Source of the DNA: an uncultured Lachnospiraceae bacterium
GTDB taxonomy: Bacteria; Bacillota; Clostridia; Lachnospirales; Lachnospiraceae
DNA length: 64,000 bases
Direction of reading: 5' to 3'
Assembly: GCA_902760755.1 (NCBI GenBank)
Contig: CACWHK010000010.1
Span: 26,247-90,246 of the forward strand
Shown piece by piece: positions 1 to 64,000 of the stretch. The notes beneath the pieces were generated by a model. It did no database searches. It worked only from the letters and a program-made list of their open reading frames with translations, and was not told where the DNA came from. A program made the position numbers and the translations under genes. Within the stretch, counting starts at the first letter, position 1. Each line of letters opens with the position of its first letter.

Positions 1-108
1 AAGCCGGGTGAGAAGCCGGCGGAAGAAAACGGCATTTCCGTGAAGGAGGAGGAACGCCCCAGACTCGGGGATGATCCCCGGCGGGAAGGGGGTGTGTTCC
101 ATGCATAA
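1..108 (+). CDS. iorA: C-terminal end of an upstream gene, probably indolepyruvate:ferredoxin oxidoreductase alpha subunit (partial)
   Basis: Frame 1 is open from the first base to a TAA at 106-108 and encodes a charged 35-residue tail with no recognisable motif. The stop overlaps the ATG of iorB at 101 by eight bases (ATGCATAA), the translational coupling usual for iorA-iorB. The identity rests on this context only: the thiamine-diphosphate and ferredoxin domains that would prove iorA lie outside the window. Confidence 0.5.
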   Translation, partial: KPGEKPAEENGISVKEEERPRLGDDPRREGGVFHA

Positions 109-682
109 GAATATCGTACTCACCGGCGTCGGCGGACAGGGAACCGTGCTGGCCTCCAAGCTGGTTGCGGCTGCAGCCATGAAGAAGGGGCTTACCGTGA
201 TGGGAGCCGAGACCATCGGAATGGCACAAAGAGGCGGAAGCGTCTTCAGTCATCTTCGGATCGGTGAGGGGATCCAGTCCCCGATGATCGCGAAGGGAGA
301 GGCAGACCTGATCCTGGGCTTTGAACCGGGAGAAACCCTTCGGATGCTGGACTATCTGAAAACCGGCGGACAGATCATTACGGCCCTTCGGCCGGTGATC
401 CCCGTTACATCCGCACTGTCCGGTGATGATTATGACGGCAGAGCCCAGCTGGAATATCTTCGGAATACCGGGAATCCCATGCTGGAGGTGGATATGGACC
501 GGGCCATCGAGGCCCTCGGCAGCTCCAAGGTATTGAACGTGGTGATGCTGGGAGCTGCTGCCGCCACCGGAGCACTGGGTGTCACCCTGGAGGATCTGGA
601 GGAGGCTATCCGGGAAAGACTTCCGGAGAAGTTCCTTGCCATGAACCTGCAGGCCTTATCCTACGGCGCAGGCCTTCTCTAA
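101..682 (+). CDS. iorB: Indolepyruvate:ferredoxin oxidoreductase, beta subunit
   Basis: This is the small subunit of the oxygen-sensitive enzyme that oxidatively decarboxylates aryl pyruvates (indolepyruvate, phenylpyruvate) to aryl-acetyl-CoA with reduction of ferredoxin. The 193-residue protein opens with a nucleotide-fold signature, [13 protein letters not shown], followed by the [14 protein letters not shown] region typical of the 2-oxoacid oxidoreductase gamma/beta family, and has the expected length. An in-frame ATG at 71 would add ten residues. The ATG at 101 is preferred because it follows a G-rich ribosome binding site and places the conserved GVGGQG at the usual distance from the N-terminus. 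It is coupled to the probable iorA tail and lies near a phenylacetate-CoA ligase, which fits aromatic amino-acid fermentation. Confidence 0.9.
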
Positions 683-741
683 AAAAGCTTACAATGACAG
701 AAAATCCGCACATTCATTTTCGAAATCGGAGGAAAAGGATT

Positions 742-1386
742 ATGAAGTATAAGGATTATCAGAATATCGAGATCATGGAGCATCCGCTGATCAAGCATAA
801 GATCACCATGCTGAGAAACAAGGAAACCAAGACGGCGGAGTTCCGCAGTCTGGTGGAGGAGATCGCCATGCTGGAGGCATTTCTGGCACTGCAGGACCTT
901 CCGCTTCGGGACGTGGAGACGGAGACTCCCATCGAGACCTGTATGTCACCGGTGATCGACGGCAAGAAGCTGGCCATCGTGCCGATCCTTCGGGCGGGTC
1001 TCGGAATGGTGAACGGGATCCATGCCATGGTGCCCACGGCAAAGGTGGGTCATATCGGTCTTTACAGAGACCCGGAAACCCATGAGCCCCGGGAATACTA
1101 CTGCAAGCTGCCGGAGAATATCAACGATCGGCTGGTGGTGGTCCTGGATCCCATGCTGGCCACCGGCGGAAGTGCAGCAGCGGCAGTGGATTTCATCAAG
1201 GAGCGCGGCGGAAAGCACATCAAGTTCATGTGTATCATCGCGGCACCGGAGGGACTGGAGCGTCTGGCGAAGGCGCACCCGGATATTGAGATTTACGTAG
1301 GAAATCTGGACAGATGCCTGAACGAGCAGGCATACATTTGTCCCGGACTCGGAGATGCGGGAGACCGGATCTTCGGAACTAAATGA
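742..1386 (+). CDS. upp: Uracil phosphoribosyltransferase
   Basis: This pyrimidine-salvage enzyme converts uracil and PRPP to UMP. The 214-residue protein has the PRPP-binding motif [14 protein letters not shown] near residues 127-140, the ILRAGLGM segment near residue 80 and the conserved C-terminal [17 protein letters not shown], so it looks complete. An upstream in-frame ATG at 694 is rejected: GGAGGAAAAGG stands just before the ATG at 742, and family members begin near this residue. It sits between iorB and a phenylacetate-CoA ligase gene, an unexpected neighbour for a salvage enzyme. Confidence 0.95.
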
Positions 1387-1409
1387 TAAGTGATTAAAGG
1401 AGACTTGCT

Positions 1410-2645
1410 ATGAAGATCAGCAAAGAACAACTGGCACAGGTAAATGACAGGATCGACGCACTGGTATCCGCAGGCAGCTTCTACGGAAAGAAGCTGAAGG
1501 AAGCGGGGATTACGGGTGTACACTCCGTCGAGGAGTTTGAGGAGCTTCCCTTCTCTGAGAAGGCAGACCTCCGTGATGCATATCCGCTGGGGCTGATGAC
1601 GGCTCCGGAGGAGAAGATCGTCCGGATCCATTCTTCCTCGGGAACCACAGGCCTTCCCGTGATCATTCCCTATACACAGAAGGACGTGGATGACTGGGCA
1701 ACCCAGTTTGCGCGCTGCTATGAGATGGCGGGCATCACGAAGCAGGACCGCATCCATATCACTCCGGGCTACGGCCTCTGGACCGCAGGTATCGGTTTCC
1801 AGCTGGGCTGTGAGAAGCTGGGGGCCATGGCAATCCCCATGGGGCCCGGAAATACGGAGAAGCAGCTGCAGATGATGATGGACATGAAGTCCACGGTTCT
1901 CTGCGCAACCTCCTCCTATGCGCTGCTGCTGGCAGAGGAGATCGAGAAGCGCGGCATCCATGATAAGATCCACCTGAAGAAGGGAGTTATCGGCTCCGAG
2001 CGCTGGGGCGAGGCCATGCGGAAGCGGATCCATGAGGAGCTGGGCATCGAGCTCTATGATGTTTACGGTCTGACGGAGATCTACGGCCCGGGCATTGGTA
2101 TCAACTGCAACCGCGGAACCGCCATGCATTACTGGGACGATTTTATCTATCTGGAGATCATCGATCCCGAGACCTTGAAGCCGGTGCCGGACGGAGAGCT
2201 GGGTGAGATCGTTATCACCACGCTGCAGAAGGAGGGTGCACCGCTGATCCGTTACAGGACTCATGACCTGTCCCGCATCGTTCCGGGTGAGTGCCCCTGC
2301 GGAAGCAAGTATCCGCGGATCGACATTATCATGGGACGTACCGACGATATGATGAAGATCAAGGGCGTAAATGTATTCCCGAGCCAGATCGAAGAGGTGC
2401 TTCGTGCATTCCCGGAGACCTCCAGCGAGTACCAGATCCGTATCTCTCATCTGGATGGCAGGGATACCATGCGTATCTACGTGGAGACCAACGGAAGCGT
2501 GGATTTCGCGGACCTTTCCGAGCGGATTGCAGAGAAGGTAAAGAGCAAGATCGGCTTTACACCGCTTGTGAAGGTTGTGGAGCTTGGCGTGCTTCCGCGC
2601 AGCGAGAAGAAGACCAAGCGAGTGATCGACGAGCGTTACGACTGA
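1410..2645 (+). CDS. paaK: Phenylacetate-CoA ligase (AMP-forming)
   Basis: This adenylate-forming enzyme activates phenylacetate or related aryl acetates to the CoA thioester, or runs in reverse in fermenters. The 411-residue protein carries the AMP-binding P-loop-like IHSSSGTTGLP near residue 73, the DVYGLTEIYGPG motif near 218, RYRTHDLSR in the hinge region near 284, and the C-terminal GVNVFPSQIEEVL with a final catalytic-type lysine region. The length matches the compact anaerobe form of PaaK. It starts 23 bases after upp behind AAAGGAGA. With iorAB nearby, the likely task is interconversion of aryl-acetyl-CoA and the free acid, possibly with ATP gain; that direction is inference. Confidence 0.88.
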   Translation: MKISKEQLAQVNDRIDALVSAGSFYGKKLKEAGITGVHSVEEFEELPFSEKADLRDAYPLGLMTAPEEKIVRIHSSSGTTGLPVIIPYTQKDVDDWATQFARCYEMAGITKQDRIHITPGYGLWTAGIGFQLGCEKLGAMAIPMGPGNTEKQLQMMMDMKSTVLCATSSYALLLAEEIEKRGIHDKIHLKKGVIGSERWGEAMRKRIHEELGIELYDVYGLTEIYGPGIGINCNRGTAMHYWDDFIYLEIIDPETLKPVPDGELGEIVITTLQKEGAPLIRYRTHDLSRIVPGECPCGSKYPRIDIIMGRTDDMMKIKGVNVFPSQIEEVLRAFPETSSEYQIRISHLDGRDTMRIYVETNGSVDFADLSERIAEKVKSKIGFTPLVKVVELGVLPRSEKKTKRVIDERYD

Positions 2646-2654
2646 TATTCAGGT

Positions 2655-2706
2655 GTAATTCTGAGCAAAGCGAAGAATCTATACAACCACGATCCTCAGG
2701 ATGACA
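2655..2706. repeat. Short dispersed repeat (GAGCGAAGCGAAGGAT type), with an inverted partial copy
   Basis: Positions 2655-2680 read as a diverged copy of the unit seen at 63023-63050 and 60999-61022. After a ten-base spacer, 2691-2706 is the inverted tail of the same unit (GATCCTCAGGATGACA), so the whole forms an imperfect palindrome just after the paaK stop. It may act as a transcription terminator or simply be a dispersed intergenic repeat. Confidence 0.6.
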
Positions 2707-2713
2707 TATGGGT

Positions 2714-2749
2714 GTGCCCGGTGTGGCAGGGAGCTGTCATACCGGGCAC
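2714..2749. other. Nine-base perfect stem-loop upstream of pepD
   Basis: GTGCCCGGT at 2714-2722 pairs with ACCGGGCAC at 2741-2749 around an 18-base loop. No T-run follows, so a classical terminator is unlikely; it may be an RNA structure in the pepD leader. Confidence 0.4.
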
Positions 2750-2779
2750 GTGGTATATACGAGTTTGAAGGAGATGACT

Positions 2780-4327
2780 ATGTTGCTTGATGCTTTTGAA
2801 CCAAAGCGGGTACTGCACTATTTTGAGGAGATCGCGGCGATCCCGCACGGCTCCGGGAATACGAGGGCCATCAGTGATCATCTGGTGGAGTTTGCGAAGT
2901 CGAAGGGACTGGAATACCGTCAGGATTCTCTGGGAAATGTACTGATCCGCAAGGCGGCATCCCCTGGGTGTGAGTCTGCCCCTGTGGTGATCCTGCAGGG
3001 CCATATGGACATGGTCTGCGAAAAGGATGCGGACTGCACGCTGGATATGGAGAAGGAGGGACTGGACCTTCGGCTGTACCGGAGGAAGGAGCTCAGGTGG
3101 CTGAGCCGGGAGCTTAGCCCGCTGCAGAGTCCGGAGGACTGGTTCCTGAAGGCCGAGGGCACCACCCTCGGTTCGGATGACGGTATCGGCGTTGCCTATA
3201 TGATGGCGATCCTGGAGGCAGAGGATATCACACATCCCGCGTTGGAGTGCGTCTTCACCGTGGATGAAGAGATCGGTATGCTTGGTGCAGTCGGCATGGA
3301 TATGTCGGATCTTAAGGGCCGGCTTCTCATGAATATTGATTCGGAGGATGAGGGGCATGTTCTGGCAGGCTGTGCCGGAGGATGCATAGCGACCGTTACG
3401 ATTCCCGTGGAGCGGGAGGATCCGGAAGAGACCATGGATTCCCTGCTTCTTCGGGTAGAAGGACTGAAGGGCGGACACTCCGGACTGGAGATCGACCGCG
3501 GAAGAGCAAATGCCTCCGTAATTCTCGGACGTCTTCTTCAGACGCTTTCCCTAAGATTCGGGCAGGATATCCGGCTTTGCTCCGTAAACGGTGGTAGCAA
3601 GGACAATGCCATTCCTCGTTCTGCAGAAGCAGTCCTTCGGGTGATGCCGGGGATCCGGCAGGCGGTTATGGAGCTGGCTGCGGAAGAGGAAGGGGTATTT
3701 CGCCGGGAATATGCCGGCTGTGACCCGGAGCTGCAGATCTCCTGCTCTGTACGTACGTTGGAGCATCCGGAGGAAGAGAGAAATCCGGTTCCTGTGATAA
3801 GGCCACTATCCCGTGCATCGGAGGCCTGTGCCATCCGGTTACTTCGGATCCTTCCGAACGGAATCGAGAAGATGAGCCGTGATATCCCGGGCCTGGTGGA
3901 AACCTCCCTGAATCTGGGAATCCTGAAAACAAAGGAAAACAAGATCGTTGCATCCTCACTGGTACGAAGCGGCGTAAACTCTGAAAAAGAGGAGCTGCTC
4001 AGCCGTATCGCTGCGGTTGCAGAGGCCCTTGGCGGAACCGCTTCCTACGAGGGGGATTATCCTGCATGGGAATACCGGAAGGAGTCCCGGCTTCGCGAGG
4101 TGATGCAGGAGTGCTACGAAGCACAGTATAAGGAACCGATCATTGTGGAAACCGTCCATGCCGGTGTGGAGTGCGGAATCTTTTCGGACAAGCTCCCGGG
4201 ACTGGATGCCGTATCCTTCGGACCGGACCTGAAGGACATTCATACTGCGAAGGAAGCCATGGATCTCGCATCCGTGGAGCGGACCTGGAAACTGATCCTT
4301 TCGGTTCTGAAGAAGCTGTGTGAGTAA
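2780..4327 (+). CDS. pepD: Aminoacyl-histidine dipeptidase (PepD, M20 metallopeptidase)
   Basis: This cytosolic zinc dipeptidase cleaves Xaa-His and other dipeptides. The 515-residue protein shows the M20 metal sites in order: GHMDMV near residue 75, the SDDGIG bridging aspartate near 136, VDEEIGMLG near 162, then AGCAGG, GGHSGLEI and SVNGGSKDNAIPR. It is slightly longer than typical PepD, with about 15 extra residues (an Arg- and Leu-rich stretch) before the KAEGTTLGSDDG motif. Two nearby ATGs compete; 2780 is chosen because GAAGGAG ends six bases upstream, whereas the ATG at 2774 abuts it. Earlier in-frame codons from 2708 would run through the hairpin at 2714-2749. Confidence 0.9.
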   Translation: MLLDAFEPKRVLHYFEEIAAIPHGSGNTRAISDHLVEFAKSKGLEYRQDSLGNVLIRKAASPGCESAPVVILQGHMDMVCEKDADCTLDMEKEGLDLRLYRRKELRWLSRELSPLQSPEDWFLKAEGTTLGSDDGIGVAYMMAILEAEDITHPALECVFTVDEEIGMLGAVGMDMSDLKGRLLMNIDSEDEGHVLAGCAGGCIATVTIPVEREDPEETMDSLLLRVEGLKGGHSGLEIDRGRANASVILGRLLQTLSLRFGQDIRLCSVNGGSKDNAIPRSAEAVLRVMPGIRQAVMELAAEEEGVFRREYAGCDPELQISCSVRTLEHPEEERNPVPVIRPLSRASEACAIRLLRILPNGIEKMSRDIPGLVETSLNLGILKTKENKIVASSLVRSGVNSEKEELLSRIAAVAEALGGTASYEGDYPAWEYRKESRLREVMQECYEAQYKEPIIVETVHAGVECGIFSDKLPGLDAVSFGPDLKDIHTAKEAMDLASVERTWKLILSVLKKLCE

Positions 4328-4356
4328 CAGCTTTCTGAATAAATGCATACGAATAC

Positions 4357-4385
4357 AAAAAAGGCAGATCAAATGATCTGCCTTT
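4357..4385 (-). terminator. Rho-independent terminator of tRNA-Glu, possibly bidirectional
   Basis: GGCAGATCA and TGATCTGCC form a nine-base stem, extended by A/T pairs, around a two-base loop. On the minus strand it is followed by six T residues, so it ends tRNA-Glu transcription; on the plus strand only a short T-run follows, so it is weaker for pepD. Confidence 0.85.
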
Positions 4386-4390
4386 AAATG

Positions 4391-4462
4391 TAGTCCGTAG
4401 GGGAATCGAACCCCTGTTTCCGCCGTGAGAGGGCGGCGTCTTAGCCGCTTGACCAACGGACC
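4391..4462 (-). tRNA. tRNA-Glu (anticodon CTC)
   Basis: The 72-base gene folds as a full cloverleaf. The acceptor arm is GGTCCGT with ACGGACT (first pair G-U), and the anticodon stem CCGCC/GGCGG encloses the loop CTCTCAC, giving anticodon CTC. The T-arm is AGGGG-TTCGATT-CCCCT. The discriminator is A and the 3' CCA is not encoded, so it must be added after transcription. It has its own promoter at 4482-4510 and terminator at 4357-4385. Confidence 0.95.
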
Positions 4463-4481
4463 ATGTCCTGACGACTTGGTT

Positions 4482-4510
4482 AGTATATCAGAATGGAACG
4501 AGGAATGCAA
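4482..4510 (-). promoter_or_regulatory. Promoter of tRNA-Glu
   Basis: Read on the minus strand, a -35 box TTGCAT (4505-4510) and a -10 box TATACT (4482-4487) are separated by 17 bases. The start would fall about 12 bases before the tRNA 5' end at 4462. Confidence 0.8.
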
Positions 4511-4518
4511 GCATTTTT

Positions 4519-5895
4519 TTAATTTTTTTTCACAAGGGTGTTGATCCGGCTCTCGTCCGGCACGGCATCCCCCAGCGCATCGCAGGGGATATCCACCAGA
4601 AGGTACCGCTCCGTATGGCCACGGTAACAGGGGCCATCGGGAGTATCAACGATCCGCTCAATCAGCACTTCCTTTGATTCACCGTTGAAAGAGGCTTCGT
4701 AGGCTGCCTTCTCTTTTTCAACCTGCTCCATCAGACGACGGACCCGGTCCTTTTTCACGGCTTCTGTCAGCTGACCGTCCATCCGGTCCGCCACGGTTCC
4801 CTTTCTTCTGGAGAAGGGGAATACATGGGCTTCGTAAAGACCGATTTCCTCCAGGGTACTGCAGGTAGTAAGAAACTCTTCCTCAGTCTCTCCCGGGAAG
4901 CCGACGATGATATCCGCCGTGAGAGCCGGACGGTCATAGTACCTCCGCAGCCGCTCCACGATGCTCCTTATATCATCGGTGGTGTAGTGACGGTTCATCC
5001 GCTTCAGCACGGTATCACAGCCGCTCTGCAGGGACAGGTGGAAATGCGGGCACACCTTCGGAAGGGAAGAGATGGTTTCAAGAAACTCCTCCGTTACGAC
5101 TCTCGGCTCCAGGGAACCAAGACGGATCCGCTCGATCCCGGGAATCTCGTGAACTCTCTTCACCACATCCGCCAGTGAATACTCTCCGATATCACCGAAG
5201 GAGGAGAGGTTGATCCCGGTCAGAACCAGCTCCTTCACACCGGATGCAGCCAGAGTCTTTGATTCCGCAAGGATCGCATCCATGGATTTGTTCCGGATGC
5301 GTCCCCGGACATAGGGGATGATACAGTAGGCGCAGAACATGTTGCACCCGTCCTGGATCTTGATATAAGCCCGGGTATGATCCTCGGGCATGGTGATCCG
5401 AAGATCCTCGAATTCGGGATCCTTTGCAATATCGATCAGATTGTCAGAGAGAGACTCCCCCAGCAGCTTCTCGGCCACCAGACGGACCATATCCCGCTTG
5501 CGGTTGTTTCCCACGATAAGATCTGCATCGATCACGTCCCGTCCGTAGTCGGGGGCCTTCTTTTCAGAAGCAGAGGCGCTGGAGGTTGTTTTCTCTCCGG
5601 ATACAGGGGCCTTGAACTTCTCCCGGTTTGCCACGGCCTGAACATAGCAGCCCGCTGCCACGATCAGGGCCTTAGGATTCTCCTTTCGGAGTTTGCTGAT
5701 CATCTGTCTTGATTTCCGGTCTGCGATATTCGTTACGGAGCAGGTGTTGATGATACAGATATCCGCATCCGTTTCCGCCCCGCGAAGAGCACCTGCAGCA
5801 AAAAAAGCCTCGTACATGGCATCGGATTCATACTGATTTACCTTGCAGCCGAGGGTCAGGATATAGATCTTTTTATTGGTCAGAACCTCATACAT
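4519..5895 (-). CDS. mtaB: tRNA threonylcarbamoyladenosine methylthiotransferase MtaB
   Basis: MtaB is a radical-SAM enzyme that converts t6A37 to ms2t6A37 in ANN-decoding tRNAs. The N-terminal UPF0004 domain begins IYILTLGCKVNQYESD with further cysteines in INTCSVTN and AAGCYVQ. The radical SAM motif is CNMFCAYC near residue 185, followed by a C-terminal TRAM-like region. The 458-residue length is typical, but a Ser/Glu/Lys-rich insertion of about 25 residues sits before the DLIVGNNRK motif. The ATG at 5895 is chosen over a TTG at 5904 because AGAAGGA directly abuts the TTG but lies nine bases from the ATG. It stands alone, divergent from the HPr-like gene. Confidence 0.92.
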   Translation of the reverse strand: MYEVLTNKKIYILTLGCKVNQYESDAMYEAFFAAGALRGAETDADICIINTCSVTNIADRKSRQMISKLRKENPKALIVAAGCYVQAVANREKFKAPVSGEKTTSSASASEKKAPDYGRDVIDADLIVGNNRKRDMVRLVAEKLLGESLSDNLIDIAKDPEFEDLRITMPEDHTRAYIKIQDGCNMFCAYCIIPYVRGRIRNKSMDAILAESKTLAASGVKELVLTGINLSSFGDIGEYSLADVVKRVHEIPGIERIRLGSLEPRVVTEEFLETISSLPKVCPHFHLSLQSGCDTVLKRMNRHYTTDDIRSIVERLRRYYDRPALTADIIVGFPGETEEEFLTTCSTLEEIGLYEAHVFPFSRRKGTVADRMDGQLTEAVKKDRVRRLMEQVEKEKAAYEASFNGESKEVLIERIVDTPDGPCYRGHTERYLLVDIPCDALGDAVPDESRINTLVKKN

Positions 5896-5957
5896 CGAAA
5901 ACAATCCTTCTTGGGAAAATGCATCGGAAGAATCCGAAAGATTCTTTGCTTACCTCT

Positions 5958-5994
5958 TTGCATTTAAAATACATATGTGATATGATATCACATA
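5958..5994 (+). promoter_or_regulatory. Promoter with overlapping palindromic operator, upstream of the HPr-like gene
   Basis: A -35 box TTGCAT (5958-5963) and -10 box TATGAT (5981-5986) are spaced by 17 bases. Over the -10 lies a perfect palindrome: TATGTGATAT (5974-5983), one central G, and ATATCACATA (5985-5994). The half-sites TGTGA and TCACA resemble Crp/Fnr-family sites but with a seven-base centre. A dimeric regulator bound here would block RNA polymerase. Confidence 0.75.
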
Positions 5995-6034
5995 GGAGAA
6001 GAATTCTCACGTTATTTTTTTGGAGGAGAAAGTT

Positions 6035-6271
6035 ATGACATCAGTTAAAGTATCGCTCAGTTCCATCGACAAGGTTAAAGCATTCGTAAATGATATCAGC
6101 GGTTTCCCGGCTGATTTCGACCTGGTAGCAGGCCGTTATGTCATTGACGCAAAGTCCATCATGGGCATCTTCAGTCTGGACATCTCCAAGCCCATCGATC
6201 TGAATATCTATGCAGAGGAAGATATCGATGAGATCATGACCGCTCTGAAGCCGTATCTTGTTGAGGAATAA
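6035..6271 (+). CDS. HPr-like protein lacking the phosphorylatable histidine
   Basis: The 78-residue protein has HPr size and order: a first beta strand (SVKVSL), the helix where HPr carries His15, and the KSIMGIFSLDISKPIDL segment that matches the region around Ser46 in HPr. The active-site GLHARPA motif is absent; the position reads SSIDKVKAFVNDI with no histidine, so it cannot accept phosphate from PEP by the usual route. It may be a regulatory or structural HPr homologue. The ATG at 6035 follows GGAGGAGAAAGTT. The next gene begins three bases after its stop, so the two are co-transcribed from the promoter at 5958-5986. Confidence 0.75.
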   Translation: MTSVKVSLSSIDKVKAFVNDISGFPADFDLVAGRYVIDAKSIMGIFSLDISKPIDLNIYAEEDIDEIMTALKPYLVEE

Positions 6272-6274
6272 GCC

Positions 6275-6955
6275 TTGCTGGATCGTGAAATGCGCGAGCC
6301 GTTGTTCGACTATCTGGACGAGAACTTCGGCAAAATAAGGATCATTGAAGAGAAAACCATTCAGGGCTCCCGTGCTGACGTACTGGGAGTCCTGGATGGT
6401 TATTTTGTTGGTTTCGAGATCAAGTCCGATCAGGATACCTACGAGCGGCTGAAGACTCAGGTGAAGGACTACGACAGGTTCTGTGATTTCTGCTATATCG
6501 TTGTCGGAGCCAGCCACAGGAAGCATGTGGCGGAGCACGTTCCGGAGCACTGGGGGATCCTGGTGGTAACGGAGGGAGGCGTGGAGCTGGACCGGGGGGC
6601 GGATGATAACCCGAAGGCAGAGTTGGCTGATCAGCTGACCCTTATGTGGAAGCGGGAGCTGCACGGGCTGCTGGAGCTGAATGCCTGCCCGAAGTATGCG
6701 GATAAGAGCCGGAAGTTCATCCGGGAGAAGCTGCTGCAGAAGGTGGATCATGATCTCCTGAAGCGGCAGATGACGGAGCTGATCTTCGAGCGGGACTATA
6801 CCGTCTTCGACGAGGAGCCGTCGGTTGCTGTTAAGAAGGAACGAAAGAAGCGGGCAGTGCTGCGGAAGAAGGCGGTGACGGGGGAGCGTGCCCGCGTGCA
6901 TACCACCCATTTTATCGGAAGGAAGAAGGGCGTCAAGAAAAAACGCTTGACATAG
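6275..6955 (+). CDS. sce7726-like protein with a PD-(D/E)XK nuclease-type core
   Basis: The 226-residue protein contains RADVLGVLDGYFVGFEIKSDQDT near residues 28-50 (quoted in parts: an Asp, a hairpin, then EIK), the D...ExK arrangement of the restriction-endonuclease fold, followed by VKDYDRFCDFCYIVVG. This resembles the sce7726/MmcB group of small nuclease-like proteins. The C-terminus is strongly basic (KKERKKRAVLRKKAV and GRKKGVKKKR), which suggests nucleic-acid binding. The start is a TTG eight bases after GAGGAA; an ATG at 6290 is an alternative without a ribosome site. Its substrate is unknown. It is tightly coupled to the HPr-like gene and precedes ylxM. Confidence 0.7.
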   Translation: MLDREMREPLFDYLDENFGKIRIIEEKTIQGSRADVLGVLDGYFVGFEIKSDQDTYERLKTQVKDYDRFCDFCYIVVGASHRKHVAEHVPEHWGILVVTEGGVELDRGADDNPKAELADQLTLMWKRELHGLLELNACPKYADKSRKFIREKLLQKVDHDLLKRQMTELIFERDYTVFDEEPSVAVKKERKKRAVLRKKAVTGERARVHTTHFIGRKKGVKKKRLT

Positions 6956-7002
6956 TCTCCGGAGTGTTGTATGATATCCGAGGTCTTAGGGAGGACTATG
7001 TC

Positions 7003-7359
7003 ATGGAACGGATCGTTCGGCAAACCATGCTGTTTGATTTTTACGGCGAATTACTGACGGAGCACCAGAGAAGTGCATACGAGGACGTGGTGATGAATGA
7101 CCTGTCCTACGCAGAGCTTGCCCGTCTGCAGAACATTTCCAGACAGGCTGCCTATGACATGATCCGACGCTGTGATAAGCAGCTGGAGGAGTACGAAGAG
7201 AAGCTTCATCTGGTGGAACGGTTCCTCCGGATCCGGGAACAGATGAAGGAGATAGAAGCTACGGCAAAGGAACTGCAGGAAGCGTCCGCGGACCCGAAGG
7301 TCCGGGAATCGGCAGAGAGTATCCTGCAGACCACGGACTCGATAATCAACGAGTTATAG
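7003..7359 (+). CDS. ylxM: YlxM-family helix-turn-helix protein (UPF0122)
   Basis: This 118-residue protein belongs to the YlxM family that almost always precedes ffh and is linked to the signal recognition particle pathway. The sigma-70 region 4-like helix-turn-helix lies at about residues 20-60 (LTEHQRSAYEDVVMND then LSYAELARLQNISRQAAYDMIRR), followed by a charged helical tail. The ATG at 7003 follows AGGGAGG by eight bases; a GTG at 6964 would add 13 residues without support. It ends 11 bases before ffh, so the two are one operon. Confidence 0.88.
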   Translation: MERIVRQTMLFDFYGELLTEHQRSAYEDVVMNDLSYAELARLQNISRQAAYDMIRRCDKQLEEYEEKLHLVERFLRIREQMKEIEATAKELQEASADPKVRESAESILQTTDSIINEL

Positions 7360-7370
7360 ATGAGGATATT

Positions 7371-8711
7371 ATGGCATTTGACAGCTTAAGCGATAAATTA
7401 CAAAATGTTTTCAAGAAGCTGCGGAGCAAGGGCCTTCTGAAGGAAGATGACGTAAAGGAGGCCATGAAGGAGGTTAAGCGTGCGCTGCTGGAGGCGGACG
7501 TAAACTTCAAGGTTGTTAAGCAGTTTATCAGTGCGGTCAGTGAGCGTGCGGTTGGTGAAGAGGTCATGAAGGGCCTGAATCCCGGCCAGATGGTCATTAA
7601 GATCGTAAAGGAAGAGCTGGTTACCCTGATGGGTTCGGAGAACACGGAAATGAAGCTCCGCCCGTCCAACGAGCAGACAGTTATCATGATGTGCGGTCTG
7701 CAGGGTGCAGGTAAGACCACCACCGTGGCAAAGCTTGCGGGACAGTTCAAGAACAAGGGTAAGAAATGTATCCTGGTAGCCTGCGATATCTACCGTCCGG
7801 CAGCCATTCAGCAGCTGGAGATCAACGGTGAGAAGGTGGGGGTTCCCGTATTCTCCATGGGTACGGAGCATAAGCCCGTGGATATCGTGAAGGCAGCTCT
7901 GGCACATGCAAAGAAGGAGAATATCCAGCTTGTTTTCATCGATACTGCAGGTCGTCTGCATATCGACGAGGAGCTGATGCAGGAGCTTCGGGATATCAAG
8001 GAAGCCGTTACCGTGGATTATACACTTCTGACGGTGGACTCCATGACCGGTCAGGATGCGGTAAATGTGGCTACTACATTTAACAACGACCTGGGCATCG
8101 ACGGCGTGGTTCTCACCAAGCTGGACGGCGATACCAGAGGCGGTGCGGCACTTTCTATCCGGTCCGTGACCGGTAAGCCGATCCTCTATGCAGGTATGGG
8201 CGAGAAGCTGACGGATCTGGAGCCGTTCTATCCGGAACGTATGGCTTCACGTATCCTGGGCATGGGAGATGTGGAGAGCCTGATCGAGAAGGCACAGGCA
8301 GCCATCGACGAGGAGAAGGCCATCGAGATGGAGCAGAAGCTCCGGAAGGCAACCTTCGACTTCAATGACTTCCTGGACCAGCTGGAGCAGATGGATAAGA
8401 TCGGAAGCCTGTCCGACATCATGGGAATGATGCCCGGCATGGGGAAGATGAAGGATGTGGAGATTGATGACAATGCCACGGTTCATCCGAAGGCGATCAT
8501 TCAGTCCATGACCCCGGCAGAGCGTGCAAATCCGGACCTGATCAACATGAGCAGGAAGCAGAGGATCGCGAAGGGCTGTGGTCTGGACATGGCGGAGGTT
8601 AACCGCTTCTTCAAGCAGTTTGACCAGTCCAAGAAGATGATGAAGCAGCTCTCCGGCATGATGGGGAAGGGTAAGAAGAAGCGGAGATTCGGAATGCCCT
8701 TCGGTATTTAA
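7371..8711 (+). CDS. ffh: Signal recognition particle GTPase Ffh
   Basis: Ffh binds the SRP RNA and signal sequences of nascent membrane proteins and docks to FtsY. The 446-residue protein has the helical N domain, the G domain with GLQGAGKTTT near residue 107, DTAGRLHID near 190 and TKLDGDTRGGAALS near 247, and a C-terminal methionine-rich M domain (MGMMPGMGKMKD, KMMKQLSGMMGKGKKKRR). The length is standard. It follows ylxM by 11 bases and precedes rpsP by 61 bases. Confidence 0.98.
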   Translation: MAFDSLSDKLQNVFKKLRSKGLLKEDDVKEAMKEVKRALLEADVNFKVVKQFISAVSERAVGEEVMKGLNPGQMVIKIVKEELVTLMGSENTEMKLRPSNEQTVIMMCGLQGAGKTTTVAKLAGQFKNKGKKCILVACDIYRPAAIQQLEINGEKVGVPVFSMGTEHKPVDIVKAALAHAKKENIQLVFIDTAGRLHIDEELMQELRDIKEAVTVDYTLLTVDSMTGQDAVNVATTFNNDLGIDGVVLTKLDGDTRGGAALSIRSVTGKPILYAGMGEKLTDLEPFYPERMASRILGMGDVESLIEKAQAAIDEEKAIEMEQKLRKATFDFNDFLDQLEQMDKIGSLSDIMGMMPGMGKMKDVEIDDNATVHPKAIIQSMTPAERANPDLINMSRKQRIAKGCGLDMAEVNRFFKQFDQSKKMMKQLSGMMGKGKKKRRFGMPFGI

Positions 8712-8772
8712 CAATTTATGATCAACATGGCTATACGGCCTGTAGATAAATATTTCAAGGAGGAAAACCAAA

Positions 8773-9018
8773 ATGGCAGTAAAGATCAGATTAAGAAGAC
8801 TGGGCTACAAGAAGCACCCTGTATATAGAGTTGTTGTTGCAGATTCCAGATCTCAGAGAGATGGCAGCGTGATCGACCAGATCGGAACTTATGATCCGAA
8901 TCAGGAGCCGAGCGTAGTCAAGATCGATGCTGAGGCAGCTAAGAAGTGGCTTAACAATGGCGCTCAGCCGACTGAGACAGTAGCAAAGCTGTTCAAGCAG
9001 GCAGGAATTGAGAAATAA
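8773..9018 (+). CDS. rpsP: 30S ribosomal protein S16
   Basis: The 81-residue protein begins [26 protein letters not shown], here cited as the family hallmark [11 protein letters not shown], and has the expected GTYDPNQEP and [14 protein letters not shown] segments. AAGGAGG lies just upstream of the ATG. It is followed by khpA after 20 bases and starts the classic rpsP-khpA-rimM-trmD cluster. Confidence 0.98.
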
Positions 9019-9038
9019 AGTTACAGGAGGATTGCAGC

Positions 9039-9266
9039 ATGAAGGAATTAGTCGAGATCATTGCAAAATCCCTTGTAGATGCGCCTGACCAGGTTGTAGT
9101 TACGGAAACAACCGATGAACACACGATCAATGTTGAGCTCACCGTCGCTCCCGAAGATATGGGCAAGGTGATCGGAAAGAGCGGAAGGATCGCAAAGGCT
9201 ATCCGTACTGTTGTTAAGGCCGCTGCATCAAAAAGCGACAAGAAGGTCATTGTGGATATCAAATAA
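9039..9266 (+). CDS. khpA: KH-domain RNA-binding protein KhpA (YlqC)
   Basis: The 75-residue protein is a single KH domain with the GKVIGKSGRIAKAIRTVVKAAA motif region (GXXG loop GKSG). In Gram-positive bacteria KhpA partners with KhpB/Jag in RNA binding linked to cell elongation and division. It lies between rpsP and rimM, its conserved place. An AGGAGG site precedes the ATG. Confidence 0.93.
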   Translation: MKELVEIIAKSLVDAPDQVVVTETTDEHTINVELTVAPEDMGKVIGKSGRIAKAIRTVVKAAASKSDKKVIVDIK

Positions 9267-9289
9267 CGACGGGTGTCGTGCAATGAACA

Positions 9290-9325
9290 AAGAAGACAGG
9301 GACGGGTTTTCGTCCCTGTCTTCTT
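9290..9325. terminator. Fifteen-base perfect hairpin between khpA and rimM
   Basis: AAGAAGACAGGGACG (9290-9304) pairs without mismatch with 9311-9325 around the loop GGTTTT. It is followed by GCCTT rather than a clean T-run, so it may be a partial terminator, an attenuator or an RNA-processing site that lowers rimM-trmD relative to rpsP. Confidence 0.6.
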
Positions 9326-9349
9326 GCCTTAAGAGGAAATGGAGGATCT

Positions 9350-9856
9350 ATGGAAGCATATTTCCGGGTCGGAGTTGTTACAACCACACATGGACTTGCA
9401 GGAGAGGTGAAGGTCTTTCCGACGACGGAGGATCCCCACCGGTTTGAGGAGCTGGAGGTCTGCTACCTGCTGGACAGAGGGACATATCGCCCGCTGACCA
9501 TAAAGAGCTGCAGATACTTCAAGAATCTGGTGATCCTCGGCTTTGAGGAGGTACCGTCCATAGACGAAGCCATGCACTTAAAGCAAAGGGAGCTCTATGT
9601 GGACCGTGAGCATGCGATCCCTCTGGAGGAGGGGGAGTATTATCTCGCGGATGTGATCGGAAGCACGGTCACGGATGAAGATGGAAATGTACTGGGTACG
9701 CTGGAGGATTATATGGAGACTGCGGCCCAGATCGTATATAAGGTCCGGACGGAGGCGGGGAAGGAAGCCCTGATCCCGGCAGTGGACGAGTTTATCAAAG
9801 AAGTGGATGTTGAAGGAAAGAAGATGGTGGTCCATGTGATCCCGGGACTCTTCTAA
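9350..9856 (+). CDS. rimM: Ribosome maturation factor RimM
   Basis: RimM binds S19 and helps assemble the 30S head. The 168-residue protein has the N-terminal barrel (FRVGVVTTTHGLAGEVKVFP) and a C-terminal PRC-barrel (YYLADVIGSTVTDEDGNVLG, ALIPAVDEFIKEVD). Its length is normal. It is preceded by AAGAGGAAATGGAGG and followed by trmD within 20 bases. Confidence 0.96.
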   Translation: MEAYFRVGVVTTTHGLAGEVKVFPTTEDPHRFEELEVCYLLDRGTYRPLTIKSCRYFKNLVILGFEEVPSIDEAMHLKQRELYVDREHAIPLEEGEYYLADVIGSTVTDEDGNVLGTLEDYMETAAQIVYKVRTEAGKEALIPAVDEFIKEVDVEGKKMVVHVIPGLF

Positions 9857-9874
9857 GCAGGAGGAGGAATGCAT

Positions 9875-10624
9875 ATGGAATTTCATATCATGACACTGTT
9901 TCCGGAAATGATGGAAACCATCCTGGGGGAGAGCATCACGGGCCGGGCCCAGAAGGCGGAGCTGATCACCGTGAAGGCCTGGAATATCCGGGACTATGCG
10001 CAGAATACCTCAAGACATGTGGATGATTATATCTATGGCGGAGGTCCGGGCATGCTGATGCAGTGCGAGCCCATCGACCTATGCTACAATGCGATCCTGG
10101 AGGACCTTGCATCCCGGGGAATCGGGGAGAAGCCCCGCGTGATCTACCTGTCCCCGAAGGGGGAAACCTTCCGGCAGGGGAAGGCGGAGAGCTTTGCGTC
10201 AGAACCGGAACGCCCGCTGATCCTGCTCTGCGGTCATTATGAGGGGATTGACGAGAGAGTGCTGACCCTGCTTTCCGCAGAGGAGATCTCCATCGGAGAT
10301 TTTGTGCTGACGGGAGGAGAGCTTGGGGCTGCGATCATTGTGGATGCGGTAAGTCGTCTGCTTCCCGGAGTTCTGGGGGATGACACCAGCGCCATCTACG
10401 AGAGCTTCCACGAGAATCTGCTGGAATGCCCGCAGTACACACGTCCTGAGGTTTATAAGGAGCTTCGGGTTCCGGAGGTGCTTCTTTCCGGAAATCATGC
10501 CCTGATCGAGAAGTGGCGTCTGGAGCAGGCGGAGAAGATCACGGAGGAACGAAGGCCGGATCTGTATCAGGCATACAGGGAGGCGCATCCTCCGGTTCCG
10601 GAGAAGAAAAAACGACATAGATAA
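9875..10624 (+). CDS. trmD: tRNA (guanine-N1)-methyltransferase TrmD
   Basis: TrmD makes m1G37 in tRNAs reading CNN codons and so prevents +1 frameshifting. The 249-residue protein starts MEFHIMTLFPEM and has the trefoil-knot motifs YGGGPGMLMQ near residue 54, LLCGHYEGIDERV near 111 and GDFVLTGGELGA near 136. The ATG at 9875 lies seven bases from AGGAGG; an ATG at 9869 two codons earlier is possible. It ends the rpsP cluster. Confidence 0.96.
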   Translation: MEFHIMTLFPEMMETILGESITGRAQKAELITVKAWNIRDYAQNTSRHVDDYIYGGGPGMLMQCEPIDLCYNAILEDLASRGIGEKPRVIYLSPKGETFRQGKAESFASEPERPLILLCGHYEGIDERVLTLLSAEEISIGDFVLTGGELGAAIIVDAVSRLLPGVLGDDTSAIYESFHENLLECPQYTRPEVYKELRVPEVLLSGNHALIEKWRLEQAEKITEERRPDLYQAYREAHPPVPEKKKRHR

Positions 10625-10636
10625 GTTGTCTCATGC

Positions 10637-10665
10637 GTGACAGAAGCGTTGCGTGGTGATATAAT
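10637..10665 (+). promoter_or_regulatory. Promoter of the lipoprotein/two-component operon
   Basis: GTGACA (10637-10642) and a consensus TATAAT (10660-10665) are separated by 17 bases, 82 bases before the lipoprotein ATG. Confidence 0.75.
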
Positions 10666-10746
10666 ACGACGTGGAGGTATCCTTTCGAAGAGATTGTTTA
10701 TTCGAAGCAGGAAGCCTCCGCAGTAGATTGATTTAGGAGATATGAC

Positions 10747-11310
10747 ATGAAAAAGAAAATAGCAGCTCTGGCACTCGGACTTTTACTTTGCGCGGGCCTT
10801 ACCGCCTGCGGATCGAAGTCGGAGGATACGGGAAGTGCAGGCTCCGGATCTGCCGTAACGGCAACAACGGAAGCAGGACCTACGCTGCAGCAGGAGATCA
10901 TCTCATTTGTGGGAGACAGCCTTCCCAGCATTTCGGGAGACCGTGACCGTGCCGTCCAGCTTTACAACGAATACTTCTCCGTTGGGGGTGAGAAGGATTC
11001 CGACAAATGGATGACCACGCTTTCACAGGAGGCTCTTCCGAAGTACGATACCTATCTCGGGAATCTGAAGGCCTTAAAGACCACGAATCCGGAGGTGGAG
11101 TCCCTGAAGAAGCTGTATCTTGAGAGCGCTGAGCTCCAGAGAGATGCGATTCAGCTGGTGGTGGATGCGATCACGAACGCAGACAGCACGATCCTGGATC
11201 AGGCACAGAAGAAGGTAGATGATTCCAAGGCGAAGCTGGAGGAGTTCAATACCCAGCTGAAGACCCTTTGTGAGCAGAACAACATCACGTTGGAGGGGAT
11301 TGGAGAATAA
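10747..11310 (+). CDS. Predicted lipoprotein of unknown function
   Basis: The 187-residue protein has a type II signal peptide: KKK, a hydrophobic stretch and the lipobox LTAC with the lipidated Cys at residue 21. A Ser/Gly linker follows and then a mostly helical, Lys/Glu/Gln-rich domain (LDQAQKKVDDSKAKLEEFN near residues 155-175) that may be a coiled coil. I do not recognise the family. Only two bases separate it from the response regulator gene, so it is probably an extracytoplasmic partner or signal modulator of that two-component system. Confidence 0.75.
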   Translation: MKKKIAALALGLLLCAGLTACGSKSEDTGSAGSGSAVTATTEAGPTLQQEIISFVGDSLPSISGDRDRAVQLYNEYFSVGGEKDSDKWMTTLSQEALPKYDTYLGNLKALKTTNPEVESLKKLYLESAELQRDAIQLVVDAITNADSTILDQAQKKVDDSKAKLEEFNTQLKTLCEQNNITLEGIGE

Positions 11311-11312
11311 TT

Positions 11313-11993
11313 ATGGGTGATACGAAGGTTATGGTGGTGGATGACGAGCCGCGTATGCGCAAGCTTGTCAGAGATTTCCTTTCGAAGGAAGGATATATGG
11401 TAGTGGAAGCCGGCGACGGTGAAGAGGCACTGAACCTCTTCCTGCAGACTAAGGACATTTCCCTGATCATCATGGATGTGATGATGCCGAGAATGGACGG
11501 GTATGAAGCCTGCGAGGAGATCCGGAAGGTTTCCGAGGTACCGATCATCCTGCTTACAGCCAAGTCCGAGGAGAAGGACGAGCTTCGCGGATTCTCCCTT
11601 GGCGTGGATGAGTATATCACCAAACCCTTCAGCCCCCGTGTTCTTATGGCGCGCGTCGGTGCGATCCTTCGTCGTACCTCCCAGGAAGAGGAGTCCAAGA
11701 CCATTACGGCAGGAGGCATCGTTCTGGATACCTCCGCGCATAGCGTTACCGTGGATGGTGTACCGGTAGAGCTTTCCTTCAAGGAGTTTGAGCTTCTCAA
11801 CTATTTCCTGGAGAATCAGGGGGTCGCTCTTTCCAGAGAGAAGATCCTGAATTCCGTATGGAACTATGATTATTTCGGAGATGCACGTACCATCGATACA
11901 CATGTGAAGAAGCTGCGTGCAAAGCTGGGCAACAGAGGAGAGTATATCAAGACCATCTGGGCCCTGGGTTATAAATTCGAGGTTACCGAATGA
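11313..11993 (+). CDS. OmpR/PhoB-family response regulator
   Basis: The 226-residue protein has a receiver domain with the acidic pair in VVDDEPRMRK, the phospho-acceptor Asp in LIIMDVMMPRMDG near residue 53, and the conserved Lys in YITKPFSP. The C-terminal winged helix (LSFKEFELLNYFLENQGVALSRE, LRAKLGNRGEYIKTIWALGYKF) binds DNA. It overlaps the histidine kinase gene by four bases (ATGA), so they form one signalling unit. The target genes cannot be read from the sequence. Confidence 0.93.
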   Translation: MGDTKVMVVDDEPRMRKLVRDFLSKEGYMVVEAGDGEEALNLFLQTKDISLIIMDVMMPRMDGYEACEEIRKVSEVPIILLTAKSEEKDELRGFSLGVDEYITKPFSPRVLMARVGAILRRTSQEEESKTITAGGIVLDTSAHSVTVDGVPVELSFKEFELLNYFLENQGVALSREKILNSVWNYDYFGDARTIDTHVKKLRAKLGNRGEYIKTIWALGYKFEVTE

Positions 11994-13519
11994 AAGACTG
12001 GAGAGGGGGAGCCCCCGGCTTCCGTCATTCTCTTAGATTCCGGCTGGTAGGTCTTGTGCTGATCACTACGGTGGTTGCCATCATCGCAGCCTGGATCTTA
12101 AGCAACAATCTGATCAAGAGCTTTTATATACTGGATGCACGAAGCAATCTGACCACGACCTATGAGTCCTGTAATCAGCTGTTTCTGGATGCATCGGGCT
12201 TACCGCGCCCATTTGTGATCGCCGCAGAGGAGCTTTACGGAAATGTAGAGAACCCGTCCAATGCGACGATTTTTATTGTGGATTACAAGAATAATGAGCT
12301 GTACTCCTCGGTGGTGGTATCGGAGAAGACTGCCAGATCCCTGCAGGATCTGATCGATGCCTTTGATTTCGAGTCCCTGAAAACTGCGGAGAAGAAGTAT
12401 CGGTTTCAGTATCATGAGAACAGCTATGATCTGGTGGGCCTTCTGGATAACGGCAATATCATCATCCTGGAGCGCCCCATGGAGCAGCTGAATTCCAGCA
12501 TCCTTTTCTCCACGCGTCTCTTCCTCATTATTGCGGTTGTGATCCTTTCCTTTGAGGCAAGTATCGTGCTCGTGATCTCCGGTACCCTGACCCGGCCCAT
12601 CATCCGTATGTCCCATGCAGCACGCCGGATGTCCAAGCTGGACTTTGAGATAAAGGCCCCGGAGGACCGATCGGATGAGATCGGAGAGCTGGGCCACAGC
12701 ATGAATGAAATGTCCTACAAGCTGGAGAAGGCGGTGTCCGACCTGAAGTCCGCGAATGCCTCCCTGGCTCAGGATATCGAGGAGAAGGAGCGGATCGAAG
12801 AGATGCGTTCCGAGTTCCTGTCCCATGTATCCCATGAACTAAAGACTCCGCTGGCACTGATCCAGGGCTATGCAGAGGGCCTGAAGATGTCGGTAAATGA
12901 TGATCCGGAGAGCCGTGAATTCTACTGCGATGTCATCACGGATGAGGCTGCTAAGATGAATACCCTGATCATGCAGCTCCTTAATCTGAACGAGCTGGAA
13001 TTCGGGACCCAGCCGCTGGCAATCGAGCGCTTTGACCTAATGGATCAGATTCAGGGAATCCTGCAGGCAAATAAGATCCTGATGGAGCAAAAGAAGGTGA
13101 AGCTGACGCCGCCGGAGAACCGGCCGGTTTATGTATGGGCGGATGCATTTAAGATGTCCGAGGTATTCACGAATTATCTCTCCAATGCGATCCATTACGT
13201 GAAGGAGGGCGGAGAGATCCGCGTCACGGTGGAGGAAAGAATAAAAGACACAGACCAGCGCGTGATCCGTGTCTCTGTATTCGATGAAGGTCCCCTTCTC
13301 AGTGAAGAAGCACTGGAGAAGGTATTTGTAAAGTTCTATAAGGAAGATGCAGCCAGAACCCGTTCCTACGGCGGTTCCGGGATCGGCCTCTCCATCGTGG
13401 AGGCAATCCAGAAATCCCATGGGCAGGATTACGGTGCCATGAACGCGGAGAACGGCGTGATCTTCTATTATGAGCTGGATGGCAGTACTACTCAGGACGA
13501 TGCTCCGAAAGAAATGTAA
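11990..13519 (+). CDS. Membrane sensor histidine kinase
   Basis: The 509-residue protein has two membrane helices (about residues 14-36 and 170-192) that bracket a sensor domain of about 130 residues outside the cell. Then come a HAMP domain (TRPIIRMSHAARRM), a HisKA dimerisation helix with the phospho-accepting His in SHVSHELKTPLALI, and an ATPase domain with the N box (FTNYLSNAIHYV) and glycine box (GGSGIGLSIVEAI). It is the partner of the overlapping response regulator. Its last 32 bases overlap, tail to tail, the end of the EAL gene on the other strand. Confidence 0.93.
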   Translation: MKDWRGGAPGFRHSLRFRLVGLVLITTVVAIIAAWILSNNLIKSFYILDARSNLTTTYESCNQLFLDASGLPRPFVIAAEELYGNVENPSNATIFIVDYKNNELYSSVVVSEKTARSLQDLIDAFDFESLKTAEKKYRFQYHENSYDLVGLLDNGNIIILERPMEQLNSSILFSTRLFLIIAVVILSFEASIVLVISGTLTRPIIRMSHAARRMSKLDFEIKAPEDRSDEIGELGHSMNEMSYKLEKAVSDLKSANASLAQDIEEKERIEEMRSEFLSHVSHELKTPLALIQGYAEGLKMSVNDDPESREFYCDVITDEAAKMNTLIMQLLNLNELEFGTQPLAIERFDLMDQIQGILQANKILMEQKKVKLTPPENRPVYVWADAFKMSEVFTNYLSNAIHYVKEGGEIRVTVEERIKDTDQRVIRVSVFDEGPLLSEEALEKVFVKFYKEDAARTRSYGGSGIGLSIVEAIQKSHGQDYGAMNAENGVIFYYELDGSTTQDDAPKEM

Positions 13520-15440
13520 GGAAATCCTGTTCGGGCATGGGCCTTGCGTAGAAGTAGCCCTGAATATAGTCGCAGTTCTGCTCGGAGAACCACTCGGCCT
13601 CTTCCTTTGTTTCCACGCCCTCGACCACGATCTCCTTGCCGATATCCTTCAGCATGCGGATCGTATCCTGGATCACCAGACGCATCTGAGGATCCTCCCA
13701 CTGATCCACAAAGCTCTTATCCAACTTGATCAGCTTGAAGGGGAAGTCCACCATTCTCTGAAGGTTGGAATAGCCGGTACCGTAATCGTCCAGGGCGAAT
13801 TCCAGACCATGATCATGAAGGGCAAGCACATTATTCTTTAAGGTCTCATGAACGAATTCGGTCGCGGTCTCCGTGATCTCAAAATTCACGAATTTCGGGT
13901 CTACATGATTATCTGACAGCAGACTCTCTATCTTTTCCACGGTGTTGTTCCGCATGCACTGAACCACCGACAGGTTGATCTCAACGTAACTGAGTCCCAG
14001 GTCCGCCATGTTCTGGCGGGAGATAAATCCACACACATCCTGAACTACAAATTCACCGATCTGATGGATCGCGCCGCTCTTTTCCGCAGAAGGAATAAAG
14101 ATGGCGGGAGATACCATGCCGTTCTTTTCGTCGAAGAGACGGATCAGAGCCTCTGCAGAGGTGAACCGCTGTTCCTTTACCGAGAAGATGGGCTGGTAGT
14201 ACATAACGAAGCTCTTGTTCACGATACCACGGGAGATGATCTCGTCGATATTATTCTTCATCTGGAACTGCTTCTCCGGTGCGATCTTTGAGAAGACCGC
14301 AACCTCCGAATCAGAGGTGATCTGATGGAAGGTATTGGCAAAGGAGATCAGCTCCTCATAGCTTCCGATATCCTCGGGAATCCGGATCATGCAGACGCTG
14401 ATATCCAGATCAAGATCCAGATGGCTGGTATGGTGGGTTCCCTGCAGCTGTTCAAAGATCCGCTCGGCCTCTGTTTCCGTGAATTCCTCGCGTCTTTTTC
14501 CGTCAGCGAGGATGGCGAAGAGACCGTTTCGGAGGTTATATTCCGGATGGAAGATGGAACGCTTCAGCGGGGACTCGTAGTCCCGGATCACGTTCATCAC
14601 CTCGTGCTCCAGGCGCATGGTTCGTTCGGAACCCAGAAGTGCCATGAGACCGTCAAAGTTTTTGATCTTAAGAAGGATCAGATTGGCCGGAACACCGGAA
14701 CGGTAGAACTTCGGCAGGTCATTCTTAAAGGATAGATACGATCTGGCTCCGGTCACGGGATCCATATATTCCTCCGGCCTGAGAACGATATTCGAAACCA
14801 GCATGGAGAAGATCGCATAGGCAAACATTTCCAGAAGATACTTCGGCCTGAGATACTGGATCGTCATGGCGATGATAGTCAGCGGAAACAGCATCAGAAG
14901 GGTATAGAACTTCTCCTTGCTCATGTACTTCTTCGACCAGAGCAGATAGATAAAGGAGAATACCATATAATAGATTCCGATGATGTAGTAAATGATGATC
15001 AGCCCGCCGCGTGCGTAGTCACCCTCCGGAGTGTAATAAAAAATGATGGGCTTGAAGAAGGAGTTGATAAAGAGCAGGATCAGGCAGGTGATGTACGGAA
15101 GCAGGAATATGAAGGTGAAGGATGCGAACTTCCGAAGCTTATGCCAGGTTCCGGTGAGATGCCCGATAAAAATGATATAGATCGGTCCGAGAGCGATCCT
15201 GAGGGCAAAGTAGATAAAGCTTGCCAGGGATCGGATCCCGACCTTGGTATCCGGGTCGGAAACAAAGGAAAGGGGACTTGTGGAAAGGGCATCGCAGATG
15301 GTGGTGACCATAAGAACGAGCAGAAGCACAAGATAGGTGTGGTTCACACGTCCGCGGATCATTCTGCGGAAGAACATGGCAAAAAGAAGGACCAGTATGA
15401 TCAGAAATGCACTGTAATCAAAATACGGGATCCGTTCCAT
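13488..15440 (-). CDS. Membrane EAL-domain cyclic-di-GMP phosphodiesterase with degenerate GGDEF domain
   Basis: The 650-residue protein has about seven N-terminal membrane helices (residues 10-230), a degenerate GGDEF-like domain beginning DPVTGARSYLSFKND but without a GGDEF signature, and a C-terminal EAL domain. The EAL domain keeps its catalytic motifs: SAEALIR (the EAL glutamate), FEITETA, DDYGTGYSNL, KLDKSFV, VEGVET and QGYFYARP, so it should hydrolyse c-di-GMP to pGpG. The ATG at 15440 lies eight bases from AGGAGG; an upstream in-frame ATG at 15485 is not needed. It is expressed from its own promoter at 15500-15528, divergent from mscS. Confidence 0.9.
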   Translation of the reverse strand: MERIPYFDYSAFLIILVLLFAMFFRRMIRGRVNHTYLVLLLVLMVTTICDALSTSPLSFVSDPDTKVGIRSLASFIYFALRIALGPIYIIFIGHLTGTWHKLRKFASFTFIFLLPYITCLILLFINSFFKPIIFYYTPEGDYARGGLIIIYYIIGIYYMVFSFIYLLWSKKYMSKEKFYTLLMLFPLTIIAMTIQYLRPKYLLEMFAYAIFSMLVSNIVLRPEEYMDPVTGARSYLSFKNDLPKFYRSGVPANLILLKIKNFDGLMALLGSERTMRLEHEVMNVIRDYESPLKRSIFHPEYNLRNGLFAILADGKRREEFTETEAERIFEQLQGTHHTSHLDLDLDISVCMIRIPEDIGSYEELISFANTFHQITSDSEVAVFSKIAPEKQFQMKNNIDEIISRGIVNKSFVMYYQPIFSVKEQRFTSAEALIRLFDEKNGMVSPAIFIPSAEKSGAIHQIGEFVVQDVCGFISRQNMADLGLSYVEINLSVVQCMRNNTVEKIESLLSDNHVDPKFVNFEITETATEFVHETLKNNVLALHDHGLEFALDDYGTGYSNLQRMVDFPFKLIKLDKSFVDQWEDPQMRLVIQDTIRMLKDIGKEIVVEGVETKEEAEWFSEQNCDYIQGYFYARPMPEQDFLTFLSEHRPE

Positions 15441-15499
15441 ATCCGGCGCCTCCTTTCCGCTTTTTTTCATGCCGCGTGGGCACACAATTACTCAACTAT

Positions 15500-15528
15500 A
15501 CTATATCAGAAAGAGGGTGCCGGTACAA
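15500..15528 (-). promoter_or_regulatory. Promoter of the EAL gene
   Basis: On the minus strand TTGTAC (15523-15528) and TATAGT (15500-15505) are separated by 17 bases. A start near 15493 gives a leader of about 53 bases. Confidence 0.75.
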
Positions 15529-15536
15529 GTTTTGTA

Positions 15537-15565
15537 TTGTTTCGAAGGGCGGATTTTGGTAAAAT
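15537..15565 (+). promoter_or_regulatory. Promoter of mscS, close enough to imply a leaderless transcript
   Basis: TTGTTT (15537-15542) and TAAAAT (15560-15565) are 17 bases apart. The expected start, about seven bases after the -10, coincides with the A of the ATG at 15572. No ribosome binding site lies before that ATG. Confidence 0.65.
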
Positions 15566-15571
15566 GTTCGT

Positions 15572-16480
15572 ATGGATGCGATTAAGGAATTATTGAAAAA
15601 CCGATATGTGCTGATGGGACTTTATCTCCTCGGCTGCTTTGTTGTGTGCAAGCTGATCGGTCTTGCCTTTCATGCCTTCGGAAAGAAGGGGAAGGGCGGG
15701 ATCAAGGCTTCTTTTGTGAAGGGCCTTTTGCAGTTTGGGGTGATCATATTCACGCTGGTTCAGATGGCGGGCCTTTCGGATACGATCCAGAAGTTCGGAA
15801 GCACCATCCTCATGTCCAGCTCCCTGATCGTTGTAGTCCTGGGCTTTATCTTCCAGGAGGGACTCAGCAATATCGTCCACGGCTTTATCCTGGCAGCCTT
15901 CAGTCCCTTTGATGTGGGAGACCAGGTACAGATCGTGGCGGGAGGAGAAACGATCTCCGGCTTTATCACCTCCATGACCCTTCGTCATACGGCCATCCGG
16001 AGCATTATCGATAACGGAGATGTGATCATCCCGAATTCCCTTCTGGATAAGTCCACGGTGAAGAATCTTACGACGCAGAACCGGGAGAATAAGTATCCGC
16101 TTACCATTTCCATAACCTATGAGCAGGCGCAGGATCCGGTGCTCCTGGAGAAGGCAAAGCAGATCTTCTCGGAGGAGATATTAAAGAACAAGCGGACGCT
16201 GGATGTCCGGCTGAATAAGCAGGAACCGGTATTCATCAAGATAGACCTGGCTGACAGTGCCGTAACACTGACCAGCTTCATCAATACGGATACGGCCATG
16301 GAAAACTACTATGCCTGCAGTGAGATCCGCGAGGCCCTTCTTTACAGATATAAGCAGGCGGGCATCGATTTTGCATATAACCATTTGCAGCTTACGGGTA
16401 GTGTGGAGATGACCACCGTGGAGAAGAAGGCAGTAAGTCCTGAGGAGGACAGCGCATTCTTCGGCCCGGGAAAGATCTAG
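15572..16480 (+). CDS. mscS: Small-conductance mechanosensitive channel, MscS family
   Basis: The 302-residue protein has three predicted membrane helices. The third is the pore-lining helix (SSLIVVVLGFIFQEGLSNIVHGFILA) leading to the beta domain (FDVGDQVQIVAGGETISGFITSMTLRHT, then GDVIIPNSLLD), the MscS hallmark. It releases solutes upon hypo-osmotic shock. The order of motifs is complete and the length is normal. The start at 15572 has no Shine-Dalgarno sequence and sits directly at the predicted transcription start, so it may be translated as a leaderless mRNA. Confidence 0.9.
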   Translation: MDAIKELLKNRYVLMGLYLLGCFVVCKLIGLAFHAFGKKGKGGIKASFVKGLLQFGVIIFTLVQMAGLSDTIQKFGSTILMSSSLIVVVLGFIFQEGLSNIVHGFILAAFSPFDVGDQVQIVAGGETISGFITSMTLRHTAIRSIIDNGDVIIPNSLLDKSTVKNLTTQNRENKYPLTISITYEQAQDPVLLEKAKQIFSEEILKNKRTLDVRLNKQEPVFIKIDLADSAVTLTSFINTDTAMENYYACSEIREALLYRYKQAGIDFAYNHLQLTGSVEMTTVEKKAVSPEEDSAFFGPGKI

Positions 16481-16527
16481 GAAAGACATTCTTTTCGTCA
16501 GGTAAAGAGAGAAAAGAGGGATAGAAG

Positions 16528-16902
16528 ATGGAACCAAAAAGCAGTGACAGAGAGAAGCATGTGAGCGGAGCATCGAAGCCCATGGGACGTCGCGGCGAGG
16601 CCGTGAATACCAATGGTCCGGTGGGCCGCGCAGACGGTTACGCAGGACGTACGGGCAGCTCTTCAAAAAGAGATGACAGCAGTGGCGGCGGTGCAGGTCG
16701 CGGAAAGACCTCCATCATAGCCGTGATCATTGCCCTTCTTCTCGGCGGAGGCGGCGGTCTTACGGCGCTGCTTACCGGAGGCGGAGGATCGGACACCGGC
16801 ACGGGTACGGGTACCAGCAACTCGGGTACCGTGACACCGGGTGGCAGCTCCGGCGGTGCTGGGCGGAGGTGGTCTCGGCGGAAGCGGTTCCGCAGCGGCT
16901 GA
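16528..16902 (+). pseudogene. N-terminal part of the clostripain-type peptidase, separated by a frameshift
   Basis: This 124-residue frame has a good ribosome site (AGAGGGATAG) and encodes a basic cytoplasmic start, a membrane anchor (SIIAVIIALLLGGGGGLTALL near residues 61-82) and a Gly/Thr/Ser linker. It then runs into an Arg-rich out-of-frame tail ending at 16902. The Gly-rich linker continues smoothly in the +1 frame as the start of the peptidase at 16841. Dropping a single G in the GGG at 16861-16863 would join the two frames into one protein of about 790 residues. This is a sequencing error, a real mutation or, less likely, programmed frameshifting. Confidence 0.75.
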
Positions 16903-18928
16903 GTGGTTCAACGGAGTAAGCAATACCGGGAAGCTGAATACCGAGGTAAGTCCGGCGGCAGCTCCGAAGCGTACATCCATTAAGGGGAACGGTCAGGATA
17001 CCGTAACCATCATGGTTTATATGTGCGGAACGGATCTGGAATCCCGCGGCGGTATGGCTACAAATGATATGCGTGAGATGGCAGCGGCAACACTGTCATC
17101 CAACATCAATATCCTGATCTACACCGGTGGCTGCAAGGGCTGGAAGACCAGTGGCATCAGCAACAGCACCAACCAGATCTACAAGATCCAGGACGGTCAG
17201 CTGGCGCAGCTTGTTCCGGATGCGGGTGACAAGCCCATGACGGATCCGGCAACTCTTACGGAATTCATCAAGTTCTGTGCACAGTATTATCCGGCAAACC
17301 GTTATGATCTGATCTTCTGGGATCACGGCGGAGGATCCATCAGCGGCTACGGCTATGATGAGCGCTACAAGAGCTCCGGTTCCATGGATCTGACCGGCAT
17401 GAATACCGCACTGAAGAACGGCGGTGTGACCTTCGACTTCATCGGCTATGATGCATGCCTTATGGCAACCCTTGAAACTGCGATCATGACCAGCAACTAT
17501 GCGGACTATCTGATCGCATCGGAGGAGACGGAGCCCGGTATCGGCTGGTACTACACGGACTGGCTGAATGCGCTTTCCAAGAACACCTCCATGCCGACGA
17601 TCGAGATCGGTAAGAACATCGTCGACGGCTTCGTGGACGAGTGTAACCGGAAATGTGCCGGCCAGCAGACCACGCTTTCCGTGATCGACCTTGCAGAGTT
17701 CTCTGCAACGGTACCGGATAAGCTGGCAGCCTTCTCCACAAGTACAAGCACCATGATCCAGGGCGACGATTTCAAGAAGGTATCGGATGCCCGGGCAGGT
17801 ACCAGAGAGTTTTCCTCCTCCGGTATCGATCAGGTGGACCTGGTACATTTTGCTGAGAAGGTGGGAACCACCGAGGCCAAGGCGCTGTCCAAGGCTCTGA
17901 CCGACAGTGTGAAGTACAACCGGACCTCTTCGAATATGTCGAATGCGTACGGTGTGTCCATTTACTTCCCGTATCGGAAGACCTCCAGCGTCAACACGGC
18001 AGTTAAGAACTATAACAATATCGGCGTCCGGTCCGAGTACTCCAACTGTATCAAGGCATTTGCAAGTATGGGTACCGCAGGACAGATCGCAGGCGGCGGA
18101 AGCGGCAGTCTGATCGGCTCCCTTCTTGGCGGCGGAAGCAGCAGTGGCGGCTCCGGCAGCTCCAGCGGAATCGCATCCCTGCTCGGCTCCTTCCTCGGCG
18201 GAGGAAAGAGCATCCCGGGTGTGGATCCCTCTGCAGCAGAGTACATGCAGGATATGGACGTGGAAGCAGCTGCCGAGTATATCGCAAATCATCAGTTTGA
18301 TGCTTCGGCTCTGGAGTGGAAGACCGAGTCCGACGGAACCCATACCATCAGCGTTTCCGAGGATCAGTGGAAGCTGATCGAGAATCTTCAGATGAACATC
18401 TTCTGGGATGACGGAACCGGTTATGTGGATCTGGGTCTGGATAATCTGTATGAGTTTACGGATGACGGAAAGCTGGTGGGAGATTATGACGGCACCTGGT
18501 TTGCCATCGACGGACTGGCAGTACCGTACTACTTTGTTTCCGAAGCGAAGGATTCCTCGGGACAGACCATCACAACCGGTCGTGTTCCGGTGCTCCTGGA
18601 TGGTATAAGGGCAAATCTGATCATCGTATTTGACAAGAATTATCCGGACGGTTATATCGCAGGTGCACGGTATGATTACGTGGACGGCGAGACGGATACG
18701 GTAGCCAAGGGCGTGACGGAGATTGCGGAAGGAACCAAGATCGACTTCCTCTGCGACTACTACAGCTACAGCGGAACCTATCAGAACAGCTATATGTGGG
18801 GTGAGCAGATCACCTACTCGAAGGGGCTGAAGTGCAGCTACGTAACGATCGAAGGCGGTGCGAAGGTAACCTATCTGCTGACGGATCTTTACGGACGTGA
18901 ATTCTGGACTCCTGCAGTTCCTCAGTAA
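16841..18928 (+). CDS. Clostripain-family cysteine peptidase (C11), main part; 5' end in another frame
   Basis: The 695-residue frame starts at a GTG inside a Gly-rich linker with no convincing ribosome site, so the true N-terminus is in the frame at 16528. The C11 catalytic dyad is present: His in LIFWDHGGGSISGYGYDE near residue 165 and Cys in DFIGYDACLMATLE near residue 207. The IMVYMCGTDLESRGG segment before them is a family hallmark. A Gly/Ser-rich linker (about residues 415-465) leads to a C-terminal beta-rich domain. Such enzymes cleave after Arg or Lys and act outside the cell or at its surface; the predicted anchor lies upstream of the frameshift. Confidence 0.85.
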   Translation: MAAPAVLGGGGLGGSGSAAAEWFNGVSNTGKLNTEVSPAAAPKRTSIKGNGQDTVTIMVYMCGTDLESRGGMATNDMREMAAATLSSNINILIYTGGCKGWKTSGISNSTNQIYKIQDGQLAQLVPDAGDKPMTDPATLTEFIKFCAQYYPANRYDLIFWDHGGGSISGYGYDERYKSSGSMDLTGMNTALKNGGVTFDFIGYDACLMATLETAIMTSNYADYLIASEETEPGIGWYYTDWLNALSKNTSMPTIEIGKNIVDGFVDECNRKCAGQQTTLSVIDLAEFSATVPDKLAAFSTSTSTMIQGDDFKKVSDARAGTREFSSSGIDQVDLVHFAEKVGTTEAKALSKALTDSVKYNRTSSNMSNAYGVSIYFPYRKTSSVNTAVKNYNNIGVRSEYSNCIKAFASMGTAGQIAGGGSGSLIGSLLGGGSSSGGSGSSSGIASLLGSFLGGGKSIPGVDPSAAEYMQDMDVEAAAEYIANHQFDASALEWKTESDGTHTISVSEDQWKLIENLQMNIFWDDGTGYVDLGLDNLYEFTDDGKLVGDYDGTWFAIDGLAVPYYFVSEAKDSSGQTITTGRVPVLLDGIRANLIIVFDKNYPDGYIAGARYDYVDGETDTVAKGVTEIAEGTKIDFLCDYYSYSGTYQNSYMWGEQITYSKGLKCSYVTIEGGAKVTYLLTDLYGREFWTPAVPQ

Positions 18929-18944
18929 TTATTTCTTCTGCTAC

Positions 18945-19143
18945 GAAGTGCGGTTCAGCTTCGGGGACCGTATTCCCCACCTCGACACCGTTCGCACTCC
19001 ATTTCACGATGTAGCGGTTTCACACCGATAACAGAGGGACCCTATAGTACGGCATTTTCGTGGCGTACTGCAGGGTCCCTCTGTTTATCGTCGCTCAATG
19101 GTCGCGGTGGGAAACAAGTCCCCGCGCTAATGAACCGCACTTC
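18945..19143. repeat. Long imperfect palindrome of about 200 bases
   Basis: The outer arms GAAGTGCGGTTCA (18945-18957) and its complement (19131-19143) are identical. Inside, GGGGAC, TCCC-ACC and CGAC blocks pair in the same order. The core ACAGAGGGACCCT (19031-19043) pairs perfectly with 19072-19084, with a further AGTACG/CGTACT stem (19046-19051, 19064-19069). The left arm has about 30 unpaired bases. It lies between the convergent clostripain and carB genes. It could be a small non-autonomous mobile element or a structured RNA. Confidence 0.75.
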
Positions 19144-19156
19144 CCATACACTGGTG

Positions 19157-19189
19157 AAAAAAGGGATGACTCACAAGAGTCATCCCTTT
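19157..19189 (-). terminator. Bidirectional-looking rho-independent terminator of carB
   Basis: AAAGGGATGACTC (19160-19172) pairs with 19177-19189 around the loop ACAA. On the minus strand six T residues follow, so it ends carB transcription. The intended carB stop at 19195 lies just before it. Confidence 0.88.
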
Positions 19190-19211
19190 CATAGTTACTC
19201 AGCTTCCTTGA

Positions 19212-22200
19212 TCAGCTCATGCCACTCCTGAAGGGAATGGATGTTGCCCATGTGACGGCGGAGCATATGGTCGATACCCTCAGCCGCTGCCTTACCTCAT
19301 CATGAATGCTTGCCTTTCCGACAGGAGAGTTGATGATAAGATCGATCTCTCCGTTGGTGATGAGGTCGAGAATGTTCGGACGACCCTCATACAGCTTCTT
19401 CACCTTCTCGGCCGGGATACCTGCTGCATTGATGGCATCGCAGGTCTTGCCGGTTGCCAGGATCTTAAAGCCGTTATCGTACAGGATCTTAGCCACGCCC
19501 GGTGCCTCGTCGCGCTCCTGGCTGTTGACGGAGATCAGTACCGTTCCCTTAAGCGGGAGTGTAGCCTTGGCTGCTTCTTCGGACTTGAAGTAAGCACCGC
19601 CGGCGGAGAGGGATATGCCCAGAACCTCACCGGTGGACCGCATTTCCGGTCCGAGGATCGGGTCAACCTCCGGGAACATGTTGAACGGGAAGACAGCTTC
19701 CTTTACACCGTAGTACGGGATCTTGCGTTCCTTCATGGTCGGGATCGGTGACGGCTTGCCTGTCAGTTCGCCGGTAATGATCTCGGTTGCGATGGGCACC
19801 ATGCGGATACCGCAAACCTTGGATACAAGCGGTACGGTACGGGATGCTCTCGGATTAGCCTCAAGAACGAATACCTTTCCGTCCTCGATGGCATACTGCA
19901 TATTCATCAGGCCGACCACGTGCATCTGCTCCGCGATCTTTCTGGTGTATTCCTTAATGGTCTGCAGATTCTCTTCGGAAATGTGCTTCGACGGCAGGAT
20001 GCATGCGGAGTCACCGGAATGGATACCGGCCAGCTCGATGTGCTCCATAACTGCAGGTACGTAAGCATGGGTTCCGTCTGCAATGGCGTCTGCCTCGCAT
20101 TCCAGTGCGTGGTGCAGGAACCGGTCGATCAGGATCGGACGATCCGGTGTTACACCGACAGCTGCCTGCATGTAGCCGATCATGCTTTCATCATCATATA
20201 CGACCTCCATGCCGCGTCCGCCCAGAACGTAGGAAGGACGAACCATAACCGGATAGCCGATTCGGTTTGCAACCTCAATGGCCTCATCCACGGTGGTTGC
20301 CATGCCTGCCTCCGGCATGGGGATACCGAGCTTGTCCATGATGGCACGGAACTGATCACGGTCCTCAGCCAGATCAATGACTGCCGGAGAGGTACCGAGG
20401 ATCTTTACACCATTTCTCTCCAGATCTGCTGCCAGGTTCAGAGGTGTCTGACCACCGAACTGAGCGATCACGCCCACCGGCTTCTCCTTCTTGTAGATGG
20501 AGAGTACGTCCTCCAGAGTCAGAGGCTCGAAATAAAGCTTATCGGAGGTATCGTAGTCGGTGGATACGGTCTCCGGATTGCAGTTAACGATGATGGTCTC
20601 GAATCCCAGCTTCTTCAGGGACTGTGCAGCATGTACGCAGCAGTAGTCGAACTCGATACCCTGACCGATACGGTTCGGACCGCCGCCCAGGATCATGACC
20701 TTCTGACGGTCCTCGTTGATCGGGTTGTTGTCCGGTGCACAGTAGGTGGAGTAGAAGTAGGAGCTATCCTCGGTTCCGCTTACATGTACGGCATCCCATG
20801 CTTCCACAACGCCGATGGCCTCGCGCTTCTCGCGGATGGCATCCTCGGATACGCCGAGGATCTCGGAGAGATACTTGTCGGAGAAACCGTCCTTCTTAGC
20901 CTGTGTCAGTGCCTCATCGGAAGGAACCTGTCCCTTAAATGCAGCAACCAGTGCCTCTTCCTCGTCTACCAGCTCCTTCATCTGCTCGATGAAGTACTTC
21001 TTTACATGTGTGATCTCATGGATCTCATCTACGGTAGCGCCCTTGCGGATCGCTTCGTACATGATGAAATGACGCTCACTGGAGGGAGTGATCAGCTGAC
21101 GGAGCAGCTCCTTCTTGGAAAGGTCATAGAAGTTCTTTACATGACCCAGACCGTAGCGTCCCTTCTCAAGAGAGCGGACAGCCTTCTGGAAGGCTTCCTT
21201 ATAATTCTTACCGATGGACATAACCTCGCCCACGGCACGCATCTGGGTTCCCAGCTTATCATCCACGCCCTTGAACTTTTCGAATGCCCAGCGTGCGAAC
21301 TTAACAACCACATAGTCTCCGTCCGGATGATACTTATCCAGGGTTCCGTACTTTCCGCAGGGGATGTCTGCCAGGGTAAGTCCTGAAGCCAGCTTGGCGG
21401 ATACGAGAGCGATGGGGAAGCCCGTCGCCTTACTTGCAAGCGCGGAAGAACGGGAGGTACGCGGATTGATCTCGATTACGATGATGCGGTCGGTCTTCGG
21501 ATCATGTGCGAACTGAACGTTCGTACCGCCGATTACCTGAATGGATTCAACAATCTTATATGCCTGCTCCTGCAGACGCTTCTGAACGTCCTCGGAAATG
21601 GTGAGCATGGGAGCGGTACAGAAGGAATCACCGGTATGGATACCCATGGGATCCACATTTTCGATAAAGCATACGGTGATCATGTTGTTGTCCTTATCGC
21701 GGACAACCTCAAGCTCCAGCTCCTCCCATCCGGTTACGGATTCCTCGACAAGAACCTGTCCGACCAGAGAAGCTTTAAGACCACGTGCGCAGACGGTCTG
21801 CAGCTCATCGCGGTTGTAAACCAGTCCACCGCCGGCACCACCCATGGTGTAAGCAGGACGAAGAACCACCGGATAACCGAGCTCGTCGGCAATCTTCAGC
21901 GCTTCCTCTACGGAGTAGGCAACCTCGGAACGAGCAACCTCGATGCCCAGTGCCTTCATGGTGTTCTTGAACTCGATACGGTCCTCGCCACGTTCGATGG
22001 CATCCACCTGAACACCGATTACCTGTACGTTGTATTTCTCCAGAACACCGGCTTCAGCCAACTCGGAGCAAAGATTAAGTCCTGACTGACCACCCAGATT
22101 CGGAAGAAGTGCGTCGGGACGTTCCTTGGCAATGATCGCCTCCAGCCGCTTTACATTTAACGGCTCAATATATGTAACATCAGCCATCTCCGGATCCGTC

Positions 22201-22364
22201 ATGATGGTAGCCGGATTGGAATTCACCAGTACGATCTCATAGCCCAGGCTGCGAAGAGCCTTACATGCCTGCGTACCGGAATAATCGAACTCACACGCCT
22301 GTCCGATGACGATCGGACCGGAACCGATGATGAGTACCTTGTGGATATCTGTTCTTTGCGCCAT
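19212..22364 (-). CDS. carB: Carbamoyl-phosphate synthase large subunit, with a damaged C-terminus
   Basis: CarB uses glutamine-derived ammonia, bicarbonate and two ATP to make carbamoyl phosphate for pyrimidines and arginine. The frame is intact through both ATP-grasp halves (VLIIGSGPIVIGQACEFDYSG near residue 10; MILGGGPNRIGQGIEFDYCC near 550) and into the C-terminal MGS-like allosteric domain. After LIINSPVGKASIHDE the frame becomes unrelated and stops at 19212. The expected ending GKAAAEGI...HSLQEWHELIKEAE is still present in the next frame, with its stop at 19195-19197. About 22 residues that should lie between (SYLRKAAI...TT region) are absent. The ATG at 22364 follows GGAGGAACACACT; a TTG at 22379 is inside that site. 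Confidence 0.9.
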   Translation of the reverse strand: MAQRTDIHKVLIIGSGPIVIGQACEFDYSGTQACKALRSLGYEIVLVNSNPATIMTDPEMADVTYIEPLNVKRLEAIIAKERPDALLPNLGGQSGLNLCSELAEAGVLEKYNVQVIGVQVDAIERGEDRIEFKNTMKALGIEVARSEVAYSVEEALKIADELGYPVVLRPAYTMGGAGGGLVYNRDELQTVCARGLKASLVGQVLVEESVTGWEELELEVVRDKDNNMITVCFIENVDPMGIHTGDSFCTAPMLTISEDVQKRLQEQAYKIVESIQVIGGTNVQFAHDPKTDRIIVIEINPRTSRSSALASKATGFPIALVSAKLASGLTLADIPCGKYGTLDKYHPDGDYVVVKFARWAFEKFKGVDDKLGTQMRAVGEVMSIGKNYKEAFQKAVRSLEKGRYGLGHVKNFYDLSKKELLRQLITPSSERHFIMYEAIRKGATVDEIHEITHVKKYFIEQMKELVDEEEALVAAFKGQVPSDEALTQAKKDGFSDKYLSEILGVSEDAIREKREAIGVVEAWDAVHVSGTEDSSYFYSTYCAPDNNPINEDRQKVMILGGGPNRIGQGIEFDYCCVHAAQSLKKLGFETIIVNCNPETVSTDYDTSDKLYFEPLTLEDVLSIYKKEKPVGVIAQFGGQTPLNLAADLERNGVKILGTSPAVIDLAEDRDQFRAIMDKLGIPMPEAGMATTVDEAIEVANRIGYPVMVRPSYVLGGRGMEVVYDDESMIGYMQAAVGVTPDRPILIDRFLHHALECEADAIADGTHAYVPAVMEHIELAGIHSGDSACILPSKHISEENLQTIKEYTRKIAEQMHVVGLMNMQYAIEDGKVFVLEANPRASRTVPLVSKVCGIRMVPIATEIITGELTGKPSPIPTMKERKIPYYGVKEAVFPFNMFPEVDPILGPEMRSTGEVLGISLSAGGAYFKSEEAAKATLPLKGTVLISVNSQERDEAPGVAKILYDNGFKILATGKTCDAINAAGIPAEKVKKLYEGRPNILDLITNGEIDLIINSPVGKASIHDEVRQRLRVSTICSAVTWATSIPFRSGMS

Positions 22365-22423
22365 AGTGTGTTCCTCCAAAAGATTGTTGCTGCGGAGCCG
22401 GGTGCTCCCGCAGAGTCCATAGT

Positions 22424-22429
22424 ATTATA
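22424..22429 (-). promoter_or_regulatory. Extended -10 promoter element of carB
   Basis: On the minus strand the sequence reads TGCTATAAT, a consensus -10 with the TGn extension, about 60 bases before the carB ATG; no strong -35 is visible. The leader contains a hairpin (CTGCG-G-GAGC with GCTC-CGCAG, about 22390-22415) that could affect expression. Confidence 0.6.
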
Positions 22430-22494
22430 GCACTTATGAGAGAAAATATATAGAGGAAATTTAAAAAAGTATGGATGAAATGTTGCAAGGGTTA

Positions 22495-22503
22495 TGTTAC
22501 AAT
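22495..22503 (+). promoter_or_regulatory. Extended -10 promoter element of mutY
   Basis: TGTTACAAT at 22495-22503 matches an extended -10 (TGn before TACAAT), 24 bases before the mutY ATG. A well-placed -35 is not evident. Confidence 0.5.
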
Positions 22504-22527
22504 ACGAGGTGTGGTTTTTAAGGGGAT

Positions 22528-23676
22528 ATGTTTTGGATCATGGCAGGAAACGAGCAAAGGAAAAGCAAAACAACGGAGCAGCATAGGGGAAGGGAAGGAA
22601 CCGTCCCGGAATGGAACGGGGAAATCCTTGCCTGGTATCCGCAGCATAAAAGAGACCTTCCCTGGCGAAGAGACAGGGATCCTTATCATGTTTGGATCTC
22701 GGAGATCATGCTCCAGCAGACCCGCGTGGCTGCCGTGATCGGATACTATGAGCGATTTATGAGGGAACTCCCGGATATTGAAGCCCTGGCATCCGTAGAG
22801 GATGATCGGCTGATGAAGCTCTGGGAGGGCCTTGGTTATTATAACCGTGCAAGAAATCTGAAGAAGGCAGCGCTTATGATCCTGGAGCGGTTCCGCGGGC
22901 AGTTCCCTTCGGAGCCGGAGGAGATCCGGTCCCTTCCCGGGATCGGAGATTATACGGCAGGTGCTATCGCCTCCATATGCTTCGGAAAAGCGACACCGGC
23001 GGTGGACGGAAATGTCCTCCGTGTTTATACCCGTCTTACGGCGGATCCCTCCTGTATCGATCTGGATGCAACAAAGAAGAAGGTCCGGCAGGATATGACC
23101 CGGCTTTATGAAGAGGCAGAGCCTGAGGATAGAAGCCTTCTGACGCAGGGGTGGATGGAGCTGGGAGCAACGGTCTGTGTCCCCAACGGAGCACCCCTTT
23201 GCACGGAGTGCCCCCTGGCAGGATCCTGCAGGGCACATCAGACAGGGAAAACGGGCGATTTTCCGGTCCGTGCAGAGAAGAAAAAAAGACGGATCGAGGA
23301 GCGGACGGTATTCGTCCTGCTCTGTGACGGAAGAGTTGCCATGCATAAGCGGCCGAAGAAGGGCCTGCTTGCAGGACTCTGGGAGTTTCCGGGCGTTGAG
23401 GGAAGACTCTCCGTCGGGGAGGCTCTGGAACGGGCAGAGGCCTGGGGCTTTGCGCCCTCCTCACCGTGGATGGAGCTCCCGTATACACACATTTTCAGCC
23501 ATGTGGAATGGCATATGCATGCATTTTTCATTCACTGCGAATGCATGATAGACGAATCTAAGGAAATCGGAGGAATCACATGGTTCCTGAGAAAAGAACT
23601 GGAAGAGTCGGCGGCAGTCCCGTCGGCGTTCCGGCCGTTCCGGAACCTGCTGAAAAGCGGAGAGGGACTTTCTTAA
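22528..23676 (+). CDS. mutY: A/G-specific adenine DNA glycosylase MutY
   Basis: MutY removes adenine mispaired with 8-oxoguanine. The 382-residue protein has the catalytic-domain opening LPWRRDRDPYHVWISEIMLQQTRV region (cited as LPWRRDRDPY and SEIMLQQTRV), the helix-hairpin-helix with catalytic Asp in LPGIGDYTAGAIASI and PAVDGNV, and the four-Cys iron-sulfur loop (CVPNGAPLCTECPLAGSC). The C-terminal Nudix-like 8-oxoG recognition domain follows (RPKKGLLAGLWEFPG). The ATG at 22528 is close to AGGGGA; an ATG at 22540 is possible. Its last 97 bases overlap the start of the next gene in another frame. Confidence 0.95.
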   Translation: MFWIMAGNEQRKSKTTEQHRGREGTVPEWNGEILAWYPQHKRDLPWRRDRDPYHVWISEIMLQQTRVAAVIGYYERFMRELPDIEALASVEDDRLMKLWEGLGYYNRARNLKKAALMILERFRGQFPSEPEEIRSLPGIGDYTAGAIASICFGKATPAVDGNVLRVYTRLTADPSCIDLDATKKKVRQDMTRLYEEAEPEDRSLLTQGWMELGATVCVPNGAPLCTECPLAGSCRAHQTGKTGDFPVRAEKKKRRIEERTVFVLLCDGRVAMHKRPKKGLLAGLWEFPGVEGRLSVGEALERAEAWGFAPSSPWMELPYTHIFSHVEWHMHAFFIHCECMIDESKEIGGITWFLRKELEESAAVPSAFRPFRNLLKSGEGLS

Positions 23677-24899
23677 AAAAACTGAAGATCTTTGTTCTTC
23701 CCATCCTTCTTCTGGCCGCAATCCTGATCGGCGGGGAGATGATGCTGGAAGCCCCGGAGATTTCCGAGAATCCCGTTTTATACAGAAAAGCCGAGATGGA
23801 TATGGAATCACCCACCGGTGTGGTGGTAAAGACACGGGCCCAGAAGAAGCTGGAGTCCATGAGTCTGGAGGAGAAGATCGGGCAGATGTTCGTGGTTCCG
23901 CCGGAGGCTCTGGACCGGGACTACCGGGGGACAACCTATAACGGAAAAAGAGTCCAGGGAACCGTGGTCATGAGCGATTCCCTTCGGGATAAGCTGAAGT
24001 TCTACGCACCGGGTGGGATCATCCTGTTCTCCTATAACATCATCGATCCGGACCAGACAACTGCGTTGCTGAAGGATCTGCAAAGGGAGAGTAAGATCCC
24101 GCTGCTGATCGCGGTGGATGAGGAGGGCGGTCTTGTATCCCGGATCAGCGGTAAGGCAAGCTTCGGAATTCCGGACCTGCCGGATGCCGATGAGGTGGCG
24201 GATGAGACGGAGGCCTTCAATCGCGGGGCCTATATCGGAGCCTACATGATGCAGTACGGGTTTAACTGTAACCTGGCTCCCGTCGCGGACGTAAACTCCA
24301 ATCCATCAAACCGTGTCATCGGTTCCCGTGCCTTCGGAAAGGATCCGACCATCGTCGGTGGCCTGGTGGCATCGGAGATCGACGGACTCCGGCGGTCGGG
24401 AGTGATCACCACGGCGAAGCATTTCCCGGGACACGGGGATACCAGCGGTGATACACATCACTCCACGGTTTACGTGACAAAGAACTGGGCGGAGCTTCTG
24501 GTAGGAGAGATCATACCCTTTAAGATGGCCATTAAGGCGGATGTGGACATGATCATGGTTGCGCATATTTCCGCCGAAAATGTAACGACGGACGGACTTC
24601 CCGCCTCCCTTTCCAATCAGCTGATCACCGGAAAGCTCCGAAAGGAGCTGGGATTTGAAGGGGTTGTGATCACGGATTCCATGGAAATGGGAGCCATTGC
24701 GGATTACTATACACCGGCGGAAGCTACAATCCTTGCGGTGGAGGCCGGGAATGATATCGTGCTTATGCCGGACGATTATGTGGAGGCCTACAACGGGCTG
24801 CTGGCAGCCGTACAGACGGGGAAGATCTCCGAGGCAAGGATCAACGAGAGCGTGCTCCGGATCCTTACCCTGAAGGATAAGCACGGGCTGCTGAACTGA
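23580..24899 (+). CDS. nagZ: Membrane-anchored beta-N-acetylhexosaminidase (GH3, NagZ type)
   Basis: GH3 N-acetylglucosaminidases trim GlcNAc from muropeptides or other glycans. The 439-residue protein has a cytoplasmic Pro/Arg-rich start, one membrane segment (about residues 33-53) and then the GH3 barrel. The barrel has KHFPGHGDTSGDTHHS, carrying the His-Asp pair typical of NagZ, and VVITDSMEMGAI with the nucleophilic Asp. The ATG at 23580 follows GGAGGAATCAC. It lies 97 bases inside mutY, and both overlapping frames look genuine, because later starts would cut into the membrane segment. The catalytic domain should face outward, as in other Gram-positive NagZ proteins. Confidence 0.88.
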   Translation: MVPEKRTGRVGGSPVGVPAVPEPAEKRRGTFLKKLKIFVLPILLLAAILIGGEMMLEAPEISENPVLYRKAEMDMESPTGVVVKTRAQKKLESMSLEEKIGQMFVVPPEALDRDYRGTTYNGKRVQGTVVMSDSLRDKLKFYAPGGIILFSYNIIDPDQTTALLKDLQRESKIPLLIAVDEEGGLVSRISGKASFGIPDLPDADEVADETEAFNRGAYIGAYMMQYGFNCNLAPVADVNSNPSNRVIGSRAFGKDPTIVGGLVASEIDGLRRSGVITTAKHFPGHGDTSGDTHHSTVYVTKNWAELLVGEIIPFKMAIKADVDMIMVAHISAENVTTDGLPASLSNQLITGKLRKELGFEGVVITDSMEMGAIADYYTPAEATILAVEAGNDIVLMPDDYVEAYNGLLAAVQTGKISEARINESVLRILTLKDKHGLLN

Positions 24900-24936
24900 C
24901 ACGGGAAGCGTGAGAAAGGAGTAAGAGGAGAGTGCC

Positions 24937-25407
24937 ATGAAGTATATACGACAGTTTCTGATCATATTATTCATTTCCTTTCTGGGAGAGGTGCTGAACT
25001 ACCTGATCCCGCTGCCGATCCCGGCAAGCATTTACGGAATCCTTCTGATGTTCCTGGCACTGGAGCTCCATATCATCCCCCTTTCCGCCGTGCGCGAGAC
25101 CGGGCGGTTCCTGATCGAGATCATGCCGGTCATGTTTATCCCGGCAGCGGTGGGACTGCTCAATGCCTGGGGAATCCTGAAGCCCAACTGGCTGATCTAT
25201 ACGGTGATCATGTTTGCGACTACATTTATCGTCATGATCCTGTCCGGACGGATCACACAGGCAGTGATCCGGCACGGAAAGAAGAAGGAAGGCGAAGGGG
25301 CAGAGGAAGATATCGTGGTTCCGGAGGCTTCCGGAGTAACAAGCCAGGAGGAACCGGGTACGGAAGTTTACAGGAGCTCCGCTGAGGAAGGGGGTGACCG
25401 CTCATGA
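24937..25407 (+). CDS. lrgA: CidA/LrgA-family holin-like membrane protein
   Basis: The 156-residue protein has about four hydrophobic helices and the family motif LIPLPIPASIYGILLMFLAL near residues 23-42, followed by PVMFIPAAVGL. LrgA/CidA proteins act with LrgB/CidB at the cytoplasmic membrane; they are linked to murein hydrolase control and, more recently, to transport of small metabolites such as pyruvate. The hydrophilic tail of about 45 residues is longer than usual. It overlaps lrgB by four bases, so the two are translationally coupled. Confidence 0.88.
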   Translation: MKYIRQFLIILFISFLGEVLNYLIPLPIPASIYGILLMFLALELHIIPLSAVRETGRFLIEIMPVMFIPAAVGLLNAWGILKPNWLIYTVIMFATTFIVMILSGRITQAVIRHGKKKEGEGAEEDIVVPEASGVTSQEEPGTEVYRSSAEEGGDRS

Positions 25408-26096
25408 AGGAATTCTTCCAGCACACGGTCTTCTTCGGCGTCTTTATCAGCCTCTTTTCCTACGGAATCGGAGTATTTCTCCGGAAGAAGACGAAGTTAT
25501 CGCTGTTCAATCCGCTTCTCATCGCGATCCTGCTTACCATGGGGGTCCTGCTCTGGCTGGATATCGATTATGAAACCTATGAGGGCAGCGCAAAATACTT
25601 AAGCTATTTGCTTACTCCGGCAACCGTCAGTCTGGCAATCCCGCTCTATGAGCAGATCGAGCTTCTGAAGAAGAACTGGAAGGCGGTATTCGCGGGTATC
25701 TTCTCGGGCGTGATCGCAAGCATGGTGAGCGTGCTGCTGTTCGCTCTGGTATTTAACCTGAACCATGCGGAGTACGTGACATTTCTTCCGAAGTCCATCA
25801 CTACGGCCATCGGTATGGGAGTTTCGGAGGAGCTTGGGGGTTATGTGGCCATCACGGTGGCTGTGATCATCATTACCGGCATCATCGGAAATATCTTTGC
25901 GGAGCTGATCTGCAAGATCTTCCGGATCAAAGAGCCTATCGCAGTGGGGATCGCCATCGGATCCTCGTCCCATGCCCTCGGTACCGCGAAGGCCATGGAG
26001 ATCGGAGATGTGGAGGGGGCCATGAGCAGCCTGTCCATCGTTGTGTCCGGCCTGCTTACGGTGGTTGGTGCAATGATCTTTGCAAATTTCATCTAG
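25404..26096 (+). CDS. lrgB: LrgB/CidB-family membrane protein
   Basis: The 230-residue protein has six to seven membrane helices and the family segments [40 protein letters not shown] and [17 protein letters not shown] (cited in parts), typical of LrgB. It pairs with the overlapping lrgA. Whether the pair works as a holin-like system or as a metabolite transporter cannot be told from sequence. The promoter of the downstream small gene lies in its last bases. Confidence 0.92.
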
Positions 26097-26108
26097 ATAT
26101 GGTATAAT
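26080..26108 (+). promoter_or_regulatory. Promoter of the 26171 gene cluster
   Basis: TTGCAA (26080-26085) and a consensus TATAAT (26103-26108) are separated by 17 bases. The -35 lies inside the lrgB end. This starts the small-protein/zinc-ribbon cluster. Confidence 0.85.
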
Positions 26109-26170
26109 GCAGTGCATGATCATATAGATATAGAGGTTTCGGAAAGAAGCCTCGGAGAAGGAGGATACTT

Positions 26171-26410
26171 ATGGATATCAAAGCAAAAATCACGGAGATC
26201 GTGGAGAAGATCACAAAGGATGAAAGCCTGAAGCAGGAGTTCAACGAGAACCCGACCAAGGCGATCGAGAAGGTTGCCGGCGTGGATCTTCCGGATGATG
26301 TTGTAAACGGCGCTATCGCAGGCGTTAAGGCGAAGATGACAGGGGATGCCGCATCCGGCGCACTCAGCAAGCTGACAGGCCTGTTCGGTGGTGGTGATAA
26401 GACCGAATAA
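26171..26410 (+). CDS. Small acidic-helical protein of unknown function
   Basis: The 79-residue protein is mostly charged helix (AKITEIVEKITKDESLKQEF), then NENPTKAIEKVAGVDLPDDVVNGAI, and ends in a Gly-rich GLFGGGDKTE tail. The pattern of a helix followed by a xxVAGVDLPDDxV turn recalls Nif11-type leader peptides, but there is no double-glycine cleavage site followed by a core, so I would not call it a precursor. A strong promoter and the site AGAAGGAGG precede it. It lies 21 bases before the first zinc-ribbon protein and is probably co-transcribed with it. Confidence 0.7.
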   Translation: MDIKAKITEIVEKITKDESLKQEFNENPTKAIEKVAGVDLPDDVVNGAIAGVKAKMTGDAASGALSKLTGLFGGGDKTE

Positions 26411-26431
26411 CTCGGGGAAAAGGAAAAGAGT

Positions 26432-27277
26432 ATGAAATGTACGGTCTGTGGGGGTGAGTTTTCGGATGGACTTTCCGTATGTCCGATCTGCGGTATGGCA
26501 GTTTCTTCGGCTTCGGGAAGCGGGGCAGAAACCCCCAAAGCGAAGTATACAATGGCCGGAGGAAATGCAGCTCCGGCAAATCCGTTCGGGATGGATCCTT
26601 CAAATAAGGAAGCCCGTGCGGCCCAGGAGCAGGCGCTGAGAGGATTGGAAATGGAGGCGCGGATCCTGGATGATGAGCCCGGCAGCGGAGCGGGTGGCTA
26701 CGGTGCCGGTGCTTATGGTGCAGGCGCTTACGGCGCGGGAGCAGGAGGCTACGGTGCAGGCCCTTACGGCCCGGGGAACGGCCCGGAGCAACGTCCGCTG
26801 GACTTCTCGGCATTTGAATCCTCAAATGACCCATTCCGGCAGATGGTGGGCGGAGCTAAGACGGCATCGCCTCCGAAGAACAATAACACAACGCTGATCG
26901 TGATCCTTTCCGTAGCGATTGCATCGGTTGTTGTGCTTCTGGTACTCTGGAAGACCGGAGTGATCGGAGGCGGAAACCACGGCATGAACGGTACCTACCG
27001 GTTTAGTAATGCCGTAACAGGGGAGCAGGTCCTCACTGCAGATCAGTTTAAGCAGTACGGCATGGACGTTTCGGATTTCATGCTTGAGGTGGACGGAAAC
27101 AATGCAACCGTCCGGCTGATGGGAAGATCCGGAGTGGGAAAGATCGAGTTTGAAGACGGCGGAAAGGTTACCATCAAAGACGCCCGGGAGGAGTTTACCG
27201 GAACCTACAGTGTAACGGAGGGAACCATTACCCTGATGCAGGATGGGGTCAGTCTCGTCTTTAAACGAGTGGAGTAA
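26432..27277 (+). CDS. Zinc-ribbon, single-membrane-pass protein with C-terminal extracytoplasmic domain (paralogue 1)
   Basis: The 281-residue protein starts with a zinc ribbon (CTVCGGEF...CPICGMAV), then a low-complexity Gly/Ala/Tyr stretch with repeated YGAGA units at about residues 88-125. One membrane helix follows (about residues 153-174), then a C-terminal beta-rich domain starting GTYRFSNA and containing DVSDFMLEVDGNNATVRLMG and TGTYSVTEGTITL. The same domain recurs in the next two genes. The function is unknown. The layout suggests an inside metal-binding head and an outside beta domain. Confidence 0.8.
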   Translation: MKCTVCGGEFSDGLSVCPICGMAVSSASGSGAETPKAKYTMAGGNAAPANPFGMDPSNKEARAAQEQALRGLEMEARILDDEPGSGAGGYGAGAYGAGAYGAGAGGYGAGPYGPGNGPEQRPLDFSAFESSNDPFRQMVGGAKTASPPKNNNTTLIVILSVAIASVVVLLVLWKTGVIGGGNHGMNGTYRFSNAVTGEQVLTADQFKQYGMDVSDFMLEVDGNNATVRLMGRSGVGKIEFEDGGKVTIKDAREEFTGTYSVTEGTITLMQDGVSLVFKRVE

Positions 27278-27325
27278 ACGCTATACAAATTTCTAAATTT
27301 AATTGATGAAATCGTAAACAGTATA

Positions 27326-27334
27326 TGTTATAAT
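27326..27334 (+). promoter_or_regulatory. Extended -10 promoter of paralogue 2
   Basis: TGTTATAAT at 27326-27334 is a consensus extended -10, 48 bases before the next start codon. A TTGATG at 27303-27308 is a poorly spaced (20 bases) -35 candidate. Confidence 0.6.
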
Positions 27335-27381
27335 CTTCAGAAGTAACTGAAAACCATAATTAAGGATGGAGGAATTTTCTT

Positions 27382-28050
27382 ATGACTTGTAACGTATGTG
27401 GAGCAGAGATCCCCGCAGGCGCAGCAACATGTCCGGTATGTGGTGCTCCGGCACCGATGGCAGACCCGGCTCAGGGCGGCTATCCGATGAATGGCGGTGC
27501 AGCACCGACGAATCCGTTTGGGGCGGATCCGGCAGCAAATCAGGCACCCATGGGTGCAAATCCGTATGGCGGATATGATCAGGCTCAGGCACCGTTTGAT
27601 CCGAATCAGGCAAACTATGACCCGTATGCACAGGTAGCCCCGAATCCGGCAGCAGCTCCGAAGAAGAGCCACACCGGTCTCATCATCGGTATCTGCTGTG
27701 GTGTCGCAGTGGTTGCAGCAGTGATCATTATGTGGGCCCTTGGTGTATTCGGCGGCGGCTCGGGTGCTGACGGAACCTACAAGTTCGAGAGTGCTCAGGC
27801 TATGGGTATGACCATGGACGCTGATACAATGAAGACCTTTGGCGTTGATGTAAGTGACTTCTATATCAAGATCAGCGGAGACAAGGCAACCATCAACCTG
27901 ATGGGCAGCGGCGGAGATTGTGAAGTCAAGATCGACGGCAGCACCATCACATTTACGGAAAACAGCAGAACAATCACAGGTACGTATGATTCCGGAGCCG
28001 GTACCATCACCGTTGAAGAGGGTGGTGCCAAGATGGTATTCAAGAAATAG
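27382..28050 (+). CDS. Zinc-ribbon, single-membrane-pass protein with C-terminal extracytoplasmic domain (paralogue 2)
   Basis: The 222-residue protein has an N-terminal zinc ribbon (CNVCGAEIPAGAATCPVCG), a Pro/Asn/Gly/Ala-rich linker, a membrane helix at about residues 98-119 and the same C-terminal domain as its neighbours: GTYKFESA, DVSDFYIKISGDKATINLMG (cited in parts), TGTYDSGAGTITVEEGG. It therefore arose by duplication within the cluster. GGATGGAGG precedes the ATG. The function is unknown; the name zinc-ribbon domain-containing protein is safest. Confidence 0.82.
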   Translation: MTCNVCGAEIPAGAATCPVCGAPAPMADPAQGGYPMNGGAAPTNPFGADPAANQAPMGANPYGGYDQAQAPFDPNQANYDPYAQVAPNPAAAPKKSHTGLIIGICCGVAVVAAVIIMWALGVFGGGSGADGTYKFESAQAMGMTMDADTMKTFGVDVSDFYIKISGDKATINLMGSGGDCEVKIDGSTITFTENSRTITGTYDSGAGTITVEEGGAKMVFKK

Positions 28051-28089
28051 TGATCTGATATGAGTCGCCGGACGAGCGGACTCGTAGAT

Positions 28090-28118
28090 GGCAGGCGGCC
28101 GGATGGCCGCCTGTCTTT
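28090..28118 (+). terminator. Hairpin terminator after paralogue 2
   Basis: GGCAGGCGGCC (28090-28100) pairs with GGCCGCCTGTC (28105-28115), with one G-U pair and a four-base loop, and is followed by TTT. The T-run is short, so read-through into paralogue 3 is likely. Confidence 0.65.
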
Positions 28119-28157
28119 CGTAGAAGCAGGTATCCTGTAAGTAAAGAGGGATGAGGC

Positions 28158-29000
28158 ATGGAAGAGAACCGTACAGACAATCCATTTGATCGTTTCGATG
28201 GACAGGGGCAGTATGCGCCGGAGCAGCCGGTGCAGTCACCCTACGCACCGCAGCCGTCGTACGCACCTGAGGGGCGGTATACGCCGCAGCAGCCGGTGCA
28301 GTCACCGTACGCACCGCAGGGGCAGTATACGCCGGAACAGCCGGTGCAGTCACCCTACGCACCGCAGGGGCAGGATGCGCCGGAGCAACCGGTGCAGTCA
28401 CCATATGCACCGCAGCCGACATACACGCGGCCCCGGCAATCATATGAACCGCAGCAAACGGCACCTTCCGCTCCGGATATGTCGGATTACGGGTCCTACC
28501 GTCCGCAGTATCGTGAGGAGGTACAGCAGTCGGAGGAGCAGAAGATGGATACGCCCTTCGGTGCGGCAACCTATTCTCCGTACAGCAGTTATTCGGGAGG
28601 AGGGCCAAGACCCGTATCCCTGAAGGATGAGGAGGAACCGGGGAAGAGCCGTCTTGGCATGATCCTTGGCATCATCGGAGGCGTTCTGGTGGTCGCAGGG
28701 TTACTGACTGCCTGGCTTCTTGGCTGGTTCCATTCAAGGAACGGCGTGTATGTCTGGGATGATTATTCAAATGCGGATATGACGGCTAAGATCGAGATCG
28801 ACGGAGATAAGGCAACCATCACCATGGTCTCGAAGGACGATACGAGAACCGTGGACTGCGATGTGGAGTTCAGCAGCGATACCGTCAAGTTCATTTACAA
28901 CGGAAAGGTCCTTTCCTGTGCCTATGACAGGAGGAACGGACGGATCACCGCGAAGGATGATTATTATATCGGCGTGGACATCGTATTTGACAGAGAGTAA
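28158..29000 (+). CDS. Pro/Gln-repeat, single-membrane-pass protein (paralogue 3, no zinc ribbon)
   Basis: The 280-residue protein lacks the Cys4 head of its two neighbours. In its place is a Pro/Gln/Tyr-rich region with four copies of a 16-residue unit of the form YTPEQPVQSPYAPQGQ (about residues 18-95, 48-base DNA repeats). A membrane helix at about residues 173-194 is followed by a C-terminal domain that aligns with the others (NGVYVWDD, KIEIDGDKATITM). The repeats may vary in number between strains. The function is unknown; the location is probably the membrane, with the C-terminus outside. Confidence 0.78.
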   Translation: MEENRTDNPFDRFDGQGQYAPEQPVQSPYAPQPSYAPEGRYTPQQPVQSPYAPQGQYTPEQPVQSPYAPQGQDAPEQPVQSPYAPQPTYTRPRQSYEPQQTAPSAPDMSDYGSYRPQYREEVQQSEEQKMDTPFGAATYSPYSSYSGGGPRPVSLKDEEEPGKSRLGMILGIIGGVLVVAGLLTAWLLGWFHSRNGVYVWDDYSNADMTAKIEIDGDKATITMVSKDDTRTVDCDVEFSSDTVKFIYNGKVLSCAYDRRNGRITAKDDYYIGVDIVFDRE

Positions 29001-29042
29001 GCGGGAAGACCACGGTCTTTCGAACAGAAAGGAAGCTAAAAC

Positions 29043-30101
29043 ATGAGCTGGAAAGAGAACGTACGACAGGTGGAACCCTATACCCCCGGAGAGCAGCCGA
29101 AGGATCAGAATGTGATCAAGCTGAACACGAATGAGAACCCTTACGGCCCGTCGGATAAGGTGAAGAATTATGCACTGGATTTTGATCTGCTCCGGAAGTA
29201 TCCGGATCCCGCAGCATCGGATCTGGTAAATGCGCTGGCAGACTATCATCATGTGGATCCCGCACAGGTTTTCGTCGGTGTGGGAAGTGATGACGTGCTG
29301 GCCATGGCATTCCTTACCTTCTTTAATTCCGGTCATCCCATCCTGTTCCCGGATATCAGCTATTCCTTCTATCCCGTATGGGCTGAGCTTTATAAGATTC
29401 CTTTTAAAACGCCGGCACTTACGGAGGATTTCCGGATCGAACCCTCGGATTATCTTGCGGAAAACGGTGGTGTCGTTTTCCCGAATCCGAATGCACCTAC
29501 GGCACGTCTGCTTCCGTTGGATGCGGTGGAGAAGATCGTGGCCGGGAATCCGGATGTGGTCGTGATCGTGGATGAAGCCTATATCGATTTTGCACCGGAA
29601 GGAAGCTCTGCCCTTTCTCTGGTGGATAAGTATGAAAACCTTCTGGTGGTACGCACCTTCTCGAAGTCCCGCTCCATGGCAGGACTCCGGATCGGTTATG
29701 CCATCGGACAGAAGGATCTTATCGCCTGCATGCAGGCAGTGAAGTATTCCTTCAATTCTTATACCATGAACCGTCCGTCCATTCTGTACGGCTGTGCATC
29801 CGTGGCGGATGATGAATACTTCCGGAGTACCGTGGGGAAGATCGTTGCAACGAGAGAGTGGTTTTCGGAGGAATTAAAGAAGCTGGGCTTCCTTGTGATC
29901 CCCTCCGCAGCCAACTTCGTTTTTGCTTCTCACAGTACCGTTCCTGCGGAAGAAATCTTCCGGGAGGCCAGAGATCATGGCATTTTTTTCAGGTACTTTA
30001 AGCAGCCGAGGATTGATAATTATCTTCGGATCACCATCGGAACCGACGAAGAGATGAAGGCGGTCGTCTCATTTCTTCTTGACATATTGCACAAAAAATA
30101 A
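29043..30101 (+). CDS. hisC: Histidinol-phosphate aminotransferase
   Basis: This PLP-dependent class I/II aminotransferase makes histidinol phosphate from imidazole acetol phosphate. The 352-residue protein has the N-terminal IKLNTNENPYGPS, the VIVDEAYIDFAPE region with the PLP-contacting Asp, and the Schiff-base Lys in TFSKSRSMAGLRIGYAI. It carries no other his genes nearby, so the gene is detached from any histidine operon; HisC-like enzymes can also transaminate aromatic substrates. The rny promoter lies in its last codons. Confidence 0.9.
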   Translation: MSWKENVRQVEPYTPGEQPKDQNVIKLNTNENPYGPSDKVKNYALDFDLLRKYPDPAASDLVNALADYHHVDPAQVFVGVGSDDVLAMAFLTFFNSGHPILFPDISYSFYPVWAELYKIPFKTPALTEDFRIEPSDYLAENGGVVFPNPNAPTARLLPLDAVEKIVAGNPDVVVIVDEAYIDFAPEGSSALSLVDKYENLLVVRTFSKSRSMAGLRIGYAIGQKDLIACMQAVKYSFNSYTMNRPSILYGCASVADDEYFRSTVGKIVATREWFSEELKKLGFLVIPSAANFVFASHSTVPAEEIFREARDHGIFFRYFKQPRIDNYLRITIGTDEEMKAVVSFLLDILHKK

Positions 30102-30107
30102 TAGAAT
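30079..30107 (+). promoter_or_regulatory. Promoter of rny
   Basis: A consensus TTGACA (30079-30084) and TAGAAT (30102-30107) are separated by 17 bases, starting inside the 3' end of hisC. The predicted leader is about 47 bases. Confidence 0.85.
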
Positions 30108-30161
30108 AATTCTGTTGTACTCTAGCAGGTACAATAAAAACTTAATAAAGGAGGTGCTCCT

Positions 30162-31715
30162 GTGGATTCGCTTTCTACCATAATCATCTGCGCTGTCATA
30201 GTAATTGTGGCCGTAGTGATCACCTGGTTTGCAGCGATCGCCTATCGCAAGAATATTGCGGAAGCGAAGATCGGCAAGGCAGAGGACAAGGCCAGAGAGA
30301 TTATAGATGAAGCCTTAAAGGATGCGGAATCGAAGAAGCGCGATATCTTGCTGACTGCCAAGGAAGAGGCCATGAAGACCAAGAATGACCTTGACAAGGA
30401 AGTCAAAGAACGCCGCAACGAGATTCAACGTATGGAGAAGAGAGTTCTGTCGAGGGAAGAGAATCTTGACAAGAAGAGCGATACACTGGAACGTAGGGAA
30501 CAGTCCCTTTCGGCCAGAGAATCGAATCTGTCAAAGAAACAGGCTGAGATCGATGAGCTTTCTGAGAAGAGACAACAGGAACTGGAGAGAATCTCCGGAC
30601 TCACCTCTGAACAGGCAAAGGAATATTTGCTTCGCACCGTGGAAGATGAAGTAAAGCATGAAACCGCGGTAATGATCAAGGAAATGGAATCGAGGGCCAA
30701 GGAAGAGGCCGACAAGAAAGCCAGGGAATACGTTGTTACGGCGATCCAGAAGTGTGCCGCTGACGTTGTTTCCGAATCCACCATTTCACTGGTACAGCTG
30801 CCGAACGATGATATGAAGGGTCGTATCATCGGTCGTGAGGGTAGAAATATCCGTACACTGGAAACACTCACAGGCGTTGATCTGATCATCGATGATACGC
30901 CGGAGGCAGTTGTTCTTTCCAGCTTCGACCCGGTTCGCCGCGAGGTTGCGCGGATCGCACTTGAGAAGCTGATCGTTGACGGACGGATCCATCCGGCCCG
31001 CATCGAGGAGATGGTTGAGAAGGCAAAGAAGGAAGTCGAAACCATGATGCGCGAGGAAGGCGAGGCCGCTACCATGGAGGTAGGTGTGCATGGAATCCAT
31101 CCCGAGCTGGTGAAGCTTCTCGGCCGCATGAAGTTCCGTACAAGCTACGGACAGAATGCGCTGAAGCATTCCATTGAAGTCGCTGAACTGTCCGGTCTTA
31201 TCGCCGGAGAGATCGGTGAGGACGTAAAACTTGCGAAGCGTGCAGGTCTCCTTCATGATATCGGTAAGTCCATCGATCATGAGATGGAAGGCTCTCACGT
31301 ATCCATCGGTGTTGATCTTTGTCGGAAGTACAAAGAGAATGCAACGGTTACAAATGCCGTAGCATCCCACCATGGTGACTGCGAAGCGGAAACACTCATC
31401 GCCTGCATCGTTCAGGCCGCAGATACGATCTCTGCAGCACGTCCGGGTGCGCGCCGTGAGACACTTGAAACCTACACCACCAGACTCACAAAGCTTGAGA
31501 ATATCGCGAATGAGTTCAAGGGTGTTGATAAGTCCTTTGCTATTCAGGCAGGTCGTGAGATTCGGGTAATGGTAGTTCCTGAGCATGTCACAGATGCGGA
31601 TATGGTGATTCTTGCAAGAGATATATCCAAGCGCATCGAAGATGAGCTGGAATACCCCGGTCAGATCAAGGTCAGCTTGATCAGGGAATCCAGAGTTACG
31701 GATTACGCAAAGTAG
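30162..31715 (+). CDS. rny: Ribonuclease Y
   Basis: RNase Y is the membrane-anchored endoribonuclease that starts mRNA decay in many Bacillota. The 517-residue protein has an N-terminal membrane helix, a long coiled coil (residues about 30-200), a KH domain ([19 protein letters not shown]) and an HD domain with [12 protein letters not shown] and SHHGD metal-binding residues. The start is GTG at 30162 behind AAAGGAGG. The length is standard. Confidence 0.97.
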
Positions 31716-31718
31716 GAG

Positions 31719-31746
31719 AAAAGGGATGCCGAAAGGTATCCCTTTT
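31719..31746 (+). terminator. Rho-independent terminator of rny
   Basis: AAAAGGGAT (31719-31727) pairs with ATCCCTTTT (31738-31746) around GCCGAAAGGT; T-rich sequence follows. Confidence 0.85.
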
Positions 31747-31790
31747 CCATTTCTTTAGGGGATTTCCATACCACGGGAGGGATAAGCATT

Positions 31791-32336
31791 ATGAAGAAGA
31801 CAGTACGACTGGATCGTATCTTAAAATATGAGGCACACCGGGTGAAGGTGTATGAGGATGTTCTGGAGCTTCCGGACGGAACGATCCAACACTACGATTA
31901 TGTAAAGAACCGGGATGGGGCAGCCATCCTGCTTGTGGATGATGAGGAGAATGTGCTTCTGGTCCGTCAGTACCGGAATGTGGAGGATGATTTTACACTG
32001 GAGATCCCGGCGGGAACCTCGGATCCGGAGGACGCAACGGCGGAGGTTACTGCCGTACGGGAAGCAAAGGAGGAGACCGGGTACTTCCCGCGGAAGGTGT
32101 TCCGTGTCAGCCGGGTGCTGAACGCGGCAGGGCTTTTTGACGAGCATACCACCGTATTTCTCGGGAAGGACCTTGCGAAGGAGAAGCTGGATGCGGATCC
32201 GGAGGAGTCCATCGAGGTGCTCCGTATTCCCTTCGAAGAGGCACTTCAGGCCATTTATGACGGAAAGATCATCGACGGAAAGACGATCATCGCATTACTT
32301 GCCTATCAGGATGTAAAATCCAGAAAAATTTTTTAG
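31791..32336 (+). CDS. Nudix hydrolase, ADP-ribose pyrophosphatase type
   Basis: The 181-residue protein has the Nudix box around residues 78-101 (GTSDPED...AVREAKEETGYF), with the REAxEETG catalytic core intact, and the ADP-ribose pyrophosphatase pattern LLVRQYRNVEDDFTLEIPAGT and AAGLFDEHTTVFLGKDL. The box has one extra residue between the Gly and the REx core compared with the textbook spacing. It likely hydrolyses ADP-ribose or related nucleotide sugars. It is a single gene downstream of the rny terminator. Confidence 0.88.
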   Translation: MKKTVRLDRILKYEAHRVKVYEDVLELPDGTIQHYDYVKNRDGAAILLVDDEENVLLVRQYRNVEDDFTLEIPAGTSDPEDATAEVTAVREAKEETGYFPRKVFRVSRVLNAAGLFDEHTTVFLGKDLAKEKLDADPEESIEVLRIPFEEALQAIYDGKIIDGKTIIALLAYQDVKSRKIF

Positions 32337-32444
32337 AACCCCAAAATCACAACATTTTGTGCTTTCGATTTTTATGTCTACTTTATCTCGCGGAAAATGC
32401 TCAAAACCCCAGTGTTTATGCGGGTTTTCGTAAAAAAATAGTTA

Positions 32445-32473
32445 TTGATTTTATGTAAATTTGTAATTATACT
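32445..32473 (+). promoter_or_regulatory. Promoter of the XerD-type recombinase gene
   Basis: TTGATT (32445-32450) and TATACT (32468-32473) are separated by 17 bases in an AT-rich region of about 220 bases. Just upstream an AAAACCC/GGGTTTT hairpin (about 32403-32429) could end the Nudix transcript. Confidence 0.75.
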
Positions 32474-32557
32474 GTAACATATAAAACGGAGAGGTATGAG
32501 TTGGCGCTCTGAAAAAGAAAAATGCCTCATCCGGAGGGGTTTGTTTAGGGGTAAAAG

Positions 32558-33463
32558 ATGGAACAACTGATAGGGTCTTATGTTGCCTATTTGCGTGATG
32601 TGAAACACGCAAGTCAGAACACAATTCAATCGTATAATCGCGATCTTCGCAAGATGCAGGAATACTACCGTGCGAACGGGATTACGGATGTAAATGATAT
32701 TACAGCTACATCCCTTGGATCGTATGTGCTTTACCTCGAGAATTCGGGGATGAGCTCCGCAACGGTTTCCAGAAATATCGCAAGCATCCGTTCCTTCTTT
32801 CTGTTTCTTCTCGGACGTGGTCTGGTAAAGGGCAATCCTACCGAACAGATCAAGCCGCCGAAGGTAGAAAAGAAGGCTCCGGATACACTGACGGTGGAAG
32901 AGGTTTCCCTTCTTCTGCAGCAGCCGAAGGGTAAGAGTCCGAAGGAGATCCGTGACAAGGCCATGCTGGAGCTTCTGTATGGCACGGGACTTCGCGTTTC
33001 GGAGCTGATCTCTCTGAAGGTTTCGGATCTGAATCTTTCCATGGATTACATCGAGTGTAATTTCGGCGGAAGATCCAGGATCATTCCCATCGAAAATGTT
33101 GCAAAGCAGGCTCTGACCGAGTACCTGAACGGTGCAAGATCCAAGATGGTGACCGACAGCGAGTATCTCTTCGTAAATGTAAAGGGCGAGGAGATGTCCA
33201 GACAGGGATTCTGGAAGCTGCTTAAGTCCTACGCAAAGAAGGCGCACATCGATAAGGACATCACACCGCACATGATCCGCCATTCCTTTGCTTCACACAT
33301 GGTGAACAACGGCGCTGATCTCCATGCGGTTCAGGAGATGCTCGGACATTCCGACATTTCCACAACACAGATCTATCTGCCCGGAAAGCTGGGGCATCTG
33401 AAGGAAGTATACGACAAAGCACATCCGCGTGCTGGTAAGAGGAAAGAGGAACGCAGAGCCTGA
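32558..33463 (+). CDS. xerD: Tyrosine recombinase of the XerC/XerD family
   Basis: Xer recombinases resolve chromosome dimers at dif. The 301-residue protein has the N-terminal SAM-like domain (YVAYLRDVKHASQNTIQSY) and the catalytic domain with Arg in TGLRVSEL, HxxR in HMIRHSFASH, His in LGHSDISTTQIY and the nucleophile Tyr in the last motif. The beta-hairpin that usually reads GKGNKER with the catalytic Lys reads NFGGRSRI here, so that lysine seems to be missing or moved. The C-terminal HPRAGKR matches XerD. It could also be a XerC/XerD-like paralogue rather than the chromosomal XerD. Confidence 0.85.
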   Translation: MEQLIGSYVAYLRDVKHASQNTIQSYNRDLRKMQEYYRANGITDVNDITATSLGSYVLYLENSGMSSATVSRNIASIRSFFLFLLGRGLVKGNPTEQIKPPKVEKKAPDTLTVEEVSLLLQQPKGKSPKEIRDKAMLELLYGTGLRVSELISLKVSDLNLSMDYIECNFGGRSRIIPIENVAKQALTEYLNGARSKMVTDSEYLFVNVKGEEMSRQGFWKLLKSYAKKAHIDKDITPHMIRHSFASHMVNNGADLHAVQEMLGHSDISTTQIYLPGKLGHLKEVYDKAHPRAGKRKEERRA

Positions 33464-33480
33464 GACTTGGTTCTGCGTTC
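33449..33480 (+). terminator. Rho-independent terminator overlapping the end of the recombinase gene
   Basis: GAACGCAGAGCC (33449-33460) pairs with GGTTCTGCGTTC (33469-33480), one mismatch, and is followed by TCTTCACTTT. The upstream arm is inside the coding sequence. Confidence 0.7.
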
Positions 33481-33524
33481 TCTTCACTTTATTCCGCGGA
33501 ATACCTGAAAGAAAGAGGTTTGAT

Positions 33525-34598
33525 ATGGCTGGTTCAAGTTTTGGAAAACAGTTGGTGATGACTACCTGGGGAGAGTCTCATGGTGCGGGTCTCGGCGTCG
33601 TCGTGGACGGCTGTCCCGCAGGACTTCCCATCTCCGAGGAGGAGATCCAGGTGTATCTCGACCGGAGAAAGCCGGGGGGAAGGGACTTTGCAACCCCGAG
33701 ACAGGAGGCTGACAGGGTACGGATCCTCTCCGGAGTGTTTGAGGGAAAAACCACGGGAACCCCCATCTCCATGATGATCGAGAATACCTCCCAGCGTTCC
33801 GGGGATTACGGGAATCTGGCTACCACCTACCGCCCGGGCCATGCGGATTACGGCTTTGATGCAAAGTACGGTTTTCGGGATTATCGCGGAGGCGGACGCT
33901 CCTCGGGACGGGAAACCGCAGGCCGGGTTGCAGCCGGAGCCATTGCAGCAAAGCTGCTTGCAAATATTGGTGTCACGGTGGAGGCTTACGTCAGTGCCAT
34001 CGGACCGGTGACCATAGATCCTGAGCGGTTTGATCCGGAGGAGGCTGCAAAGAATGCACTCTGCATGCCGGACGCAGTGGCTGCAGCGGAGGCTTCGGAC
34101 TATCTTAAGAAGCTGATGGAGGAGCAGGATTCCTCCGGAAGCGAGGTGACCTGTATCGTGCGGGGACTTCCGGCAGGGATCGGAGAGCCGGTCTTTGATA
34201 AGCTGGATGCGGTCTTGGGACATGCTATCTTCTCCATCGGCGCCGTAAAGGCGGTTCAGATCGGAGACGGGACGGATGTGGTCCGTGCCAGAGGCTCGAA
34301 GAATAATGACAGCTTTTATATGAAGGAAGGCGCTGTCGCAAAGAAGACCAATCACGCAGGCGGAATCCTGGGAGGCATCAGTGACGGAAGCGATATCGTG
34401 ATCCGTGCATCCTTCAAGCCGACACCTTCCATCTTCCGGGAGCAGGAGACCGTCACGGCTGCCGGTGAGGATACGGTTCTTTCCATTCGCGGACGGCATG
34501 ATCCGGTGATCGGACCCCGTGCATCCGTGGTGGTTGAAATGATGACGGCATTTGCAATTGCAGACCTTTATCTTTGTGATCGGGGAAGCAGGATTTGA
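33525..34598 (+). CDS. aroC: Chorismate synthase
   Basis: AroC converts EPSP to chorismate with reduced FMN. The 357-residue protein shows the family motifs GSSFGKQLVMTTWGESHGAGLG (cited in part), RPGHADYGFDAKYGFRDYRGGGRSSGRET (cited in part) and the C-terminal RHDPVIGPRASVVVEMMTA region. The ATG at 33525 follows AAAGAGG and gives the usual start MAGSSFG; a longer frame back to 33429 overlaps the recombinase and is rejected. Confidence 0.96.
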   Translation: MAGSSFGKQLVMTTWGESHGAGLGVVVDGCPAGLPISEEEIQVYLDRRKPGGRDFATPRQEADRVRILSGVFEGKTTGTPISMMIENTSQRSGDYGNLATTYRPGHADYGFDAKYGFRDYRGGGRSSGRETAGRVAAGAIAAKLLANIGVTVEAYVSAIGPVTIDPERFDPEEAAKNALCMPDAVAAAEASDYLKKLMEEQDSSGSEVTCIVRGLPAGIGEPVFDKLDAVLGHAIFSIGAVKAVQIGDGTDVVRARGSKNNDSFYMKEGAVAKKTNHAGGILGGISDGSDIVIRASFKPTPSIFREQETVTAAGEDTVLSIRGRHDPVIGPRASVVVEMMTAFAIADLYLCDRGSRI

Positions 34599-34628
34599 CA
34601 TGTTTTTGTGAAGGTTCAAAAAAATACC

Positions 34629-34657
34629 TTGCAAGCCACACGGAATCGGTGTATAGT
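34629..34657 (+). promoter_or_regulatory. Promoter of topA
   Basis: TTGCAA (34629-34634) and TATAGT (34652-34657) are separated by 17 bases, 38 bases before the topA ATG. Confidence 0.8.
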
Positions 34658-34695
34658 GTGTGTCGTTTCAAGATATTTGATACAGGGGGAACAAC

Positions 34696-36753
34696 ATGGC
34701 GAAGAATCTTGTGATCGTGGAGTCACCTGCAAAAGCAAAGACCATAAAGAAATACCTGGGGAAAAACTATGAGGTGATCGCCTCGGAGGGACATATCAGA
34801 GACCTTCCGAAGAGCGACATGGGGGTAAATATAGAGAATGATTTTGAACCCCACTATATCACGATCCGCGGTAAGGGAGATCTTCTGAAGACACTTCGGA
34901 AGGCAGTATCCAAAGCGGATTTTGTGTATCTAGCAACTGACCCGGACCGTGAGGGAGAGGCGATCTCCTATCATCTGGCCATCGCACTGAAGCTTACGGA
35001 GGGTAAGTTCAAGCGGATTACATTTAACGAGATCACGAAGAATGCAGTGAAGGAATCTCTGAAGAATGCCAGAGATATCGATATGGATCTGGTAGACGCA
35101 CAGCAGGCCCGGAGAGTTCTGGACCGTCTGGTGGGCTACGGGATCAGTCCGCTGCTTTGGGAAAAGGTACATAAGAGAGGCCTGTCTGCAGGGCGTGTAC
35201 AGTCCGTTGCCCTGAAAATGATCCACGACCGGGATCAGGAGATTGATGATTTCATCCCGGAGGAATACTGGACCATCAGCGCGGCTCTGACCGTACCGGG
35301 ACAGAAGAAGCCGGTATCCTTCAAGTATGTCGGTGACATTAAGGAGGAAGCCGAGGCAAAGACCATTACGGAGGCAGCCGGAAAGAACAGCTTTGTTGTG
35401 ACCCAGTTAAAGGAGTCCCAGCGGAGCACCAAGGCACCCCTTCCATTTACGACCAGTACCCTGCAGCAGACCGCGGCAGGAAGACTGAACTTCTCAACCT
35501 CCAAGACCATGCGGGTTGCACAGCAGCTCTATGAAGGCGTTGAGATTAAGGGACAGGGAACCGTAGGTCTGATCACCTACCTTCGTACGGATTCCACGCG
35601 AATCTCCGAGGAGGCAGACCGCTTAGTCCGTGAAATGATCCGTTCCGTCTACGGCCCGGAGTATGAGGCTGAGGCAGAGCCGAAGGAGAAGAAGGATAAG
35701 AAGATCCAGGATGCACATGAGGCAATCCGCCCCACGGACCTTTCCGTGAAGCCGGCAGATTTAAAGGGTGTGCTTTCGGATGAACAGTATAAGCTTTACA
35801 AGCTGATCTATGAGCGCTTCGTTGCCAGTCGCATGAAGCCGGCAGTGTTTGATATCTTTGCAGTGACTGCGGAGAGTGCGGGCTATACCTTCCGCGCATC
35901 CACCAGCAGCGTTGCTTTTTCCGGATTCCAGCTGGTATATCCGAGCCAGGAGAAGCTGGAGTCAGCCGTGAATCTGCACGGCATCAAGAAGGGCGATGAG
36001 TTAAAATGCGGGGAGATCCTCCCGGAGCAGCATTTTACACAGCCCCCTGCACATTATACGGAGGCATCCCTGGTACGTTCTCTGGAGGAGAACGGGATCG
36101 GACGTCCTTCCACCTATGCACCCACCATTTCCACGCTTCTGGCGAGAAGATACGTGTCCAAGGATAAGAAGGACCTCTTCATCACCGAGCTCGGAAGTGC
36201 GGTGAACAGCATCATGGAAGCCGGTTTCCCGGTGATCGTGGATGAGAGCTTCACAGCCAATATGGAGTCTCTTCTCGATAAGATCGGAGAAGGCGCCATC
36301 CAGTGGAAGGTGGTAGTGCGGAACTTCTATCCGGACCTGGATGAGGCAATCAAGAATGCCGGCGAGAATCTGGCCAGCATCCGGATTGCGGACGAAGAGT
36401 CCGAAGAGATCTGCGATAAGTGCGGAGCCCGTATGGTGATCAAGTACGGTTCCTACGGAAAGTTCCTGGCATGCCCGAACTTCCCGAACTGCCGGAATAC
36501 CAAGCCGTTCTTTGAGAAGATCGGTGTCAGCTGCCCGAAGTGCGGCAAGGATATCGTGATCCGCAGAACCCAGAAGGGCCGGATCTACTACGGTTGTATC
36601 GATATTCCCACCTGTGACTTCATGTCCTGGAGCCGTCCGGTGGAGAAGAAGTGTCCGAAGTGCGGATCCCTGATGACCATCAAGGGCAAGCGTCTGGCCT
36701 GCGTGGATGCAGCCTGCGGATATGTGGAGGATGCAACTCCTGAGGATAAGTAA
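34696..36753 (+). CDS. topA: DNA topoisomerase I
   Basis: TopA relaxes negative supercoils by a single-strand break through a 5'-phosphotyrosine. The 685-residue protein has the TOPRIM domain (KNLVIVESPAKAKTIKKYLG and LATDPDREGEAI), the active-site Tyr in GLITYLRTDSTRIS near residue 293, and three C-terminal zinc ribbons (CDKCGARM...CPNFPNC; CPKCGKDI...CIDIPTC; CPKCGSLM...CVDAAC). All expected parts are present. It is monocistronic with its own promoter. Confidence 0.98.
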   Translation: MAKNLVIVESPAKAKTIKKYLGKNYEVIASEGHIRDLPKSDMGVNIENDFEPHYITIRGKGDLLKTLRKAVSKADFVYLATDPDREGEAISYHLAIALKLTEGKFKRITFNEITKNAVKESLKNARDIDMDLVDAQQARRVLDRLVGYGISPLLWEKVHKRGLSAGRVQSVALKMIHDRDQEIDDFIPEEYWTISAALTVPGQKKPVSFKYVGDIKEEAEAKTITEAAGKNSFVVTQLKESQRSTKAPLPFTTSTLQQTAAGRLNFSTSKTMRVAQQLYEGVEIKGQGTVGLITYLRTDSTRISEEADRLVREMIRSVYGPEYEAEAEPKEKKDKKIQDAHEAIRPTDLSVKPADLKGVLSDEQYKLYKLIYERFVASRMKPAVFDIFAVTAESAGYTFRASTSSVAFSGFQLVYPSQEKLESAVNLHGIKKGDELKCGEILPEQHFTQPPAHYTEASLVRSLEENGIGRPSTYAPTISTLLARRYVSKDKKDLFITELGSAVNSIMEAGFPVIVDESFTANMESLLDKIGEGAIQWKVVVRNFYPDLDEAIKNAGENLASIRIADEESEEICDKCGARMVIKYGSYGKFLACPNFPNCRNTKPFFEKIGVSCPKCGKDIVIRRTQKGRIYYGCIDIPTCDFMSWSRPVEKKCPKCGSLMTIKGKRLACVDAACGYVEDATPEDK

Positions 36754-36796
36754 TCTGACAATTTAAAAAAAAGTCATAAAATAATACAAAATAATG

Positions 36797-36825
36797 TTGT
36801 TTACGTAATAAGTTTGTGCTATATT
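36797..36825 (+). promoter_or_regulatory. Promoter of codY
   Basis: TTGTTT (36797-36802) and TATATT (36820-36825) are separated by 17 bases. The leader to the ATG at 36907 is about 75 bases and includes an inverted GGTACA/TGTACC pair (about 36842-36877). Confidence 0.75.
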
Positions 36826-36906
36826 TATCCGTGGGGTAAATTGGTACAAACTTTTTACGTTTTATCAAGGGTGTACCGTGATTTAGTAAAGGTATGGGAG
36901 TTCAAC

Positions 36907-37698
36907 ATGAGTGTTACACTTTTGGATCAGACCCGGAAGATCAGCAAGCTGCTGCATGACAATTCTTCCCGCGTCGTGATCTTCGATGACATCTGTCGAC
37001 TGGTCGGTGAGATCCTGTCAGCAAGTTGTATGGTGGTCAGTGCCAAGGGCAAGGTGCTCGGCTTCTATGAGGAGAAGAAGGGCCCTCTGCTTACGGGGCT
37101 GGTTGCAGACTCGGTTGGGGAAATGATCGATCCACGTCTCAATGAGAGATTTCTCTCGGTTCTTTCCACGAAGGAAAATGTGAATCTTTTGACCCTCGGA
37201 TTTGACCGGTCCATGGTACGTGGGGTATATGCGATCCTGCTTCCGGTGTTCTTTGCCGGAGAGAGGATGGGTACCACATTTATCTACCGGATGAAAGCCG
37301 AGTATGAGGTGGAGGATATCATTCTCAGTGAGTATGCGAATACCGTGATCGAGCTTGAGATCATGCGTGCGATCTACGAAGAGGATGATGAAGAGAAACG
37401 CAAGAAGGAAATCCTTCGCGCTGCCATGGAATCCCTGTCGGCCTCCGAGCAGAAGGCCGTGAAGTGCCTGATGAAGGAGCTTCCGGGACCGGAGGGGAAC
37501 CTGATCACCAGTCAGGTGGCAGCCAAGTATGGCATCACGCGGTCCATCATCGTAAATGCCATCAAGAAGCTGGAAGGCGCCGGGGTTCTGGAAGTAAAAT
37601 CCATGGGAATGCGGGGAACCCACATTCGTGTGATCAATGAGGCAATCCTATCATCCGAGCAGGACAAGGATACGAAAAAAAGGAAAGCAAGAGCTTAA
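36907..37698 (+). CDS. codY: GTP- and branched-chain amino-acid-sensing repressor CodY
   Basis: CodY represses stationary-phase and nitrogen genes when GTP and branched-chain amino acids are plentiful. The 263-residue protein has the N-terminal GAF-like effector domain (LLDQTRKISKLLHDN, VIFDDICRLVGEIL) and a C-terminal winged helix with VAAKYGITRSIIVNAIKKLEGAGVLE (cited in part) and SMGMRGTHIRVIN. The ATG at 36907 gives the usual CodY start; an upstream frame from 36814 has no family match. It is followed after 11 bases by the acidic protein, so the two may be co-transcribed. Confidence 0.95.
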   Translation: MSVTLLDQTRKISKLLHDNSSRVVIFDDICRLVGEILSASCMVVSAKGKVLGFYEEKKGPLLTGLVADSVGEMIDPRLNERFLSVLSTKENVNLLTLGFDRSMVRGVYAILLPVFFAGERMGTTFIYRMKAEYEVEDIILSEYANTVIELEIMRAIYEEDDEEKRKKEILRAAMESLSASEQKAVKCLMKELPGPEGNLITSQVAAKYGITRSIIVNAIKKLEGAGVLEVKSMGMRGTHIRVINEAILSSEQDKDTKKRKARA

Positions 37699-37709
37699 GG
37701 GGGATAGTT

Positions 37710-39173
37710 ATGACTTTAGCAACCATTATCGTACTTTCGGTTGGAGTGATCCTGATCATCGTAAGCTTTCTTCTTACGGGAAAGGACAGCGGTGAGGAAG
37801 AGACAGAGGAGCGTACAACTCCGGGACTTCGTGAGGAGCTGACGGAGGCGGATAAGAAGCAGTTAAAGAAGCTGACGGATAATTATATCCGTGAGTACGG
37901 AAAGAAGCAGGTTAAGGATTCTGTTCAGAGCACCATCGACAATCGTGTGAAGGAAGCTGCGGATGCGAAGCAGCCGGCCATCGACGAGAAGCTGAAGGTG
38001 ATCGATCAGAAGATGGCAGCGGTAGATGAGCGTCTGGCTGAGATCGATGCACGCTCCGAGGCCGGTGTGAAGGCTGTTGCGGATGAGGCTTCCGCAATCT
38101 CTGCCGGCTGGGATCAGAACCGTCAGGAGGTTCAGAGCGTTTATGAGCAGATCTCCGAAAAGGAGAAGGATGTTAAGATCCAGCTGAGTCTCATCGACGA
38201 GTATAAGAAGGGACTTGAGAAGCTGAAGGAGGATGCGGATCTTTCGGTGAACCGTCTGCAGGAGCTGCAGCAGGTGGAATCGGCAGGACGCTTTGTTCCT
38301 GCAGCAGAGGAAGCCGTAGAAGAGGCTGCAAAGGATGCAGAGGAGGTAGTGGAAGACGCTGCTGAGGCTGTAGAGGAAGCAGTTGAGGAGAATGCTGAGG
38401 CTGCAGAGGAAGCTGTGGAAGAGGCTGCTGAAGAAGCAGAGGAAGCTGTGGAAGAAGCTGCTGAGGAAGCAGAGGAAGCTGTGGAAGAAGCTGCTGAGGA
38501 ATCTGACGAGGATGAAGAGGGCGAAGTGGCTCATGACGATTACTCTTCCGTAGAAGAAGATGAGGAAGAGGACGAGGTAGCTCATGACGATTACTCCTCC
38601 GTGGAAGAAGATGAGGAAGAGGACGAGGTAGCAAATGACGATTACTCTTCCGTGGAAGAAGACGAGGAAGAGGACGAGGTAGCCCATGACGATTACTCTT
38701 CCGTAGAAGATGAGGAAGAAGACGAGGCTGAGGAAGAGGACACCGAAGAAGAGGATGAGTCCGACGAGGAAGACGAGGACGAGGAAGAGGAAGACGACGA
38801 AGATGAAGAGGAGGAAACCGCCTCCAACATCGTTGCATTTCCGCAGGAGGTAGATCAGGAAGCCATCGAGGAAGCCACCAAGGAAACCCTGGGACGCGTT
38901 TCCCGGCAGGTGGAGGAAGATGAATCTCTCGGCGAGTCGGATGATTATGATGATGATCTGGATGAGTTTGAAGAGGATGATGATCTTCAGGCAATCACAA
39001 ACCTGGATCAGATCCTGGATCGGGAGGGCATCGACCTTTCCGCGGAAGATCCGACCATCAACATCCTGACCATGTACGGAGCAGGCCTCAGTATCATTGA
39101 GATCTCGAAGGTGCTGAAGATGGGAGTCGGTGAAGTGAAGTACATCATCGACAGCAACACGAAGAATCAGTAA
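37710..39173 (+). CDS. Membrane-anchored acidic repeat protein with C-terminal DUF6115-like domain
   Basis: The 487-residue protein has an N-terminal membrane helix (TLATIIVLSVGVILIIVSFLL), a helical coiled-coil part (residues about 40-190), an Ala/Glu region with an 11-residue period (EEAVEEAAEEA) and four copies of a 17-residue acidic unit (VAHDDYSSVEEDEEEDE type, 38526-38727). The C-terminus (MYGAGLSIIEISKVLKMGVGEVKYIID) is a helix-turn-helix-like DUF6115 segment. The net charge is extremely negative. The function is unknown. It follows codY closely and precedes a strongly Lys/Glu-rich protein. Confidence 0.72.
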   Translation: MTLATIIVLSVGVILIIVSFLLTGKDSGEEETEERTTPGLREELTEADKKQLKKLTDNYIREYGKKQVKDSVQSTIDNRVKEAADAKQPAIDEKLKVIDQKMAAVDERLAEIDARSEAGVKAVADEASAISAGWDQNRQEVQSVYEQISEKEKDVKIQLSLIDEYKKGLEKLKEDADLSVNRLQELQQVESAGRFVPAAEEAVEEAAKDAEEVVEDAAEAVEEAVEENAEAAEEAVEEAAEEAEEAVEEAAEEAEEAVEEAAEESDEDEEGEVAHDDYSSVEEDEEEDEVAHDDYSSVEEDEEEDEVANDDYSSVEEDEEEDEVAHDDYSSVEDEEEDEAEEEDTEEEDESDEEDEDEEEEDDEDEEEETASNIVAFPQEVDQEAIEEATKETLGRVSRQVEEDESLGESDDYDDDLDEFEEDDDLQAITNLDQILDREGIDLSAEDPTINILTMYGAGLSIIEISKVLKMGVGEVKYIIDSNTKNQ

Positions 39174-39191
39174 GCCGGGGAGGGACAGGAT

Positions 39192-39887
39192 ATGAAGAGA
39201 AAATATCTGTTACGCGGAATCGGCATAGGCCTTTGCATCGGAGTAGCAGTCAGCTATACGGCATTTAAGACCGGAAACTATGTGAGTGGAAGTGAATCCA
39301 CCACATCTACCGAGCAGACCGTAGAGAAGGATACGAAGGCATCGGAAGAAGCAGCGAAGAAGGAGGCCGAGGAAAAGAAGGCATCCGAAGAGGCTGCGAA
39401 GAAGGAAGCCGAAGCAAAGAAGGCATCCGAGGAGGCTGCGAAGAAGGAGGCCGAGGAAAAGAAGGCATCCGAAGAGGCTGCGAAGAAGGAAGCCGAGGAA
39501 GCTGCCAAGAAGGCTGAGGAAGAAAAGAAGAAGGCTGAGGAAGAAGCAGCAAAGAAGGCCGAGGAAGAGAAGAAGAAGCAGGAAGAAGAGGAAAAGAAGA
39601 AGGCCGAAGAAGAAGCTGCAAAGAAGGCGGAAGAGGAAGAACAGAAGAGACAGGAAGAAGAGGCCAAGCAAAGTCAGACCGTAGAGGTTGAAGTAAAGCG
39701 CGGAATGACCTCTGAAAAGATTGCCCGTCTGCTTCAGGATAACGGACTTGTCGAAAGCGCTACGGACTTTGATAAGTGGCTGAAGAGTAACAAGTATTCC
39801 AGCAAGCTTCATTATGGAACCATGAAGCTAAAGAAGGGTATGACCTACGAGGAGCTTGCAAAGGAACTGACAACACAAGGACGATAA
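39192..39887 (+). CDS. Membrane-anchored Lys/Glu coiled-coil protein with a MltG-type N-subdomain but no catalytic domain
   Basis: The 231-residue protein has a membrane segment at residues 7-26, then about 110 residues of Ala/Glu/Lys repeats with a 14-residue period (KASEEAAKKEAEEK), predicted to be a long helix. The C-terminal region (VKRGMTSEKIARLLQDNGLVES...KGMTYEELAKELT) matches the small LysM-like subdomain found in front of the MltG/YceG transglycosylase domain, but the catalytic domain is absent. It may be a cell-wall spacer or regulator. It overlaps mnmA by one base. Confidence 0.72.
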   Translation: MKRKYLLRGIGIGLCIGVAVSYTAFKTGNYVSGSESTTSTEQTVEKDTKASEEAAKKEAEEKKASEEAAKKEAEAKKASEEAAKKEAEEKKASEEAAKKEAEEAAKKAEEEKKKAEEEAAKKAEEEKKKQEEEEKKKAEEEAAKKAEEEEQKRQEEEAKQSQTVEVEVKRGMTSEKIARLLQDNGLVESATDFDKWLKSNKYSSKLHYGTMKLKKGMTYEELAKELTTQGR

Positions 39888-41017
39888 TGAACGAAGAAAG
39901 ACTGATCCATAAGAAAGAAACAGAAATCAGCAACAGCGCCGCGGGAATTCCGACGGCGCTGATTGCTATGAGTGGGGGCGTGGACAGCAGCGTAGCTGCC
40001 TGCCTCATGCAAAGACAGGGATTTAAGATCATCGGCTGTACCATGCGCCTGTATGAAAATGATATGGTTGGCCTGGACCTGCTGGATACCTGCTGCAGCA
40101 AGAAGGATACGGAGGATGCAAGAAGCGTCTGCGAACGCCTGGGAGTGCCCTATCATATCTTTCACTACGAGGAAAGGTTCCGCGAGAAGGTGATCGAGCC
40201 CTTCGTGGAAGCCTATGAACGTTGCGAGACACCCAATCCCTGCATCGACTGCAACCGGTGTATGAAGTTCGACGCCCTCTTCGAGAAGGCACAGCAGCTT
40301 GACTGCGGCAAAATCGTCACCGGGCACTACGCAAGGATCGAAGAACGGGAGGGACACTTCTACCTGAAGAAAGCAGTCGATCCCGCAAAGGATCAAAGCT
40401 ATGTGCTGTACCAGCTGACGGAGGAACAGCTGTCGAGGACCGCATTTCCCCTTGGCGAATACACAAAGGAAGAGGTGCGCGAGATCGCAGAGCAGCAGGG
40501 CTTTCGAAATGCTGAAAAGAAGGAAAGCCAGGACATCTGCTTTGTGCCGGACGGAGACTACGCGGCCATGATCTGCCGCTACCGGAACTGCACTTATCCG
40601 GAAGGCGATATCGTGGATCGTGACGGAAATGTCCTGGGCCATCATAAGGGACTGATCCACTACACCATAGGACAGCGCCGCGGCCTCGGCGTTCCCGCCG
40701 ATCGCAGGATCTACGTCACCCGTCTGGACCCGGAGAAAAACCAGGTGGTCCTATCCGACGAAGCCGATCTCTTCCATAAAGAAGTCCGCATCCGCGACTT
40801 CCACTGGATCACGGGAGAAATGCCCGCCGCCGAGATCCGCTGCAAAGCCAAGATCCGCTACCGCCAGAAAGAACAACCCGCCACCCTGATCCCCGGCCCC
40901 GAGGGAGGCGAAGCCCGCCTCATCTTCGACTTGCCCCAGCGCGCCGCCACCCCCGGCCAATCTGCCGTCCTCTATCTGGATGACTACGTGCTCGGAGGCG
41001 GAATCATTATGTTTTAA
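39887..41017 (+). CDS. mnmA: tRNA-specific 2-thiouridylase MnmA
   Basis: MnmA installs the 2-thio group at U34 of Glu, Gln and Lys tRNAs. The 376-residue protein has the PP-loop MSGGVDSSVAAC near residue 28, the catalytic cysteines in NPCIDCNRCMKFD and in DICFVPDGDY, and the C-terminal barrel ending SAVLYLDDYVLGGGIIMF. The first 20 residues are extra, so a start near 39968 cannot be excluded. Codon use is unlike its neighbours: CGC, GCC and CCC dominate, above all after about 40760. Confidence 0.93.
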   Translation: MNEERLIHKKETEISNSAAGIPTALIAMSGGVDSSVAACLMQRQGFKIIGCTMRLYENDMVGLDLLDTCCSKKDTEDARSVCERLGVPYHIFHYEERFREKVIEPFVEAYERCETPNPCIDCNRCMKFDALFEKAQQLDCGKIVTGHYARIEEREGHFYLKKAVDPAKDQSYVLYQLTEEQLSRTAFPLGEYTKEEVREIAEQQGFRNAEKKESQDICFVPDGDYAAMICRYRNCTYPEGDIVDRDGNVLGHHKGLIHYTIGQRRGLGVPADRRIYVTRLDPEKNQVVLSDEADLFHKEVRIRDFHWITGEMPAAEIRCKAKIRYRQKEQPATLIPGPEGGEARLIFDLPQRAATPGQSAVLYLDDYVLGGGIIMF

Positions 41018-41075
41018 GTGGTCCTATATGATGAAAATTATATTTGAGGTTTAGGAATAGTGAATGAAAAAAAAC

Positions 41076-41104
41076 TTGCATGGATACGGCATCTATGATA
41101 AAAT
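41076..41104 (+). promoter_or_regulatory. Promoter of rpsB-tsf
   Basis: TTGCAT (41076-41081) and TAAAAT (41099-41104) are separated by 17 bases. The start near 41111 gives a leader of about 100 bases. Confidence 0.82.
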
Positions 41105-41124
41105 GTCCGTTGCGCGAAAAATCA

Positions 41125-41187
41125 TGCAATACTCGTGGACGCTGGTGCCGCATTTGCGGAAGGGCGGTTTTCCCATAAGAGTATGCA
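41125..41187 (+). promoter_or_regulatory. Structured leader of rpsB, candidate S2-binding site
   Basis: An outer stem joins TGCAATACTC (41125-41134) to GAGTATGCA (41179-41187), with one bulged A, and encloses the perfect hairpin CCGCATTTGCGG (41148-41159). The structure ends 25 bases before the rpsB ATG. Ribosomal protein leaders of this size often bind the encoded protein as feedback; no T-run follows, so control would be at translation. The role is inferred. Confidence 0.5.
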
Positions 41188-41211
41188 GAAGAAAAACCAG
41201 GAGGAAAAAAG

Positions 41212-41958
41212 ATGAGCGTAATTTCTATGAAGCAGTTACTTGAGGCAGGTGTTCACTTCGGACACCAGACAAGACGTTGGAACCCCAAGATGTCCGAGTA
41301 CATCTACACAGAGCGTAACGGGATCCACATCATCGACCTGCAGAAGTCCGTTGTAAAGATGGACGAAGCTTACAAGGCAGTATTTGACGCTGTTGCAGAC
41401 GGCGGCAAGATCCTCTTTGTAGGAACCAAGAAGCAGGCACAGGACTCCATCCAGACCGAAGCAGAGCGTTGCGGTATGTACTTCGTAAACCAGAGATGGC
41501 TGGGTGGTATGCTTACCAACTTCAAGACCATCAAGTCCCGTGTAGAGACTCTGAAGAAGTACGAGAAGATGGAAGCTGACGGAACCTTCGAGGTACTCCC
41601 GAAGAAGGAAGTCGTAAAGATCAAGAAGGAGATGGAGAAGCTGCAGAAGAACATCGGCGGTGTGAAGGAAATGAAGCGCCTGCCGGATATGATCTTCGTA
41701 GTAGATCCGAGAAAGGAGCATATCTGCATCCAGGAAGCACACGCGCTGGGCATTCCGCTTGTAGGTATCGCTGATACAAACTGTGATCCGGAAGAGCTGG
41801 ATTATGTGATCCCGGGCAATGACGATGCAATTCGTGCCGTAAAGCTGATCGTATCCAAGCTGGCTGATGCCGTGATCGAGGCAAACCAGGGCGCAGATGC
41901 TGAGTCTGTTGCAGCAGCTGAGGCAGAGGCTGCAGAGGCTGAGGCAGAGCAGGCATAA
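41212..41958 (+). CDS. rpsB: 30S ribosomal protein S2
   Basis: The 248-residue protein has the family motifs [19 protein letters not shown] (cited start GVHFGHQ), [12 protein letters not shown] and [20 protein letters not shown] region. A 20-residue acidic Ala/Glu tail extends the C-terminus. AGGAGG lies just upstream. tsf follows after 35 bases, the usual rpsB-tsf order. Confidence 0.98.
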
Positions 41959-41993
41959 GTTAGATTCTTAGGATTTGAAAAAGGAGATAGATT

Positions 41994-43094
41994 ATGGCTA
42001 TTACAGCAGCAGATGTAAAGAACTTAAGAGAGATGACCGGTGCCGGTATGATGGATTGCAAGAAGGCACTGACAGAAACAGATGGCGATTTTGATGCAGC
42101 TGTTGAGTTCCTTCGTAAGAAGGGTCTTGCTACCGCTGAGAAGAAGGCAGGACGTATTGCTGCAGAGGGTATCGTATCCACTGTTATTTCCGATGATGCA
42201 AAGACAGCTACCATCATCGAGGTTAACTCCGAGACAGACTTCGTAGCAAAGAACGAAGTATTCCAGACCTATGTTGCAGGTCTTGCAAAGCAGATCAACA
42301 ACGGAAGCTATGCTGATCTGGATGCATTCCTTGCAGACAAGTCCGAGATCGATCCGTCCGCAACCGTAACAGAGCATCATAAGGCAATGGTTGCAAAGAT
42401 CGGTGAGAACCTGACCATTCGTCGTTTTGAGAAGGTTACAGGTGATGTTGTTGTTTCCTACATCCACATGGGTGGTAAGATCGGTGTTCTTGTTGAGGCG
42501 GAGTGTGATCAGCCCAGCGATGCGATCAAGGAAGCTATGAAGAATATTGCTATGCAGATCGCAGCTATGAATCCTTCTTACGTAAAGAGAGAAGAGATCT
42601 CTGATGCTGAGCTGGCAAAGGAGAAGGAGATCATCGTGGACAGCTCTCTGGCTGATCCCGCTTCCCTTCCGAAGCCGATCCTCTCTGCAGTCTTCGATGA
42701 GGCTCTTGCTAAGGAGCTTCTCAGTGCTGAGGATAAGGCTACGCTTGAGGAGAAGAGAAATGACAAGTATCTCTTCAACTTCCTTACGGATGCAGGCATC
42801 CAGTCTTTCAGAGATGTTGCAGCAGGCCACAAGGCTGAGTACCTTGAGAACAAGATCTTCGCAGGTCTTGTAGAGGGACGTTTCTCCAAGCATCTGAAGG
42901 AGATCTGCCTGGTTGACCAGACCTACGTAAAGGCTGAGGATAAGGAATCCGTAAAGCAGTACGTAGAGAAGGTTGCAAAGGACAACGGATGCGCATTCTC
43001 CATCAAGAAGTTCGTACGTTTTGAGACAGGTGAAGGTCTTGAGAAGAAGAATGAGGATTTTGCGGCAGAGGTTGCTGCACAGATGAATAAGTAA
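41994..43094 (+). CDS. tsf: Elongation factor Ts
   Basis: EF-Ts reloads EF-Tu with GTP. The 366-residue protein has the N-terminal UBA-like domain (VKNLREMTGAGMMDCKKAL), the TDFVAKN motif that contacts EF-Tu near residue 81, and the C-terminal FVRFETGEGLEKKNEDFAAEV. It is longer than usual (about 280-310 residues) because of an insertion of roughly 55 residues around 218-275, in the second dimerisation-like domain. The frame is continuous, so this is not an error of assembly. Confidence 0.95.
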   Translation: MAITAADVKNLREMTGAGMMDCKKALTETDGDFDAAVEFLRKKGLATAEKKAGRIAAEGIVSTVISDDAKTATIIEVNSETDFVAKNEVFQTYVAGLAKQINNGSYADLDAFLADKSEIDPSATVTEHHKAMVAKIGENLTIRRFEKVTGDVVVSYIHMGGKIGVLVEAECDQPSDAIKEAMKNIAMQIAAMNPSYVKREEISDAELAKEKEIIVDSSLADPASLPKPILSAVFDEALAKELLSAEDKATLEEKRNDKYLFNFLTDAGIQSFRDVAAGHKAEYLENKIFAGLVEGRFSKHLKEICLVDQTYVKAEDKESVKQYVEKVAKDNGCAFSIKKFVRFETGEGLEKKNEDFAAEVAAQMNK

Positions 43095-43153
43095 TTATAT
43101 AATGTTTATATAATTAACTAAAAGGATGGTTTAGAAAAGGAGTTTGAAGAAAC

Positions 43154-43762
43154 ATGGCAATTTTATTTGGGGTACTTTGTATCATCACCGGTTTATTACT
43201 TCCGCTGTTGTTCGGCTGGATCGGATTTGCAATCCCGATGGTATTCGGCGTTCTTGCAATCGTATTCGCAATCCTGAAGAACAAGAAGGCAAAGGAAGAG
43301 GGTGTTCCCACAAGCAAGGCAGGTTTTGTTTGCGCAGCAGTTGGTATGGTTCTTGCAATCGGACTGATCATCGGTCTGCAGGTAGCAGGAAACAAGTTCA
43401 GAACTGCTATGGATAAGTATGGCGTAAGCCATTTCCCGATCCTGGACAAGAGTGTGGATCATCTGAAGTCCGGTGGTGTTGTAGGTCTGATCGTTTATGC
43501 AAAGAACGAGGTTTCCGCAAATGTGGATTCCATCAAGTCCGAGTTTGATGCACTGATGAAGAGCATGAATGAGGATCAGGCACCGGCTGATAACGGTGGC
43601 GAGCAGCAGGGCGGCGAAGGCGCAGAGCAGCAGCAGGGCGGCGAAGGCGCAGAGCAGCAGGGCGGCGAAGGTGCAGAGCAGCAGCAGGGCGGTGAAGAAG
43701 GCGGAGCCGACCAGAGCGAAGTACCTGAAAGCGGCGTAGAAGAAGGCGCAGCACAGGAATAA
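43154..43762 (+). CDS. Small membrane protein with a Gln/Gly/Glu repeat tail
   Basis: The 202-residue protein has three hydrophobic segments (about residues 2-20, 22-40 and 56-76), similar to DUF4190-like small membrane proteins, then a soluble segment and a low-complexity tail with repeated GGEGAEQQQ units (about residues 150-185). The function is unknown. A classic terminator follows at 43779-43804. Confidence 0.7.
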   Translation: MAILFGVLCIITGLLLPLLFGWIGFAIPMVFGVLAIVFAILKNKKAKEEGVPTSKAGFVCAAVGMVLAIGLIIGLQVAGNKFRTAMDKYGVSHFPILDKSVDHLKSGGVVGLIVYAKNEVSANVDSIKSEFDALMKSMNEDQAPADNGGEQQGGEGAEQQQGGEGAEQQGGEGAEQQQGGEEGGADQSEVPESGVEEGAAQE

Positions 43763-43778
43763 TCAATAAGATTTCCGG

Positions 43779-43804
43779 AGTGATCCCGAGCGTTCGGGAT
43801 CACT
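43779..43804 (+). terminator. Rho-independent terminator after the rpsB-tsf region
   Basis: AGTGATCCCGA (43779-43789) pairs perfectly with TCGGGATCACT (43794-43804), loop GCGT, followed by CTTTTC. Confidence 0.88.
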
Positions 43805-43830
43805 CTTTTCACATGAAGAGGTTTAAGAAA

Positions 43831-44901
43831 ATGATCGAGAAACTGAAAGCATTTCTGACGGAAGACATGCAGGGAATCCTGATCACGGATGCATACAGCC
43901 TCCGTTATTATACGGGATTCAGCGGTGGAGAGGGTGTGGCCCTCTGTACGAAGCAGGAAGGGATCCTCTACGTGGATTCCCGGTATACCGAGGCAGCAGG
44001 CAATGAGACGAAGGCAGCAGGATCCGGGTTTACGGTCCGGGAGTTTAATCATGCGTCTCCGCTGTATGACCAGCTTCGGAGCCAGCTTGGCAGTGCAGGT
44101 GTGACGGCCGTCGGCTTTGAGGACCGGTCCCTGGTATGCAGTACATTTACCAAGTATCATAAGGAACTGGGTGTAAATCTGCTTCCGCTGGAGGATACGC
44201 TCCTAAATCCACGTCAGATCAAGACGGAGCTGGAGCTTTCGCTGCTGCGTAAGGCAGAGGAGATCGGAGATCTTGCGTTTTCCCACATCCTGAAGGTATT
44301 AATGCCGGGGATCACGGAGCTGGAGGTGGCTGCGGAGCTGGAATACGTGATGAAGAAAAACGGAGCCTCAGGGCTTTCCTTTGATACCATCGTTGCCTCC
44401 GGTCTGCATAGCTCCATGCCCCATGCCGTTCCAACAGATAAGAAGCTGGAGATGGGTGACTTTGTCACCATGGACTTCGGCTGCATCTACCACGGCTATT
44501 GCTCGGATATGACCCGGACCGTGGTGATCGGGAGGGCAAGCGAAGAGCAGCGAAGGATCTACGAAACCGTACTCCATGCACAGCTGAAGGCCATGGAGGG
44601 ACTTCGCCCCGGCATGAAGTGCGTGGAAGTGGATCGGATCGCCAGAGACTTTATCAGTGAAGCAGGGTATGGAACGTATTTCGGTCATGGTCTCGGCCAT
44701 TCCGTAGGGCTTTATATCCATGAAAGCCCGGCGCTTAACACGCGGGATGAGACGGTGCTGCAGCCGGGAATGATCGAAACCATAGAACCGGGGATCTATA
44801 TTCCCGGATTCGGAGGCGTCCGGATCGAGGATATGGGAGTTGTAACGGAACAGGGCTACCGATCCTTTGCCCGTTCTCCGAAAATGCTGATCGAACTGTA
44901 A
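43831..44901 (+). CDS. pepP: Xaa-Pro aminopeptidase (M24 metallopeptidase)
   Basis: M24 aminopeptidases remove N-terminal residues before proline. The 356-residue protein has an N-terminal creatinase-like domain and a pita-bread domain with all five metal ligands: Asp in TMDFGCIYHGYCSDMTR (two Asp), His in GHGLGHSVGLYIHE, Glu in IETIEPGIY and Glu in GVRIEDMG. The ATG at 43831 is nine bases after GAAGAGG; the earlier in-frame ATG at 43813 precedes that site, and a codon at 43780 lies in the terminator. The length is standard. Confidence 0.92.
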   Translation: MIEKLKAFLTEDMQGILITDAYSLRYYTGFSGGEGVALCTKQEGILYVDSRYTEAAGNETKAAGSGFTVREFNHASPLYDQLRSQLGSAGVTAVGFEDRSLVCSTFTKYHKELGVNLLPLEDTLLNPRQIKTELELSLLRKAEEIGDLAFSHILKVLMPGITELEVAAELEYVMKKNGASGLSFDTIVASGLHSSMPHAVPTDKKLEMGDFVTMDFGCIYHGYCSDMTRTVVIGRASEEQRRIYETVLHAQLKAMEGLRPGMKCVEVDRIARDFISEAGYGTYFGHGLGHSVGLYIHESPALNTRDETVLQPGMIETIEPGIYIPGFGGVRIEDMGVVTEQGYRSFARSPKMLIEL

Positions 44902-44920
44902 ATGGGAAAGCAGTAATCAG

Positions 44921-44950
44921 GGAACTGTCGTGCAAACGTGCGACAGTTCC
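44921..44950 (+). terminator. Rho-independent terminator of the M24 peptidase gene
   Basis: GGAACTGTCG (44921-44930) pairs with CGACAGTTCC (44941-44950), followed by TTGTTTTTGC. Confidence 0.85.
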
Positions 44951-44960
44951 TTGTTTTTGC

Positions 44961-44990
44961 TTGTGTTATTGTGCAAATGTGTGATAAAAT
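44961..44990 (+). promoter_or_regulatory. Promoter of the GAF-ABC operon
   Basis: TTGTGT (44961-44966) and TAAAAT (44985-44990) are separated by 18 bases, 84 bases before the start codon at 45075. Confidence 0.65.
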
Positions 44991-45074
44991 GAGCGTTACA
45001 TTGGCTATTTTGCCAAAGAAGGTGTCGGACCGGAGGTTAGAGAGGCTTCCGGGAAGCAGGAAGAGAGGTACCGC

Positions 45075-46295
45075 ATGGCGGAGAAGAGTAAGAAATATAT
45101 CCAGGCAATATGGGATGCAACAGATGCACTGCAGGAAGAGCAGCAGATGGAGAACGGGCTTTCCACGTGTCTTTCCATTCTCGGCAAGACCATTGGCTGT
45201 GAGAACGGATTTGCATGGCTTGCAGATAAGGAGGACAACCGGCTTTACGTCGTGACCTGTTACGGAAAGGCGGATGTTACCGGAATCAGTATCAGGGACG
45301 ATCAGGGACTGATCGGTATGGTCTACCACGAACAGAATCTGGTAAAGATCGATGACTGTGCAAAGGACCCTCTCTTCAAGATCGGTGAGGATGAGGAAGC
45401 CGGAGTCAAGACAGAGAATACGATCGTCGTACCTCTTAAGACCCGCGCAAATGTATTCGGATGCCTGCAGCTCATCAATAAGGAAGGCGGCTTCACGGAT
45501 CAGGATGCCATGCTCTGCGGAAATATCGCAGCCCTTGTTGCTTCGGATATCGAGGATAAGGGCTATTCCACCGCAAATATCCATCAGGAGAAGAAGGTAC
45601 TGGTATCCCTGAAGGGCGTTAAGAAGAAATTCCCCTCCGGAGACAGTGAGATTACGATCCTTAAGGGAATCGACCTGGATATTTATGAGGGAGAGTTCCT
45701 CGTGATCCTGGGAGAGAGTGGTTGCGGTAAGTCCACCATGCTGAACATCATCGGCGGTATGGATTTCCTGACGGAAGGAACCGTTACCGTGGACGGAAAG
45801 GATTTCTCTCACCCCACGGATAAGGAGCTGACGGAATACCGGCGGGATTTCATCGGCTTTATCTTCCAGTCCTATAACCTTATGCCGAACCTTTCTGCAA
45901 TCGAGAATATTGAATTTGTTGCTGAGAACTGTAAAAATCCGCTGAAGCCCGAGGACGCACTTGCCGTCGTCGGGATGTCACAGCGTGCGGGACATTTCCC
46001 TGCACAGATGTCCGGCGGACAGCAGCAGCGTATCTCCATAGCCCGTGCCCTGGCAAAGAATCCGCGAATGATCCTGGCAGATGAGCCCACCGCAGCTCTG
46101 GATTTCCAGACAGGTCAGGAGGTGCTTGTCATCGTGGAGGATATTGTCCGGAACCAGGGTAAGACCGTAGTTATGATCACGCACAACGCCGAGATCGGCA
46201 AGATGGCAGACCGTGTCATCAAGCTGAGAGGCGGACTGGTATCCAGTGTCCGTGTGAACATGAAGCCGCTGAAGGCAGTTGAGATCATTTGGTAA
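45075..46295 (+). CDS. GAF domain fused to an ABC transporter ATPase
   Basis: The 406-residue protein joins a GAF sensor domain (about residues 10-165: [58 protein letters not shown]) to a MacB/LolD-type ATPase. The ATPase is complete: Walker [11 protein letters not shown] near 215, Q-loop [11 protein letters not shown], signature MSGGQQQR, Walker [13 protein letters not shown] and His switch ITHNAE. Such ATPases normally have no N-terminal sensor, so ATP hydrolysis may respond to a small ligand or redox signal bound by GAF. It stands 80 bases before its permease gene. Confidence 0.88.
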
Positions 46296-46375
46296 CCTGC
46301 GTGCTTCCTTACGCCATACGCAGCCGGTAACAGGTGGCTGTACGCAGAAAAATACGGGTAAAATATGGAGTTAAG

Positions 46376-49300
46376 ATGAAGAAGACACAGCGTAAAGACG
46401 CAATCAGAAATATATGGAGAAAGAAGGTCTCCTGGATCTCCGTCGCCATTGTGACGATGCTGACCGTGGGGGTCTTTCTCGGGTGCCGTAGCTACAGTGC
46501 ATCCATGGGGATTGACGGAAAAAAGTATTATACGGATCACAATTATCAGGATATCGAAGTGATCAGCCGTACCGGCTTCCTGGATTCCGAACTGGAGCAG
46601 TTCCGGAACCTGGAGGGCGTGATCGACGTGGAAGGGTATCATCAGCTGGATGTTACCGTGGACTTCGGTACGAAGAATGAAATGGTGAACCTGATTCTGA
46701 AAACAGAGCGGATCAGTACACCGGAGCTGATCGAGGGACGCCTTCCGGAGAAGGAAGGGGAGCTTGCAGTCAGTACCGGACTTCAGGAGGATTACCACCT
46801 GAAGATCGGTGAGACGCTGCACCTATCCGCGGATGAGGAACAGGATAAGCTTCTGGCAACCCATGATTTTGTGATCACCGGATTTGTGAATCATCCGGGG
46901 TATATGCAGGTGACGAAGAATCAGTTTCTTCTTGCAGCAGACACCTCCTTTGATACCGAGGATATGAACGGAGGTCATCTTCGCGCGCTTGTACGTGTGG
47001 AATATCCGGACAGTCTGAATATCTATTCCAATAAGTATTATGAGACCATCCTTCCGGTGGAGGAGCGGATCCAGACCCTGTTCCCGGACATGATCGAAAC
47101 CCATAAGAGCGAGCTCTTTGCCGTGGCTGATAAAAAGATCATGGATGAGACCGAAGGCCCGAGACAGAAGCTTCGGGATGCGGAGAAGGAACTGGCGGAC
47201 GGAAAGAAGAAGCTGGACGAGGGCGAAGAGAAGCTGCTCTCGGCGAAGGAAGAGCTGGAACAGGGCGAACGGGATCTGGCAGACGGAAAGAAGAAGCTGG
47301 AAGACGGAAAGAAGAAGCTGGAGAACGGTAAGAAGGACCTGGATGACGGCGAGAAGCAGTATGCCGAAAAGAAGGAGCAGTTTGATACCAAATCCGCGGA
47401 GGCGAAGAAGCAGATCAGTGATGCAAAGAGCAAGCTGAACTCTGCCGAAAGCGAAGCAAAGTCGGGCTTAAATAAGCTGGATTCCGTGGAGTCCACCCTG
47501 CGAAGGATCGTTCAGGATCTCGGAGAATCCGATCTTTCGGGAAATTACTATTCCTTAAAGGAGCAGGCGGAGAAGAACTACGAGGCTGCCATGCAGGCGG
47601 CTGTGGAGCAGAAGGATAACTCGGAGCTTCTGAAGAAGGCGGAGCAGGATACAAATGCGGCAGTTGACGCAAGACTGGACCGGCTGGGGATCGTTAAGGC
47701 GTTAAACAGCACTACCTTCCGCAGGATCACGGAGTTTGCAAAGGCCTATTACGGAGACATCACGGTCCTGGATTTTCTGAAGGGAAGTAAGGCAATCCTG
47801 GATATCAGTGATGAGGATATGAAGGAGCTGATCGCCTATCTGGAGCAGAAGGATCCGAGCCTGAAGCTTTCAGGGGTGATCACGGAGCTGGAAAAATCCG
47901 AAGAGGTGAAGGAGATCCTGGATGAGAAGGTCTCCGTGCTTCCGGATAAGCTCCGGTCCCTGATCCGTCAGTACTTCAACGGCTACGGCAAGGCCCTTGC
48001 TGCAAAGAAGGCAGTCGGCGGAGCGAAAGAAGTACTTGCCGAGAAGGAAAAGGCCGTGAACGAGGAGCTTTCCAAGGCGGAGCAGCAGCTGAAGGAAGGT
48101 CGCGATAAGCTGGATGCAGCGAAGAAGAAGCTGGAAGACGGTCAGGCCGAGTATGATCAGAACCTCGAGAAGTATCAGGAGGGACTTGAGAAGTACGAAA
48201 GCGGAAAGGCTGATTACGAGAAGGGCCTGGAGGAGTTTAAGGAAAAACAGAAAACCTATCAGGATGGTGAGAAAAAATACCTGGATGGAAAGCGGGAGCT
48301 TGAGGAGAAGATCGAAGAAGCAAGAGATAAGGTAAGAGAACGACTGGATGGGTATTTTGCGGTTCAGAACCGGAGAGCCAACGAAGGCTTTGTGAATCTG
48401 AAGTCAAACATTTCCATGATCAGCAATGCATCGCTGGCCTTTATCGCTCTTTTCCTTGTGGTTTCGGCCATGGTTACCTTCTCAACCATCGCGATCATCG
48501 TGGATGAGCAAAGAAACCTGGCGGGAGCCATGAAGTCTCTCGGATTCTTCAACAAGGATATCCGTGCCAAGTATCTGGTGTTCGGACTCTCTGCAGCCGT
48601 GGTTGGTGTTCTGGCCGGTGTGGCTGCATCCTTCGGGGTACAGCAGGTGTTCCGGTACGGTGTGACGATTCTGTACGTATTCGGGCGTCCTTCCATATCC
48701 TTTAATGTGCTGACCCTGATCATAGCGGCTGTGCTTCTGATCTCGGTGGTGATCATCGCCATCTATGCATCCACCAACGGTATGCTGAAGATGTCGGCAA
48801 TCCAGTTGATGAGCGGAATGAAGAAGGAACGTACCCTGCGCGGAAAGGACGAGCAGGAGAAGAAGGGCGGATTATACAAGCGTCTGATCTTCCGGAATAT
48901 GAAGACCGAGATCGAGCGTGTGGCGATTACAACGCTGATCATAGCCATCAGCTGCAGTCTGATCGGTGTGGGCTTCAATCTGAAGAATGCCTTCGGCGGA
49001 ATGATCGATCTGCAGGTAGAGGATGTCTGGGGATATGATCTTAAAGTCAGCTACGACCAGGATTCGGATCAGTGGACCCGGTACGAACTGGAACGTGTGA
49101 TCCGGGAATCCGGTGCATCCTATGCCTCTGTCTCGGAAATCCCCACCATTTACCGTGACAAGGAGCTGCAGGAATATACCTATATTCTGGTGATGGACCA
49201 GAATGTGGTGGGAGATTTCTACCATGTGATCGACTGGGATACCGGGAAGGAGATGACGATCCCGGAGGACGGAGTCCTGATCCAGAACCGCCTGTATGAG

Positions 49301-49984
49301 ACCAGAAATCTGGGGATCGGAGACACCTATACACTGTATGACCATAAGCTGAAGGAGCATACGGTTGAAGTGAGGGGAGTCTATTCGAACCATGTGGGAC
49401 GTACCGTCATCATGTCCAGAGAAGGATACTATAACCTGTTCGGAACCACGGCTTCGGACAATACCTTCTTAATTCGCCTGAACGGTGTAAGTCAGACCGC
49501 GCTGCTGGGTGAACTGGCGCAGATCATTCCGGAGATTACCTATGAAACACCGGAGAAGCTTCAGAATGAATTCAAGCCCCTTCGGGATTCCTACAATTCC
49601 GTGGTATACCTGCTGACCGGTATGGCCATCTTCATGAGCATCTTTGTCCTTGCGAACCTGACGAACATCTTCATCAGCCGCAGAAGGAAGGAAATGATCA
49701 TCATGCGGGTCAACGGCTTCAGTACGAAGCAGTGTATCGGGTATCTGATCCGTGAGACCATCATCACGGCTGTGGCGGGCTTTGTGATCGCAGTCATCGT
49801 GGGAGGACTGCTGTCACGCATGATGGTAACGATCATAGAGCAGCCGGACACCATGATGGACCGGAGGTTCCAGCCCGTCAGCTGGGTGATCGCAGTGCTT
49901 CTGGAAGCAGTGTTCGCCTTCTGTATCGACTTCTATGTCTTCCGGAAGGTGCGAAAGCTGAAGGTTACGGACATCAATGCCTAG
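46376..49984 (+). CDS. Very large FtsX-type ABC permease with periplasmic-type coiled coil
   Basis: The 1202-residue protein has a first membrane helix (about 16-38), an external MacB-like domain, a long coiled coil (about 265-370 and 560-660) with heptad-like DGKKKLE units, and then seven or so more membrane helices in two FtsX domains (about residues 675-810 and 1070-1195). FtsX-type permeases work with LolD/MacB-type ATPases as mechanotransmission devices rather than classical transporters. The ATG at 46376 follows GGAGTTAAG. It is the partner of the GAF-ABC protein. The coiled coil resembles those of permeases that act on cell-wall hydrolases or export surface components; the substrate is not visible. 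Confidence 0.85.
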   Translation: MKKTQRKDAIRNIWRKKVSWISVAIVTMLTVGVFLGCRSYSASMGIDGKKYYTDHNYQDIEVISRTGFLDSELEQFRNLEGVIDVEGYHQLDVTVDFGTKNEMVNLILKTERISTPELIEGRLPEKEGELAVSTGLQEDYHLKIGETLHLSADEEQDKLLATHDFVITGFVNHPGYMQVTKNQFLLAADTSFDTEDMNGGHLRALVRVEYPDSLNIYSNKYYETILPVEERIQTLFPDMIETHKSELFAVADKKIMDETEGPRQKLRDAEKELADGKKKLDEGEEKLLSAKEELEQGERDLADGKKKLEDGKKKLENGKKDLDDGEKQYAEKKEQFDTKSAEAKKQISDAKSKLNSAESEAKSGLNKLDSVESTLRRIVQDLGESDLSGNYYSLKEQAEKNYEAAMQAAVEQKDNSELLKKAEQDTNAAVDARLDRLGIVKALNSTTFRRITEFAKAYYGDITVLDFLKGSKAILDISDEDMKELIAYLEQKDPSLKLSGVITELEKSEEVKEILDEKVSVLPDKLRSLIRQYFNGYGKALAAKKAVGGAKEVLAEKEKAVNEELSKAEQQLKEGRDKLDAAKKKLEDGQAEYDQNLEKYQEGLEKYESGKADYEKGLEEFKEKQKTYQDGEKKYLDGKRELEEKIEEARDKVRERLDGYFAVQNRRANEGFVNLKSNISMISNASLAFIALFLVVSAMVTFSTIAIIVDEQRNLAGAMKSLGFFNKDIRAKYLVFGLSAAVVGVLAGVAASFGVQQVFRYGVTILYVFGRPSISFNVLTLIIAAVLLISVVIIAIYASTNGMLKMSAIQLMSGMKKERTLRGKDEQEKKGGLYKRLIFRNMKTEIERVAITTLIIAISCSLIGVGFNLKNAFGGMIDLQVEDVWGYDLKVSYDQDSDQWTRYELERVIRESGASYASVSEIPTIYRDKELQEYTYILVMDQNVVGDFYHVIDWDTGKEMTIPEDGVLIQNRLYETRNLGIGDTYTLYDHKLKEHTVEVRGVYSNHVGRTVIMSREGYYNLFGTTASDNTFLIRLNGVSQTALLGELAQIIPEITYETPEKLQNEFKPLRDSYNSVVYLLTGMAIFMSIFVLANLTNIFISRRRKEMIIMRVNGFSTKQCIGYLIRETIITAVAGFVIAVIVGGLLSRMMVTIIEQPDTMMDRRFQPVSWVIAVLLEAVFAFCIDFYVFRKVRKLKVTDINA

Positions 49985-50030
49985 GATTTTGTGGAAATAG
50001 TACGGTTTTTACGGGGATTGTTGTGTAAAA

Positions 50031-50064
50031 TTGTACTTGCATTTTCCATGTATTATGTTAATAT
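50031..50064 (+). promoter_or_regulatory. Promoter region of the rimP-nusA-infB operon
   Basis: Two overlapping readings are possible: TTGTAC (50031-50036) with TATGTT (50054-50059), 17 bases apart, or TTGCAT (50037-50042) with TAATAT (50059-50064), 16 bases apart. Either starts transcription just before the leader hairpin at 50091. Confidence 0.65.
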
Positions 50065-50090
50065 AGTACCAGCATAAATCATTCTTACTA

Positions 50091-50122
50091 GAGTGGGTTC
50101 GGTTCCGAACCCACTCTTGTTT
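50091..50122 (+). terminator. Leader terminator (attenuator candidate) before rimP-nusA
   Basis: GAGTGGGTTCGG (50091-50102) pairs perfectly with CCGAACCCACTC (50105-50116) around a two-base loop, followed by TTGTTT. It lies between the promoter and rimP with no gene to terminate, so it is likely to regulate the operon. In Bacillus subtilis a NusA-dependent leader terminator is known to control nusA; the same control here is inference. Confidence 0.8.
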
Positions 50123-50140
50123 ATACCGGGGGATGAAAGA

Positions 50141-50632
50141 TTGAAAAAATCAGAGATTGAAGAAAAAACAAAAGAACTTCTGCTTCCGATCCTGGAACAG
50201 AATCATCTGGAGCTTTGGGATGTGGAATATGTAAAGGAAGGGCAGGATATGTACCTTCGCGCCTACATCGATAAGAAGAACGGTGTCAGCATCGATGACT
50301 GTGTAACGGTTTCCCGCGCACTGGATGCAGAGCTGGACCGTGAGGACTTTATCCGGGAGGCGTACAACCTGGAGGTCAGCTCCCCGGGGCTTACGAGACC
50401 GCTGAAGAAGACCGTGGACTTTACACGGAGTATCGGAAAGCTGATCGAGGTTAAGCTCTACCAGCCGGTAGACGGCAGGAAGGAGTTGGAGGCTACGCTT
50501 CTGGCCGGAGATGATGAAACCATCCGGGTGCAGACGGAGCAGGGAGAGCTTACTATCCAACGGAGCAATATCGCGAAAGCAAGGCTCTGCTATGTTGAAA
50601 AAGAAGATATCGAAGAAACAGAAGAAGACTAA
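50141..50632 (+). CDS. rimP: Ribosome maturation factor RimP
   Basis: RimP helps the 30S subunit assemble. The 163-residue protein has the family pattern LELWDVEYVKEGQDMYLRAYIDKKNGVSIDDC (cited as LWDVEYVKEG and IDKKNGVSIDDC) and the EVSSPGLTRPL motif. The start is the TTG at 50141 after GGGGGATGAAAGA; a GTG at 50093 lies in the leader hairpin and is rejected. It heads the operon that continues with nusA after 84 bases. Confidence 0.93.
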   Translation: MKKSEIEEKTKELLLPILEQNHLELWDVEYVKEGQDMYLRAYIDKKNGVSIDDCVTVSRALDAELDREDFIREAYNLEVSSPGLTRPLKKTVDFTRSIGKLIEVKLYQPVDGRKELEATLLAGDDETIRVQTEQGELTIQRSNIAKARLCYVEKEDIEETEED

Positions 50633-50716
50633 GGCTACGGCAGACCGGAATACGGTCTGTCACCATCAGATCAAACAAGTACATTAAGGATTTGTCATAA
50701 TAAGGAGGAAAGACAA

Positions 50717-51970
50717 ATGCAGGAGATCATTGAAGCGCTGGATCAGCTCGAGAAGGAGAAAGGGATCAGTAAGGACCTCATCATGGAGGCAATCGAAAAG
50801 TCTCTGAATTCCGCTTGCGAGAAGGATTTCGGTAAGGATACCGAATGCTCGGTGCATATGGACCGTGAGACCGGTGAGATCAAGGTATTCGCCAAGAAGC
50901 TGGTTGTGGAGGAGGTCTATGACAGTCGTTCCGAGATGACCCTCGAGGAAGCCCGTCAGATCGATCCGAACTACAATCTGGATGATGAGGTGCCGATTGA
51001 GATCACAACCCGTGATTTCGGCCGTATCGCAGCCCAGAAGGCGCGCGGTATCATCGTACAGGCCATCAAGGAAGGCGAAAGAGATGCGGTTTACAATCAT
51101 TTCGCTGACAAGGAGCATGATATCATCACCGGTGTTGTACAGCGCTGGGTCGGAAACAATCTGAGCGTCAGCCTGGATGACCGGACCGACACCATCCTGA
51201 ACGAGAAGGAAATGATCCCCGGCGAGTACTATAAGAGAGGGGACCGGATCAAGCTTTACATCGTTGAAGTAAAGAAGAACCAGAAGGGCTTCCGGATCGT
51301 TGTTTCCAGAACCCATCCGGACCTGGTAAAGCGTCTGTTTGAGCGTGAGGTAACCGAGATCGCCGACGGCGTTGTCGAGATCAAGAGCATTTCCCGCGAA
51401 GCGGGTTCCCGTTCCAAGATCGCTGTCTGGTCCAATGATGAAAATGTGGATGCAGTCGGTTCCTGTGTCGGTATGAACGGCGCGAGAGTCAATGCTATTG
51501 TGGATGACCTCTACGGAGAGAAGATTGATATCATCGAGTGGGATCCGGATCCGGCCATCTTTATCGAGCATGCACTGTCCCCGTCCAAGGTTGTGTCCGT
51601 AACCCTCGGACCGGACGGAAAGTCCGCACTGGTCGTGGTACCGGATTATCAGCTGTCGCTTGCCATCGGTAAGGAAGGACAGAATGCACGTCTGGCAGCA
51701 AGACTGACCGGCTTCAAGATCGACATCAAGAGCGAGACACAGGCAGCTGAGATGGATATGGATGCATACTATGCCGAGAACTACGGTGATCTGCAGTACG
51801 AGGATGAGTTCTATGATGAGGACGAGTATCCGGAGGAGACGGAAGGATATGAGGAAGGTGTAGAAGGCTCCGAGGAAGAGACGGCTGAGGCTGCTGCGGA
51901 GGAAGCTGCAGAGGAGGTTGCTGAGGAAGCAACGGAGGAAGCTGCAGCCGACGAGGAAACGGCAGAATAA
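50717..51970 (+). CDS. nusA: Transcription factor NusA
   Basis: NusA binds RNA polymerase and affects pausing, termination and antitermination. The 417-residue protein has the N-terminal polymerase-binding domain, an S1 domain (HDIITGVVQRWVGNNLSVSL) and two KH domains (ending GKEGQNARLAARLTGFKIDI). A 60-residue Glu/Ala-rich C-terminal tail replaces the AR domains of proteobacteria. AAGGAGG precedes the ATG. Confidence 0.97.
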   Translation: MQEIIEALDQLEKEKGISKDLIMEAIEKSLNSACEKDFGKDTECSVHMDRETGEIKVFAKKLVVEEVYDSRSEMTLEEARQIDPNYNLDDEVPIEITTRDFGRIAAQKARGIIVQAIKEGERDAVYNHFADKEHDIITGVVQRWVGNNLSVSLDDRTDTILNEKEMIPGEYYKRGDRIKLYIVEVKKNQKGFRIVVSRTHPDLVKRLFEREVTEIADGVVEIKSISREAGSRSKIAVWSNDENVDAVGSCVGMNGARVNAIVDDLYGEKIDIIEWDPDPAIFIEHALSPSKVVSVTLGPDGKSALVVVPDYQLSLAIGKEGQNARLAARLTGFKIDIKSETQAAEMDMDAYYAENYGDLQYEDEFYDEDEYPEETEGYEEGVEGSEEETAEAAAEEAAEEVAEEATEEAAADEETAE

Positions 51971-51989
51971 GAGCCCGGGAGAACGTAGG

Positions 51990-52217
51990 ATGAAGAATAA
52001 GAAGATTCCCATGAGACGGTGTGTGGCCTGCGGAACATCCAGGCCGAAGCAGGAGCTGATCCGGATCGTAACCACGGAAGGAAGTGCACAGGTGGATGCA
52101 TCCGGCAGAAAGAACGGCAGAGGCGCGTACCTTTGCAGAGAGCAGGCCTGCTTTGATCTGGCGAAGAAGAAGCATCTGATCACACAGGAGATCTATGAGG
52201 AACTTTGTAAGGAGTAA
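51990..52217 (+). CDS. rnpM: RNase P modulator RnpM (YlxR)
   Basis: The 75-residue basic protein has the YlxR signature MRRCVACGTSRPKQELIRI and GRGAYLCREQACFDLA. The family binds RNase P RNA and lowers its activity in Bacillus. The ATG at 51990 gives the usual length; frames starting further up overlap nusA. It lies between nusA and the L7Ae-like gene, its conserved place. Confidence 0.93.
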   Translation: MKNKKIPMRRCVACGTSRPKQELIRIVTTEGSAQVDASGRKNGRGAYLCREQACFDLAKKKHLITQEIYEELCKE

Positions 52218-52220
52218 CGC

Positions 52221-52529
52221 TTGTCAGATAAAAGACTTTCCCTGCTGGGGCTTGCTGCAAGAGCAGGTGCGGTGCAAAGCGGAGGCTTTCTCACGGAGAA
52301 GGCTATCCAACAGGGCACGGCCGTGTTCGTGATCATAGCGGAGGATGCCTCGGCAAATACGAAGAAAAAGATACAGGATAAATGTACTTACTATCATGTG
52401 CCGTATGCAGTTTGTGAGACACAGGATATTTTGGGACATAGGATCGGCAAGGAATCCAGAAGCTCTCTGGCCATAACGGATGAGAACTTCGGAAGACAAG
52501 TCGCAAAAGGCTTCGGCATAGAGATTTAG
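52221..52529 (+). CDS. ylxQ: L7Ae-family RNA-binding protein YlxQ
   Basis: The 102-residue protein has the L7Ae/L30e kink-turn fold pattern LGLAARAGAVQSG, AVFVIIAEDASANTKKKI and the GHRIGKESRSSLAITDENF segment. It begins with TTG at 52221, four bases after rnpM, and precedes infB by 12 bases. Family members bind kink-turn RNAs; the partner is unknown. Confidence 0.9.
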   Translation: MSDKRLSLLGLAARAGAVQSGGFLTEKAIQQGTAVFVIIAEDASANTKKKIQDKCTYYHVPYAVCETQDILGHRIGKESRSSLAITDENFGRQVAKGFGIEI

Positions 52530-52541
52530 GAGGTGTAATTC

Positions 52542-55500
52542 TTGAGAGTACATGAGTTTGCAAAGGAATTATCGAAAGAAACGGGGAAGACGATTTCACC
52601 GAGCAATGTACTGACCCATCTGAGTAAGAAGAAGGAAGGGCTGAAGGCTACCAGTTCCATCGATGAGGAACTGATGGCCTATGTGCGTGCGAAATATATC
52701 AAGCCGGTTGAGAAGAAACCGGAACCGAATAAGCATCTGAAACCGGCAGGAAGACCGGGTCAGGGATCAGGAGCCGGTGCAGGAAGATCTGCAACCGGAG
52801 GAAGAGCTGCGGCAGGAAGACCTGCAACCGGAAGACCGGCAGGGGCTCCCGTCAGCAGAACCGCCGGTGCGGCACCCAAGGGTCGTCGTCCCGTGACCGG
52901 TGGCCTTGTAAAGCCTGAAGCACCGCGCCGCGTGGTTCGTCCGGCTGCTCCGGCAGAACCGGTTCAGGAGAAGAAGACTCCGGTAGCAGAGCCGGTAGAA
53001 GAAAAGGTACCTCAGGTGGTGGAAGCACCCGTTGTTGAGGAGGTGACCCCCGTAATCGAGACTCCGGTAACAGAACCGGTGGAAAAGACTCCGGCACCCG
53101 CACCTGAAAAGAAGGAAGAAGTGACGGAAGAGAAGGCTGAGACCCCGGCTCCGCAGGAAGAGGCTCCCGCTCCGACTCCGAAGGAAGAGGAGAAGAAGGA
53201 AGAGGCTCCGAAGAAGGAAGCCAGAGTGATCTCCAGCCCGATCCAGGAGAAGGTAAGACCTGTGAAGATCCTGGATGCAAAGACCATCGCTGAGCGTGTG
53301 GCTGCAAGCCAGAGCAAGCGTGATGCTGCAAGAAAGGCAAGCGGAGAACGTCCGGAGGGCGACAGAAGACCGCGTACCGGTGATCGTCCGGCAAGACAGG
53401 GAGACCGTCCGGCAAGACCGGGAGATCGTCAGGGAAGACCGGGAGACCGTCCGGCAAGACCGGGAGACCGCCCCGCAAGACCGGGGGATCGTTCACCCCG
53501 TGGATTTGAGGGTAAGGATAAGGATCAGGAGTTCGAGCGCGGCAGAGGCGGCGCAGGACGCGGACGCAGTGAACGTCCGGAGCGCAGCGGAGGATCCGAT
53601 GTACCTGCAGAGAAGTTCGGAAAGCAGGACAGAAGAGACCGTCATGAGAAGAGCTCCCGTGACAGAGATCGTTACGATAACAAGAAGGATCGGGAGAGAA
53701 CGGATATTACCTCCAAGGATCAGCTGAGAGGTAAGAAGGGCCAGAAGGTTCAGACCAAGCAGGCAAGACCTCAGGCACCGAAGGCACCGGAAGAGCCGGT
53801 GATCCGCAATGTAACCCTTCCCGAGACTCTGACTCTGAAGGAGCTGGCAGATAAGATCAAGCAGCCGGTTGCTGCCATGATCAAGAAGCTCTTTATGGCA
53901 GGTAAGATGGTGACCGTGAATACGGAGCTTTCTTATGAAGATGCGGCTATGATCGCACTGGAATACAACTATATCGCTGAGGAAGAGGAGAAGATCGACC
54001 TTGTAGAAGAGGCACTTCGCGACATCGAGGATCCTGAGGAGTCCCTGACTCCGCGTCCGCCGGTTGTCTGCGTTATGGGTCACGTTGACCACGGTAAGAC
54101 CTCTCTTCTGGATGCGATCCGTAACTCCTCCATCACACAGGATGAGGCAGGCGGAATCACCCAGCATATCGGTGCTTACGTTGTTAAGGTAGGCGATCAG
54201 AGAATCACCTTCCTGGATACTCCGGGACATGAGGCATTTACGGCCATGCGTCTTCGTGGTGCCCAGGCAACGGATATCGCTATCCTGGTAGTCGCAGCGG
54301 ATGACGGTGTCATGCCGCAGACGGTTGAGGCTATCAACCATGCCAAGGCAGCAGGCATCGAGATTATCGTTGCCATCAACAAGATCGATAAGCCCAGCGC
54401 AAATGTGGACCGCGTAAAGCAGGAGCTTATGGAGTACGGCCTGGTAGCAGAGGACTGGGGCGGAAGCACCATCTTCTGTCCGGTATCCGCGCATACCCAT
54501 GAGGGTATCTCCAACCTGCTGGATATGATCCTTCTTACCGCTGAGGTCCTTGAATTAAAGGCAAATGCTAACCGTAAGGCCCGTGGTGTCGTAATCGAGG
54601 CCCGTCTGGACCGCGGACGTGGTCCGGTGGCAACCCTGCTGGTTCAGAAGGGTACCCTGCATGTGGGTGACTTCGTGGCCATCGGTGAGTTTAACGGCCG
54701 TGTACGTGCCATGATCGACCATAAGCAGAGGAATCTGAAGCTGGCAACCCCGTCCACTCCGGTGGAGATCACGGGTCTGGCCGGTGTACCGAACTCCGGT
54801 GATACATTTATATCCACGGAGACTGAGAAGGAGGCACGTTCCATCAGTGAGGCCTTCATCACCAGAGGTAAGGAGAACCTGATCGCTGAGACCAAATCCA
54901 GAATGTCCCTGGATGACCTCTTCAATCAGATGCAGGAAGGCAATCTGAAGGAACTGAAGCTGATCATCAAGGCAGACGTACAGGGCTCTGTGGAGGCTGT
55001 AAAGCAGAGTCTCCTGAAGCTTTCCAACGACGAGATCGTGATCAAGTGCATCCACTCCGGTGTCGGTGCCATCAACGAATCCGATGTTACCCTTGCTTCC
55101 GCTTCGGGAGCCATCATTATCGGCTTCAATGTCCGTCTCGACGCACAGGCAAAGCAGCTGTCCGATGAGGAGAAGGTGGATGTACGTCTCTACAACGTCA
55201 TCTACAACGCGATCGACGATATCGAGGCTGCCATGAAGGGTATGCTGGATCCGATTTACGAGGAGAAGATTACCGGTCATGCAGAGGTACGTCAGGTATA
55301 CAAGGCATCCGGTATCGGTTCGATCGCCGGAAGCTACGTACTGGATGGTATCATCGAGCGTAACAGCTCCGCACGTATCACACGTGACGGTGAGCAGATC
55401 TTCGAGGGTAAGATCTCATCCCTGAAGCGTTTCAAGGATGATGTGAAGGAAGTAAAGACCGGCTTCGAGTGCGGTATCGTATTCGACGGTCATAATGATC

Positions 55501-55556
55501 TTGCGGAAGGCGACCAGATCGAGATCTACAAGATGGTCGAGGTTCCGCGTCAGTAA
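52542..55556 (+). CDS. infB: Translation initiation factor IF-2
   Basis: IF-2 brings fMet-tRNA to the ribosome. The 1004-residue protein has an N-terminal helical IF2-N domain, a long low-complexity region (residues about 70-410) including repeated RPGDRPA units of eight residues (53380-53505), a second IF2-N motif, and the GTPase G1 [14 protein letters not shown] near 512, G2 GGITQHIG, G3 DTPGHEAF and G4 NKID, then domains II-IV. The start is TTG behind AGGAGGTGTAATTC. Confidence 0.97.
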
Positions 55557-55623
55557 CGTACGGCCATGACGGGCGAAGCTTCGCCCGCCCTGCCCGGTGC
55601 ATTGCGATATAAAGGAGATAAGA

Positions 55624-55986
55624 ATGAGAACGAATCAGCACGGCCCGTCCCGGGTGTCACATGATGTGCAGCGTTCCCTCAGTCGTATCATTTCCGAGCT
55701 GAAGGATCCGAGGATCGGTCTTATGACCTCGGTCACCCGATGTGAGGTAACCAAGGATCTGAAGGAGTGCAAGTGCTATATCAGTGTACTCGGAGATGCA
55801 GAGGCTACTATGCAGGGGCTTGTCAGCGCAAGAGGATTTATCCGGAAGCAGCTGGCTTCCTCGCTGAACCTCAGAAATACACCGGAGATCGATTTTGTAT
55901 TGGATTCCTCCATCGCCTACGGCGTGGAAATGTCCCGCAGGATCGACGAGGTGATCGCACAGGATCAGAGCAAAACAGAGGAATAA
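55624..55986 (+). CDS. rbfA: Ribosome-binding factor A
   Basis: RbfA assists 16S processing and cold adaptation of the 30S. The 120-residue protein has a KH-like fold with SRIISELKDPRIGLMTSVTRCEVTKDL (cited as LKDPRIG and VTRCEVTKDL) and the RNTPEIDFVLDSS motif. The ATG at 55624 follows AAAGGAGATA. A palindrome GGGCGAAGCTTCGCCC (55574-55589 region) lies in the gap after infB. Confidence 0.95.
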   Translation: MRTNQHGPSRVSHDVQRSLSRIISELKDPRIGLMTSVTRCEVTKDLKECKCYISVLGDAEATMQGLVSARGFIRKQLASSLNLRNTPEIDFVLDSSIAYGVEMSRRIDEVIAQDQSKTEE

Positions 55987-55989
55987 ACT

Positions 55990-56961
55990 ATGGAGAAGGA
56001 ATTGCACGAAAAGGGGAAGCGTCTGCGTCAGATGATCGATGCAGCCGGTACGATCTGTATCCTCGGTCATATCCGCCCGGATGGTGACTGTGTCGGATCG
56101 ACCCTTGCCATCTACAATTACATTACGGATCAGTATGAGGGGAAGACCGTGGATGTTTATCTGGAAGCATTTCCCGCATCGATGAAGTTCTTGAACGGTG
56201 CGAAGAAGGTAAAGCATGACACGGCCGGCAAGCATTATGATCTTGCCATATCCATGGACGTTTCGGATGTGGAGCGGCTGGGAAAGTTTCAGGACATGTT
56301 CCAGTCAGCCATTTCCACCATCTGTATCGACCATCATGTCAGCAACCCCGGCTTCGGGGATCTCTGCTTCGTGGATGCGAATGCATCCAGTGCCTGCGAG
56401 GCATTTGCAGAGCTGATCGATCCGGAGCAGATCTCGCAGAATACGGCCACCTGCATGTACCTGGGTATGGTACATGACACCGGGGTGTTCAAGTATAACT
56501 GCACACGCCGTTTCACCATGGAGCTGGCAGGACTTCTGCTGGACAAGGGTGTGGACGGAAATTACATCATAGATGAGACATTTTACAAGAAGACCTACAA
56601 GCAGAACCTGCTTATGGCTAAGACGGTTCTGGAGTCCGTTCTGTACGAGGACGGCAAGGTCATCTTCGGTTATGTATCCAAGGATACCCTGAAGGAATTC
56701 AAGGCCAACAACATGGATACGGAAGGTATCGTGGAGCAGCTGCGTCTGACGGAAGGCGTGGAGGTTGCAATCTTCGCATATCAGCTGACCAAGAAGACCT
56801 TCAAGGTAAGTCTTCGGGCCAAGAATTATGTGGATGTGAGCAAGGTTGCGGAGCAGTTCGGCGGTGGCGGACACGTACGTGCGGCGGGACTGGACGGAAC
56901 CGGTACCATCGAAGAAATGCTGCCAAAGCTCCTGGAGGAGATTAAAAAGCAGCTGGTTTAA
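55990..56961 (+). CDS. nrnA: DHH-family phosphoesterase, NrnA type (oligoribonuclease/pAp phosphatase)
   Basis: NrnA degrades short RNA oligomers and 3'-phosphoadenosine 5'-phosphate, and in some species c-di-nucleotide products. The 323-residue protein has the DHH domain (GHIRPDGDCVGSTLAI, SMDVSDVERLG, CIDHHVSNPGFGD) and the C-terminal DHHA1 domain (GGGGHVRAAGLDGTG). It sits three bases after rbfA and 12 before truB, the conserved position. Its overlap of role with the EAL enzyme (pGpG removal) is possible but not shown. Confidence 0.93.
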   Translation: MEKELHEKGKRLRQMIDAAGTICILGHIRPDGDCVGSTLAIYNYITDQYEGKTVDVYLEAFPASMKFLNGAKKVKHDTAGKHYDLAISMDVSDVERLGKFQDMFQSAISTICIDHHVSNPGFGDLCFVDANASSACEAFAELIDPEQISQNTATCMYLGMVHDTGVFKYNCTRRFTMELAGLLLDKGVDGNYIIDETFYKKTYKQNLLMAKTVLESVLYEDGKVIFGYVSKDTLKEFKANNMDTEGIVEQLRLTEGVEVAIFAYQLTKKTFKVSLRAKNYVDVSKVAEQFGGGGHVRAAGLDGTGTIEEMLPKLLEEIKKQLV

Positions 56962-56973
56962 GAGAGTGAAGCT

Positions 56974-57918
56974 ATGTATCAGGGCGTGGTAATACTGAAT
57001 AAGGAGCCGGGCTTTACATCCTTTGATGTGGTTGCGGTCTGCCGCGGTATCTTCGGACAAAGAGCAGTGGGGCATACGGGAACACTGGATCCCATGGCCC
57101 GCGGTGTGCTACCGATCTGCCTCGGACGTGCCACGAAGCTGAGTGACCTTCTTACTTCGACCACGAAGGAATATGAGGTGGAGCTGGAGCTTGGCTACAC
57201 CACGGATACTGATGACTGTACCGGTCAGGTACTTACTACGGCGGATCCGGAAAAGCTAAGCAGCATCACCCCGGAGCAGATGGAAGAAGCTCTTCGGAGG
57301 TATCTTGGAGATACCCTCCAGGTTCCGCCGAGATATGCAGCGATCCGTAAGGACGGAAAGAAGCTCTACGAGTACGCAAGAGCCGGTGTGGAAGTGGATA
57401 TGCCGGGACGACCGGTCACGATCTATGAGATCAGCATCCGATGGATCCGGCTGCCGAAGGCCGGCTTTCTGGTACGCTGCTCCAAGGGTACCTATATCCG
57501 GAGCCTATGCAGGGATGTGGGTGCGGACCTCGGAGTCGGTGCTGTTATGACAGCCCTTTCCCGGAATGCCACCAGCGGGTTTACCCTGGAGGACAGTGTT
57601 ACGCTGGAGGAGCTGAAGGCTGCAAAGGCTGCGGGGACTCTGGACTCGTATGTTCGCCCCATGGACGCGCTTCTTCGTCAGTTTCCGGCCTATACCTGCA
57701 GGGAATCGGCACGGAAATACTTACTGAACGGAAATCCTCTTCGTCCCGAAGGGCTGGAGGCTGTGGAAGCTGTGTCAGAGGGGGACTTCCCCCTTGAGGA
57801 TGGCGGCATGTACCGTGTCTATTTGGACGGAACACTGGCAGCGCTTTACCGGTATGATGCCGGAAGAAATCTTTTTATGAATCAGAAAATGCTGATGGAA
57901 AGAGGGAACGAGAGTTGA
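56974..57918 (+). CDS. truB: tRNA pseudouridine(55) synthase TruB
   Basis: TruB makes the universal pseudouridine 55 in the T-loop. The 314-residue protein has the catalytic Asp in GHTGTLDPMARGVLP near residue 41, the KEYEVELELGYTTDTDD region and SKGTYIRSLCRDVG. It overlaps ribF by four bases. Confidence 0.96.
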   Translation: MYQGVVILNKEPGFTSFDVVAVCRGIFGQRAVGHTGTLDPMARGVLPICLGRATKLSDLLTSTTKEYEVELELGYTTDTDDCTGQVLTTADPEKLSSITPEQMEEALRRYLGDTLQVPPRYAAIRKDGKKLYEYARAGVEVDMPGRPVTIYEISIRWIRLPKAGFLVRCSKGTYIRSLCRDVGADLGVGAVMTALSRNATSGFTLEDSVTLEELKAAKAAGTLDSYVRPMDALLRQFPAYTCRESARKYLLNGNPLRPEGLEAVEAVSEGDFPLEDGGMYRVYLDGTLAALYRYDAGRNLFMNQKMLMERGNES

Positions 57919-58757
57919 CTGCGGTTACGATCGGAAAATTTGACGGGTTTCATCTGGGACACCGGCTGCTGCTTGAGGAGCTGCGTGAGATATCCCGGGA
58001 ACAGAAGAATGAGATTCCGACCTGTGTCTGCAAGATCGATTTTTCCGGTCCGGGCCTGCTTTCCAGAGCGGAACAAAGCAAGGTTCTGGAGCAGTACCAG
58101 ATCTACCGCATGCGGCGTCTTGCATTTTCCGAATACTTCGCTTCCCAGACACCGGAGGAGTTCGTCCGGAGAGTTCTGGTGAGTGAGCTTGGAGCGACCC
58201 ACGTGGTTGTGGGATCGGACTTTTGCTTCGGATATAACCGTACGGGAAATGTGGATACCCTACGTCAGCTGGGTGAGAAGTACGGCTTCCGTGTGATCGC
58301 CGTAGAGAAGCTTCGAAAGGACGGTGAGGTGGTAAGCTCCACACGGATCCGAAGCCTTATCTCCGAGGGCAGGGTAGAAGAAGCCGGAGTGCTTCTCGGA
58401 CAGCCGGTGTCCTATCAGGGAAGAGTCTGCCATGGAAGGGAACTGGGCAGGACCATCGGATTCCCCACCTGCAATCTGCAGGCGGATCCGGAGAAGCTGC
58501 TTCCGTTGTACGGCGTCTATCAGACCGAGGTCCTGACACCCCTCGGAACCTATGCCGGGATCACCAATATCGGACAGAAGCCCACGGTAGAGGAAAACGG
58601 GACCCCCACCATAGAAACGCATATCCCCGGATTCAACGGGAATCTCTATGATGAGGAGATCACCGTACGTCTGAAACGGTTCCTTCGACCGGAGAAGAGG
58701 TTTGCTTCCGTGGAGGAACTGAAGGAACAGTTGAGAATCGATGTAGATTGTACTTGA
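57915..58757 (+). CDS. ribF: Bifunctional riboflavin kinase / FAD synthetase
   Basis: RibF makes FMN and then FAD. The 280-residue protein begins very close to its nucleotidyltransferase motif (IGKFDGFHLGHRLL), and continues with STRIRSLI and the kinase motif GRELGRTIGFPTCNL, ending at the usual KRFASVEELKEQL region. The start is TTG at 57915 inside truB. It is about 25 residues shorter at the N-terminus than many RibF proteins. Confidence 0.93.
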   Translation: MTAVTIGKFDGFHLGHRLLLEELREISREQKNEIPTCVCKIDFSGPGLLSRAEQSKVLEQYQIYRMRRLAFSEYFASQTPEEFVRRVLVSELGATHVVVGSDFCFGYNRTGNVDTLRQLGEKYGFRVIAVEKLRKDGEVVSSTRIRSLISEGRVEEAGVLLGQPVSYQGRVCHGRELGRTIGFPTCNLQADPEKLLPLYGVYQTEVLTPLGTYAGITNIGQKPTVEENGTPTIETHIPGFNGNLYDEEITVRLKRFLRPEKRFASVEELKEQLRIDVDCT

Positions 58758-58782
58758 AATCTACGCCAAAAAGCGATATAGT
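58754..58782 (+). promoter_or_regulatory. Promoter of tRNA-Arg
   Basis: TTGAAA (58754-58759) and TATAGT (58777-58782) are separated by 17 bases, 41 bases before the tRNA. The -35 begins at the ribF stop codon. Confidence 0.8.
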
Positions 58783-58823
58783 ATATAGCGTTGAGTCTGT
58801 AAGAAGCATCAACATTTCATAAC

Positions 58824-58895
58824 GCGCCTGTAGCTCAGTGGATAGAGCAGTGGCCTCCGGAGCCACGTGCGTAGGTTCGATTCCTATCAGGCGCA
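58824..58895 (+). tRNA. tRNA-Arg (anticodon CCG)
   Basis: The 72-base gene has acceptor arms GCGCCTG and CAGGCGC, an anticodon stem GTGGC/GCCAC around CTCCGGA (anticodon CCG, codon CGG), and a T-arm with TTCGATT. The discriminator is A and no CCA is encoded. It has its own promoter and terminator. Confidence 0.96.
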
Positions 58896-58901
58896 TGAAC
58901 A

Positions 58902-58932
58902 GTCTCAAGGCTTATGTCCTTGGGACTTTTTT
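58902..58932 (+). terminator. Rho-independent terminator of tRNA-Arg
   Basis: GTCTCAAGG (58902-58910) pairs with CCTTGGGAC (58918-58926), one G-U pair, followed by six T residues. Confidence 0.92.
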
Positions 58933-58990
58933 ACATTTTCGGAAGGATCGGCCGGGGAACCGGCCATGATGATAATCGGAGGATTATTCG

Positions 58991-59683
58991 ATGGACAATG
59001 ATAAGAAGCTATCCAGACAGCGACAGGTGCGGATGCGGAAGCGGCTGCTGATCATGTGGGCGATCTTCATCCCTGTTCTTGTGGTTGCGATTCTGTTTAT
59101 CGTTAAGAATAAGGACGAGCTGATCGATGATTTTACAACGGAGGAGCATATCTATCAGGTGGATGCGAACCCGGAGATCAACAAGCTGGTAAGTGATTAT
59201 CTGACAGCCTATGCAGCCTGTGATCAGATGACTTTAAAGAAGCTGGTGGTGGACCCCTCCGGCTTTGATGATATGACCATCGTACAGAAGAAGGCAGCGG
59301 TCGTAACGGGATATAAGAATATCAAGTGCTACACCGTTCCGGGCATGACGGAGGATGCGACCATCGTCTATGCTGTTGCGAATATCTCGATCGCAAATGT
59401 TGTCAGCACTCCTCTGGACATGAATCCGGCACTTTATGTCGTAAAAAAAGAAAGCGGTTATCTGATCGATAATACCGCTCTCAATAAGGATGTACTGAAT
59501 TATATCGCTTCTACGAATCAGAAGCCGGATATCGTGGATCTGATGACTACCGTCAAGCAGGATCAGGAAAAATGTGCCTCCGATGACGAAACCTTCCGGA
59601 AGTTCTACGAGAAGCTGACCAAAAACAATCAGTCGAACCAGTCCGGGACGAAGGATCAGACTTCCTCCACGTCCTCACCCTGA
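58991..59683 (+). CDS. Single-pass membrane protein of unknown function
   Basis: The 230-residue protein has a basic start, one membrane helix (about residues 20-41) and an outward domain of about 190 residues. Part of that domain (INKLVSDYLTAYAACDQMTLKKLV, then YAVANISIANV and YVVKKESGYLIDN) has the helix-strand layout of NTF2-like or lipoprotein-like folds. The tail is Ser/Thr/Asn-rich. I do not recognise the family. Its end overlaps the Lrp-type gene on the opposite strand by 28 bases. Confidence 0.72.
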   Translation: MDNDKKLSRQRQVRMRKRLLIMWAIFIPVLVVAILFIVKNKDELIDDFTTEEHIYQVDANPEINKLVSDYLTAYAACDQMTLKKLVVDPSGFDDMTIVQKKAAVVTGYKNIKCYTVPGMTEDATIVYAVANISIANVVSTPLDMNPALYVVKKESGYLIDNTALNKDVLNYIASTNQKPDIVDLMTTVKQDQEKCASDDETFRKFYEKLTKNNQSNQSGTKDQTSSTSSP

Positions 59684-60126
59684 CCGAAGAGCTGTTCCAC
59701 GTTGATCCCGCGATAGGGAACCGGAGTGGAGAAGACGATCTGTGTCTCGGTCTTTCCGAAGGCCTGCAGATGGCCGATAAAGGTGTCCAGCTCCTGTGTA
59801 CTTGGGAAGCTGACCTTGATATGCATGGAGAAAGCACCGGTCACGCAGTCACACTCCAGAACGTTCGGGCAGGCTGCGATGAACGGATAGAACTCGGGCT
59901 TCTGCTTCGGGTCCAGTGACAGATTGATAAATGCGGTGATGTGGAACCCCAGAGAAAGAGGATTCACATCTGCATGGTACCCGCTGATGATCCCCTGCTT
60001 TTCCAGACGCTCCAGACGTGCGGAAACTGCCGGAGAGGATAGGTACACCTGACTGGCCAGATATTTCAGCGGTGCACGCGCGTTCTGCTGTAAAAGAGAG
60101 ATCAGCTTGATATCGATATGATCCAT
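59656..60126 (-). CDS. Lrp/AsnC-family transcriptional regulator
   Basis: The 156-residue protein has the N-terminal helix-turn-helix (DIKLISLLQQNARAPLKYLA, SSPAVSARLERLEKQGII) and the C-terminal RAM effector-binding domain (TAFINLSLDP, CDCVTGAFSMHIKV). Such proteins sense amino acids and control their metabolism. GAGGAGAT precedes the ATG. It is divergent from the pseudouridine synthase gene. The effector is not known. Confidence 0.9.
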   Translation of the reverse strand: MDHIDIKLISLLQQNARAPLKYLASQVYLSSPAVSARLERLEKQGIISGYHADVNPLSLGFHITAFINLSLDPKQKPEFYPFIAACPNVLECDCVTGAFSMHIKVSFPSTQELDTFIGHLQAFGKTETQIVFSTPVPYRGINVEQLFGQGEDVEEV

Positions 60127-60270
60127 GATAATATCTCCTCAGACTTAAAAATCTAAACTTAATAAGTGAGTTTACTTTTAATTATTATATAATCTATGGT
60201 CGGCATTTGCAAGTATTATACGAGAGATGCTGCAGATTCTTTTTTTGATTTAGGGAAGAATTATATACGG

Positions 60271-60981
60271 ATGGAAGATAAGATACGGTTAAATAAATAC
60301 TTAAGTGAAGCCGGCGTACTGTCCCGGAGAAAGGCCGATGAGGCCATAGTGGCAGGAGAGGTGCGGATCAACGGAGAGGTTGCGGCGCTCGGTTCCTTAG
60401 TTTCGGCAGGGGATGAGGTGACTTATCTTGAAACTCCCGTGATGCCGAGAGCAACGATTCGGGTATTTGCCTACAATAAGCCCCTCGGACTGGTCTGTAC
60501 GGCAAAGGACGCAGATAAGGACAGTATCTTTCGGACACTAACGCTTCCGGTTCCCTGTTCCTATGTGGGACGTCTGGATAAGAATTCCCAGGGACTGCTG
60601 CTCCTTACAAATGACGGGGATCTTTCCAATCAGCTGCAGAAGGCCAGAAACCATCACGAGAAGGAATATGTGGTACGGGTGGATAAACCGCTGACACAGG
60701 ACTTTCTGCATAAGATGTCCACCGGGGTGGAGATCCTGGATACGGTGACAAGACCCTGCAAGGTCGTGAAGCAGGGACAGAATACCTTCCGTATCATTCT
60801 GACCCAGGGACTGAACCGGCAGATCCGCCGGATGTGTGAAGCGCTGGACTACCGGGTTGTGTTCCTGAAGCGGATCCGGGAGTGCAATATCCTGCTGGGA
60901 GAGTTAAAGCCCGGGGAATACCGGGAGATACAGGGAGAAGAGCTGAGAGCGCTTCGTAAGGTAGCGGGCATGCCTGACTGA
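60271..60981 (+). CDS. rluF: RluF/RsuA-family pseudouridine synthase
   Basis: The 236-residue protein has an S4 domain (IRLNKYLSEAGVLSRRKADEAI) and the catalytic domain with Asp in SYVGRLDKNSQGLLLLTNDGDL, ending in LNRQIRRMCEALDYRV. The KxKEYVV and rRNA-binding pattern match RluF (23S U2604) or RsuA/RluB-like enzymes; the precise target is not clear. The ATG at 60271 has only a weak ribosome site (AGGGA 13 bases off). An in-frame ATG at 60196 lies too close to the AT-rich promoter-like TATAAT to be used. Confidence 0.88.
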   Translation: MEDKIRLNKYLSEAGVLSRRKADEAIVAGEVRINGEVAALGSLVSAGDEVTYLETPVMPRATIRVFAYNKPLGLVCTAKDADKDSIFRTLTLPVPCSYVGRLDKNSQGLLLLTNDGDLSNQLQKARNHHEKEYVVRVDKPLTQDFLHKMSTGVEILDTVTRPCKVVKQGQNTFRIILTQGLNRQIRRMCEALDYRVVFLKRIRECNILLGELKPGEYREIQGEELRALRKVAGMPD

Positions 60982-60998
60982 GCATATTCAATTCGTAT

Positions 60999-61022
60999 GT
61001 TATCCGAGCGAAGCGAAGGATT
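60999..61022 (+). repeat. Short dispersed repeat, copy before ligA
   Basis: GTTATCCGAGCGAAGCGAAG and the following GAT are the same unit as at 63023-63050, lacking one T. ATCC and GGAT can pair and T-rich sequence follows (TTTTTATT), so it may end rluF transcription. Confidence 0.75.
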
Positions 61023-61039
61023 TTTATTGGGGGATAGTA

Positions 61040-63016
61040 ATGACAGAAACAGATAATATGAACCGCATGAAGGAACTCGTCCGGATCCTTTCGGATGCAT
61101 CCCGTGCCTACTACATGGAAGACCGGGAGATCATGAGTAACTTCGAATATGATAAGCTGTATGATGAACTCCTTAAGCTGGAGCAGGAGACCGGTGTGGT
61201 GCTTTCCGACAGTCCCACCCAGAAGGTGGGCTATGAGGTGGTAAGCAGCCTTCCGAAGGAGTCGCATCCCTCCCCCATGCTGTCTCTGGATAAGACCAAG
61301 GACGTGGACGCTCTGGCAGCCTGGCTGGGAGACCACGAGGGGATTCTTTCCTGGAAGCTGGACGGTCTTACGGTGGTGCTGACCTATGAGGGCGGCGTTT
61401 TAGCCAAGGCCGTGACTCGGGGGAACGGAGAGATCGGTGAGGTGATCACACCCAACGCCAGGACCTTCCGGAACATCCCGAAGACGATCCCGGTGAAGAG
61501 CCGTTTTACGGTCCGGGGCGAGGCCATCATCTTTTATTCGGACTTTGAGAAGCTGAACGCAACCATTGCGGATGCGGAAGCTAAGTATAAAAATCCGCGG
61601 AATCTCTGCAGCGGGTCTGTCAGAGCCCTGAGCAGTCAGGTGACCGCAGAGAGAGCGGTACATTTCTTTGCATTCTCCATGGTGGATCCGGAGGAAGCGG
61701 AAATGAAGGAACGGATCGGCGGGACTATCCGTGAACGCTTCGAATTCCTTCGGTCCATGGGATTCGATACCGTGGATTATAAGCCGGTAACGGCGGAAAC
61801 CCTGCCGGAGACCGTGAAGTGGTTCTCCGAAGCCATTGCTTCCAATGACTTTCCCTCAGACGGCCTGGTGCTGTCCTACAATGATATCGCCTACGGACGG
61901 TCTCTCGGGCGTACGGCGAAGTTCCCGCGGGATTCCATCGCATTCAAGTGGCAGGACGAAGAGGCAGTCACAACGCTTCTGGATGTGGAGTGGAGTCCTT
62001 CCCGTACAGGACTCATCAATCCCGTAGCCATCTTCGAACCGGTGGAGCTGGAGGGAACCGTAGTGCAGCGGGCCAGCGTGCATAATATCAGCATTCTGAA
62101 GGAGCTTGCCCTCGGCAAGGGGGATCAGATCAAGGTCTACAAGGCCAACATGATCATCCCGCAGATCTCCGAGAACCTGACCCGTTCCGGAGCGCTGAGC
62201 ATACCGGATACCTGTCCGGCCTGCGGCGGACCTACCACGATCAAAAACGAAAATGAAACAGAAACTCTGATCTGCACGAATCCGGAGTGTCCGGCAAAGG
62301 ATCTGAAGCGGTTTTCCCTCTTTGTATCCAGAAATGCCATGAATATCGATGGTATCTCCGAAGCTACACTGGAGAGATTCCTGGATCGAGGATTCCTCAG
62401 GCAGCTGTCGGATCTTTATCATCTGGATCGCTTCCGGGATGAGATCGTACAGATGGATAAGCTGGGGGAGAAGTCCTATACGAACCTGATGGAGAGCGTG
62501 GAAGCCTCCAGAACAGCGAATCTTGCCAATCTGATCTACGCACTGGGAATCCCGAATGTGGGGCTTTCGAATGCGAAGCTGATAGTGAAGCATTTTGATC
62601 AGGACCCGAAGGCCTGCTTTGAGGCGCCCTTTGAGGAGCTCTGTGAGATCGAAGGAATCGGTGCCGTGATCGCGGAAAGCTACGTGGCTTACTTCGCAGA
62701 TGAAACACATAGGGCGGAACTGGATGCCCTGATGCAGGAACTGACGCTGGTGAAGGAAGAAAGCATCCTGCCGCAGGATCTGGCGGGAAAAACCTTCGTG
62801 ATCACCGGAAGCCTGGAATCCTATCCGAACCGGGATGCCTTAAAGAAGGAGATCGAGGACCGGGGCGGTAAGGTGGCAAGCTCTGTCAGTGCGAAGACCT
62901 CGTATCTGATCAATAACGATATAACATCCACCTCAGGAAAGAACAAGAAGGCGAAGGAGCTTGGAGTTCCCATCATTACTGAGAAGGATTTTGTGGACGG
63001 GAATCTGCCGTCCTAA
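61040..63016 (+). CDS. ligA: NAD-dependent DNA ligase
   Basis: LigA seals nicks using NAD. The 658-residue protein has the Ia region, the adenylated Lys in SWKLDGLT near residue 107, the OB domain, a four-Cys zinc finger (DTCPACGG...CTNPECPAK), helix-hairpin-helix motifs and a C-terminal BRCT domain (AGKTFVITGSLESYPNRDAL). All parts are present. The protein is somewhat compact around the adenylation domain (GNGEIGEVITPNARTFRNIP). Copies of a short repeat lie on both sides. Confidence 0.97.
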   Translation: MTETDNMNRMKELVRILSDASRAYYMEDREIMSNFEYDKLYDELLKLEQETGVVLSDSPTQKVGYEVVSSLPKESHPSPMLSLDKTKDVDALAAWLGDHEGILSWKLDGLTVVLTYEGGVLAKAVTRGNGEIGEVITPNARTFRNIPKTIPVKSRFTVRGEAIIFYSDFEKLNATIADAEAKYKNPRNLCSGSVRALSSQVTAERAVHFFAFSMVDPEEAEMKERIGGTIRERFEFLRSMGFDTVDYKPVTAETLPETVKWFSEAIASNDFPSDGLVLSYNDIAYGRSLGRTAKFPRDSIAFKWQDEEAVTTLLDVEWSPSRTGLINPVAIFEPVELEGTVVQRASVHNISILKELALGKGDQIKVYKANMIIPQISENLTRSGALSIPDTCPACGGPTTIKNENETETLICTNPECPAKDLKRFSLFVSRNAMNIDGISEATLERFLDRGFLRQLSDLYHLDRFRDEIVQMDKLGEKSYTNLMESVEASRTANLANLIYALGIPNVGLSNAKLIVKHFDQDPKACFEAPFEELCEIEGIGAVIAESYVAYFADETHRAELDALMQELTLVKEESILPQDLAGKTFVITGSLESYPNRDALKKEIEDRGGKVASSVSAKTSYLINNDITSTSGKNKKAKELGVPIITEKDFVDGNLPS

Positions 63017-63022
63017 GCCACC

Positions 63023-63050
63023 TGTCATCCTGAGCGAAGCGAAGGATCTT
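63023..63050 (+). repeat. Short dispersed repeat, copy after ligA
   Basis: TGTCATCCTGAGCGAAGCGA and the following AGGATCTT form the fullest copy of the unit, seven bases after the ligA stop. ATCCT pairs with AGGAT and TTTTTC follows, consistent with a terminator. Confidence 0.75.
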
Positions 63051-63065
63051 GAGATTTTTCACCAC

Positions 63066-63094
63066 TTGACATTTGTAGTATGATATAAGATAAG
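63066..63094 (+). promoter_or_regulatory. Promoter of metA
   Basis: TTGACA (63066-63071) is perfect; with a 17-base spacer the -10 is GATAAG (63089-63094). The leader would be about 15 bases, leaving no room for a SAM riboswitch or T-box. Confidence 0.7.
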
Positions 63095-63116
63095 CAATTA
63101 ACGGGAGGAAGCTTTC

Positions 63117-64000
63117 ATGCCCATCAGAATCGACAACGACCTGCCTGTAAAGAAAATACTGGAGGATGAGAACATTTTCGTCATGGACGAGAATCGTTCC
63201 AACAGTCAGGATATCCGACCGATTGATATTCTGATCTTAAACCTCATGCCCTTAAAGGAGAATACGGAGCTGGAGCTGCTGCGGAGTCTTTCGAACACAC
63301 CGCTGCAGGTAAATATCAATTTCATCCGCACGTCCTCCTATGAATCCAAGCATACCTCAAGAGAGCATCTGCATCAGTTCTACCGGAAGTTCAAGGATGT
63401 GCGTTCCCACAAATGGGACGGCCTGATCATCACCGGTGCTCCTGTGGAGAAGCTGGATTTTGAAGAGGTGGAATACTGGCCGGAGCTGGTGGATATCATG
63501 GACTGGTCTGAGAAGGCCGTAACATCCACCTTCCATATCTGCTGGGGAGCGCAGGCCGGGCTTTACTACCGCTACGGAATCCCGAAGTATGAGATGGAGA
63601 AGAAGCTTTCCGGAGTTTACCGCATGACCACATTTCATAAGCGGACGGAGTTGGTGCGCGGATTTGATGATACATTTCTGATCCCCCAGTCCAGATATAC
63701 CACCGTAAAACGTGAGGATATCATGGCAAATGATCGTCTGGAGATTGTTGCGGATTCCGATGAATGCGGACCCTGCATCATCATCGGAGATGGCGGAAAG
63801 AACATCTTCGTAACCGGCCATCCGGAATACGATACCCTGACGCTGGATTCCGAGTACGTTCGTGATGTTGGGAAGGGGCTGAATCCCGAGATTCCGGTGA
63901 ACTACTATCCGGAGGATGATCCGACGAAGAAACCCATGCGTTCCTGGCGGTGTCATGCGAATACGCTTTATACGAACTGGCTCAATTATTACGTTTATCA
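63117..64000 (+). CDS. metA: Homoserine O-acyltransferase MetA (3' end beyond the window)
   Basis: MetA acylates homoserine, the first committed step of methionine synthesis. The 294 residues seen include MPIRIDNDLPVKKIL, LILNLMPLKENTELELLR, the catalytic Cys in FHICWGAQAGLYY near residue 142, and the His/Glu in FVTGHPEYDTL. The acyl-CoA pocket reads GAPVEKLDF, with Glu where E. coli has Gly; in the Bacillus cereus enzyme this Glu goes with acetyl-CoA, so acetyl transfer is predicted. GGGAGGAAG lies eight bases before the ATG. The frame is open to the last base. Confidence 0.95.
   Translation, partial: MPIRIDNDLPVKKILEDENIFVMDENRSNSQDIRPIDILILNLMPLKENTELELLRSLSNTPLQVNINFIRTSSYESKHTSREHLHQFYRKFKDVRSHKWDGLIITGAPVEKLDFEEVEYWPELVDIMDWSEKAVTSTFHICWGAQAGLYYRYGIPKYEMEKKLSGVYRMTTFHKRTELVRGFDDTFLIPQSRYTTVKREDIMANDRLEIVADSDECGPCIIIGDGGKNIFVTGHPEYDTLTLDSEYVRDVGKGLNPEIPVNYYPEDDPTKKPMRSWRCHANTLYTNWLNYYVY

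Follow-up and report, generated by a model that had tools for sequence, protein, structure and literature searches.

The carB gene in the window (the whole 64,000-nucleotide stretch of DNA that was analysed) lacks 61 bases near its 3′ end, and this loss is probably an error of the genome assembly rather than a mutation of the organism; we put the probability of this at about three in four. The true gene would encode an ordinary, intact CPSase large subunit. Assembly error was judged likelier than an enzyme with lost control because similar breaks hit other conserved genes genome-wide. Before a frame loss in a draft genome is given a metabolic meaning, it should be compared with breaks elsewhere in the same assembly.

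Loss of 61 bases from carB

As written, carB occupies 19212..22364 on the minus strand. It starts with an ATG at 22364, preceded by a GGAGG-like site, and its CPSase large-subunit frame is intact to 19297, where the in-frame reading ends ...INSPVGKASIHDE; the following 85 bases are read in a shifted frame up to the stop, which ends at 19212, and encode a tail of 28 unrelated residues. The usual CarB ending and its stop lie in the next frame of the same strand (19195..19296) and match the C terminus of a relative; the 33 residues encoded by 19296-19198 are 97% identical to those of locus L005, and the stop follows at 19197-19195. A hairpin followed by a T run at 19160..19189, also on the minus strand, is the likely carB terminator. 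The first-pass annotation had described the off-frame end with its stop at 19212 and the intact normal ending one frame over with its stop at 19195, and the reading frames agree with it on both. It was also right that bases were lost and that their number is not a multiple of three, but the loss amounts to 61 bases (20.3 codons) between 19296 and 19297 on the minus strand, not about 22 codons. In the DNA-level comparison, carB shows one single clean 61-base gap against each of four genomes.

Alignment with CarB of relatives had been proposed as a check on the first-pass annotation, and relatives whose CarB ends in the same way were to count against it. The block is held by 15 of 15 aligned relatives. 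A wider set of 122 CarB loci gave a C-terminal match in 111; three of these were the window's own copies, leaving 108, some of them repeat fetches of one place. The block is carried by 107 of the 108, and the remaining locus (L015) is cut by a contig end. The CarB C terminus is matched in one stretch in 102 of the 108. L104, L067, L106, and L083 have a one-stretch C-terminal match in which the sole stop near the end is the natural one; in L082 the match extends over most of the block before it is lost. None of the 107 other loci extending to the block was found to have a CarB ending like the window's. Among the best 80 of the matches listed, the closest named records by CarB were for the most part metagenome assemblies of Lachnospiraceae, with many from animal gut.

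The product as written was matched by the Pfam families CPSase_L_D1, D2, and D3 and by MGS. PF02786 and PF25596 were each found twice, together with PF02787, giving the two synthetase halves and the oligomerisation domain of a CarB, and the product matches residues 1-1026 of E. coli CarB. The C-terminal MGS-like domain is incomplete: the PF02142 match breaks off at position 80 of the 94 in the profile.

Slippage between short direct repeats had been suggested as the origin of the loss, with AAGGCA-like sequences noted on either side of the junction. Copies of AAGGCA do flank the junction on both sides. However, slippage should leave one copy, and we rejected it because both are still present; the two ends of the junction have one base in common. 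A longer repeat pair in the relatives (the RKAA and GKAA codons) would predict an in-frame loss of 45 bases that keeps the SYIR codons, yet these codons are gone from the window's carB. The flanking repeats were therefore noted correctly, and we give virtually no credence to AAGGCA slippage as the event that deleted the block.

Further broken genes in the same assembly

Next to carB, on the plus strand, the gene for a C11 peptidase (clostripain family) is also split. Its first piece (16528..16856) is in the frame of the usual N-terminus and its second (16857..18928, PF03415) is in another frame, with about 50 bases absent at the join relative to genome G017. The break sits in a glycine- and serine-rich stretch, and the gene has a second, in-frame gap. 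The divergent upstream neighbour of carB, a MutY-like gene at 22528..23676 on the plus strand (HhH-GPD and NUDIX_4 domains), has an intact reading frame. Just beyond carB lies a palindromic element of about 200 bases (18945-19143). Its terminal inverted repeats are 13 bases long, and the arms of its inner hairpin 25 bases; four partial copies occur elsewhere in the genome, and pieces of it in G017.

Because the C11 peptidase gene was split as well, breaks were surveyed genome-wide in 0.83 Mb (830,300 bases) of the window's genome, a 78-contig draft that is 88% complete. The comparison genomes were G002 (1.27 Mb), G017 (0.43 Mb), and, over less sequence, G011 and G020. Unfiltered frameshift surveys picked up many antisense reading frames; a sense-filtered protein survey and a DNA-level survey took their place. 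The sense-filtered protein survey found breaks at 5 of 191 places here, compared to 0 of 192 in G002, 1 of 129 in G017, 0 of 46 in G011, and 0 of 18 in G020; it overlooked two of the genes described below, those for GAPDH and citrate synthase. The break of one base at L179, within a transposase gene resembling IS605 OrfB (relative L210), was left out of the count.

The DNA-level survey, for which intact relatives served as queries, covered 173 gene places here, 169 in G002, 122 in G017, 41 in G011, and 15 in G020. A clean break was defined as a non-triplet gap of at least 10 bases inside a gene. After inspection, clean breaks were present at 4 of the 173 places here and at none of the 347 in the four comparison genomes (Fisher p = 0.012 with carB and 0.036 without it, values that are only a guide, as clean gaps were chosen post hoc, with carB as the index case, and a second, in-frame gap is present in the C11 gene). 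The four are carB (61 bases missing), the C11 peptidase gene (about 50 missing), the citrate synthase gene (109 missing), and the GAPDH gene (17 repeated). The citrate synthase gene (L182:9846-11113) lacks its 109 bases relative to G002, and Pfam profile positions 3-128 and 161-357 are matched in different frames. The GAPDH gene (L151:11022-12076) is interrupted by an exact tandem duplication of 17 bases. It is the only gene found in the genome for this central enzyme of sugar breakdown, and a second may lie in the missing part; a broken sole GAPDH would be implausible for a gut fermenter, the lifestyle suggested by the relatives.

Before inspection, and with the mirror image of the carB gap left out, there were 11 gap places here, 5 in G002, 4 in G017, 1 in G011, and 1 in G020, not each of which was inspected. 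The gaps at L148 fall just after a stretch resembling a tRNA gene, and those at L170 and L152 (here) and at L220 of G002 are clustered, either upstream of the family domain or where it begins. G002 L195 has many gaps. At L266 of G017, the insertion is upstream of a reading frame that we take to resemble ATP synthase gamma. The closely inspected candidates in the comparison genomes fall upstream of genes. Places with many-gap clusters or with gaps of less than 10 bases were set aside without a closer look, both here (L154, L173, and window positions 22506 and 59629) and in the relatives (L129, L132, and L235 of G002; L139, twice, and L250 of G017); L135 of G011 and L147 of G020 were set aside on the same grounds.

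Exact tandem duplications numbered 26 here, 50 in G002, 4 in G017, 3 in G011, and 1 in G020, so that their bulk density is not higher here than in G002 (31 versus 39 per Mb). Eight of the 26 here were inspected and 3 of the 58 in the other genomes. Three of the eight split conserved genes as identified by Pfam, namely those for GAPDH (17 bases), a low-molecular-weight phosphatase (58 bases, L165:10135), and a GH130 enzyme (31 bases, L172:10348). A 35-base duplication at L169:860 repeats one end of a tRNA-Lys gene. The two inspected in G002 gave no clear gene split; the third, L257 of G017, may or may not split one.

Clean breaks in conserved genes in excess over the relatives, together with the two further genes split by duplications, are marks of an artefact, and we infer that assembly is the cause of the carB loss. 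Contig joins of the wrong size would be the mechanism, either dropping a stretch (carB, C11 peptidase, and citrate synthase) or repeating one exactly (GAPDH, phosphatase, and GH130); we propose them because they would be expected to drop some stretches and repeat others exactly. Such joins would break frames regardless of the importance of the gene. The excess of clean breaks, the split of the only GAPDH gene found, the split citrate synthase gene, the otherwise well-kept carB, and the one-base overlap at its junction all argue for assembly error. Against it, the joins, if real, mostly left no N, as there is only one run of N in the 830,300 bases (15 bases, at position 1410 of L169); bulk tandem duplications are no denser than in G002; and dN is slightly raised before the carB junction, as described below. 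Spurious frameshifts from assembly are documented (PMC11017572).

Second CarB and selection on carB

The genome has another CarB, 44% identical to the window's, encoded immediately downstream of the sole carA found, and this carA-carB pair is intact. The window's carB is unlinked, with no carA beside 19212-22364. One carA was found in 21 of 22 same-genus genomes searched, as in the window's genome, including the single-contig G002 and G005; the carA match in G018 is partial. Among the loci compared, carA is near the window-type carB only in the distant relatives L111 and L112. The genus has two CarB types and one CarA (window 19212-22364; L115:4084-8368), with carA accompanying the other carB and the window-type carB standing alone between the MutY-like gene and the C11 peptidase gene. 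Among the records listed by a literature search, none was relevant to two carB genes with one carA. A growth requirement for arginine or pyrimidines was considered as a consequence of losing the window's carB and is unlikely because of the intact pair elsewhere in the genome.

Purifying selection on the rest of carB is strong: across the 1022 codons that precede the junction, dN/dS was 0.023-0.042 between the window's carB and five relatives, compared to 0.022-0.042 among the five relatives themselves. For the final 110 of these codons, dN was 0.031-0.047 for window-relative pairs versus 0.014-0.026 among relatives; this could be a weak hint of relaxed constraint.

A real and recent deletion of the 61 bases would make carB a young pseudogene, tolerated thanks to the intact carA-carB pair. 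The second CarB directly after the only carA found is consistent with this, as is the slight rise of dN in the part of MGS that precedes the junction. So is the lack of a long repeat at the ends of the loss, since illegitimate deletions often have none. A very recent loss would leave no sign of decay. However, the unlinked carB has been kept across the genus under strong selection, the window's copy shows no other break, and the breaks in the GAPDH and citrate synthase genes demand a common cause. We therefore consider a young pseudogene unlikely.

Lost block and allosteric control

Aligned through an intact relative, the lost block corresponds to residues about 1027-1046 of E. coli CarB, including Tyr1040 and Thr1042, and so lies within the MGS-like allosteric domain, where the first-pass annotation had placed it. 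Thr1042 of E. coli CarB contacts ornithine, and Thr1042Ile strongly reduces activation of the enzyme by ornithine (PMC6245113). The counterparts of E. coli Ser948, Thr974, Thr977, and Lys993 are upstream of the junction and are the same in the intact relative; the counterpart of Lys954 is Arg in the intact relative. The nucleotide-binding residues checked fall outside the lost block.

Given a real deletion, the earlier idea that ornithine control is affected would be reasonable as judged from the alignment. On the reading proposed in the first-pass annotation, the shortened CarB would still be functional, with its catalytic halves intact and its ornithine-binding allosteric end lost. Both ATP-grasp halves are indeed intact, and the block spans the counterpart of the ornithine-binding Thr1042. 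The protein would nevertheless carry 28 unrelated residues in place of the last part of the MGS domain, an architecture seen in 0 of the 107 other loci reaching the block, and every point in favour of assembly error counts against it. A working enzyme of this kind is very unlikely, and it is likewise highly improbable that a natural CarB without its ornithine-binding end would operate unregulated beside the second CarB, with one CarA common to both. A real deletion would amount to a natural experiment on the role of the end of the CarB allosteric domain.

Comparison with known systems

With E. coli CarB (PDB 1bxr), the product of the window's carB shares both synthetase halves, the oligomerisation domain, and most of the MGS-like domain, matched full length; unlike it, the product has no counterpart of residues about 1027-1046 and ends in the unrelated tail. 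Mutants of E. coli carB whose allosteric control is altered, such as Thr1042Ile (PMC6245113), are affected in the same C-terminal domain, but theirs are defined changes with measured activity. The spurious pseudogenes that arise from assembly (PMC11017572) resemble the present case in that frames are broken in well-kept genes and in excess over relatives. They differ in having been counted per assembly at known coverage, whereas the breaks here are of 17-109 bases.
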